NCBI GenBank assembly: GCA_020720045.1
Contig: DYPH01000074.1
Coordinates: forward strand, 1-32,045
Length of the DNA stretch: 32,045 bases
DNA from: Sorangium cellulosum
GTDB lineage: Bacteria; Myxococcota_A; Polyangia; Polyangiales; Polyangiaceae
Direction of reading: 5' to 3'
The notes below the pieces were generated by a model that had not been told where the DNA came from, made no database searches, and worked only from the letters and a program-made list of their open reading frames with translations. The first letter of the stretch is position 1. Each line of letters starts with the position of its first letter. Of this stretch, positions 1 to 32,045 are shown in pieces. Position numbers and translations under genes: made by a program.

Positions 1-99
1 TTGCTTTGATCACATCCCGTGTAAATTGCAATTCCGAGCAGCTACCTAGGCGCCGTACCGCGCGACCTCCGCGAGCGCCGCTCGTTGCGTGCATCTTCC

Positions 100-1482
100 A
101 TGTTTATCGCGGCGATTGCCCTCATCGGCGTGGTGGCCGCCGGTCCCGCCCGAGGGGCTGCCGATGGGCGCCTTGCGAGCGCACTCCCGGTGCTCGTCGG
201 CCAACACGAAGCCGGGGCGCACGCCCACGCGACCCTCAACCTCCCGATCGCACCGACGACGGCGCCGCGCCTCCCACATGTCCTGTTCGTTCTCGGCGAG
301 AGCCTCCGTGCCGACGACTACGCGGCCCTCGTTGCGAGCGGCCATGTCCGGTTTCCGGGCGAATTTCCCGATCGGATCACGCTTGACGATCACCGCACCC
401 CCTCCAGCTACACGGCGATTGCCGTCTGGAGCGCACTCACGGGGGCGACTCCATTTGGCAAAGATTCTGACGCGTTGGGGCGCGTTGCGACCCTGTTTGA
501 CGTCGCGAAGGCGGTGCGGGATCGCAACGGGGGCCCGCTTGCAATCACCTATGCGTCGGCCCAGCGGCGCGATGTGTTGGAGCGCCCCAACACCCTTGCG
601 GGAGTCACGACGTTCTCCGTCGACGATCTCGTCGGGCATGCCGTCGATGACGAAGACGATGTGATCGATCTCGGCGTCGACCAGCGCCTTGCCGAAAAGG
701 TCGTCTCTTTGATGGATTCGCCGGGGACTCAAACCACCTTTACCGTCGTCCACCTTTCCGGAACCCACGCCCCCTATTACGTCGACCCCTCCCAGGTTCC
801 CTTCCAGCCGTGGTCGCATACCGTCTCGTGGAACGGGCTCCCCGCACTCCGAAATGCCTATCGAAATGCGATCGTTGCTCAGGATGCCGCACTTCTTCGT
901 ATGCTCACGGCCTTCCGTCGGCGCGTCGGAAACGATCCGTGGGTCGTGCTCTTTACCGCCGATCATGGCGAGGCATTTGGTGAGCATTCTGCGATTCACC
1001 ACGGGCAAAATCTTCGTATTGAACAGGGGCACGTCCCTGCCTTCGTTGCCGGTGGAAACGGCGCGCTTTCGCCCGACATGCTCGCAGCGCTCACGCGCTA
1101 CGCGGGGCAGCGGACGACCCACTTCGATTGGCTTCCGACGCTGGCGGCACTGCTCGGGGTCCGCGGAACTCTTCCGCTGGCGTCGGTCGAGCCAGGGTTT
1201 GCGGGCCGCTCGCTGGTCGACCCCGCGCGACCGCTTGGCGCGCTAGCCATTGGAAATTGCAGCGCTTCCTTCAAGTGCCCCCTCGACAATTGGGGGGCCA
1301 TGGACGAGGACCACATCGCCTACGCGCTCCCCTGGGACGGCGACTACGCCTGCCTCGCCCAGCAGCGGAGCCGCTCCGACCGCAGAACCGTCGAGGAAAT
1401 TCCGGCGGCAGACAATGCATCATGCACGCATCTGCGCGCCTTGGCGAACGGGACGTTTGGCCACCAGCCGGGCAAAAAATAG
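100..1482 (+). CDS. Sulfatase-fold hydrolase / phosphoethanolamine-transferase-like protein, N-terminus uncertain
   Basis: The product has the alkaline-phosphatase/sulfatase fold. Counting from the alternative TTG start at 85, the motif VLFVLGES (Glu72) opens the metal site, the Thr/Ser-rich RTPSSYTAI segment (about 105-112) sits where the nucleophile is expected, SGTHAPY gives His228, and TADHGEAFGEH (Asp293, His294) closes the metal site. This layout fits EptA-like phosphoethanolamine transferases or related sulfatases. There is no Cys for formylglycine at the nucleophile site, so a true sulfatase is less likely. Only one hydrophobic segment (IAAIALIGVVAAG) precedes the domain, whereas EptA proteins carry several membrane helices. 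I chose ATG 100; TTG 85 is possible and the frame stays open back to a TAA at 22-24. Neither start has a good ribosome binding site, so the gene may be N-terminally truncated. A YqeY gene follows 38 bp downstream on the same strand. Confidence 0.75.
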   Translation: MFIAAIALIGVVAAGPARGAADGRLASALPVLVGQHEAGAHAHATLNLPIAPTTAPRLPHVLFVLGESLRADDYAALVASGHVRFPGEFPDRITLDDHRTPSSYTAIAVWSALTGATPFGKDSDALGRVATLFDVAKAVRDRNGGPLAITYASAQRRDVLERPNTLAGVTTFSVDDLVGHAVDDEDDVIDLGVDQRLAEKVVSLMDSPGTQTTFTVVHLSGTHAPYYVDPSQVPFQPWSHTVSWNGLPALRNAYRNAIVAQDAALLRMLTAFRRRVGNDPWVVLFTADHGEAFGEHSAIHHGQNLRIEQGHVPAFVAGGNGALSPDMLAALTRYAGQRTTHFDWLPTLAALLGVRGTLPLASVEPGFAGRSLVDPARPLGALAIGNCSASFKCPLDNWGAMDEDHIAYALPWDGDYACLAQQRSRSDRRTVEEIPAADNASCTHLRALANGTFGHQPGKK

Positions 1483-1520
1483 GCATTTTCCCAGGCGAAA
1501 GCGGGTATGCGTCTCCCACC

Positions 1521-1955
1521 ATGATTATCGATGAACTGAAGAAGCAGGCGCTCACGGCGATGAAGGCGAAAGACAGCGTCGCCACGACGATCCTCCGCCT
1601 CGCCCAAGGGGAGATTCAGCAGTCGGAGGCGCGCGCCGGGAAGACGTTTTCCGACGAGGAGTCGGCTGCGGTGCTGAAGAAGCTCGTGAAATCGAACAAA
1701 GAGACCGCCGAACAGACGGCCGACGCCGATGCGAAGGCGATTTTGCTCCGGGAGATTTCGCTCCTTGAGGCGTTCCTCCCGAAGGAGCTCGACGCAGCGG
1801 CCGTGGCGGCAGCGCTCGCTCCGACCGCCGACGCGATCAAGGCGGCGGGGAATGCGGGGATGGCGACCGGGATCGCGATGAAGTTTTTGAAGGCGGCCGG
1901 CATTGCCGCTTCTGGGAACGTCGTCCAGGAGGCGGTCGCGACGCTCCGTACCTGA
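1521..1955 (+). CDS. yqeY: GatB/YqeY domain-containing protein
   Basis: This 144-residue protein has the normal length of YqeY, a stand-alone version of the tRNA-binding C-terminal helical domain of the GatB amidotransferase subunit. Recognisable family features are the opening MIIDELKKQALTAMKAKD, then LRLAQGEIQQSE, the central KKLVKSNKETAEQ and LLREISLLEAFLPKEL, and the closing GNAGMATGIAMKFLK. The family is thought to bind tRNA or aid tRNA-dependent amidation, but its exact role is unsettled. The ATG at 1521 fits the family N-terminus exactly; the frame is open further upstream, but that part overlaps the preceding gene and shows no family similarity. It lies 38 bp after the sulfatase-like gene and may be cotranscribed with it. 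Confidence 0.92.
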   Translation: MIIDELKKQALTAMKAKDSVATTILRLAQGEIQQSEARAGKTFSDEESAAVLKKLVKSNKETAEQTADADAKAILLREISLLEAFLPKELDAAAVAAALAPTADAIKAAGNAGMATGIAMKFLKAAGIAASGNVVQEAVATLRT

Positions 1956-2023
1956 CGCACGGTGTCAGCAAAAAGACTCGCGTTCGTGATGCACGCGAGC
2001 GCGTGGGCGGGTACGGTGCGGCG

Positions 2024-4102
2024 ATGATGCCCCGCCGCGCCCGCTCTTTCGCATTTGTTCCCATGGTCCTCGGAGCCGTCGCCGCTGGGATGCTCCCATC
2101 GTGCTCGTCGTCGGAGCCGGCGAAGGCGCCGACCGCCTCGTTCTCCTTTGAGTCGCTCAACACGCCCGAGCATTTTTATGACGCCCCGTACCCGAGCGAC
2201 CTGCGCCTGACCGCCGCCGGGACGCCCGACCTCACCGGAATGCCCTACGTGCTCGTTTCCGAGCGGGCCAGCAAGGGGCTCTTTGCGACGGCGATGCAGC
2301 GGAAGGGGTTTCCGACCTACGGCGCAACCTACTTCAAGTTCGATGGCGCGATCACGCCGGCGAGCGTGGCAGACGCAATTCCGGCGGGGCTCGACAAATC
2401 GATTTTCCTCGTCGACGTCGATGCAAATTCCAAGGCGCGTGGCACCACCTACCCGGTCGTGGCTCAAACGCTTCCGCACACGGGGACCGAGGGGGACGTC
2501 GATGACTGGATCCCGGAGGGGCTCTTCGCAGTGGCACCACGCCCGGGGATCGTTCTTGCGCCGAATACCAAGTATGCGGTGGTAATCAAACGTCAATATG
2601 GCGCCGCCGACAAACGTACTTTGAGCACCAACGATTCGCTCCAGGCGGTCCTCCGCGGGGAAAAAGTCGGCACGAAGGGGCAGGCGCTCGTCGACCTTTA
2701 CGCCCCCCTTGTGAAACTTCTCGGCGAGAAGAGCATTCCGGTAGCCGACGTTGCCGCCGCGACGGTTTTCACCACCGGTGACGTCGTCAAAGACACCTTC
2801 GACATCTCCGAGAAGGTGAAGGCCGCGTATACCGTCGAACTTCGCGATTTGAAGCTGGATGCCGATGACGGAAACCATGCCGGCTACTGCGAGGTCCTCG
2901 GCAAGGTGACCTACCCCCAATTCCAAGCGGGGAAGCCCCCCTTCGCCACGGAAGGTCTGTTTGATCTCGATGCGAACGGACTGCCGAAGAAGCAGCGGGA
3001 CGAAGAGGCGACCGTCGTCCTCACGATCCCGAAAAACACGCCGATGCCGGCGAACGGTTTCCCGGTCACCTTCTACTTTCACGGCTCGGGGAGCCCGGTG
3101 AACGACATCGTCGACGCCGCGAAAAAGAAGACGCCGGAAGACGAGGGGCCGAAGGGGGAGGGCCCGGCGATGATCCTGGCGAGCAAGGGCTTCGCGGGTG
3201 CGGCAAGCGCGCTGCCCTTCAGCGTCGACCGAATCCCGGGGGCCCGCGAGCAGGAATACCTGAACCTGTCGAATTTGCAGGCATTTCGCGACACATTCCG
3301 CCAAGGGATGCTGGAGCAGCGCCTGTTTATCGACGCCGTGAAGAAGGTGAAGGTCACCCGGGCGATGGTCGCCGGCTGCGACGGCGTTCAGTTCCCGGCG
3401 GGGAAGGATGAAGTCTCCTTCGATCCGAAGGGGATGTACGCCATGGGGCAGTCGATGGGCGGCGCGTACACGAACTACCTCTCCGCCATCGAGCCAGACA
3501 TCCGGGCGGCCGTTCCGACGGGGGCCGGCGGCTTCTGGAGCTATTTCATCCTGAAGACGACGCTCATTCCGAACGCGCAGGGGGTCGTCACGCTCGCCTT
3601 CCTTGGCTTCACGACCGACATGTCTTTCGTGCATCCCGCACTGAATCTTCTGGCGACCGCCTGGGAGCCGGCCGATCCGCTCGTGTACACGAATCGCGTG
3701 TCGAATCGACCGCTTGCAGGCCATTCAGCGCGCCCGGTCTACGAACCGGCCGGCAAAGGGGATCGCTACTTTCCGATCGACGTCTACGACGCGATGGCGC
3801 TCGCCTACGGCCACCAGCAGGCCGGCGAGGAGAAGTGGCCCGGTATGCAGCAGGCGCTCACCCTCGACGGGCGTGGCGGCATCCTCCCCTACCCGGTCGA
3901 AAACAACGCGACGAATGCGAACGGCGAGCGCTACACCGGCGTCGTCGTCCAATACGAGGGGGACGGGATCGGCGATCCCCATGGGATTTACCGGCAGCTC
4001 GACGCCGTGAAGTACCAGTACGGCTGCTTCTTGGAGTCGATGCAGAAGACCGGCGTCGCCCGGGTCGTCGCGCCGGCGCCGCTCGGCACCCCGTGCCCGT
4101 GA
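2024..4102 (+). CDS. Secreted alpha/beta-hydrolase-fold lipoprotein
   Basis: The protein begins with a basic n-region and hydrophobic core ending in GMLPSC, a plausible lipobox with the lipidated Cys at residue 27, followed by a Ser/Pro/Ala linker. It is therefore probably anchored in the outer membrane or periplasm. An oxyanion-type segment YFHGSGSP and the nucleophile elbow AMGQSMGG (Ser477) mark an alpha/beta hydrolase; DPHGIYRQ near the C-terminus may supply the catalytic His. The first ~330 residues form a large N-terminal region I do not recognise. The substrate is unknown. I chose ATG 2024; an in-frame GTG at 2003 and an ATG at 2027 are alternatives. The gene converges on the metallophosphoesterase, with only 4 bp between the stop codons. 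Confidence 0.8.
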   Translation: MMPRRARSFAFVPMVLGAVAAGMLPSCSSSEPAKAPTASFSFESLNTPEHFYDAPYPSDLRLTAAGTPDLTGMPYVLVSERASKGLFATAMQRKGFPTYGATYFKFDGAITPASVADAIPAGLDKSIFLVDVDANSKARGTTYPVVAQTLPHTGTEGDVDDWIPEGLFAVAPRPGIVLAPNTKYAVVIKRQYGAADKRTLSTNDSLQAVLRGEKVGTKGQALVDLYAPLVKLLGEKSIPVADVAAATVFTTGDVVKDTFDISEKVKAAYTVELRDLKLDADDGNHAGYCEVLGKVTYPQFQAGKPPFATEGLFDLDANGLPKKQRDEEATVVLTIPKNTPMPANGFPVTFYFHGSGSPVNDIVDAAKKKTPEDEGPKGEGPAMILASKGFAGAASALPFSVDRIPGAREQEYLNLSNLQAFRDTFRQGMLEQRLFIDAVKKVKVTRAMVAGCDGVQFPAGKDEVSFDPKGMYAMGQSMGGAYTNYLSAIEPDIRAAVPTGAGGFWSYFILKTTLIPNAQGVVTLAFLGFTTDMSFVHPALNLLATAWEPADPLVYTNRVSNRPLAGHSARPVYEPAGKGDRYFPIDVYDAMALAYGHQQAGEEKWPGMQQALTLDGRGGILPYPVENNATNANGERYTGVVVQYEGDGIGDPHGIYRQLDAVKYQYGCFLESMQKTGVARVVAPAPLGTPCP

Positions 4103-4106
4103 CAGG

Positions 4107-4784
4107 TTAGCGGCGCGGCGGCGGGATGCGGACCGGGGTGACGACCTTCGTCACCGGGTCGAAATCGATGACCGTCGCCGCGCGCTCGCACTCCCAGGTG
4201 GTGACGTTCGAGTAGGCGGTATCGCCGATTTGCCAGAAGCCGCCGCCGACGTGGGTGTGCCCAAAGAGGTGGGCGCGCGGCTTTACGCGCTCGATGCGGG
4301 TGAGCAAGTCCCGGCAGCCGACCCGGTCGACGTGATGCCAGCCGTCCTCTTCGTCGCGATCGCCGATGCCAAAGGGGGGCCCATGGGTGATCAGCACGTC
4401 GACCCCGGTAGGAATCAAGCGCCACTTCTCGGCGAGCGAGATTCCGCGCGGCAGGTTGAACCACCAATCGGCGTAGGCAGGCTGCCAGGGGGATCCCCAG
4501 AAGTGAACGCCATCGAGGACGATACCTGCATCTTGCAGATAGTGGGCGTCGCCGAGCAGCTTTTGGGAGGCTTCAAGGTCGCTCTCGAAAAAGCCGTCGT
4601 GGTTGCCGGCGATAATCACCTTGTGGCGAAAAGGGAGGCGCCGAATCCACGCCGCAACAGGCCCGAATTCTTCAAGTCTTCCGTCACGAACCAAGTCGCC
4701 CGCGTGGACGAAAACGTCCCCCTCGGGGAGAATTTCGAGGTCAGCCTGGAACGTGTGGGTATCAGCGACAGCAACAATACGCAT
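4107..4784 (-). CDS. Calcineurin-like metallophosphoesterase
   Basis: All five metal-site blocks of the calcineurin-like phosphoesterase superfamily are present in order: VADTH (Asp8, His10), FVHAGD, IIAGNHDG, LITHGPP and LFGHTHVGG. The compact 225-residue form, with no membrane or signal segment, resembles the cytosolic MPPED/UPF0046-type branch. The substrate (phosphomonoester, cyclic nucleotide or other diester) cannot be read from the sequence. The ATG at 4784 places the first metal motif at the N-terminus as is usual; the frame extends upstream to 4922, but that part runs into the neighbouring gene and lacks homology. It lies 40 bp behind the roadblock-like gene on the same strand and may be the last gene of that signalling operon. 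Confidence 0.88.
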   Translation of the reverse strand: MRIVAVADTHTFQADLEILPEGDVFVHAGDLVRDGRLEEFGPVAAWIRRLPFRHKVIIAGNHDGFFESDLEASQKLLGDAHYLQDAGIVLDGVHFWGSPWQPAYADWWFNLPRGISLAEKWRLIPTGVDVLITHGPPFGIGDRDEEDGWHHVDRVGCRDLLTRIERVKPRAHLFGHTHVGGGFWQIGDTAYSNVTTWECERAATVIDFDPVTKVVTPVRIPPPRR

Positions 4785-4824
4785 GGGCGGAGGGTGGCAG
4801 CAGTTCGCCCGAGAAAACAGGGCG

Positions 4825-5214
4825 CTACAGGAGAGCTTCGAGTTGGAGGGCCGCGCTCCGGACGTGAACCCAGGCGAGGCCCACGTTGCTCGCATTTCGA
4901 GCCGCCACGACGAGGAAAGCATTCCCCTTTTGAAGGCTCTTTACGAAGTGGGCGTTGGCCCCTTCTTGAAAGAGTGCTTCGTCGACGGGACCGGTTGGTG
5001 TCGCGGCAAGCCGCGTTTTGGCGAGGACCGTCGTTAACGTGCCTGGCACGTGATGGGCAAGCGCCGCGATGCTGGTGGCGAGCGTCAGCGTCACATCGCC
5101 AGGGGTACGCGCGGCCGAGGCAAGCGGCGTTCCGCTGGTGCCGTCGATCACCACGACGGACACTGCGTGGTCAAAAGCGGTGAGGGCATCTTCACAGGCG
5201 CGGCGAAGCGGCAT
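4825..5214 (-). CDS. Roadblock/LC7-like small protein (MglB-like fold, tentative)
   Basis: This 129-residue soluble protein has no signal or membrane segment. The predicted order of elements (helix, two strands around VSVVVIDG and PLASAA, a long helix TLATSIAALAHH, strands at TTVLAKTRL and NAFLVVAA, then a terminal helix) fits the roadblock/LC7 or profilin-like fold used by MglB-type regulators of small GTPases. No catalytic motif is expected or seen. It starts 27 bp after the DUF4388 response regulator, so the two are probably cotranscribed. This suggests it acts as a partner or scaffold in the same signalling route. The assignment rests on pattern and context, not on a diagnostic motif; it could be an unrelated small alpha/beta protein. 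Confidence 0.6.
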   Translation of the reverse strand: MPLRRACEDALTAFDHAVSVVVIDGTSGTPLASAARTPGDVTLTLATSIAALAHHVPGTLTTVLAKTRLAATPTGPVDEALFQEGANAHFVKSLQKGNAFLVVAARNASNVGLAWVHVRSAALQLEALL

Positions 5215-5241
5215 CAGAGAAATTCCAAAAATGTGAGAGGG

Positions 5242-6465
5242 TTAGCGAGCGTCTACCACGCGCTCAAACAGCGCCGCAGCGAGCGGAGCGACTCGACCGC
5301 GGAAGCGGGTGCGGTCCTCGTGGGACTGGGCGTCGGTCATAAACAGCAGGCTGTACGGACGATCCCGACGCTGAAAAAAAGCGAGCGAGAGCTGCCCCGT
5401 CGCAAACTCGCAGCTCGACGAGAACGCCCGCTCCATCCGCTCCAAGAACATGCGCGCGAGCGGCGCGAAGGCCTCCGGGTCTTCGACATCGACGATCCCA
5501 AGGGTCTCGTCGCTCGACGGAAAGTACGCAAAGGCAAGGGCGCCGGGGAGCGCGTCGACGACGAGGGTGCGCACCGCGGAAAACGGATCGGCGAGGGTGT
5601 GCACCGGCGGCGGTGCCGTCGAAATCCGATTAAAAACGGGGTAGTTCGTCTCCTCAGAACGGAACGGAACCGGCGGGACCGTCGGCGGCAGGGCCGGTGG
5701 CACACGCGTCGGGGATCCGTCGGGGGCGAGCGGGGCTGGTCGAACGGAGCTAAAGTCCCAGCCGTCGAAATCGTTGGCGACCGCTGGCGGCGGCACACTC
5801 TTCGCCGTCTCGTCGATCACGCGAAGGAGGTCGAGAAGGAGGGCATCGAAGCTTCGTTTGATCGTTCGTTCTTCGGAGGAGAGTACGGTGGTGCGGACCG
5901 ACCCCGATCGGGCCTGCAAGAGGGCAATAAGGGCCGTTTCACCACGGTCTTTTTCCGTGTCGGCGTGGACAATCTGCCCCGCCTCCACGTGAATTCGACC
6001 GGGCAACGTGCCGCCGATCGTGATCGTGGCGTTGCGCCGACCATAGTGAAACATTTGAAGAATATCGACGAGTGACACGCCGTGAAGACTTCCGTGGAAG
6101 CCCGTTTCGCACTCGACGGCCTCGCGAATTGCCTGGACGAGTTCCTGGGGAGTGAACGGCTTGCAGAGCACGCGAACTGCGCCCAGCTTAATGGCTGTTT
6201 CGTAGTCTTTTGCGGTCGCGTAGGCACTCATGAGAATCGCGCGAGCGGGCCAGCGAGCGTCTTTGCAGGCGGCGAGGAGGTCGATGCCGTCGCGATCGCC
6301 CATGCGCAAGTCTGTCAAGACGACGTCGATGTGCTCCTCGCCGAGTAGTTGCGTCGCCTCTTTTACAGAACCTACTGTTTTTACTTGATATCCGCTCGCA
6401 GCCAAATGGCGCGCGATTGCCGCGGAGAAGCCGCTGTCGTCGTCTGCGACCAGGACTTTGGTCAT
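5242..6465 (-). CDS. Response regulator with DUF4388-like middle domain and C-terminal profilin-like domain
   Basis: Residues 1-120 form a CheY-type receiver with acidic pocket residues at 8-10, phospho-acceptor Asp52 in VVLTDLRM, Ser80 and Lys102. Residues ~122-225 (FHGSLHGVSLVDILQMFHYGRRN... GRIHVEAGQIVHADTE) match the DUF4388/PatA-N type domain common in Myxococcota and cyanobacteria, where it is thought to mediate protein contacts. A Pro-rich linker (~235-295) leads to a C-terminal alpha/beta segment that may be another roadblock-like domain. There is no DNA-binding domain, so output is likely through protein interaction. The ATG overlaps the kinase stop codon by 4 nt, which implies translational coupling and a cognate pair. 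The roadblock-like protein downstream is a candidate output partner. Confidence 0.87.
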   Translation of the reverse strand: MTKVLVADDDSGFSAAIARHLAASGYQVKTVGSVKEATQLLGEEHIDVVLTDLRMGDRDGIDLLAACKDARWPARAILMSAYATAKDYETAIKLGAVRVLCKPFTPQELVQAIREAVECETGFHGSLHGVSLVDILQMFHYGRRNATITIGGTLPGRIHVEAGQIVHADTEKDRGETALIALLQARSGSVRTTVLSSEERTIKRSFDALLLDLLRVIDETAKSVPPPAVANDFDGWDFSSVRPAPLAPDGSPTRVPPALPPTVPPVPFRSEETNYPVFNRISTAPPPVHTLADPFSAVRTLVVDALPGALAFAYFPSSDETLGIVDVEDPEAFAPLARMFLERMERAFSSSCEFATGQLSLAFFQRRDRPYSLLFMTDAQSHEDRTRFRGRVAPLAAALFERVVDAR

Positions 6466-7529
6466 CTTCCCGCCTCCATTTCCGCGCGATCCGCCTCGCC
6501 GGCGGGGACGGTCACATCAAAGCGTACGCCGCCGGTCGTCGGCACGAGCCACACATCTCCACCGGCGCTCCGCAAAGCCTCCCGTGCCGTCGCCAGCCCG
6601 AGGCCCATCCCCTCCGGTTTTGTGGAGAAAAATGGCTCAAACAGGCGTGTTTCGACCCACGACGGGATGGGCGCCCCTCGGTTCTCGACCTCGATGCGGA
6701 CGAAGTGCCGGTCGGGGGCTGCGCGAAGGGAGACCGCAGTCCCCGTCGGGTTGGCGTCGAGGGCATTCATGACGAGGCTTGCCAGTACTTGCTCCAGCAT
6801 AAGCGGATGAATTCGTATGCAATCAATGGCGGGATCCACGGTGACTTCCAGGGTGTGGTTTCCGGCACGTAGAACCCCTCGGAGGAGACTCTTGAGACGG
6901 TTCAGCACCCGGCCGAGGGGGATCCCTTCGCGGGACGGGCTAAGCGCTGCAAAGTCGACAAGGCCATCGACGATCCGACACAGGGTTCCGGTTGCGTCCC
7001 GAATCCCTTGAATCGACTCGCGAATATCAGGAGACTCGCAGGCACACTGACTCAAGCTTTCCAGGTTGAACAGCATCGCGGAGAGCGGGTTTCGGACGTC
7101 GTGGGCGATGTTCGCGACGAGGGCGCTGATCGCCTCGGTGCGCTGCTGATGGAGGCGCTGGACCAGGTTTTTTCGACCCGAGAATATTTCCTGGAAGATG
7201 AGAATCGTGCGCCCTTCCTCGGCCGGATACCGCCGGACCGCAAGCAGGGCTGTTCCCGTCGACCACTCACGAGGCTCGCCGACGGGGCCGGTGACGAGCT
7301 CCCGCCAGACCGCAAGAGGGAGCAACGGCTGCCCCGCCTGTGCCGCGATTCCCGCGCGCGCAAGCATCGAGACCGCATCGGGGGTCGCCAAGACGACGTC
7401 GCCGCCGGCCTCGCAGAGCAGGGTCGCACGCTCCGTCCCGTCGCCAGTGAGTGGGCTGGCGTCATCCCCCGCACTATCCATGCTCACCGTCCCCATGACG
7501 CCTTCCTGGTCGCGAATCCAATCCTTCAT
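6462..7529 (-). CDS. Cytosolic sensor histidine kinase
   Basis: The C-terminal half carries a complete kinase: H-box VANIAHDVRNPLSAML (His at residue 143 from the chosen start), N-box VMNALDAN, G1-like VENRGAPIP, F-box LFEPFFSTK and G2 GMGLGLA. The first ~115 residues look like a degenerate PAS-type sensor (LLCEAGGDVVLATPDAVSML ... TILIFQEIF). No membrane segment is present, so it probably senses an internal signal. I chose ATG 7529, preceded by an AGGGG tract; a TTG at 7580 would add 17 residues, and later in-frame ATG codons exist. The stop overlaps the response-regulator start (TCAT on the plus strand), so the two should be made together. It is unlike the membrane-bound kinases of the NtrB-PilS type. 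Confidence 0.88.
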   Translation of the reverse strand: MKDWIRDQEGVMGTVSMDSAGDDASPLTGDGTERATLLCEAGGDVVLATPDAVSMLARAGIAAQAGQPLLPLAVWRELVTGPVGEPREWSTGTALLAVRRYPAEEGRTILIFQEIFSGRKNLVQRLHQQRTEAISALVANIAHDVRNPLSAMLFNLESLSQCACESPDIRESIQGIRDATGTLCRIVDGLVDFAALSPSREGIPLGRVLNRLKSLLRGVLRAGNHTLEVTVDPAIDCIRIHPLMLEQVLASLVMNALDANPTGTAVSLRAAPDRHFVRIEVENRGAPIPSWVETRLFEPFFSTKPEGMGLGLATAREALRSAGGDVWLVPTTGGVRFDVTVPAGEADRAEMEAGR

Positions 7530-7748
7530 AGGCCCCTGTCTTTGTCGGCCCGCGGTTACCGGCGTGGTCGCGGTCAGCAAGATTGCTGGTCGACGCCGGC
7601 GGACGGGGCCCCTCCCCCGAGGCGCCGATCATCGTTCAGTAAAACCTGAAAGCAGGCATCCCAGCAAGCGCTCTTCTTCGTTCCCCGAGCGTCTCGCGCG
7701 GGAACCGCCCCCACAAGGGCGACGAACGAGGTGCATGCGCGACAAACG

Positions 7749-7780
7749 AAAATCGGCACCGAAGATGCCTTCAGTGCCGA
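7749..7780 (-). terminator. Rho-independent terminator of tRNA-Glu
   Basis: Read on the minus strand, a 12-bp stem (TCGGCACTGAAG paired with CTTCGGTGCCGA, one T.G wobble) closes a GCAT tetraloop and is followed by a short T-run. It begins about 15 nt past the tRNA 3' end, and no other gene precedes it, so it most likely ends the tRNA-Glu transcript. Confidence 0.85.
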
Positions 7781-7795
7781 CTTTACGATGAGAGC

Positions 7796-7868
7796 GTCCC
7801 CAAGGGGATTCGAACCCCTGTTAGCGGCGTGAAAAGCCGCGGTCCTGGGCCGACTAGACGATGGGGAC
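7796..7868 (-). tRNA. tRNA-Glu: tRNA-Glu (anticodon UUC)
   Basis: The minus-strand sequence folds into a cloverleaf. The 7-bp acceptor stem is GTCCCCA/TGGGGAC. The D-arm lies between GTC and GAC. The anticodon stem GCGGC/GCCGC closes the loop TTTTCAC, giving anticodon TTC. The T-arm is AGGGG-TTCGAAT-CCCCT. The discriminator on the 3' side is G at 7795, and CCA is not encoded. A promoter-like element precedes it and a strong terminator follows. No integrase or duplicated 3' end is visible, so I see no sign that it serves as an attachment site. Confidence 0.97.
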
Positions 7869-7884
7869 TAGGGCCGACCCGCTG

Positions 7885-7911
7885 TCTATACTCCCCCCCC
7901 CTCCCCGACAA
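7885..7911 (-). promoter_or_regulatory. Putative promoter of tRNA-Glu
   Basis: On the minus strand TTGTCG (7906-7911) is followed after 15 bp by TATAGA (7885-7890), which lies 16 bp before the tRNA. The spacer is shorter than ideal and is almost pure G on this strand (nine in a row at 7893-7901). It is plausible because the tRNA needs its own start, but the call rests on weak consensus matches. Confidence 0.4.
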
Positions 7912-7921
7912 GGGAAATCGA

Positions 7922-8923
7922 TCAGCGGAGGAAAAATTCTTCCAAGGCCCCTCGCCACGCCTCCGTCGGCGCATAGGGGGCGTGGCCGACACGGTCCATG
8001 CTCCAGAGCTCAATTACACCATGTTTTCCATAATTTGTGCCCTCGCAATCGCGCAAGAATACGCGACGGGTCGTCTCCAAATCGGGGCGCGCGCCGTCGA
8101 TGTTGAGCGGGGGGAGCTCTCGGCCGACCGCAGAACATCCGCCTCCGCGGAGCGACGCAACGAGCGCTTCAGCCCCCAACGCAAGCGCGCCGGCTCGTGC
8201 ATTCGGATGAATCGTCGCCGGTAACGCGCCCCCCTCGAAGGGGACGACCCGATCGTTCCGCCCGTGGGCGATGACGATCGAGGGGCCGACTCGGCCGGGG
8301 CACGCGGGGATGGCATCGACGGGCCCGGCAAAGGCGACCACCTTCGAAAAGCGCTCGGGGTGCTCGCAGGCGAGGCGAATGGCGAGGGCGGCACCGTTGG
8401 AGTGCCCGGCGAGCCGAGCCTGGCCACGAGGAAGCGACCAGCGTGCCTCGGCGGCGTCGAGGAGGGCCAACACGTAGGTGACGTCGACACCATCGAGGGG
8501 CGCGTCGAACGAGCAGCAGACCCCATTGGCGGCCCAATAGCGGCGCCCGGTTTTGTCGAGGCGACCGCTCGGCGCGATCGTGACCAACCCGCTCGCGGCC
8601 GACACGGGAAAGAACGACTGATGCCCGGCGCCGTCGGACCCGTAGCCGTGGAGAACCAAGAGAACTCCACCGACAGGCTGCGCCCCTGCGGAAGTGGGCC
8701 CTGGGAGGAGGACCACCGGAGGCGTGCGACCGGAATCGTCAGGAAACTCCGCGAGATGTGCGCCGGAGCTAGCGTCGGCCTGCCCTTCTTGGGGGCGCGG
8801 CGAGGGGGCGCGACACCCGGACACGACCGTCGCGACGAGCGCGGCGGCAGATATGACAAAAACAGAAAAAACCCTGCTCCCGAGATGGGGCAGGGCTTTC
8901 CTTGTGGCGACGAGGTCGCCCAC
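7922..8923 (-). CDS. Lipoprotein esterase of the PHB-depolymerase / LpqC-like family
   Basis: An N-terminal hydrophobic stretch ending in VVSGC (Cys37) is a lipobox, so the protein is probably exported and lipidated. The mature part shows an alpha/beta hydrolase of the LpqC/feruloyl-esterase/PHB-depolymerase type: LLVLHGYGSDG (oxyanion region), LAGHSNGAA (nucleophile Ser175), IAHGRNDRVVP (acid Asp) and DRVGHAPY (His). Such enzymes cleave esters of polyhydroxyalkanoates or aromatic acids; the real substrate is unknown. The only start that keeps the signal peptide is GTG 8923, 3 bp after the rpsT stop. Oddly, the rpsT terminator then falls inside codons 10-20 of this gene. Transcripts reading from rpsT would mostly stop there, so expression may be low or come from another start or promoter. 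Confidence 0.8.
   Translation of the reverse strand: MGDLVATRKALPHLGSRVFSVFVISAAALVATVVSGCRAPSPRPQEGQADASSGAHLAEFPDDSGRTPPVVLLPGPTSAGAQPVGGVLLVLHGYGSDGAGHQSFFPVSAASGLVTIAPSGRLDKTGRRYWAANGVCCSFDAPLDGVDVTYVLALLDAAEARWSLPRGQARLAGHSNGAALAIRLACEHPERFSKVVAFAGPVDAIPACPGRVGPSIVIAHGRNDRVVPFEGGALPATIHPNARAGALALGAEALVASLRGGGCSAVGRELPPLNIDGARPDLETTRRVFLRDCEGTNYGKHGVIELWSMDRVGHAPYAPTEAWRGALEEFFLR
8866..8896 (-). terminator. Rho-independent terminator of rpsT, inside the next gene's 5' end
   Basis: On the minus strand CCCTGC pairs with GCAGGG; an inner CCC/GGG pair extends the stem, and six T residues follow (8866-8871). It starts about 30 nt after the rpsT stop. It lies within the apparent signal-peptide codons of the downstream lipoprotein gene, which makes it a candidate attenuator as well as a simple terminator. 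Confidence 0.8.
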
Positions 8924-8926
8924 GAT

Positions 8927-9199
8927 TCAGACGGCCTTCTTGGCCTTGTGAACCGCGGCAGCGAGGCGGGCGATCCGGCGAGAAGCGGTCTTCTTGTGGA
9001 GGACCCCCTTCGTGCGGGCCTTCGCGAACGCAACCACCGCGGAGGTGAGGGCGGTCTCGGCGGTGGCGACATCCTTGCCTGCAACGGCGGTGCGCACCTT
9101 CTTGGTGAGCGTGCGGACGGAGCTCTTCACCGCCCGGTTGCGCGCGGTGCGCTTGATGCGTTGACGGTTGCGCTTTTCTGCGGACGAGTGATTGGCCAC
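8927..9199 (-). CDS. rpsT: 30S ribosomal protein S20
   Basis: The 90-residue, very basic protein matches S20 over its whole length: ANHSSAEKRNRQRIKRTARNRAVKS at the start and VLHKKTASRRIARLAAAVH near the end. S20 binds 16S rRNA in the body of the small subunit. The start is GTG at 9199, with an AAGGA motif 8 nt upstream. A non-AUG start is notable because E. coli rpsT starts with UUG and is autoregulated at translation. The gene has its own promoter candidate (9302-9330), a structured leader of roughly 95 nt and a terminator just downstream. Confidence 0.97.
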   Translation of the reverse strand: MANHSSAEKRNRQRIKRTARNRAVKSSVRTLTKKVRTAVAGKDVATAETALTSAVVAFAKARTKGVLHKKTASRRIARLAAAVHKAKKAV

Positions 9200-9234
9200 G
9201 GCTGCGTTCCTTATACAGTGATTGGACCGGCGTT

Positions 9235-9263
9235 CCGGTCGCAGGCTCCTGCCGTTGGACCGG
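9235..9263 (-). promoter_or_regulatory. Inverted-repeat hairpin in the rpsT leader
   Basis: In the leader RNA CCGGTC pairs with GACCGG around an inner GCAG/CTGC hairpin with a GAGC loop. The 9-mer CCGGTCCAA that begins the structure is repeated nearer the gene, so two direct copies lie 33 bp apart (9255-9263 and 9222-9230). This could be a mimic of the S20 binding site used in autoregulation, or simply a leader structure; function is inferred only from position. Confidence 0.45.
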
Positions 9264-9301
9264 AGTCATACGACGGCCGAGCCGAAAGGCTGAGGGCGGT
9301 T

Positions 9302-9330
9302 CGGATAGCGAATGCTGTCCGCGGTGTCAA
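9302..9330 (-). promoter_or_regulatory. Putative sigma70 promoter of rpsT
   Basis: A perfect -35 TTGACA (9325-9330) is followed after exactly 17 bp by TATCCG (9302-9307). The -10 match is partial. It sits 31 bp past the heme oxygenase stop codon and about 100 bp before rpsT, leaving room for the structured leader. Confidence 0.55.
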
Positions 9331-9360
9331 GGCGATCTGGTTGTCGTTCGGAGAACTTCT

Positions 9361-10026
9361 TCAGGTGCCGGTCTTTTCGACGGGACCTTCTACACGATCG
9401 GCGGCGACGGGGTAACTCCCGCTCTCCTCGCGAACCTCTCCAAGCCGCTCCAAGGCAGCGTAGGCCCGCCCCATCGCCGCGAAGACGGCACGCGCGGCCT
9501 CGAGGGCGTTGGCCTGATCGTCAAGGGGGGTCGCGTCCAATACAGCCCGAATTCCCATCCAAATCGGGAAGGTTGCGTCACCGTGGCCCCGGTAATGATG
9601 AAGCGCCTCTTCCGGGATCGCCCCGACCGCCCTCAGGCGAGGATAGAGGAAGGCCCCGCCAAGCGCCGCCCCCTCAAGGACGTACGTGGCACCGACGGCG
9701 GTCGCGGCGTCGCTGGCTTCAAGGAGGGCGACGATGTCGTCGATCGCGGCCAGAAACCGAGGAGGTAGCGCGACTTCATCGGCGGCGAGCGTGCTGAGAT
9801 CGGCTTCAATCGCCGGCAAACGGGGGCGAACGGCCCCGTGAAGAGCCCGGTGGCACCGTTCAAGCGCGGCTTCGAGGGCGGCGTGAGCAGCCGAAAAGAG
9901 CTTCAAATGCGCATGGAACGCACCTCGCGTCACCGTGCCATCAATGAGCGAGCGCGCGAAGGGAGTCCGCTCCGCAGCAACGTGGAGGTCCTTCGTTCCG
10001 TCTTTGAGCGCGGCAGAAAACTGCAT
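9361..10026 (-). CDS. Heme oxygenase (biliverdin-forming)
   Basis: The 221-residue soluble protein resembles bacterial heme oxygenases. The N-terminal LKDGTKDLHVAAERTPFARSL contains His15 at the place of the proximal heme ligand. The distal helix motif appears as YVLEGAALGGAFLYPRL. The enzyme opens heme to biliverdin, carbon monoxide and iron, using reductant from the cell. In many bacteria it supplies biliverdin to a bacteriophytochrome, but none lies in this window, so iron recovery is equally possible. The ATG at 10026 has an AAAGGA motif at good distance. It lies upstream of rpsT, which has its own promoter, and no terminator is visible between them. Confidence 0.85.
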   Translation of the reverse strand: MQFSAALKDGTKDLHVAAERTPFARSLIDGTVTRGAFHAHLKLFSAAHAALEAALERCHRALHGAVRPRLPAIEADLSTLAADEVALPPRFLAAIDDIVALLEASDAATAVGATYVLEGAALGGAFLYPRLRAVGAIPEEALHHYRGHGDATFPIWMGIRAVLDATPLDDQANALEAARAVFAAMGRAYAALERLGEVREESGSYPVAADRVEGPVEKTGT

Positions 10027-10683
10027 AATGCATCCTTTCGCAAATCAGGCGGCGACGACGGCACCGGCCGCTGTCGCAAAGAAGAGACGCTCTTCGCTCG
10101 CCGAAACGTGGGCAAGACGGGTTTCCCAGCGGGTTCGGGCGACACGCCCCGACGCGCTCGAGCCAGACTGAAGCTTCGTTGACTTGCCCCATTTCCCCTC
10201 CACCTCTCCGAAAGTCCCCCGACGTACCGACGCCCGATCCGCCGTCAGGACGCGGAGTTCCCGCCGTCGACCGGCTGGCGCGTTGCAGGATGTCTTCAGC
10301 AAGGTCCGGGCCGAAGTGTTGCGCCAATGCAGCAATCCAAGATTCCGAGGATTCCACGCATCTCACCCACATCAGGCGACGTAGTGACTCCGCTCAGAAC
10401 GTCCAATCTTGCGAACGAAGCGAACACGAGCGCCGTTCCAAAACGGACGTGTATTCGTGCATACATTCAGATGTTTGCGAGGCGCCTGTTTGGCGTTCCG
10501 AGCGTTCGGCGAATCCGACACCGCTTTTGTTCGCCGATTTGAACGGACAAATGATCGAATATGAGCGATTTGCTCGACCACGGCGGACGGCGCCTGGTCG
10601 AAAGTGAGCGGTTGATGCGGTTCTTGCGCGTGTTCGTCGGAGGGAGGGGGGAAGGAACGGGTGGCGTCGCTCGTTGGCGGGCG
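10027..10683. other. Intergenic region of ~650 bp, possible decayed small gene
   Basis: No convincing gene was found. On the minus strand, 10045-10335 is open with a GC-rich third position for ~95 codons and ends 18 bp before heme oxygenase (end VARTRWETRLAHVSASEERL). Its only early start is TTG. The part just upstream reads better in a second minus frame from ATG 10372 (WIAALAQHFGPDLAEDILQ). Together they could be one gene broken by a frameshift near 10280, or chance. The remainder (10380-10560) has more A/T and holds a short dyad at 10450-10465. It may contain the promoter of the M28 peptidase. Confidence 0.3.
10450..10465. promoter_or_regulatory. Operator-like dyad TGTAT-N6-ATACA
   Basis: A perfect inverted repeat of 5-bp arms separated by 6 bp (TGTATTCGTGCATACA) lies in the A/T-richer part of the intergenic region, between the heme oxygenase and peptidase genes. 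The size suits a dimeric regulator. It is short enough to occur by chance. Confidence 0.25.
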
Positions 10684-11754
10684 ATGAGTTCCTCGCTGGG
10701 TGCAGCGCTCCGTCGTCCAATCTTTCAAAGAATTCTTTTCTACGGCAGCACTCTCGCGGCAATTGCCGGCTTCGGCGCCTATTGCTCGTGCATGCCCGGC
10801 TCAAATCGCGCTGCGCTCAACGGCGTAGCATCGGCGGGCGCGGAGACCGGGGCGCCGGGGAAGGCAACGGGCGCCGTGACCGGCACGAGCACCGCCGAAG
10901 AGCTACGCCGCAGCGTGACCATGCTCGCCAGTACGATTGGTCCGCGAAGCACCGAGGCGCCGCGTGGCCTGGAGGAGGCGGCCACCTGGTTGGCGACCGA
11001 GCTGCGCAGCTCCAACTACGAAGTGCAGGAGGAGCGCTTCCTCGCCGGATCGCCGCCGCAAGAGGTTCGAAATCTCTCGGCGACCCGAACCGGCTCCGAC
11101 CCCTCGCTGCCGATGCTCGTCGTCGGCGCCCACTACGACGCCGTTTCGACGATGCCCGGCGCCGACGACAACGCGAGCGGAACGGCCGCGGCCCTGCTCC
11201 TTGCGCGGCGTTTCGCGATCCGGGCGCCGAAGCGAACCGTTCGTTTTGTGTTTTTTACAAACGAAGAACCGCCTCATTTTCAGACCGACACAATGGGTTC
11301 GCGGATCGCTGCAAACCGAGCAAAACTCCGCGGCGACAAGATCGCAGTGATGCTTTCTCTGGAGACTCTCGGCTTCTACAGCGACGCCGAGGGGAGCCAA
11401 AGCGTGCCGGGCCTCCTCTCGCTGCTCTACCCCTCGCGTGGCAACTTCGTCGCCTTCGTAGGGAGTCTGGCGGCCCGGAGCGAAGTCCGCGATCTTGTGG
11501 GCCGCTTTCGTGAAACAGGGCGGCTACCGGCGGAAGGGGCGGCGCTCCCAACGATGATTCCCGGCGTCATGTACAGCGACCATGAGTCCTACGAACGGGC
11601 CGGCTACCCGGCGGTCATGGTCACCGATACAGCATTTGATCGAAACAAGAACTACCACGAAAAAACCGACCTTCCGGCGACCCTCGACTATCGGCGATTT
11701 GCCAGCGCGGTGGAGGGACTGGACGAAGTTCTCGTTGCACGAAGCAGCGAATGA
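10684..11754 (+). CDS. M28-family zinc aminopeptidase, membrane-anchored or exported
   Basis: The catalytic domain shows the two-zinc M28 pattern: GAHYDAVSTMPGADDN (His150, Asp152, bridging Asp161), FTNEE (Glu194 base, Glu195 ligand), LSLETLGFYSD and YSDHESYERAGYP (His300), numbered from the chosen ATG. A hydrophobic segment near the N-terminus (FQRILFYGSTLAAIAGFGAY) is followed by Cys-Ser-Cys, so it is exported and either lipidated or membrane-anchored. Such enzymes trim N-terminal residues from peptides outside the cytoplasm. Starts at 10561 and 10615 are in frame, but none has a clear ribosome binding site; 10684 was chosen because it puts the signal near the N-terminus. It converges on the sigma54 activator with 3 bp between stop codons. 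Confidence 0.86.
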   Translation: MSSSLGAALRRPIFQRILFYGSTLAAIAGFGAYCSCMPGSNRAALNGVASAGAETGAPGKATGAVTGTSTAEELRRSVTMLASTIGPRSTEAPRGLEEAATWLATELRSSNYEVQEERFLAGSPPQEVRNLSATRTGSDPSLPMLVVGAHYDAVSTMPGADDNASGTAAALLLARRFAIRAPKRTVRFVFFTNEEPPHFQTDTMGSRIAANRAKLRGDKIAVMLSLETLGFYSDAEGSQSVPGLLSLLYPSRGNFVAFVGSLAARSEVRDLVGRFRETGRLPAEGAALPTMIPGVMYSDHESYERAGYPAVMVTDTAFDRNKNYHEKTDLPATLDYRRFASAVEGLDEVLVARSSE

Positions 11755-11757
11755 TCG

Positions 11758-13269
11758 CTACTCGATCCCGTAGCGTTTGACTTTCTCCCAGAGCGTGCTC
11801 CGGGAAACGCCGAGCATGTCTGCCGCGCGAGTACGCGAGCCGCCGACGATCTTGAGCACACGCAGAATATGTTCTCGCTCGACCTGCTCAAGTGCTGCCT
11901 GACGAGCATCGTCCAGCTTGAAGGAGGTCGGCGGGAGGTCGCCTGACGACGGCGGACGGTCTTCCCGGTAGGCCTCAAGCTCGGTCCGACTATCGCGGCG
12001 CGTGAGCGATTCCCGCGACGACTGACGGTCGCGCACTTCCTCGCGCGGGGAGCGCGGCTCGTAACGGCCGCTATCGTAGTCGCTCGTGTACGGGTCGGGC
12101 TCGGCGATGCCGAGAACGGCCGGCGTGATCGTCGGACCGTCGGCGAGCATCACCGCGCGCTCGATGACATTCCGGAGCTCACGGACATTCCCCGGCCAGG
12201 AATACTCGAGCATCCGCTGGCGAGCCGCCTCACTCAGCGTACAGGGGGGACGCCCAAATTCCCCAGCATAAACGTGAAGAAAGCGATCCGCGAGCGGGAG
12301 AATCTCATCGCGGCGGTCGCGGAGCGGCGGGAGGTGGATCGTGACGGTGCCGAGGCGATAGAAAAGGTCGGCTCGGAGGAGCCCTTCACGGATCGCCTTG
12401 TGAGGGTCGCGATTGGTCGCCGCGATGACTCGGACGTTCACGGAACGGATGCGATCGGAGCCGACGGGATAGAACGTCCGCTCTTCGAGGACGCGAAGAA
12501 GCTTCGATTGACTCTCCGTCTTAAATTCGCAGAGCTCATCAAGAAGGAGCGTTCCCCCGTCGGCGCTCGCGAAGTGACCGGCTCGATCCCTCTTGGCATC
12601 GGTGAACGCGCCGCGAACACTTCCGAAGAGTTCCGCCTCCACCATACTTTCAGGAATCGCTGCCAAGTTCACCTTGACGAACGGGGCATCGCGCCGCGCC
12701 GACTTATGGTGAATGCGCGCCGCAATAACCTCTTTTCCGACGCCGCTCTCTCCGAGAATCAATGCCGAAGAATTGGGGGACGCCGCGACCTTATCGGCCA
12801 GCGCGAACGCCATTTTCATCGCCGGACTTACGACGATAGGGTTGTTGGTATTCTTTTCGCGCTCTTCGTAGACGAGGAGCTTCCGCTTCATGGCCGCCTG
12901 CTTGAGGGCCCGCTCAAGGCGAACAGTCAAGTCGGCAATATCGATCGGTTTTTCTAGGTAGTCCGCAGCGCCGCGGCGCATCGCGTCGATGGCGGAGCGG
13001 AGGTCGGCGCGCCCCGTGACCATGAAGCAGAGTGGCGGATCTGGCATTGCTTGCGCGCGATCCAGCAGCGCGAGGCCGTCCACATTCGGCAAATGAACGT
13101 CGATGAGAAGGACGTCAAAAAATGACGTCCCAAGCATCTTGAAGGCGACGTCGCCGTCGTGGGCCGTTTCTACATGAAAATCAAGGCGACGGAGCGCGCG
13201 CGCGATCGCCTGCGCCAGAACGACTTCGTCGTCCACGACCAGGACGCGCGCGAGGGAAGGCTCGCTCAC
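11758..13269 (-). CDS. NtrC-family sigma54-dependent response regulator
   Basis: Numbered from the TTG at 13281, the receiver domain has Asp17-Asp18, phospho-acceptor Asp61 (LLIDVHLP), Thr89 and Lys111. The AAA+ domain has Walker A GESGVGKE, Walker B GGTLLLDE and the sigma54-contact loop GAFTDA, where the usual motif is GAFTGA. The C-terminus is a Fis-type helix-turn-helix (GGSRTRAADMLGVSRSTLWEKVKRYGI). Between these lies an unusual ~60-residue linker rich in Arg, Glu, Asp and Ser. The GTG at 13269 is the preferred start, with a GGGGG tract 5 nt upstream; TTG 13281 is the alternative. No partner kinase is adjacent. It would activate sigma54 promoters on phosphorylation; the targets are not evident. 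Confidence 0.93.
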   Translation of the reverse strand: MSEPSLARVLVVDDEVVLAQAIARALRRLDFHVETAHDGDVAFKMLGTSFFDVLLIDVHLPNVDGLALLDRAQAMPDPPLCFMVTGRADLRSAIDAMRRGAADYLEKPIDIADLTVRLERALKQAAMKRKLLVYEEREKNTNNPIVVSPAMKMAFALADKVAASPNSSALILGESGVGKEVIAARIHHKSARRDAPFVKVNLAAIPESMVEAELFGSVRGAFTDAKRDRAGHFASADGGTLLLDELCEFKTESQSKLLRVLEERTFYPVGSDRIRSVNVRVIAATNRDPHKAIREGLLRADLFYRLGTVTIHLPPLRDRRDEILPLADRFLHVYAGEFGRPPCTLSEAARQRMLEYSWPGNVRELRNVIERAVMLADGPTITPAVLGIAEPDPYTSDYDSGRYEPRSPREEVRDRQSSRESLTRRDSRTELEAYREDRPPSSGDLPPTSFKLDDARQAALEQVEREHILRVLKIVGGSRTRAADMLGVSRSTLWEKVKRYGIE

Positions 13270-13400
13270 CGACGCCCCCAAGTCCCAAGCCCACCGGTCG
13301 GGCGGACGTTTCTCTGCTCAATACCGCGCATCGGCGAAACATGCCGGCAATCGGGGCAACTACGCAAGCCGCATCTTTGAAACAGCGATCGTCGGAAGTG

Positions 13401-14555
13401 TTAGGCGGCCCCGGACGGGCGCCCCAGCCAAGCTCCAGCGCAGGCGAGTCCCCAGGCGATCGGCGAACAGGCAATCACGAAGAGGAAGGCGACATGGGCC
13501 GCGAACCCGAGGAGCCCAAGGAGGATCAACAGCGCAAACCCAGCGGCGAGAGCAGGTTCGAGGAGATTACGGAGTTCGGAGGCGCGAGCCAGCAGGAAGC
13601 CGGCGATGGGGAAGGCGAGAAGCGTACCGGCGCCGAGAAAGGCGGCCGGGCCGACCGTGGAGAGGTCCCCCTCGTCGACACGCGCGAAATCGATGTTCGC
13701 CCAATGGGCCGCCGCGATCGAGCCGGCAAACGCCACCAGGATCGCGCCCAGCGTGACGAAGGTCCCAAAGGCGACCCATCCGAGGCGCACGGCCCCGCGA
13801 TCGGCGCGGATCGCGGCGCGGAGGTCGAGGAGCGACATCGCCGCGCGCTCGGTCCGATCGGTAAGGATTCCATGCTTTTCCCGGCCGGCGAGGTCTCGCG
13901 CTGCAAAGTAGGCGACCACGCCCATCGTGAGGAGCAGAGGCAGGACCGCAACGATCGCCCCGGTGCCGCGGCCGAAGAGGAAATGCATGTAGAGACCATG
14001 CATCAGCGTCGAAAGGAGCCAGGTTCCTGGAAAGAGCGGGCCCGGCTCGTGCTTTTTCTTGGCCCGGCCGAGGGCATAGCCCCAGGTCGCCGAGAAGAAG
14101 AGATGGGCCGGAATCGCGAGCAACGCACGTACGAGGGGGACGCCGAAGCCGGGATGGCGAGCGAGAAGCGCAACACCTTCCGCCGCCGCGAAGCCGAGGC
14201 CGGCGACGCCCGCGTAGACAACGCCGTCGTAGGGTTCATCAAAGTGGTGCGAACGGAACGCGGGCCAGGTTGCGGCGACTTTGGAAGCCTCAAACAAAGG
14301 CGCCAAGACGCCAAAAAGGAAGAGCCCGACCGCGGCATTCTCTTCGAGATTTCCGCCGCGCGTCAATCCGGCAATCGACGCCGCTTTGGCCGCGATAAAG
14401 AACGCAGCGAACGCGCCGAAAAAACCGGCAACAAAGGTACCAATAACCCAGCGGCCCGGTTCGCGGTCTTTGTCGCTCCACCAGAGGAGCCACGCAACAC
14501 CGGCGGCCGGTGCCAAGGCGCCGAAGAGCGGAAAGAGGACGCTGGGTACAGTCAC
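13401..14555 (-). CDS. PrsW-family intramembrane protease-like protein
   Basis: The protein has about nine hydrophobic segments and is a polytopic inner-membrane protein of the PrsW/CAAX-like glutamic protease group. Family blocks are recognisable: PLFEASKVAA (Glu89, Lys92) for the EExxK motif, GFAAAEGVALL (Glu126), AIPAHLFFSATWGYALG (His151) and LMHGLYMHF (His186). The first Glu of the EExxK pair is Phe here, so activity is uncertain. PrsW of Bacillus cleaves an anti-sigma factor at site 1. The C-terminal third has four more hydrophobic segments beyond the core domain. The start is GTG 14555, 16 bp after the outer-membrane barrel gene, so it probably belongs to the yacG-barrel operon. Confidence 0.8.
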   Translation of the reverse strand: MTVPSVLFPLFGALAPAAGVAWLLWWSDKDREPGRWVIGTFVAGFFGAFAAFFIAAKAASIAGLTRGGNLEENAAVGLFLFGVLAPLFEASKVAATWPAFRSHHFDEPYDGVVYAGVAGLGFAAAEGVALLARHPGFGVPLVRALLAIPAHLFFSATWGYALGRAKKKHEPGPLFPGTWLLSTLMHGLYMHFLFGRGTGAIVAVLPLLLTMGVVAYFAARDLAGREKHGILTDRTERAAMSLLDLRAAIRADRGAVRLGWVAFGTFVTLGAILVAFAGSIAAAHWANIDFARVDEGDLSTVGPAAFLGAGTLLAFPIAGFLLARASELRNLLEPALAAGFALLILLGLLGFAAHVAFLFVIACSPIAWGLACAGAWLGRPSGAA

Positions 14556-14571
14556 AAACTACCGAAGACTC

Positions 14572-15336
14572 TCAAAAATGCACACCGAGGCGGAGACCAC
14601 CCGAGATGCCGTAGCCGATGCTCGAACCGGAGTTTTGGTAGTAGGGGGACGCCTTGATGGCATCCTGCTCCGCTTGCGGCAGGAGCGAAAACTCGGCCGG
14701 CAACGGCGTTTTTTCGCGTTTGAGGAACAGCGCTTCACCGTTCACCCCGGCGCCGAGCGAAATCATCTTGGCGATGTAGTAGTCAACGGCGATCCCGACG
14801 CCGGCGTTGAAGCCGGTCACGGTGACGTCCTTCGTCGGTTCTCCGGCGGTCGCCGTCTTGAGGCTATCCGCGCTGAGCTTCCCGGAGAACGAGTAGCCGC
14901 CGTAGACGGTGATGTTCGGGTCCCAGTCGCCGGCGGGGATATGGACGCCCGCGACGCCGTTCACCTGCCAAAGGTTGAGGGCGGAGAGCTGGTTGAGCTT
15001 CGCGCGGACGCCGAGGGTGAGCATGACGAGGCGTACGCCAGCGGCGACCGAGTAGTTCGGCCCGCCCGCCGATTCCTGCTTCAAGTCCATGTTTTGCTGA
15101 GAGAAGCTCGTCATGTTGATGTAGGACCCGCCGACCTCGCCGCGTGCCCAGACAAGCTCCAAGGCGCGCCCGCTGTCCTTCGACTCCGACTCATTGAGCC
15201 GCTGCTCGGTCGCCGACGGCGCGGGAGCCTGCGCGCCGTTCCAGCCGCCGTTGTCGGTCGGTGGCGCCGTCTGGGCGGAGGCGACTTTTGCACCGAGCAG
15301 GATCGCCGCAGAAACCATGTAAGATGCAAGCTTCAT
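14572..15336 (-). CDS. Outer-membrane beta-barrel protein
   Basis: A cleavable signal peptide (MKLASYMVSAAILLGAKVASA, cleavage before QT) is followed by a Pro/Ala linker and a domain of alternating hydrophobic strands (VGGSYINMTSF, SVAAGVRLVMLTLGVRAK, NITVYGGYSFSGKL, GFNAGVGIAVDYYI, ISLGAGVNGEALF). It ends in GGLRLGVHF; the terminal Phe is the typical signal for insertion by the BAM machinery. It is a small barrel of perhaps eight strands with no known ligand. An excellent ribosome binding site (GGAGG, 7 nt spacing) precedes ATG 15336. The start overlaps the yacG stop by 4 nt, so the two are coupled. Confidence 0.82.
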   Translation of the reverse strand: MKLASYMVSAAILLGAKVASAQTAPPTDNGGWNGAQAPAPSATEQRLNESESKDSGRALELVWARGEVGGSYINMTSFSQQNMDLKQESAGGPNYSVAAGVRLVMLTLGVRAKLNQLSALNLWQVNGVAGVHIPAGDWDPNITVYGGYSFSGKLSADSLKTATAGEPTKDVTVTGFNAGVGIAVDYYIAKMISLGAGVNGEALFLKREKTPLPAEFSLLPQAEQDAIKASPYYQNSGSSIGYGISGGLRLGVHF

Positions 15337-15533
15337 GAGTGGACCTCCGGGTCGAAGAAGGGCGTCTCGCCGTCTTCGGCAATGTCGTCGGTAGCAACAG
15401 GGACCCGGTAGACGCCGTCGAGCCACTTGCCGAGATCGACAGTCTTGCAGCGGGCGCTGCAAAAAGGGGCGAACGGGTTTTCCGGGCGGGTCGCCGTCGG
15501 AGCATTGCAAATGGCGCACGGTACGCGGGGCAT
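15333..15533 (-). CDS. yacG: DNA gyrase inhibitor YacG
   Basis: This 66-residue zinc-binding protein shows the YacG signature: CAICNAP, then a loop, then PFCSARCKTVDLGKWLDGVYRVP. The four Cys (C-x2-C and C-x3-C) bind zinc and the W-L-DG-Y-R block is characteristic. In E. coli YacG binds the C-terminal part of GyrB and blocks DNA binding. The ATG at 15533 fits the family; the frame is open further upstream, but that would run into the terminator at 15638-15661. Its last codons overlap the start of the outer-membrane barrel gene, an unusual partner for a gyrase inhibitor. Confidence 0.92.
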   Translation of the reverse strand: MPRVPCAICNAPTATRPENPFAPFCSARCKTVDLGKWLDGVYRVPVATDDIAEDGETPFFDPEVHS

Positions 15534-15637
15534 AGGCGGAGAAGCGTAGACGATTTCCAGCGGTTCCGAAGCGGGAAGCGTCTCCCTCGAACCCGTTGCC
15601 GCGCGGCGCTCCGGTATTCGGAGCTCGGCACGCAAAG

Positions 15638-15661
15638 AAAAACCCCGCATCGCTGCGGGGT
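15638..15661 (-). terminator. Rho-independent terminator of the Fe-S oxidoreductase gene
   Basis: On the minus strand ACCCCGCA pairs with TGCGGGGT across a 4-nt loop, followed by a T-run. It starts 14 nt after the stop codon of the 737-residue oxidoreductase, separating it from yacG. Confidence 0.9.
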
Positions 15662-15674
15662 CTCTCGGAGTCGG

Positions 15675-17888
15675 TCACTCGGCCGCTTGCGGGACCGGTT
15701 CCGGTTCGTTGCTTTGCGTCGCGGGGAGCGCACAGCTTTCATAAAGGATTTCAGCGATATCCATCTGCTTGATTTTGTCCTCAAGCGACTGGCTCTTCAC
15801 GCCGTCGGTGAGCATCGTCATGCAGAAGGGGCACCCGGAGGCGACCGTCTTTGCGCCGGTGTCGAGAAGCTGGAGGGTCCGCTTCACGTTCACGCGGTTG
15901 GTGTTCTGCTCTTCCATCCACATCTGCGCGCCACCGGCGCCGCAGCAGAGTCCGCGGCTCTTCGTCCAGTAGTCGGGCTCGACGAGCTCAATGCCGGGAA
16001 TGCTGCGAAGAATATCGCGCGGTGAATCGTAGATGTCGTTGTAGCGGCCGAGGTAGCAGCTGTCGTGGTAGACGACCTTTTCCTCGACGCGCTTCGTCGG
16101 CTTCAGCTTCCCCTCGGCGACGAGTCCCATAAGGAAGTCGGAATGATGGACGACTTCTAGGTTAACGCCAAAGTCCGGATACTCGTTTTTGAGGGAATTG
16201 AAGCAGTGGGGGCAGGCGGTCACGACCGTCTTCATCCCGCCCTGTTCCTTGTAGGTACCAAGGACTTCGGCGTTCGCCTCGGCGAGCATCGCGAAGAGGA
16301 ACTCATTGCCGGCGCGTCGGGCCGGGTCGCCGGTGCAGCTCTCTTCTTCGCCGAGGATGGCGAAGTCGATCCCCACCTGCTGCATCAGACGCGCCGTCGC
16401 TCGCGCGACCTTCTTTGCGCGGTCATCGTAGGAAGCGGCGCAGCCGACCCAATAGAGGACCTTCGCGTCCGGCTTCGTGCTCATCGTCGCGATGTCGAGG
16501 CCTTCCGTCCAGGCGCTGCGGTCCATGCGGGAGAGGTTCCAGGGGTTTCCATTCACTTCCATGCCCTGGAAGGGCTTCTGAAGCGTGTGCGGGAACTCGC
16601 CTTTGACCATCACGAGGTTACGGCGCATGTCGACGATCTTGTCGACATAGCTGATCATGACCGGGCACTGTTCTTCGCAGGCGCGGCAGCTCGTGCAGCC
16701 CCAGAGGACGTCCGGATGAACGATGTTCGGGACGAGATCGATCGTCTCAAGCAGCGTCTCCCCGTCCTTCTTCTCCTCGTGGGAGCGCATCCCCTTCTCG
16801 ATGAGATTGGTCTCATTCTCGTAGAGGTGGTCGCGAAGGGCGAGCGTGAGGTGCTTCGGAGAAAGCAGCTTACCGGTCTTGTGGGCCGGGCAATTGTCGC
16901 TGCAGCGCCCGCACTCGGTGCAGGTGTAGAAGTCGAGGATAGCTTTCCAAGAGAAGTGGTCGATACGCGCGCTGCCAATCATGGCGGCGGTCGGGTCGGG
17001 GAGCTCGGCGACGGCCCCCATCTTTTCCATGAGCGCTTCGGCGGTCGCCGCCATGGGGCGGAGGCGCCCCTTCGGTTCCAAGTTCGTGTGGAGGACGTTC
17101 GGGATCGCCGTGATCACGTGGAAATGCTTCGAATGGGGAAGCAAATTCAAGAACGTGAAGACGAGCGTCGTGTGCGTCCAGTAGCCGATGTGGGCGAGGA
17201 CGACGAGTGTACCTGCGCTCGCGCCTTTCAGGAGCAGCGCGAAGAGCGAGCCAGCCGGCGACGGGAACACCGACCATCCAATGTGCGCTTCGGCGGCGTA
17301 GGGCGCCTTCACAATGGCGGCGCGCTGGCACATTTCAATGCTAGCTGTGGTCGTCGCACCGCAGAGATCGTCAAAACGCGATGCAAGGACGGTCGCGGCG
17401 CCGTCGTACAACATATCCGAGAGCATCATCGTTGCGATGATGCACAGGATCAAAACGCCTTCCCAGTGGAGCGTCATGCGCTTCTGGGGCTTAATCAATC
17501 GGAAGTAGAAGAAGACCGAAACGCCAAAGAGAACGAGGACAGCGACGCTGTCTTTGGCGAATTCGTAGACCTTTCCAATCGCGGAATCGGGTCCCAGAAT
17601 GAAAAGATTGAAAGTCGGGTCAAAGCCACGACCGACAAGGACCATCGTCCGAATCGTGAGGACGATGAACCCCGTAAAGATGAGCTTATGTGCCAAGCCT
17701 GCCGGCTGGTAATAATCCATCTTTTCTTGCTTGAACGCGTAACGGAGGACCGTCGCGATGCGCTCAGGGATGCGGTCGAACCGGTTTTCCGGCTGCCCGA
17801 CGAGCATCAGACGACCACGCCGACTCGCCGAGAAGGCGAAGGCCGACAAGGCCGCGAAAAGAATGGCGGTGATCGCCAACGGATTCAT
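15675..17888 (-). CDS. Membrane-bound heme/Fe-S oxidoreductase (HdrD/EMO-like, two CCG domains)
   Basis: Residues 1-~300 hold several membrane helices with conserved His residues, like the NarI-type cytochrome b domain. Two ferredoxin-type cluster motifs follow (YTCTECGRCSDNCP near 321 and GCTSCRACEEQCPV near 399). Two CCG/heterodisulfide-reductase domains come last: ESCTGDPARRAGNEFLF with CPHCFNSL, then HDSCYLGRYND, CCGAGG and CPFCMTM. This architecture is that of membrane oxidoreductases thought to pass electrons from electron-transferring flavoprotein to (methyl)menaquinone, and resembles HdrDE. It would link acyl-CoA oxidation to the respiratory chain. ATG 17888 has a good AGGAG site. No etfAB genes are in the window. 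A promoter (18003-18030) and terminator make it monocistronic. Confidence 0.88.
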   Translation of the reverse strand: MNPLAITAILFAALSAFAFSASRRGRLMLVGQPENRFDRIPERIATVLRYAFKQEKMDYYQPAGLAHKLIFTGFIVLTIRTMVLVGRGFDPTFNLFILGPDSAIGKVYEFAKDSVAVLVLFGVSVFFYFRLIKPQKRMTLHWEGVLILCIIATMMLSDMLYDGAATVLASRFDDLCGATTTASIEMCQRAAIVKAPYAAEAHIGWSVFPSPAGSLFALLLKGASAGTLVVLAHIGYWTHTTLVFTFLNLLPHSKHFHVITAIPNVLHTNLEPKGRLRPMAATAEALMEKMGAVAELPDPTAAMIGSARIDHFSWKAILDFYTCTECGRCSDNCPAHKTGKLLSPKHLTLALRDHLYENETNLIEKGMRSHEEKKDGETLLETIDLVPNIVHPDVLWGCTSCRACEEQCPVMISYVDKIVDMRRNLVMVKGEFPHTLQKPFQGMEVNGNPWNLSRMDRSAWTEGLDIATMSTKPDAKVLYWVGCAASYDDRAKKVARATARLMQQVGIDFAILGEEESCTGDPARRAGNEFLFAMLAEANAEVLGTYKEQGGMKTVVTACPHCFNSLKNEYPDFGVNLEVVHHSDFLMGLVAEGKLKPTKRVEEKVVYHDSCYLGRYNDIYDSPRDILRSIPGIELVEPDYWTKSRGLCCGAGGAQMWMEEQNTNRVNVKRTLQLLDTGAKTVASGCPFCMTMLTDGVKSQSLEDKIKQMDIAEILYESCALPATQSNEPEPVPQAAE

Positions 17889-18002
17889 TCGTGCTCCTCT
17901 TCGATTCCGAAAGTAAGGGCGCCCGTCGCGGAGGGGCGGCCCTCGCACGACTCTGCCCCGCCTCGGAGTTGCCGAAGGGGGGTGGCACTGCGCCGGTGCC
18001 CG

Positions 18003-18030
18003 CATATAGGGTGACGGCGGCTCGTGTCAA
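18003..18030 (-). promoter_or_regulatory. Sigma70 promoter of the Fe-S oxidoreductase gene
   Basis: A perfect TTGACA (18025-18030) lies 16 bp from TATATG (18003-18008) on the minus strand, about 115 bp before the ATG. This is among the best consensus promoters in the window. Confidence 0.65.
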
Positions 18031-18066
18031 ACAGCGATGAATGGTCGTTCAGATCCGTGCGGCGAG

Positions 18067-18666
18067 TCAGAGCACGAACTTGAGAACTTCCGAGGGGTGA
18101 GCAACCGTCAGGCGAACGGTCGCCGCGTGGCTGTGCGTGCCGAGGCGGCCGCCCACATGAACGTTTACACCGTCGGCGGTAAGGTCGGCGGGCCGCGCCA
18201 GCTTCACGGTGAGGGTGTACTCGCCGGCGGCCGGTTCCCCGCCCGCGAAGACGATCCCCTCTTCGTTTTGGTCCGAGCAGCCGTCCTTCGGACAGTCACG
18301 ATCGAGGGCGAACGAATCACGGTTTCGATTGCTCTTGTCGACGACCGCTCCGCTGGGAAGCTCAAGGGCAAGGTCGACGTCGACCGATGCCTCGTCCCAC
18401 GCGGCGAGCAACTGGATCATCCCAGTCTTTAGGCCGCACCCCTCATCGACGAGTCCGTTGCAATTGTCGTCGATGGCGTTGAAGCAGGTCTCGACGCCGG
18501 TCACGACGCAGGATCGCGAGACCTCCGTCCCAGCACCCCCAGAGAACGAAGCGCGATCGGCTCGCTGGGCGGCGACGTCCGCCGCGGAGACCGGTCGGCA
18601 CGCGAGCAGCGAAGCGGTCGCCACAAACGCGTAAACGGGGGCGTAGTTCCGGAGCATGTGTCTCAC
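18067..18666 (-). CDS. Lipoprotein with MopE-type calcium-binding motif
   Basis: A short signal peptide ends in SLLAC, a likely lipobox. The mature part contains CFNAIDDNCNGLVDEGC, the Asp-rich Cys-flanked motif found in MopE-like and many Myxococcota surface proteins, where it probably binds calcium. It is followed by a beta-sandwich-like region (VDVDLALELPSGAVVDKS ... GEYTLTVKLARPADL), reminiscent of proteins that describe DvDL-type domains of the YfaP kind. Function is unknown. GTG 18666 overlaps the stop of the HEAT-repeat gene by 4 nt; ATG 18657 is nearly as good. The overlap suggests the two gene products are made together. Confidence 0.75.
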   Translation of the reverse strand: MRHMLRNYAPVYAFVATASLLACRPVSAADVAAQRADRASFSGGAGTEVSRSCVVTGVETCFNAIDDNCNGLVDEGCGLKTGMIQLLAAWDEASVDVDLALELPSGAVVDKSNRNRDSFALDRDCPKDGCSDQNEEGIVFAGGEPAAGEYTLTVKLARPADLTADGVNVHVGGRLGTHSHAATVRLTVAHPSEVLKFVL

Positions 18667-21335
18667 TTCTTCGGCTTGGCCGGCACGGCGATCGCCGCGA
18701 CCATCTTCGGGTTCATCAGCCGGAAGAGAGCGAGTCGCGCCGGCTCTTGGAGCGGCCCGGGCTCACTCTTGAGCGCCATGAGAGAGCCCTTCTCCCCGAG
18801 AAACTCAAGGATCTGAAGCGCTTCCGCACGGCGCTTCTCGTCGCCCCCCTTCGCGTCCCGATAGAGGCGAACGCGGAGCTGGACGCGGGTGAGGCTGAAC
18901 GGGCCCGAGTCGATCTCCGATTGGAGCGCCTTGGAAAGGACCTGCTTCGGCCAGTCTTGAAGTGCATCATGGACCGACACGTACCGGAGTGCGTCGGCGT
19001 TGCGGACGACGCGGGCGATGTCGCCACTTTCGAGGTTCTTCTGATTGAAGTAGAGGAAGCTCGCGGCGTAGGTGTCTTTGAGTTCGTCGAGGTTGCCGAT
19101 CTCAGAGTCGTCGTAGGAGGCGAGCGCCTGTCGGGCGACGTCGGCGTCGGCGCCGAGGATGAGGGCGAGCGCGGCGTCGGTGCGTGTTCCCGGATCTTTT
19201 AGCTTTGCTTGAAGCTGGGAAGCGAGTTCGAGGTTCACGCCGCCAAAGCCGATGGCGCGGGCGGCCTGGTGGCGCACTCCGAGGTCGGTATCCGGTTTGA
19301 TCAGGTCGACGAGTGCTGCCGTTGCCTTCGGGACCGGACGACGAATCAGCGATTCGAGGAAGCAGGACCGAATGACGGCGTCCTTCGGATCCGGCTTGTT
19401 GTACTGTTTGACCTTCGCGGCCACCTCTTCCATTTGCGCGTCGGTTGCGACGAACGGAAGGGCGAAACAAGCTTCGCGGCGTGCCTCTTCGTGGTTCTCT
19501 TTGTCCTCAATGTACTTGAGGAGGAGCGGGTAGGCCTTGTTGTCGCCAAGCTCGGCGAAGCCGTCCGACGCGCCGGCTCCGAGGCTCCGTGCGGTCATCC
19601 CATATTGGGCCATCCCTCCCTGGAGGAGCGCCTCCTGGGTGACGTCAACCTTCTTTTTCCCTTGGCGATTCAGCTGCTTTTCGAGAACGCCGAAAGCACC
19701 GGCGTCCTTCGAGGCGCCGTAATAACGGAGGGCGCTCGTCGCTTTCGCCCAGGCCTTGGGCAGGTCGCCCGTTGCGCCGGGCTCCGGGAAGGCGTCCGGC
19801 GGATCGGCCCACGCCTTGAGCTCGGGGACGATCATTTTCGATCCGGCAGCGACCAAGAAGCGCATCCCGTTCGCATAGGGGAGCGGCTTCTCCGTGATCC
19901 ACGTGTAGGTCGGCTTCTCCGCGTGAATCAACAGCTCTTGACGCTTGTCAGCATTCAGGAAGGCGAGGTCTGCCAACATGCGAGCAGAGACAATCCGCTC
20001 TTCATCATTGCGACGAAGTTCCGAATTTTCAATCTGCGTATAGAGCTTCTCCGGGTCCTGCTCCAACCGCCAACCGAGGTGCGAGGCGGCGCGAACGTCG
20101 CCAACTTCCGCCATACGAAGCCCTGCCTCCGTCCGCCAATGGGGCTTCGGGTCGGAGGTCTTGAGCCACGGCTCGAGGGCATCGCCGACGCGCGGGTCGG
20201 AAATGTCCTTGAGCATGTCGAAGATGACCTTCGATTGAAATTTTTCCGTTTCCGGGTCGCTCTTGTCGACGCTCTGCAGGGCGAGGACGAGCCCCTTTGC
20301 CCCAATGCCATCGCGAAGGGCTTCGAGGAAGCGGCCGCGTGAATCCTTGGTTGCCTTCTTCAGCGCAGACAGGAGCGGGTTCATCGCGTTGTCGTTGCCG
20401 ATACGCCCAAGACCGACGGCCGCCTCGCGAGCGACGTCGATGTCCTTGTCTTGAACGAGGTCGACGAGCGCCGAGGTCCACTTGCTGTCTGCCGTCCCCG
20501 AGAGGGCCGTCGCGACGAGCTGGCGAACCGAGGGGGACGGATCCCCCTTGAGCGTCGAAAGCTTGTCCAAAGAAGCAAGTCTTACGAGGACTTCCGGATC
20601 GAACGCCGGGCTCCCATCGAGGCGTTCGAGCTTGCGGAAGTCGCCAGCCCGGTAGGAGGCGAAGACGTCGTCGAAGGCGGCCTCCTCCTTCTGGAGGGCG
20701 AGGGCCCAGGAGACCTGCGGCGTCGACGCCGGGTCCTTCTTCTTGAGGGCTGCGAGGAGAGCCGGCTTCGTCTCGGCCGCCTCCGGCCCATACTCGTAGA
20801 TCGCCTGGGCAGCGCGGCCAACGACACGGGGATCACTCGACGCAAGGGCCTTCGTCAAAAGCGGAATGGCGTCTTTATCTTTGGCCCAAGCGAGCTGTGC
20901 AAATGCCGCTTGTTGGAGTTCGGGGACGTCGTCTCTCTTGGCCCACTCGCGCCACTTCGGCAGCGCCGTCGCGCGCGGCTCGAGGGCAAGCGCCTTCTTC
21001 GTGCCCAAAATCTCTTTGGTATCAAGCTTTTGCGCGGCCCCCTTTACGGCGACAGCACCGATGACCCCAGCGCCGACAAGCAATGCCACGCCGACGAGGA
21101 CGGTGACCGGGCGGACTTTCCCCTTCTTGAAGTCGCCGTCGCCAAAATCGTAGGGGCCGCCACCGGGGCCGCCCGGCGCTCCAGGCGCTCCCGGTCCGCC
21201 GGCGCCGACGGGGCCTCCACCGACGGGACCGCCCGGCAAGTCGGCGTCATCCGGCGGCCATTTTGCGGCGTGCAGGACGGCGGGAATCGCGGGGCGCGGG
21301 GCATTCGGGCGGGGGGCGTTCGGAGCGGGATGCAT
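18663..21335 (-). CDS. HEAT-repeat protein with Gly/Pro-rich cytoplasmic tail and one membrane helix
   Basis: This 890-residue protein starts with ~70 residues rich in Pro, Ala and Gly, then a charged stretch and one membrane helix (VTVLVGVALLVGAGVIGAVAV, ~80-100). The rest is a long array of alpha-helical HEAT-like repeats, with recurring patterns such as VRQLVATALSG, VAREAAVGLGRIG, VRHQAARAIGFGG and RTDAALALILGAD. Such solenoids bind proteins. The topology suggests the solenoid faces the periplasm. No enzymatic motif is seen. ATG 21335 was preferred over GTG 21368, though neither has a clear ribosome binding site. Its stop overlaps the start of the MopE-motif lipoprotein, a likely partner. 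It diverges from the mutT gene. Confidence 0.82.
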   Translation of the reverse strand: MHPAPNAPRPNAPRPAIPAVLHAAKWPPDDADLPGGPVGGGPVGAGGPGAPGAPGGPGGGPYDFGDGDFKKGKVRPVTVLVGVALLVGAGVIGAVAVKGAAQKLDTKEILGTKKALALEPRATALPKWREWAKRDDVPELQQAAFAQLAWAKDKDAIPLLTKALASSDPRVVGRAAQAIYEYGPEAAETKPALLAALKKKDPASTPQVSWALALQKEEAAFDDVFASYRAGDFRKLERLDGSPAFDPEVLVRLASLDKLSTLKGDPSPSVRQLVATALSGTADSKWTSALVDLVQDKDIDVAREAAVGLGRIGNDNAMNPLLSALKKATKDSRGRFLEALRDGIGAKGLVLALQSVDKSDPETEKFQSKVIFDMLKDISDPRVGDALEPWLKTSDPKPHWRTEAGLRMAEVGDVRAASHLGWRLEQDPEKLYTQIENSELRRNDEERIVSARMLADLAFLNADKRQELLIHAEKPTYTWITEKPLPYANGMRFLVAAGSKMIVPELKAWADPPDAFPEPGATGDLPKAWAKATSALRYYGASKDAGAFGVLEKQLNRQGKKKVDVTQEALLQGGMAQYGMTARSLGAGASDGFAELGDNKAYPLLLKYIEDKENHEEARREACFALPFVATDAQMEEVAAKVKQYNKPDPKDAVIRSCFLESLIRRPVPKATAALVDLIKPDTDLGVRHQAARAIGFGGVNLELASQLQAKLKDPGTRTDAALALILGADADVARQALASYDDSEIGNLDELKDTYAASFLYFNQKNLESGDIARVVRNADALRYVSVHDALQDWPKQVLSKALQSEIDSGPFSLTRVQLRVRLYRDAKGGDEKRRAEALQILEFLGEKGSLMALKSEPGPLQEPARLALFRLMNPKMVAAIAVPAKPKK

Positions 21336-21526
21336 GGCGGCGGCGGACGCTACACCGGGACAGCGCACGGCGGATCGCTCTTTTTCACCGTCACCGCGTC
21401 CCTTTTCCGACTCGCCGAAGGGCGCTCAAAAACGACTCAATTTATTGAACATTGGCGACTTTTCGCCCCCTCAATTCGGCAAGTTCACCTCTCCTCAACC
21501 GACGGCAGGCGCGGTACAAGCGCGCC

Positions 21527-21928
21527 ATGAATACCGTGTTGGTCGTTGCGGGGGTTCTCGTGGAGGATGGGCGCGTCCTCCTTTCCCGTCGAAAAGCGGG
21601 CTCCCACTTGGAGGGGATGTGGGAATTTCCGGGCGGTAAGGTCGACGCGGGGGAGTCCCCCGCCGAGGCGCTTGTTCGCGAATTGCGGGAAGAACTAGGC
21701 ATTGACGTCGTCGTTGACGACATTCTCGATGTCGCCTTTCATCGGTACGACGACGCGCAAAAGGCGGTACTCCTCCTCTTCTACCGCGTGCGGCGGACGG
21801 CTTCGAGCGGCCCCCCCCAGGCACTCGACGTCGCTGAATTTCGCTGGTGCGCTGAGGATTTCCTCGATCCTGCGCGCTTTCCTCCGGCCGACGTCGCCGT
21901 CCTCCAGAAAACCCGCGCCCTCCTGTAA
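21527..21928 (+). CDS. mutT: MutT-type Nudix hydrolase (8-oxo-dGTP diphosphatase)
   Basis: The 133-residue protein carries a complete Nudix box, from GGKVDAGE to RELREELGI, matching G-x5-E-x7-REUxEExGU. The FPGGK lead and the length agree with MutT, which removes oxidised dGTP from the nucleotide pool. Other small Nudix substrates are possible. ATG 21527 places the strand MNTVLVVAGVLVEDGRVLLSRR at the start as expected. A small hairpin, GGCGA-CTTT-TCGCC, lies upstream at 21454-21467. The stop is 9 bp before the DUF4349 lipoprotein, so the two probably share a transcript. Confidence 0.9.
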   Translation: MNTVLVVAGVLVEDGRVLLSRRKAGSHLEGMWEFPGGKVDAGESPAEALVRELREELGIDVVVDDILDVAFHRYDDAQKAVLLLFYRVRRTASSGPPQALDVAEFRWCAEDFLDPARFPPADVAVLQKTRALL

Positions 21929-21937
21929 GGCGCTCTC

Positions 21938-22855
21938 ATGCCCCTCGTTAGGTCTTCAATGCGATCACTGAGACGCCCATCGCCAGCTTTTTTCCTCGTC
22001 GGAGTGCTCCTGCCCCTCCTCGCCGCATGTGGGGGGGCCGCAAAGATGGAATCTGCGATGGCGCCGTCGGCCCCGATGGACGAGGCGGTCACCGAGTCGG
22101 CCCCTGCCGAGGCCAGCGGAGAAATGTACGCCCTCACCGCAACGACGGCTGGGGGCGGGGGTGCACCCCAGGCGCAAGCGCCTACGCCACCGATGCCGAA
22201 GGTGGCGCCTGCAACCACGCCAGCTTCACCTCCGCCGACGGGCACGGGCTCGGGGACGGGAACGCCTTCAACGGCGCCGCCCGACACCAGGACGCCGGAG
22301 GAACGACGTTTGTTGGTCTACCGGGCGGAACTCTCGCTCGCCGTCTATCAGGTCGCGCCGAACCTCGCGGCCGTCGAGAAGATCGCGAAAGACTCCGGCG
22401 GCTACCTCGCGCTTCGCGAAGACCGTCGAATCGTTATCCGAGTGCCAAAAGCGCGGTTTGAAGAGGCGCTTGCGAAGGTGGAGGCGGTGGGGGACGTGCT
22501 CCATCGAAACGTGGTCGCGGAGGACGTAAGCGACCGTTTTCAAGATCTTTCTGCGCGTCTTCGAAACCTAAAGGCGGTCCGAGATAAGCTGGAAGGCTTC
22601 CTGGTGAAAGCCAACGTCAAAGAGTCGATTGAAATCCAGAATGAGCTTACAAAGATCACCGAACAGATCGAGCTCATTGAAGGCAAGCTGAAGCTTCTTT
22701 CCGATCAAATTGCCTACTCAACGATCACGGTAAACTTCGCACCGAAGAGTGACAGCGTGAAGAAGAGCGACTTCCGACTCCCCTTCCCGGTCCTCGATTC
22801 GCTCGGGCTCCAGAAGCTCCTTCGCCTCTACGAACCTTCCTCTTCCGTCCGGTGA
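21938..22855 (+). CDS. DUF4349 lipoprotein
   Basis: The signal peptide ends in LLAAC, a lipobox. A Pro/Thr/Gly-rich linker (~30-115) leads to a DUF4349 domain: RRLLVYRAELSLAVYQVAPNLAAVEKIAKDSGGYLAL, then RIVIRVPKARFEEALAKVEAVGDVLHRNV and a coiled coil (LSARLRNLKAVRDKLEGFL ... ITEQIELIEGKLKLLSDQI). Most DUF4349 proteins end with a membrane helix; here none is evident. The role of the family is unknown. ATG 21938 has an AAGG element 7 nt upstream; ATG 21959 is the alternative. The stop overlaps a GTG of the next small lipoprotein gene. Confidence 0.86.
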   Translation: MPLVRSSMRSLRRPSPAFFLVGVLLPLLAACGGAAKMESAMAPSAPMDEAVTESAPAEASGEMYALTATTAGGGGAPQAQAPTPPMPKVAPATTPASPPPTGTGSGTGTPSTAPPDTRTPEERRLLVYRAELSLAVYQVAPNLAAVEKIAKDSGGYLALREDRRIVIRVPKARFEEALAKVEAVGDVLHRNVVAEDVSDRFQDLSARLRNLKAVRDKLEGFLVKANVKESIEIQNELTKITEQIELIEGKLKLLSDQIAYSTITVNFAPKSDSVKKSDFRLPFPVLDSLGLQKLLRLYEPSSSVR

Positions 22856-22860
22856 ATGCG

Positions 22861-23331
22861 ATGAACACTCTTCAACGAATCGTCCTCGCGACGACGCTTG
22901 CGTTCGCCACGGCCTGTGGGCGCCCCTTCGACGTGAAGACGCCCAATGGGTTCTTTGAGCTCCAAGATCAATCGGAGGAAGGCTACGCCTACCGCTCCAC
23001 TTCTGCCGAAGGGGTCGTGCTCGCCGTTCGGGTCGTCGACGACGACGGTCGCGGCAGCCTCGCCTTCTGGGAGAAGGCAATTACCCAGAAAATTCGGGAT
23101 GAACGGGGCTACGCGCTGCTAGCGAGCACGGACGTCAAGGCGGCCGACGGAACGCCCGGCCGGTCGCTGCGGTTTGCCCACGACGAGAGCGGAAAGCCCT
23201 TTGATTATTGGCTCACCGTTTTTGTAGGGAACAAGCGCCTTTTCATTGTGGAAGCCGGCGGAGACCGTCCCGCTTTCGAAAAAGAGAAGGCGACCATCGA
23301 GGCGGCAATCACGACGTTCAAGCTCGACTGA
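22861..23331 (+). CDS. Small putative lipoprotein, function unknown
   Basis: About 156 residues with an N-terminal signal peptide ending in ATAC and a mature domain of mixed strands and helices (FFELQDQSEEGYAYRST, GVVLAVRVVDDD, FDYWLTVFVGNKRLFIVEAGG, then EKEKATIEAAITTFKLD). The ending is typical of small lipoproteins of the serine/threonine-kinase-associated or PsbP-like kind, but I cannot assign a family. ATG 22861 has GGTGA 5 nt before it; GTG 22852 overlaps the DUF4349 stop by 4 nt. It is likely cotranscribed with that gene. Confidence 0.7.
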   Translation: MNTLQRIVLATTLAFATACGRPFDVKTPNGFFELQDQSEEGYAYRSTSAEGVVLAVRVVDDDGRGSLAFWEKAITQKIRDERGYALLASTDVKAADGTPGRSLRFAHDESGKPFDYWLTVFVGNKRLFIVEAGGDRPAFEKEKATIEAAITTFKLD

Positions 23332-23413
23332 ATCGCGCACGTATCGAGGTCGCGGACGGCGCCCAGGGAGAGGCGGCGACGCGGCCTTCGTTTTGTGAGA
23401 AGCTCCGCGCGCC

Positions 23414-24730
23414 ATGAATCCTCTCGAAATTCCGCTCCCGAATGGCACCGATGTCGTTGTGCGACGGCTCCCCGGAGACCGGCTCGACGCATCGATCGCG
23501 GACGGTATCGCCGGTCGTGTCGGAGGCGTTCTTCCGGATGGCTCCGTGCAGGTTACACTGATTGGCGGACGGCAAATCACCGTCGCGCGACCGGCCGTCG
23601 TCCCTGCGAAGGCGGGGCAGTTTCGTTTTGCAGCCCGCCGGGAAGCAACCTGGAGCCGGCTCGGACCGGGCGCTTCAAACGGCGCGATCGTCCTCGAGAC
23701 GATCGTCGGCTCACGTGCCTGGGGGCTTGCCACCGAGTCTTCGGACACCGATCGCCGCGGTCTCTTCGCCGCCCCATTTTCGCTGCGCCTCGGGCTCGTT
23801 GCGCCGCCCCAAGATCTCGTCTCCGCCGACGGGAGCGCCAGCTACTGGGAAATCGGAAAGGGGATCGCCCAAGCGCTCCGCAACGACCCAAACACGCTTG
23901 AGATGCTTTTCATCCCGTCGGCGCGCGCCACCGACGAGATCGGCGCGTGGATCTTGGAAGAACGTGACGCCTTCCCCTCGAAGGAGATGCTCGGCTCCTT
24001 CGGACGTTATGCGCTTTCTCAATTGAGGAAGCTCGCAAGCACCGCCCGCCTTCATTCCTACCGCGAGCAGCTTTTTTACTGGCTCCGTACGGAACCGAAC
24101 CTTGCGCTCGATACCGCCGTGGAACGCCTCGCGAGCCTCGCCGTCACCGACGGGAAGGCGACGCCGCAAACGGCCAATGCGGCCACACGCACGGAGGCCA
24201 AGGAACGGATTAAGCAGCTTTATCGATCTCTTGCCGATCGGCAGGTGCTCCCCGAAGCGACGTTCGCAGCCCTGCGTGCCTTCGCCCAGGATCCGCTGGC
24301 GCATGCACGGAGTGAAGATTCTCTGGGGCCGGCGCTCCCCGCGCCATTTCGCCCGAAGAATGCATACAATCTCCTTCGGTTGATGGCGACTGCCGAGCAC
24401 TGGCTCGCCACCGGGACGCCGGAATTTGCCTTTGGAGGGGCCCTCCATGACCGACTTTTTTCGATTAAGCGCGGCGAGGTCCCTCTCGATGACGTCCTCG
24501 CCGAAGCGACGGAGAAGGCCCGCGCCGTCGAGGAAGCGCAGCGAAATTCGCCGCTGCAGGCACGCGCCGATGTGCGCCGCGCCGATGCGCTACTGCGGCG
24601 TTGCCAGGAAGAACTCCTTCGACGCCACGCGGCGCGCGTCCCCGGGATTTTTGGGGCCGATGCGCCGGAACCGGAGCTGCCGAGCGTCGACGCCGGTGGT
24701 GACGAAGACGATGTAGAAGGGAACTCGTGA
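23414..24730 (+). CDS. RlaP-family nucleotidyltransferase (RNA-repair-associated), first of a pair
   Basis: Residues ~92-215 match the RlaP/COG3541 polymerase-beta-like nucleotidyltransferases: GSRAWGLATESSDTDRRG with Asp111 and Asp113, then YWEIGKGIAQALRNDPNTLEML and FPSKEMLGSFGRYALSQLRKL. By alignment with the family pattern the third acidic residue should lie five before Glu146; it is Ser141 here, so catalysis may be weak or need the partner. An N-terminal region of ~90 residues with beta-strand character precedes the domain and is unassigned; a helical region follows. RlaP is linked by context in other genomes to RNA repair, but no RtcB, RtcA or Ro60 is visible here. Its stop (TGA) shares a base with the ATG of the next gene. 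Confidence 0.83.
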   Translation: MNPLEIPLPNGTDVVVRRLPGDRLDASIADGIAGRVGGVLPDGSVQVTLIGGRQITVARPAVVPAKAGQFRFAARREATWSRLGPGASNGAIVLETIVGSRAWGLATESSDTDRRGLFAAPFSLRLGLVAPPQDLVSADGSASYWEIGKGIAQALRNDPNTLEMLFIPSARATDEIGAWILEERDAFPSKEMLGSFGRYALSQLRKLASTARLHSYREQLFYWLRTEPNLALDTAVERLASLAVTDGKATPQTANAATRTEAKERIKQLYRSLADRQVLPEATFAALRAFAQDPLAHARSEDSLGPALPAPFRPKNAYNLLRLMATAEHWLATGTPEFAFGGALHDRLFSIKRGEVPLDDVLAEATEKARAVEEAQRNSPLQARADVRRADALLRRCQEELLRRHAARVPGIFGADAPEPELPSVDAGGDEDDVEGNS

Positions 24731-25530
24731 TGACCAACGCCCACCTCGGCTGGAGCTGCCTCTCCGACGCGCAAGCGGCCGAAGCGACGACCTTTCTTGC
24801 CGCGCGCTCCGCGGAACGGAGGCACGTTGTCGTCTACCTAAGCGGAGCCCACGCCTACGGCTTCCCTTCGCCGGACAGCGACCTCGATCTCAAGGCGGTC
24901 CACCTCGCCCCGTTGGAAGATCTATGCAGTCTGCATCCAAAACTCGGCGGCGCCGAGCGGACCGAATTCCCCAATGGGGTCGAGCTCGATTACTCATCGA
25001 ATGAACTCGAGTCGGTCCTTCATGGCTGTTTGAAGGGGAACGGGAACTACCTCGAGCGGCTCCTCGGCGTAACAACGCTCGTGGAAGACCCGTGTGTCGC
25101 CGAACTTCGTGGACTTGTTCGCGAGAACCTCTCGGCGCGCGCCTATCACCACTACCGCGGCTTTGCCTTTCGGCTCATGGAAGAGGCCAAGGTCAAACGG
25201 ACAGCAAAGAAGCTTCTCTACGTATTTCGTGCGACGCTGACCGGCGCTCATTTGCTGAAGACCGGCGAGATCGTCACCGACGTGACGAAGGTCATGCACC
25301 CCGACTTCGCCGATCTCGAAGAGCTTCTCGCGATCAAGCGGCGCGGGGAGGGGGCGCTCGTGAGCGGACCGGTCGATTGGTTCGCAAGGATCGATGCTGC
25401 CTTCGCGACCCTCGACGAGGCGCTGGCGACGACCGTCCTCCCGCCGGCGCCGGAGCGCATCGATCGCCTCGATTCCTGGTTTCGCGACACCCGCCTCGGG
25501 TATGCGCGGCGGGGCGACGGTTCCACCTGA
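24730..25530 (+). CDS. RlaP-family nucleotidyltransferase, second of a pair
   Basis: The 266-residue protein is a paralogue of the upstream gene product, closer in length to typical single-domain members. The motif SGAHAYGFPSPDSDLDLKAV gives Asp51 and Asp53; ELDYSSNELESVL supplies the third acid Asp87 five residues before Glu92, and KGNGNYLERLL matches the family's NP-x2-LE-x-L block. It therefore keeps the full predicted triad that the first copy has lost. ATG 24730 overlaps the preceding TGA as TGATG, which makes reinitiation likely; GTG 24727 is also possible. Substrate is unknown, presumably an RNA end or a protein. A cluster of inverted repeats follows the stop. Confidence 0.83.
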   Translation: MTNAHLGWSCLSDAQAAEATTFLAARSAERRHVVVYLSGAHAYGFPSPDSDLDLKAVHLAPLEDLCSLHPKLGGAERTEFPNGVELDYSSNELESVLHGCLKGNGNYLERLLGVTTLVEDPCVAELRGLVRENLSARAYHHYRGFAFRLMEEAKVKRTAKKLLYVFRATLTGAHLLKTGEIVTDVTKVMHPDFADLEELLAIKRRGEGALVSGPVDWFARIDAAFATLDEALATTVLPPAPERIDRLDSWFRDTRLGYARRGDGST

Positions 25531-25564
25531 ACCAACCGCGGTAGTTTCGACGCAGTGCACGATA

Positions 25565-25624
25565 GTTTGACCTCAAACGATTTCGCGATCATTGGCGAAA
25601 TTTGAGCGGCGTCACCGGGTGACG
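25565..25624. repeat. Cluster of overlapping inverted repeats after the RlaP pair
   Basis: Three dyads lie in 60 bp. GTTTGA-CC-TCAAAC (25565-25578) overlaps a long hairpin in which CTCAA and ATTTCGC (25572-25586) pair with GCGAAAT and TTGAG (25595-25606) around the loop GATCATTG, with a 3-nt bulge. CGTCACC-G-GGTGACG (25610-25624) follows. The first two share a strand, so only one can form at a time, as in a switch. No T-run follows, so it is not a standard terminator. It may be an operator, an RNA switch, or part of a structured RNA extending through a further G/C-rich fold to about 25690. Confidence 0.6.
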
Positions 25625-25718
25625 TCCGCCCCGTCCGTCCGCGAAGCGGGAGACGGCGGGGAGGTCTCCACGGACGCTTTTCCCCCCGAGAGGGTACAGA
25701 AACCGGTACTTTCGCGCC

Positions 25719-27635
25719 GTGTTTCGCCGTCTAGCCCTCCTCCCCGTCCTCGCCCTTGCCCCGCTCGTTACGGCCGTTTCCGGCGTCGCCTACGCCGACG
25801 AACCGGCCCCCGCTCCGCCTGCCGCCGGAAGCCCCGCCGCCGCGCCCATCGCTGGCGCCGCAGAAAAAGCGGCTCCGGCGAGCGAAGAAGCCGGCGCCGA
25901 CGATGACGATAGCCCTGTCACCGTCGCGCGACGGGGCCGACGCGCCCGCAGCGAAGAGTCGGGCACGGAAGCGGGCAACGGCGATCCGAGCCCCCGCGGC
26001 GGCGCGCGCCCCCTCGAACGAAAAGTCGTCGAGCCGTGGAGTGACGACGACGGCGTCCAGCCGAAACCGCGATTGAAGTTTGGCGACTACGGCTTTCGTG
26101 GCGGCCTCGAGCAACGTACAAACGCCGTCTGGATCCATCCGCTCGACGTCGTTTCCGAGACCGATCGCAAGTACTCGGCGATCGACCAGCGCCTCCGCCT
26201 CGACGGCTCTCTCGACTGGAAAGAGAAGGTGAAGGTCACCACCTCCGTCGACATCCTCGATGGCGTTCTGTGGGGTGACAACGGGACACCGGGCAATGGC
26301 GGGCCCGAGCCGTGGGCTGGGGCGAGCGTCAACACGAAGAACGTGAACGTCGGCCGCGTCTGTATGGTGCAGTCCAATCCTGCCGCCCCCGCCGACCCGC
26401 TCTCCTACAAGCTTGGGCTGTGCAACGCCGACCCGATCTACGTGCGCCGCCTTTATGTAGATATTCTCACCCCTTTCGGCCTTCTGCGCATCGGCCGCCA
26501 GGCGTTTACCGAGGGGGCCGGCGTACCGGTCAACGACGGCGACGGTCGCAAGAATCGCTTCGGCTATGCAGGGCGCGGCAACAACGTCGATCGCATCCTG
26601 TTTGCGACGAAGCCCCTCGAAGGCTTCAAGCCGAAGGAGCGCCGGAACCTCTCGGAAAGTGAGGGGCTTTTCCTCATCCTTGCCCTCGACAAGCTCGTCC
26701 AAGATCAGCCGCAAAAGTGGGGGGACGACCTCCAAGAGTTCACGAGCGGCTTCCGTTTCCTTGCGCCAAAGCTTGGCGACTTCCGCGACGTGGAGGGGCG
26801 CCTCACCCACACCTACCGCTGGGACAAGATCTACGGCACGAGCGTCAATGCTTTCGGCTTCCGGACGATGGGTAAGATTGGCCATTTCTCGGCCGGCATC
26901 GACGGCTCGGCGATCCTCGGATCGACCCGAGAGGTCTCCGAGGCTTTCCGTCTGATCACGAACGATCCGCCCGTCGCCCAGAAGATCCGGCAGGTGGGCG
27001 GTCGAGCCGTCATTCGTTACGACGTACCTGGCGAAAGTGCAAAAGATCCGCCGAAGTTCACCGCCTATCTCGAAGGCGACTACGCCAGCGGTGACGGCGA
27101 TCCGACGGTGAGCACGCCGCTGACCCAGTTCGTCTGGAGCGATGATTCAAACGTCGGTCTGCTGATGTTCAAACAGACGCTCAATTACCAGACCCAGCGG
27201 GCCGCGGCCGCCGCCAATGCGCTGCTGAAGAGCCTGAACGCGCCGACGTTCCCCGTCGACGCCGTCTGGACCCGAGGCTCCTTCACGAATGCGGTCGCCG
27301 CGTTCCCCCAGGTCGACTTCCGCCCGCGAAAGGACCTCCTCTTCCGCGGCGGCGCCCTCGTTGCCTGGAGCTCGGCAAACGTCAACGACCCCGTCCAGAG
27401 CCAGCAGCGCCGCGACGGCAAGACGATCCAGGACGATCTGGTCAACTTCGCCGGCGGGAAAGCCGGGAAATTTTACGGTGTTGAGCTCGATGGGCGCGTC
27501 CAGTTCCGCGCCTACGAGCACGTCGCCTTCGACCTCGAAGGGGCCGTCCTCTTCCCCGGCGACGCCTTCCAGAACGCCGATGGCTACGCGGCCCGCAGCT
27601 TCCTCGTTCAGGGGCGCTCCACCGTCTTTTTCTGA
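25719..27635 (+). CDS. Outer-membrane beta-barrel protein (alginate-export/porin-like, tentative)
   Basis: The N-terminus is a signal peptide (FRRLALLPVLALAPLVTAVSGVAYA, cleavage before DE), followed by ~90 disordered residues rich in Ala, Pro and acidic residues. From ~120 there are repeated amphipathic strands (FGDYGFRGGLEQRTNAVW, RLRLDGSLDWKEKVKVTTSV, RRLYVDILTPFGLLRIGRQAF, FTAYLEGDYASGDGD), and the protein ends in GRSTVFF with a terminal Phe. It resembles large outer-membrane porins of the alginate-export type. The start is a GTG at 25719 with no clear ribosome binding site. Two genes follow within 12 and 16 bp, so this heads a three-gene operon. Confidence 0.8.
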   Translation: MFRRLALLPVLALAPLVTAVSGVAYADEPAPAPPAAGSPAAAPIAGAAEKAAPASEEAGADDDDSPVTVARRGRRARSEESGTEAGNGDPSPRGGARPLERKVVEPWSDDDGVQPKPRLKFGDYGFRGGLEQRTNAVWIHPLDVVSETDRKYSAIDQRLRLDGSLDWKEKVKVTTSVDILDGVLWGDNGTPGNGGPEPWAGASVNTKNVNVGRVCMVQSNPAAPADPLSYKLGLCNADPIYVRRLYVDILTPFGLLRIGRQAFTEGAGVPVNDGDGRKNRFGYAGRGNNVDRILFATKPLEGFKPKERRNLSESEGLFLILALDKLVQDQPQKWGDDLQEFTSGFRFLAPKLGDFRDVEGRLTHTYRWDKIYGTSVNAFGFRTMGKIGHFSAGIDGSAILGSTREVSEAFRLITNDPPVAQKIRQVGGRAVIRYDVPGESAKDPPKFTAYLEGDYASGDGDPTVSTPLTQFVWSDDSNVGLLMFKQTLNYQTQRAAAAANALLKSLNAPTFPVDAVWTRGSFTNAVAAFPQVDFRPRKDLLFRGGALVAWSSANVNDPVQSQQRRDGKTIQDDLVNFAGGKAGKFYGVELDGRVQFRAYEHVAFDLEGAVLFPGDAFQNADGYAARSFLVQGRSTVFF

Positions 27636-27646
27636 GGAGCACGAAC

Positions 27647-28783
27647 ATGACTGTATCCCACACCTACTCGACCCCCATGCTCCGTCGCTCGCTCCTCGGC
27701 ACCACCTTCGGCCTCGCGCTTCGCGGCGCCGTACCGACCTTCTTCGCCGTCGCCCTCGCCGCGGGGACTGGCTGTGAAGTCTTCCAGGCGGCGCCAGAAC
27801 CGTCGATTGTTGGCGCCGTGAACGGCGTCCTCCCCGACGCGAATGCGCCATTGACGGTCCGCTTTGACAAGCCGATCAAGCCGGAGACGCTCACGCTCTA
27901 CGTGACGATCCTCGACCTCGACGACGAGGGGAACCTCGCCGACGAACGGGGCGACGACACCGTGACTCTCGAATACCTGGCCGCCTACTTCTCCGGCGAG
28001 GGGCAACAGGCGGATGTCACGATTTCGGAAGACAAACAGTCGATTACGCTTCAGCCGAAGGTCCCCTTCCCCGTCGGCACCAAGCTCGCCGTCGTCGTGA
28101 ACGGTGGCCTTGAGGGGGAGAACGGCGTGAAGACCGTCGCCCGTCGCCGGCTCCCCTTCGGCTTCGACTTCAAATGCGCCGGCACCGGCAGCAAGATCAT
28201 GAAATCGGGCGCCTACTTCTTCCTCCTCAACGTCGAATCCCCCCTCCAGGCCCAGATCCAGCTCTATGCCGATTTGCGGATCGACGAAAAGACCGGGATC
28301 GTGCGCGGCCAGTTCACCAACGCCGACCGCCTCGCGAACGAAGGCAAATGCACGCCCGCCTGCTCGGCGGCGCAGGTCTGCGAGACGCTCCCCGGCCCGG
28401 CCACGTGCATCGCCCCCTCCGGAAAAGCTCAGAATATTGACGCATTTGCCGACTTCGTCCCGAACAACAGCGCTCCGGCTGGCTACTCGTTCACCGTCGA
28501 TGGCTGCGTGGAAGACCTCGCGGGTGGCGGCGTTGCGTTTGCGACGAAGGCGACCGATCTCGTGACGACCGAGCCGCCGGTGACCGTCCGCGGACTCACC
28601 GTCGTGAGCCAGTTCCGTCCGAAGAAGGGCGCCCCCGAGATCCTCGAGGCGTCCGGTTCTGGCTCGGGGAGCCAGGCGCTCCTCGGCGGGTCGCCGCTCG
28701 GCGCCGCCAAGGGGACGATCCTCGGCCGCTCGCTGACCGCCGCCGAGACGCCGGCCGGCATTCTGGCGCCCCCTGGCCTTTGA
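27647..28783 (+). CDS. Lipoprotein with Ig-like (SbsA-type) domain
   Basis: A long signal region ends in GTGC (Cys43). The mature protein opens with an SbsA/Big-type Ig-like domain: GAVNGVLPDANAPLTVRFDKPIKPETLTLYVTILD, VTISEDKQSITLQPKVPFPVGTKLAVVVNGGL. A Cys-containing region follows (KCTPACSAAQVCETLPGPATC), probably disulfide-bonded. No enzyme motif is seen. The ribosome binding site is strong (GAGGAG) and lies right behind the porin-like gene, so the lipoprotein may be its surface partner. ATG 27677 is an alternative start. Confidence 0.78.
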   Translation: MTVSHTYSTPMLRRSLLGTTFGLALRGAVPTFFAVALAAGTGCEVFQAAPEPSIVGAVNGVLPDANAPLTVRFDKPIKPETLTLYVTILDLDDEGNLADERGDDTVTLEYLAAYFSGEGQQADVTISEDKQSITLQPKVPFPVGTKLAVVVNGGLEGENGVKTVARRRLPFGFDFKCAGTGSKIMKSGAYFFLLNVESPLQAQIQLYADLRIDEKTGIVRGQFTNADRLANEGKCTPACSAAQVCETLPGPATCIAPSGKAQNIDAFADFVPNNSAPAGYSFTVDGCVEDLAGGGVAFATKATDLVTTEPPVTVRGLTVVSQFRPKKGAPEILEASGSGSGSQALLGGSPLGAAKGTILGRSLTAAETPAGILAPPGL

Positions 28784-28799
28784 GCGGGCGGAAGATCCT

Positions 28800-29828
28800 A
28801 TGAATCCGACCCCTTCGTCACTGCCGACGCGCTTCTCGTCCCTCGCCGACCTCGCGCGCCTCCCCTGGTTCACCGCCCTGGAAGATCGCGTCGTCGTCTC
28901 CGACGACTCCATCGGCCCGATCGTCGACGTCCACGCCCATGTGGCGCTCGCCTACGTCCGCCCGATGCAGCTCGATCTGAACCGGGCGTGGCCGCGCACC
29001 GAGTACTATTTGCCCTCCTGCTGCGCGCTCGATCTCCTCCCCTACGTCAATCGCAACTTCCCCCCGGCGGAACTTGCGGCAATGAAGAAGGATCTCGTCG
29101 GCAACGCGATGAACGATCGCGGCATGCGGCGCACGCACACCGTGCCGAACCTCGTCAAAGAAATGGACGAACTCGGCATCGTTCGCACCTGCCTGCTGCC
29201 GATCGACTTCCCGGTACTCAGTGAAAATGCGCGCCACGCCATCGACGCCGGCAAGAACGATCCGCGCATCGTATCCTTTGGAAGTGTGCACCCCTATGCC
29301 AAGGATCCCAAGGGGAAGCTCGCCGAGCAGGCCCACCGCGGGATCCATGGGGTGAAGGTCCACCCGAACATCCAGATGGTCCGGCCGGACGCGGCGCGCG
29401 CGATGGATCTCTATCGGTATTGCGCCGATGCGAACTTGCCGGTCCTCTGGCATTGCGGACCTGTCGGCATTGAACCGGCCCTCGGGCGCTACCTCACCCA
29501 GGTGAAGTGGTACGAGAAGCCGATCGCGGAAAATCCGAAGACGACCTTCATCCTCGGCCACTCGGGCGCCCTCCAGTACAAGGCGGCCCTCGATTTGATG
29601 AACCGCTACCCGAACGTCTACTGCGAGACCTCTTCGCTCGGTCTCGTGGCGATCCGCGAGTTCATTGAGCGGGGGGACACGAACCGCATGCTCTTCGGGA
29701 GCGATTGGCCCTTCTACCACCAGGCGATCCCGCTCGCGAAAGTGCTCATCGCGACAGAAGATCGCAAAGACGTGCGCGCGAAGATCCTCCGCGACAACGC
29801 CCTGAAACTGCTCCGGATCGAGGTCTAG
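28800..29828 (+). CDS. Amidohydrolase-family metal-dependent hydrolase
   Basis: The 342-residue cytosolic protein has the metal ligands of the amidohydrolase 2 group: VDVHAHVAL (His45, His47), GVKVHPN (Lys186 region), VLWHCGP (His218), ILGHSGAL (His254) and LFGSDWPF (Asp302). Family members hydrolyse or decarboxylate small cyclic or aromatic compounds; the substrate is not evident. It starts 16 bp after the lipoprotein gene with a GGAAGA site. The operon context suggests uptake of a compound through the barrel and its breakdown here. The last codon overlaps the stop of the opposing gene as CTAG (29825-29828). Confidence 0.87.
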   Translation: MNPTPSSLPTRFSSLADLARLPWFTALEDRVVVSDDSIGPIVDVHAHVALAYVRPMQLDLNRAWPRTEYYLPSCCALDLLPYVNRNFPPAELAAMKKDLVGNAMNDRGMRRTHTVPNLVKEMDELGIVRTCLLPIDFPVLSENARHAIDAGKNDPRIVSFGSVHPYAKDPKGKLAEQAHRGIHGVKVHPNIQMVRPDAARAMDLYRYCADANLPVLWHCGPVGIEPALGRYLTQVKWYEKPIAENPKTTFILGHSGALQYKAALDLMNRYPNVYCETSSLGLVAIREFIERGDTNRMLFGSDWPFYHQAIPLAKVLIATEDRKDVRAKILRDNALKLLRIEV

Positions 29829-30409
29829 CTCGCGGCTGGATCCGTGCTCGCCGTGCTCGCCGTGATCGCGGCACCTGCTCGTCCGCCCGGAACCGCCGTA
29901 GGCGGTGAGGAAACGGCGAGCACGGATGGACCGGCCCGACGGAGGCGGCGGAGCCCGAGGAAACTCCAGCGGGCGACTCCGCCCTCGTCGGCGACGGCGC
30001 AGTAGACGCTCTCGGCATCGACGCTCTCGGCGATCGCGAAGGCCCAGGCCCAGGCGATTTGGGAATCGTCGGTGGTTCCGCGCGTGGGGACCCCTTCGAC
30101 GGGTGGGGCGACGGCGGCCGGCGGGAGGCTCCGGTTCGCCCAGCCGGCGAGGAGGCTGCCGTTTGTCGGGATCCAGCTCCCGAGGAAGGTCGCGTCGGCG
30201 ACGGCGACAAGCTTCCCGGTCGCGGCGTCCTCCCAGGAGACGGCCGGCACGGGGGCGCTCGTTCCGAGCTCTCCCAGTCCGGCTCGGCCGTCCCCCTCAC
30301 TTCGTGAGGACGGACCGAGCCCCTCAAGGTCGACGCGGAAGGTAGCGTCGGTCGCGCCGTAAAAGGCGAGCTGCGCGGCGAGGAGGTCTTGGCGGTCGTC
30401 CCAGATCAT
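29825..30409 (-). CDS. Hypothetical protein
   Basis: A soluble protein of about 194 residues with no signal peptide and no motif I recognise. The middle has a strand/helix mixture (KLVAVADATFLGSWIPTNGSLLAGWANRS, SQIAWAWAFAIAESVDAESVYCAVADEG) and the C-terminus is rich in Ala, Pro, Ser and Thr. The frame is open upstream to 30844, but that part overlaps the next gene and has no start that looks better than ATG 30409. It lies 31 bp behind a membrane-protein gene on the same strand and may be its partner. Confidence 0.5.
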   Translation of the reverse strand: MIWDDRQDLLAAQLAFYGATDATFRVDLEGLGPSSRSEGDGRAGLGELGTSAPVPAVSWEDAATGKLVAVADATFLGSWIPTNGSLLAGWANRSLPPAAVAPPVEGVPTRGTTDDSQIAWAWAFAIAESVDAESVYCAVADEGGVARWSFLGLRRLRRAGPSVLAVSSPPTAVPGGRAGAAITASTASTDPAAS

Positions 30410-30440
30410 CGCGGGACGGTGGTCACCGCGGCGGGGGGCG

Positions 30441-31106
30441 TCAAGCGGTCGGCGGGACGGGGCGGACCAACCGGAGGGCGGCGACGGTGAAGAACCCGGC
30501 GGCGAGCACGAGGCCGATCGCGAGCGGGAGCGACCAACGGGCCGAGGCGGGCGTCTCCCCGTCGACGATGATCCAGGCGTTTTCTCCGATCCCGGCGGCG
30601 CCAGCGAGGCCCCGAAAGCGAGGCCCGGCGGCGACGATCGGCACGAGGCGCCCACGAAAACGGTCCGGCGGGACGAAGCGGCCGTTCTCCGAGCGCTCGG
30701 GGACGGCGACCTCGACGTAGAGGTCGTTGCGCCCGACGACCGGGAGCACCCGGAAGCTGCCGCGGCGGAAGGGGCGCTCGTAACGGACGCTCCCGGCGAC
30801 GCCGACGGCCCCGGTCGCCGTGGCGAGGCGGTTCGGAATGGCACCAGCGGGGAGCCCCTCTTCGAGGCGGACGTCGAGGGGGGCGGCGGCGTCCGAAAGC
30901 GCGTAGCCGACGTCGTGGCGGAGCGAAACGCTCATCGCGAGCGAAGCGACGGCGGCGGCGACGAGCAGCCCAACGGCGCGGCTCCGGGAGCCCTTCGGCG
31001 GGTCGGGCAGGGCGAGCAGCTCGGGGTCGAGTTCCTCCACGCCAGAAACCGGCCCCGACGTCGGGTCGGGGAGCGCGTGGTTGGAGGAAGGGAGCGGGAT
31101 CGCCAT
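30441..31106 (-). CDS. Two-helix membrane protein with periplasmic domain, function unknown
   Basis: 221 residues: a Pro-rich cytoplasmic N-terminus, membrane helix 1 (AVGLLVAAAVASLAMSVSL, ~44-62), a ~130-residue beta-rich periplasmic domain (GAVGVAGSVRYERPFRRGSFRVLPVVGRNDLYVEVAVP ... RGRLVPIVAAG), then helix 2 (LPLAIGLVLAAGFFTVAALRL) near the C-terminus. Its topology is like SURF1-type assembly proteins, but no diagnostic motif supports that. ATG 31106 has a GAGG element close by. It diverges from the zinc-ribbon gene. Confidence 0.68.
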   Translation of the reverse strand: MAIPLPSSNHALPDPTSGPVSGVEELDPELLALPDPPKGSRSRAVGLLVAAAVASLAMSVSLRHDVGYALSDAAAPLDVRLEEGLPAGAIPNRLATATGAVGVAGSVRYERPFRRGSFRVLPVVGRNDLYVEVAVPERSENGRFVPPDRFRGRLVPIVAAGPRFRGLAGAAGIGENAWIIVDGETPASARWSLPLAIGLVLAAGFFTVAALRLVRPVPPTA

Positions 31107-31352
31107 AGCGCCTCGGGGAGTTCGAGCAGAGGGGGAAGCTAGCAGGAGTCAGAAAGCGAATCGGAGGAGAAAGTTCCCGAGAAAAGGTAGAAATGGGCCG
31201 CCCCTTTGCCGTATCCTAGCAGGCATTGGGTCGGGAGCTCGAAAGCCCGCCGCCCGCAGGCCCGCTTCCGCGGGGATTTCCTGCCCTTTGCTGTCCGTTC
31301 CCTTTGCCCTCGCCGGTCGCCGGTCGGGGGGCCCCGCTCGGAGTCTCACGGT

Positions 31353-31886
31353 ATGTCCAAGAAGAACGTCATCTGTCCGTCTTGTGGCTTCGGCAAGAAT
31401 CCGCCGGGGGCCACGCGCTGCGCCTCGTGCGGCGCCAAGATCGACGACGAATCGCTCGCCCAGGCGAAAGCGGGCGGCGGGAAGGCGATGCAGCAGGAGG
31501 GGATCGACGTCCTCTGGACGGTCATCGCGACCGTCGTCCAGGCGCTCCTCACGGGGGCGATCATCTTCGGCCTCCCGGCGGTCGTCGGCGCCCTCGACTT
31601 CGAGGGGGGCAACGGCATGGTGAGCTGCATCCCGATCTGGTTCGTCGGTGGGGTCATCGTCGGGTTGATTTCGCCCGGTCGCACCTTCCTGGAGCCGGTC
31701 ATCGGGAGCTTTGTCGTTGCGATTCCGACGACCTACCTCCTCGTCCAGAGCCAGACGGTCCGCGTGCTGCCGACGTTCCTCTACGTGGTCATGGCGGCGA
31801 TCGGCGTGCTCTTCACGCTCATCGGCTCCTACCTCGGCGAGCGCATCCAGCTCGGCCCCGCCCCGAAGGCGGTCCCGGCGACCTGA
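31353..31886 (+). CDS. Zinc-ribbon membrane protein
   Basis: 177 residues. The N-terminus carries a zinc-ribbon (ICPSCGFGKNPPGATRCASCGAK, two CxxC pairs). The rest has four hydrophobic segments (WTVIATVVQALLTGAIIFGLPAVV, VSCIPIWFVGGVIVGLI, VIGSFVVAIPTTYLLV, VLPTFLYVVMAAIGVLFTLIG). It is an integral inner-membrane protein of unknown role. ATG 31353 fits the ribbon start; the open frame to 31206 carries no homology. It is followed by a strong terminator. Confidence 0.82.
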   Translation: MSKKNVICPSCGFGKNPPGATRCASCGAKIDDESLAQAKAGGGKAMQQEGIDVLWTVIATVVQALLTGAIIFGLPAVVGALDFEGGNGMVSCIPIWFVGGVIVGLISPGRTFLEPVIGSFVVAIPTTYLLVQSQTVRVLPTFLYVVMAAIGVLFTLIGSYLGERIQLGPAPKAVPAT

Positions 31887-31911
31887 CGGCCCCGTGCCAC
31901 GGTCCGAAACG

Positions 31912-31941
31912 AGCCCTTCCAGCGATGGAGGGGCTTTTTTC
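31912..31941 (+). terminator. Rho-independent terminator after the zinc-ribbon gene
   Basis: AGCCCTTCCA pairs with TGGAGGGGCT (one wobble) around a GCGA loop, followed by six T residues. It starts 26 bp after the stop codon. Confidence 0.92.
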
Positions 31942-31976
31942 TTGGGCAAACCGAGCGCTCCAGCAGGGCGTTCGAA

Positions 31977-32045
31977 CGAGCCTGGAGGCTCAAACCACCG
32001 ACTCGCGAGGCGGTCCGGCGAGCCTCGAGGCTCAAACCACCGACT
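31977..32045. repeat. Direct repeat with internal palindrome, cut by the window end
   Basis: Two copies of a 27-bp unit (31977-32003 and 32019-32045) differ by one base and are 15 bp apart, a 42-bp period. Each opens with the palindrome GAGCCTCGAGGCTC (GAGCCTGGAGGCTC in copy 1) and closes with AAACCACCGACT. The second copy runs to the last base, so the array may continue. The 15-bp gap is too short for a CRISPR spacer. Confidence 0.85.

Follow-up and report, generated by a model that had tools for sequence, protein, structure and literature searches.

A coupled pair of RlaP-family genes

The stretch of DNA analyzed here (hereafter the window; 32,045 nucleotides of a Sorangium cellulosum contig) carries two adjacent genes, P1 and P2, whose open reading frames share a single base at TGATG, with a Shine-Dalgarno-like AAGGG (24717–24721) lying 5' of P2 (Table 1). 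Both proteins exceed the curated Pfam cut-off of 23 bits for the RlaP family (RNA ligase-associated Pol-beta; PF10127/COG3541). The sequence-only reading had described overlapping neighbors that both belong to this family; the coordinates and the profile matches agree with it on both counts, and neither protein was found to lack a PF10127 match. The window genome has no PF10127 genes other than P1 and P2, and a sister genome contains a full-length copy of P1 that is 89% identical. The flanking genes are ordinary, encoding Nudix, DUF4349, Alginate_exp-type outer-membrane and amidohydrolase proteins. The sole Rfam match in the window is a tRNA gene on the minus strand (7795–7868).

Table 1. Features of the RlaP pair in the window and arrangement of related loci. 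Positions refer to the window unless a contig is named.
Feature	Position	Strand	Remarks
P1, A-type RlaP nucleotidyltransferase homologue	23414..24730	+	438 aa; PF10127 E 7.8e-17, 62 bits; stop TGA 24728-24730
P1 N-terminal SH3/KOW/Tudor-like small beta-barrel	23414..23611	+	approximately residues 1-66; found only in the A-long clade
P1 signature GSRAWGLATESSDTD	23708..23752	+	D111 codon 23744-23746; D113 codon 23750-23752
P1 Ser141	23834..23836	+	at the third-carboxylate position (P2 Asp87), from profile-profile alignment
Shine-Dalgarno-like AGAAGGGA and stop/start overlap	24715..24732	+	AGAAGGGA 24715-24722, TGATG 24728-24732; couples P1 to P2; basis: sequence
P2, B-type RlaP nucleotidyltransferase	24730..25530	+	266 aa; PF10127 E 1.2e-25, 91 bits; start ATG 24730
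P2 signature GAHAYGFPSPDSDLD	24844..24888	+	D51 codon 24880-24882; D53 codon 24886-24888
P2 Asp87, third catalytic carboxylate	24988..24990	+	72/72 rows
L038, L048			rtcR followed by A and then B; rtcB-rtcA divergent
L069			as L038/L048 but B before A; divergent from rtcB-rtcA
L041			rtcR-A-B, Ro60 convergent
L142 (A-long type, as in the window)			A-B, convergent rtcR, divergent Ro60-orf-rtcB-rtcA
PF09414 RNA ligase region L177	G000 C132:38000-50000		window genome
PF09414 RNA ligase region L178	G000 C269:1-8000		window genome

Among phage proteins, the nearest PHROGs profiles are phrog_388 for P1 and phrog_14344 for P2. Together with T4 nrdC.11, most orthologues of which match COG3541 (PMC1524935), these phage nucleotidyltransferases belong to the same superfamily as P1 and P2, but the matches are distant, at under 40% identity.

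Active sites and predicted structures

The nucleotidyltransferase signature G[SA]x(9–11)SDxD is present in both proteins, and its aspartates are strictly conserved: D111 and D113 of P1 in 63 of 63 ungapped rows, and D51 and D53 of P2, as well as D87, in all 72 rows. The third carboxylate is where the two differ, as a profile-profile alignment places S141 of P1 on D87 of P2 and E146 of P1 on E92 of P2. By this placement, E146 is not the counterpart of D87. Across the 52 rows of the A-long clade, to which P1 belongs, position 141 is occupied by Ser in 46, by Thr in three, by Asp in two and by Glu in one; in most of the genuine A-short proteins, the equivalent residue is Asp or Glu. Asp139, found in 50 of the 52 A-long rows, might act as a stand-in for the third carboxylate. 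We infer that catalysis by the A-long subunit is altered or impaired and that, of the two subunits, B is more likely to be the active enzyme.

The models were predicted with high AlphaFold2 scores (pLDDT 90.1 for P1 and 94.6 for P2). The N-terminal barrel of P1, absent from A-short proteins, superposes on archaeal L21e with a VIA-align Z of about 8 (rmsd 2.0 over 64 residues), and KOW, PWWP and Tudor barrels give similar values. Folds of this SH3/KOW/Tudor type often bind nucleic acids, and peptides too. Given this barrel and the change of the third carboxylate to Ser or Thr in 49 of 52 rows, the main role of P1 may therefore be to bind RNA or to regulate. Aminoglycoside nucleotidyltransferases match the P2 model at Z up to 9.7 (rmsd 4.2 over 205), HalB, the oligodeoxyadenylate synthase of the Hailong system, matches it at Z 9.0 (rmsd 4.5 over 171), and the P1 core resembles HalB as well (Z 8.8, rmsd 4.0 over 171). 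All of these Z values, that of the barrel included, are moderate. What is common to HalB and the pair is a Pol-beta-type nucleotidyltransferase core followed by a helical C-terminal part. A search for solved relatives by sequence gave no sensible match for P1 or P2 alone and no significant match for the P2 profile; the best match of the P1 profile, a ribosomal protein (E 0.0014), covers a helical segment and appears fortuitous.

Two ancient subfamilies kept together

RlaP genes occur in 25 of the 57 genomes of the order, mostly as two side-by-side copies, and by our own tally an adjacent or fused pair is present in 34 of 282 genomes of the phylum. An A gene lies in the flank of, or is fused to, the B gene at 71 of 80 named B loci, including members of the Acidobacteriota, Actinomycetota and Planctomycetota; of the nine B loci without A, two sit at the end of a contig and another shows a weak match to A. 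Solitary A or B genes occur in some cases. The sequence-only reading had looked to relatives for conservation of the pair as neighbors, and such conservation is seen both in the order and in the phylum. Paired genes are arranged as A-B, B-A or convergently, so their linkage is not a frozen duplication. They are also fused into single proteins, both as A-B (L067, L161 and L170) and as B-A (L061, which is the same as L101, L077, L078 and, by motif, L079). The clearest split pair was observed in L035 (11842–14875; also L160), where two minus-strand genes of 186 and 663 aa lie between A and B.

In a tree of 60 cores from Myxococcota, Acidobacteriota, Actinomycetota and Planctomycetota, A and B are reciprocally monophyletic, each forming one clade (100/96), and a recent duplication of P1/P2 is thereby ruled out. 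Two family members lying side by side could suggest a recent tandem duplication with no joint function; that reading is scarcely credible for separate ancient clades that co-occur in several phyla and whose genes are arranged in every possible order. On the sequence evidence, A and B are an ancient, nearly always paired set. The occurrence of two distinct subfamilies as a fixed pair or fusion sets them apart from the RlaP family as generally described, as do the N-terminal barrel and the replaced third carboxylate of the P1 clade.

The pair follows RtcR across genomes

In the order, RtcR and RlaP occur together in 21 genomes, RlaP alone in four, RtcR alone in none and neither in 32, so that all 21 RtcR genomes carry RlaP (one sub-threshold RtcR match, in G022, was left out of this count). 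Shuffling within families gave a mean of 14.2 and a maximum of 20 joint occurrences in 20,000 trials (p about 5e-5), and 21 was never reached in 20,000 trials when genomes were shuffled within genome-size bins. Across the phylum, the odds ratio for RlaP and RtcR was 18.6 (p 1.8e-20), and 13.4 among RtcB-carrying genomes, both from a test that ignores kinship. RtcB is present in 32 of the 34 pair genomes of the phylum and RtcR in 26, leaving two without RtcB and eight without RtcR. By gene content, the RlaP pair follows RtcR almost perfectly.

This distribution also bears on whether P1 and P2 could be a toxin-antitoxin or defense pair, in which B would be a MenT-like, tRNA-modifying nucleotidyltransferase toxin restrained by A. 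Two small, translationally coupled genes would suit such a system, and toxins of the nucleotidyltransferase type that act on tRNA ends are known (PMC11541572, PMC10435456). However, A and B are homologous, both keep the DxD motif, they fuse into single proteins, and the pair tracks RtcR while a PADLOC search gave no match for either protein; we regard a toxin-antitoxin role as highly improbable.

Linkage to Rtc genes and sigma-54 promoters

The pair adjoins rtcR in five relatives (Table 1), usually with rtcB/rtcA or Ro60, and the RNA-repair genes that the sequence-only reading had named as support if found near the pair in some genomes are thus present. In addition, rtcR lies about 5 kb from the pair in S. 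cellulosum So ce26 (L122), and a Ro60-like gene with a sub-threshold TROVE match follows B at L175, in the L048 genome. The Poisson chance of four independent linkages is about 2e-4, a rough estimate that takes the span as 20 kb out of 8 Mb and the number of genomes with the pair as about 110. In a scan for sigma-54 sites, strong ones before rtcB served as positive controls. In L038, L041 and L048 the scan placed a near-consensus site in the gap that separates the end of rtcR from the start of A; no more than seven sites scored this high in the 1.04 Mb scanned, and these account for three of them. In some relatives, then, the pair appears to be switched on by the Rtc system. In most genomes, including that of the window, the pair lies apart from the Rtc genes and lacks a sigma-54 site. 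Expression in the window genome is probably independent of RtcR, since the scan found no such site upstream of P1.

Clustering of the neighbors of 61 loci revealed no conserved neighbor besides the Rtc genes; the other recurrent clusters, each judged from one representative and with cluster c4 left out, comprise a kinase, a helicase, a sigma factor, an enoyl-CoA hydratase and an SDR protein. Together with the PADLOC result, this led us to reject a defense island. The same data weigh on the possibility that the pair makes a HalB-like oligonucleotide signal, perhaps read by an unlinked effector or by RtcR, which has a CARF-type sensor domain (PMC7790460). Both models match HalB, but aminoglycoside nucleotidyltransferase folds match equally well and there is no significant sequence relation to HalB. 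Moreover, no conserved gene beside the pair is a candidate effector, and where promoters are readable the sigma-54 promoter precedes the pair, which places it on the output side. We therefore think a signaling role very unlikely.

Two further features of L142 were observed. Directly 5' of its RlaP pair and rtcR-Ro60-rtcB-rtcA locus are an AbiEii-like nucleotidyltransferase, below the Pfam cut-off, and a small partner (27–1231), and a 224 aa protein without a Pfam match is encoded between Ro60 and rtcB (6967–7641).

RNA-repair genes elsewhere in the window genome

The sequence-only reading had seen no RtcB, RtcA, Ro60 or RNA ligase near the pair and had suggested a compact two-enzyme module for end processing or RNA tagging. 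The first point holds for the window but not for the genome, where other contigs carry a complete rtcR/rtcB/rtcA locus (C104), Ro60 (C224) and two PF09414 RNA ligases (Table 1); the ligase seemed to be lacking because the window limited the view. With ligases on other contigs and RlaP tracking RtcR across the phylum, we reject a stand-alone, ligase-free module, although the chemistry may still be end processing or RNA tagging. The association with RNA ligation and repair that characterizes RlaP is accordingly found here as linkage in relatives and as co-occurrence with RtcR and RtcB, rather than as adjacency in the window genome.

A proposed heteromeric RNA-end nucleotidyltransferase

We consider it reasonably probable that P1 and P2 are the A and B subunits of a heteromeric, template-independent nucleotidyltransferase of the Pol-beta superfamily and an accessory of Rtc RNA repair, with an activity and substrate that we infer. 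A stricter version, to which we incline less than evenly, is an obligate heteromeric RNA-end nucleotidyltransferase with a fully catalytic B and an A in which the third carboxylate is lost or moved and an RNA-binding-type barrel is present. The RNA-repair context agrees with that described for the RlaP family in PMC7824862 and PMC6514570, both of which draw on previous studies. It also resembles the Salmonella RtcR-rtcBA-rsr (Ro60) operon, as relatives have the same regulator, ligase, cyclase and Ro60 by the pair and the same sigma-54 promoter logic (PMC7790460). Compared with the Salmonella operon, the RlaP pair is additional (the term "nucleotidyltransferase" is absent from the text of PMC7790460), and in the window genome it is on a separate contig from the rtc locus.

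In Salmonella, RtcR binds tRNA halves bearing a 2',3'-cyclic phosphate and drives rtcBA (PMC7790460), and RlaP is predicted to restore nucleotides lost from RNA ends ahead of ligation (PMC7824862); we take paired RlaP to be a heteromeric version of this predicted end restoration. Under our proposal, tRNA cleavage would lead RtcR to raise RtcB/RtcA and, where linked, the pair. B would then add nucleotides onto damaged RNA ends, and A, with its SH3/KOW-like barrel and, in the window clade, its altered active site, would help hold or select the RNA. The likeliest purpose would be the restoration of eroded ends, which RtcB or an Rnl2-type ligase would then seal.

Hand-over to RtcB would not be straightforward, because RtcB joins 3'-phosphate or cyclic-phosphate ends to a 5'-OH. 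Conventional nucleotidyltransferases, by contrast, extend a 3'-OH, and their product would feed an Rnl2-type ligase more readily. This mismatch leaves room for a role at another end, or for tailing, in which the pair would add, for example, A or C to broken or unrepairable RNA and so commit it to Ro60/PNPase decay or removal from circulation rather than rebuilding. Beyond the end chemistry, tailing is consistent with Ro60 near the pair in L142, adjoining it in L041 and L175 and present in the window genome, and with the degradation of structured RNA by Ro60 and PNPase in Deinococcus (PMC7790460). However, TROVE was found in only two of 12 pair genomes tested, compared to RtcB in 32 of 34, and we judge tailing unlikely.

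If the proposal of an obligate A/B enzyme is true, it would constitute a previously uncharacterized third enzymatic arm of RtcR-linked tRNA repair. RlaP enzymes take their name from gene context. In the literature searched, we came across no activity described for a paired RlaP, and no demonstration of RlaP function or of the RNA end acted on. The fixed A/B pair, its natural fusions, its tracking of RtcR and, in some genomes, the promoter type shared with RtcR point to a defined two-protein complex with an expected inducer, cyclic-phosphate tRNA halves, and RlaP function is therefore directly testable. Assays of a single RlaP may fail for want of the partner.

Other features of the Rtc and ligase loci

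The RtcR of the window genome (L092, 10963–12879, on C104) has a long Gly/Ser-rich insertion within its CARF-like RtcR domain, because of which its match to PF06956 is broken into three. On the same contig, the sigma-54 site that precedes rtcB is degenerate at -12 (TGGCACGCCCCCTGAA). In the neighborhood of the C132 ligase, several candidate SMC/AAA or OLD-type ATPases are encoded, as judged from ORF starts alone.
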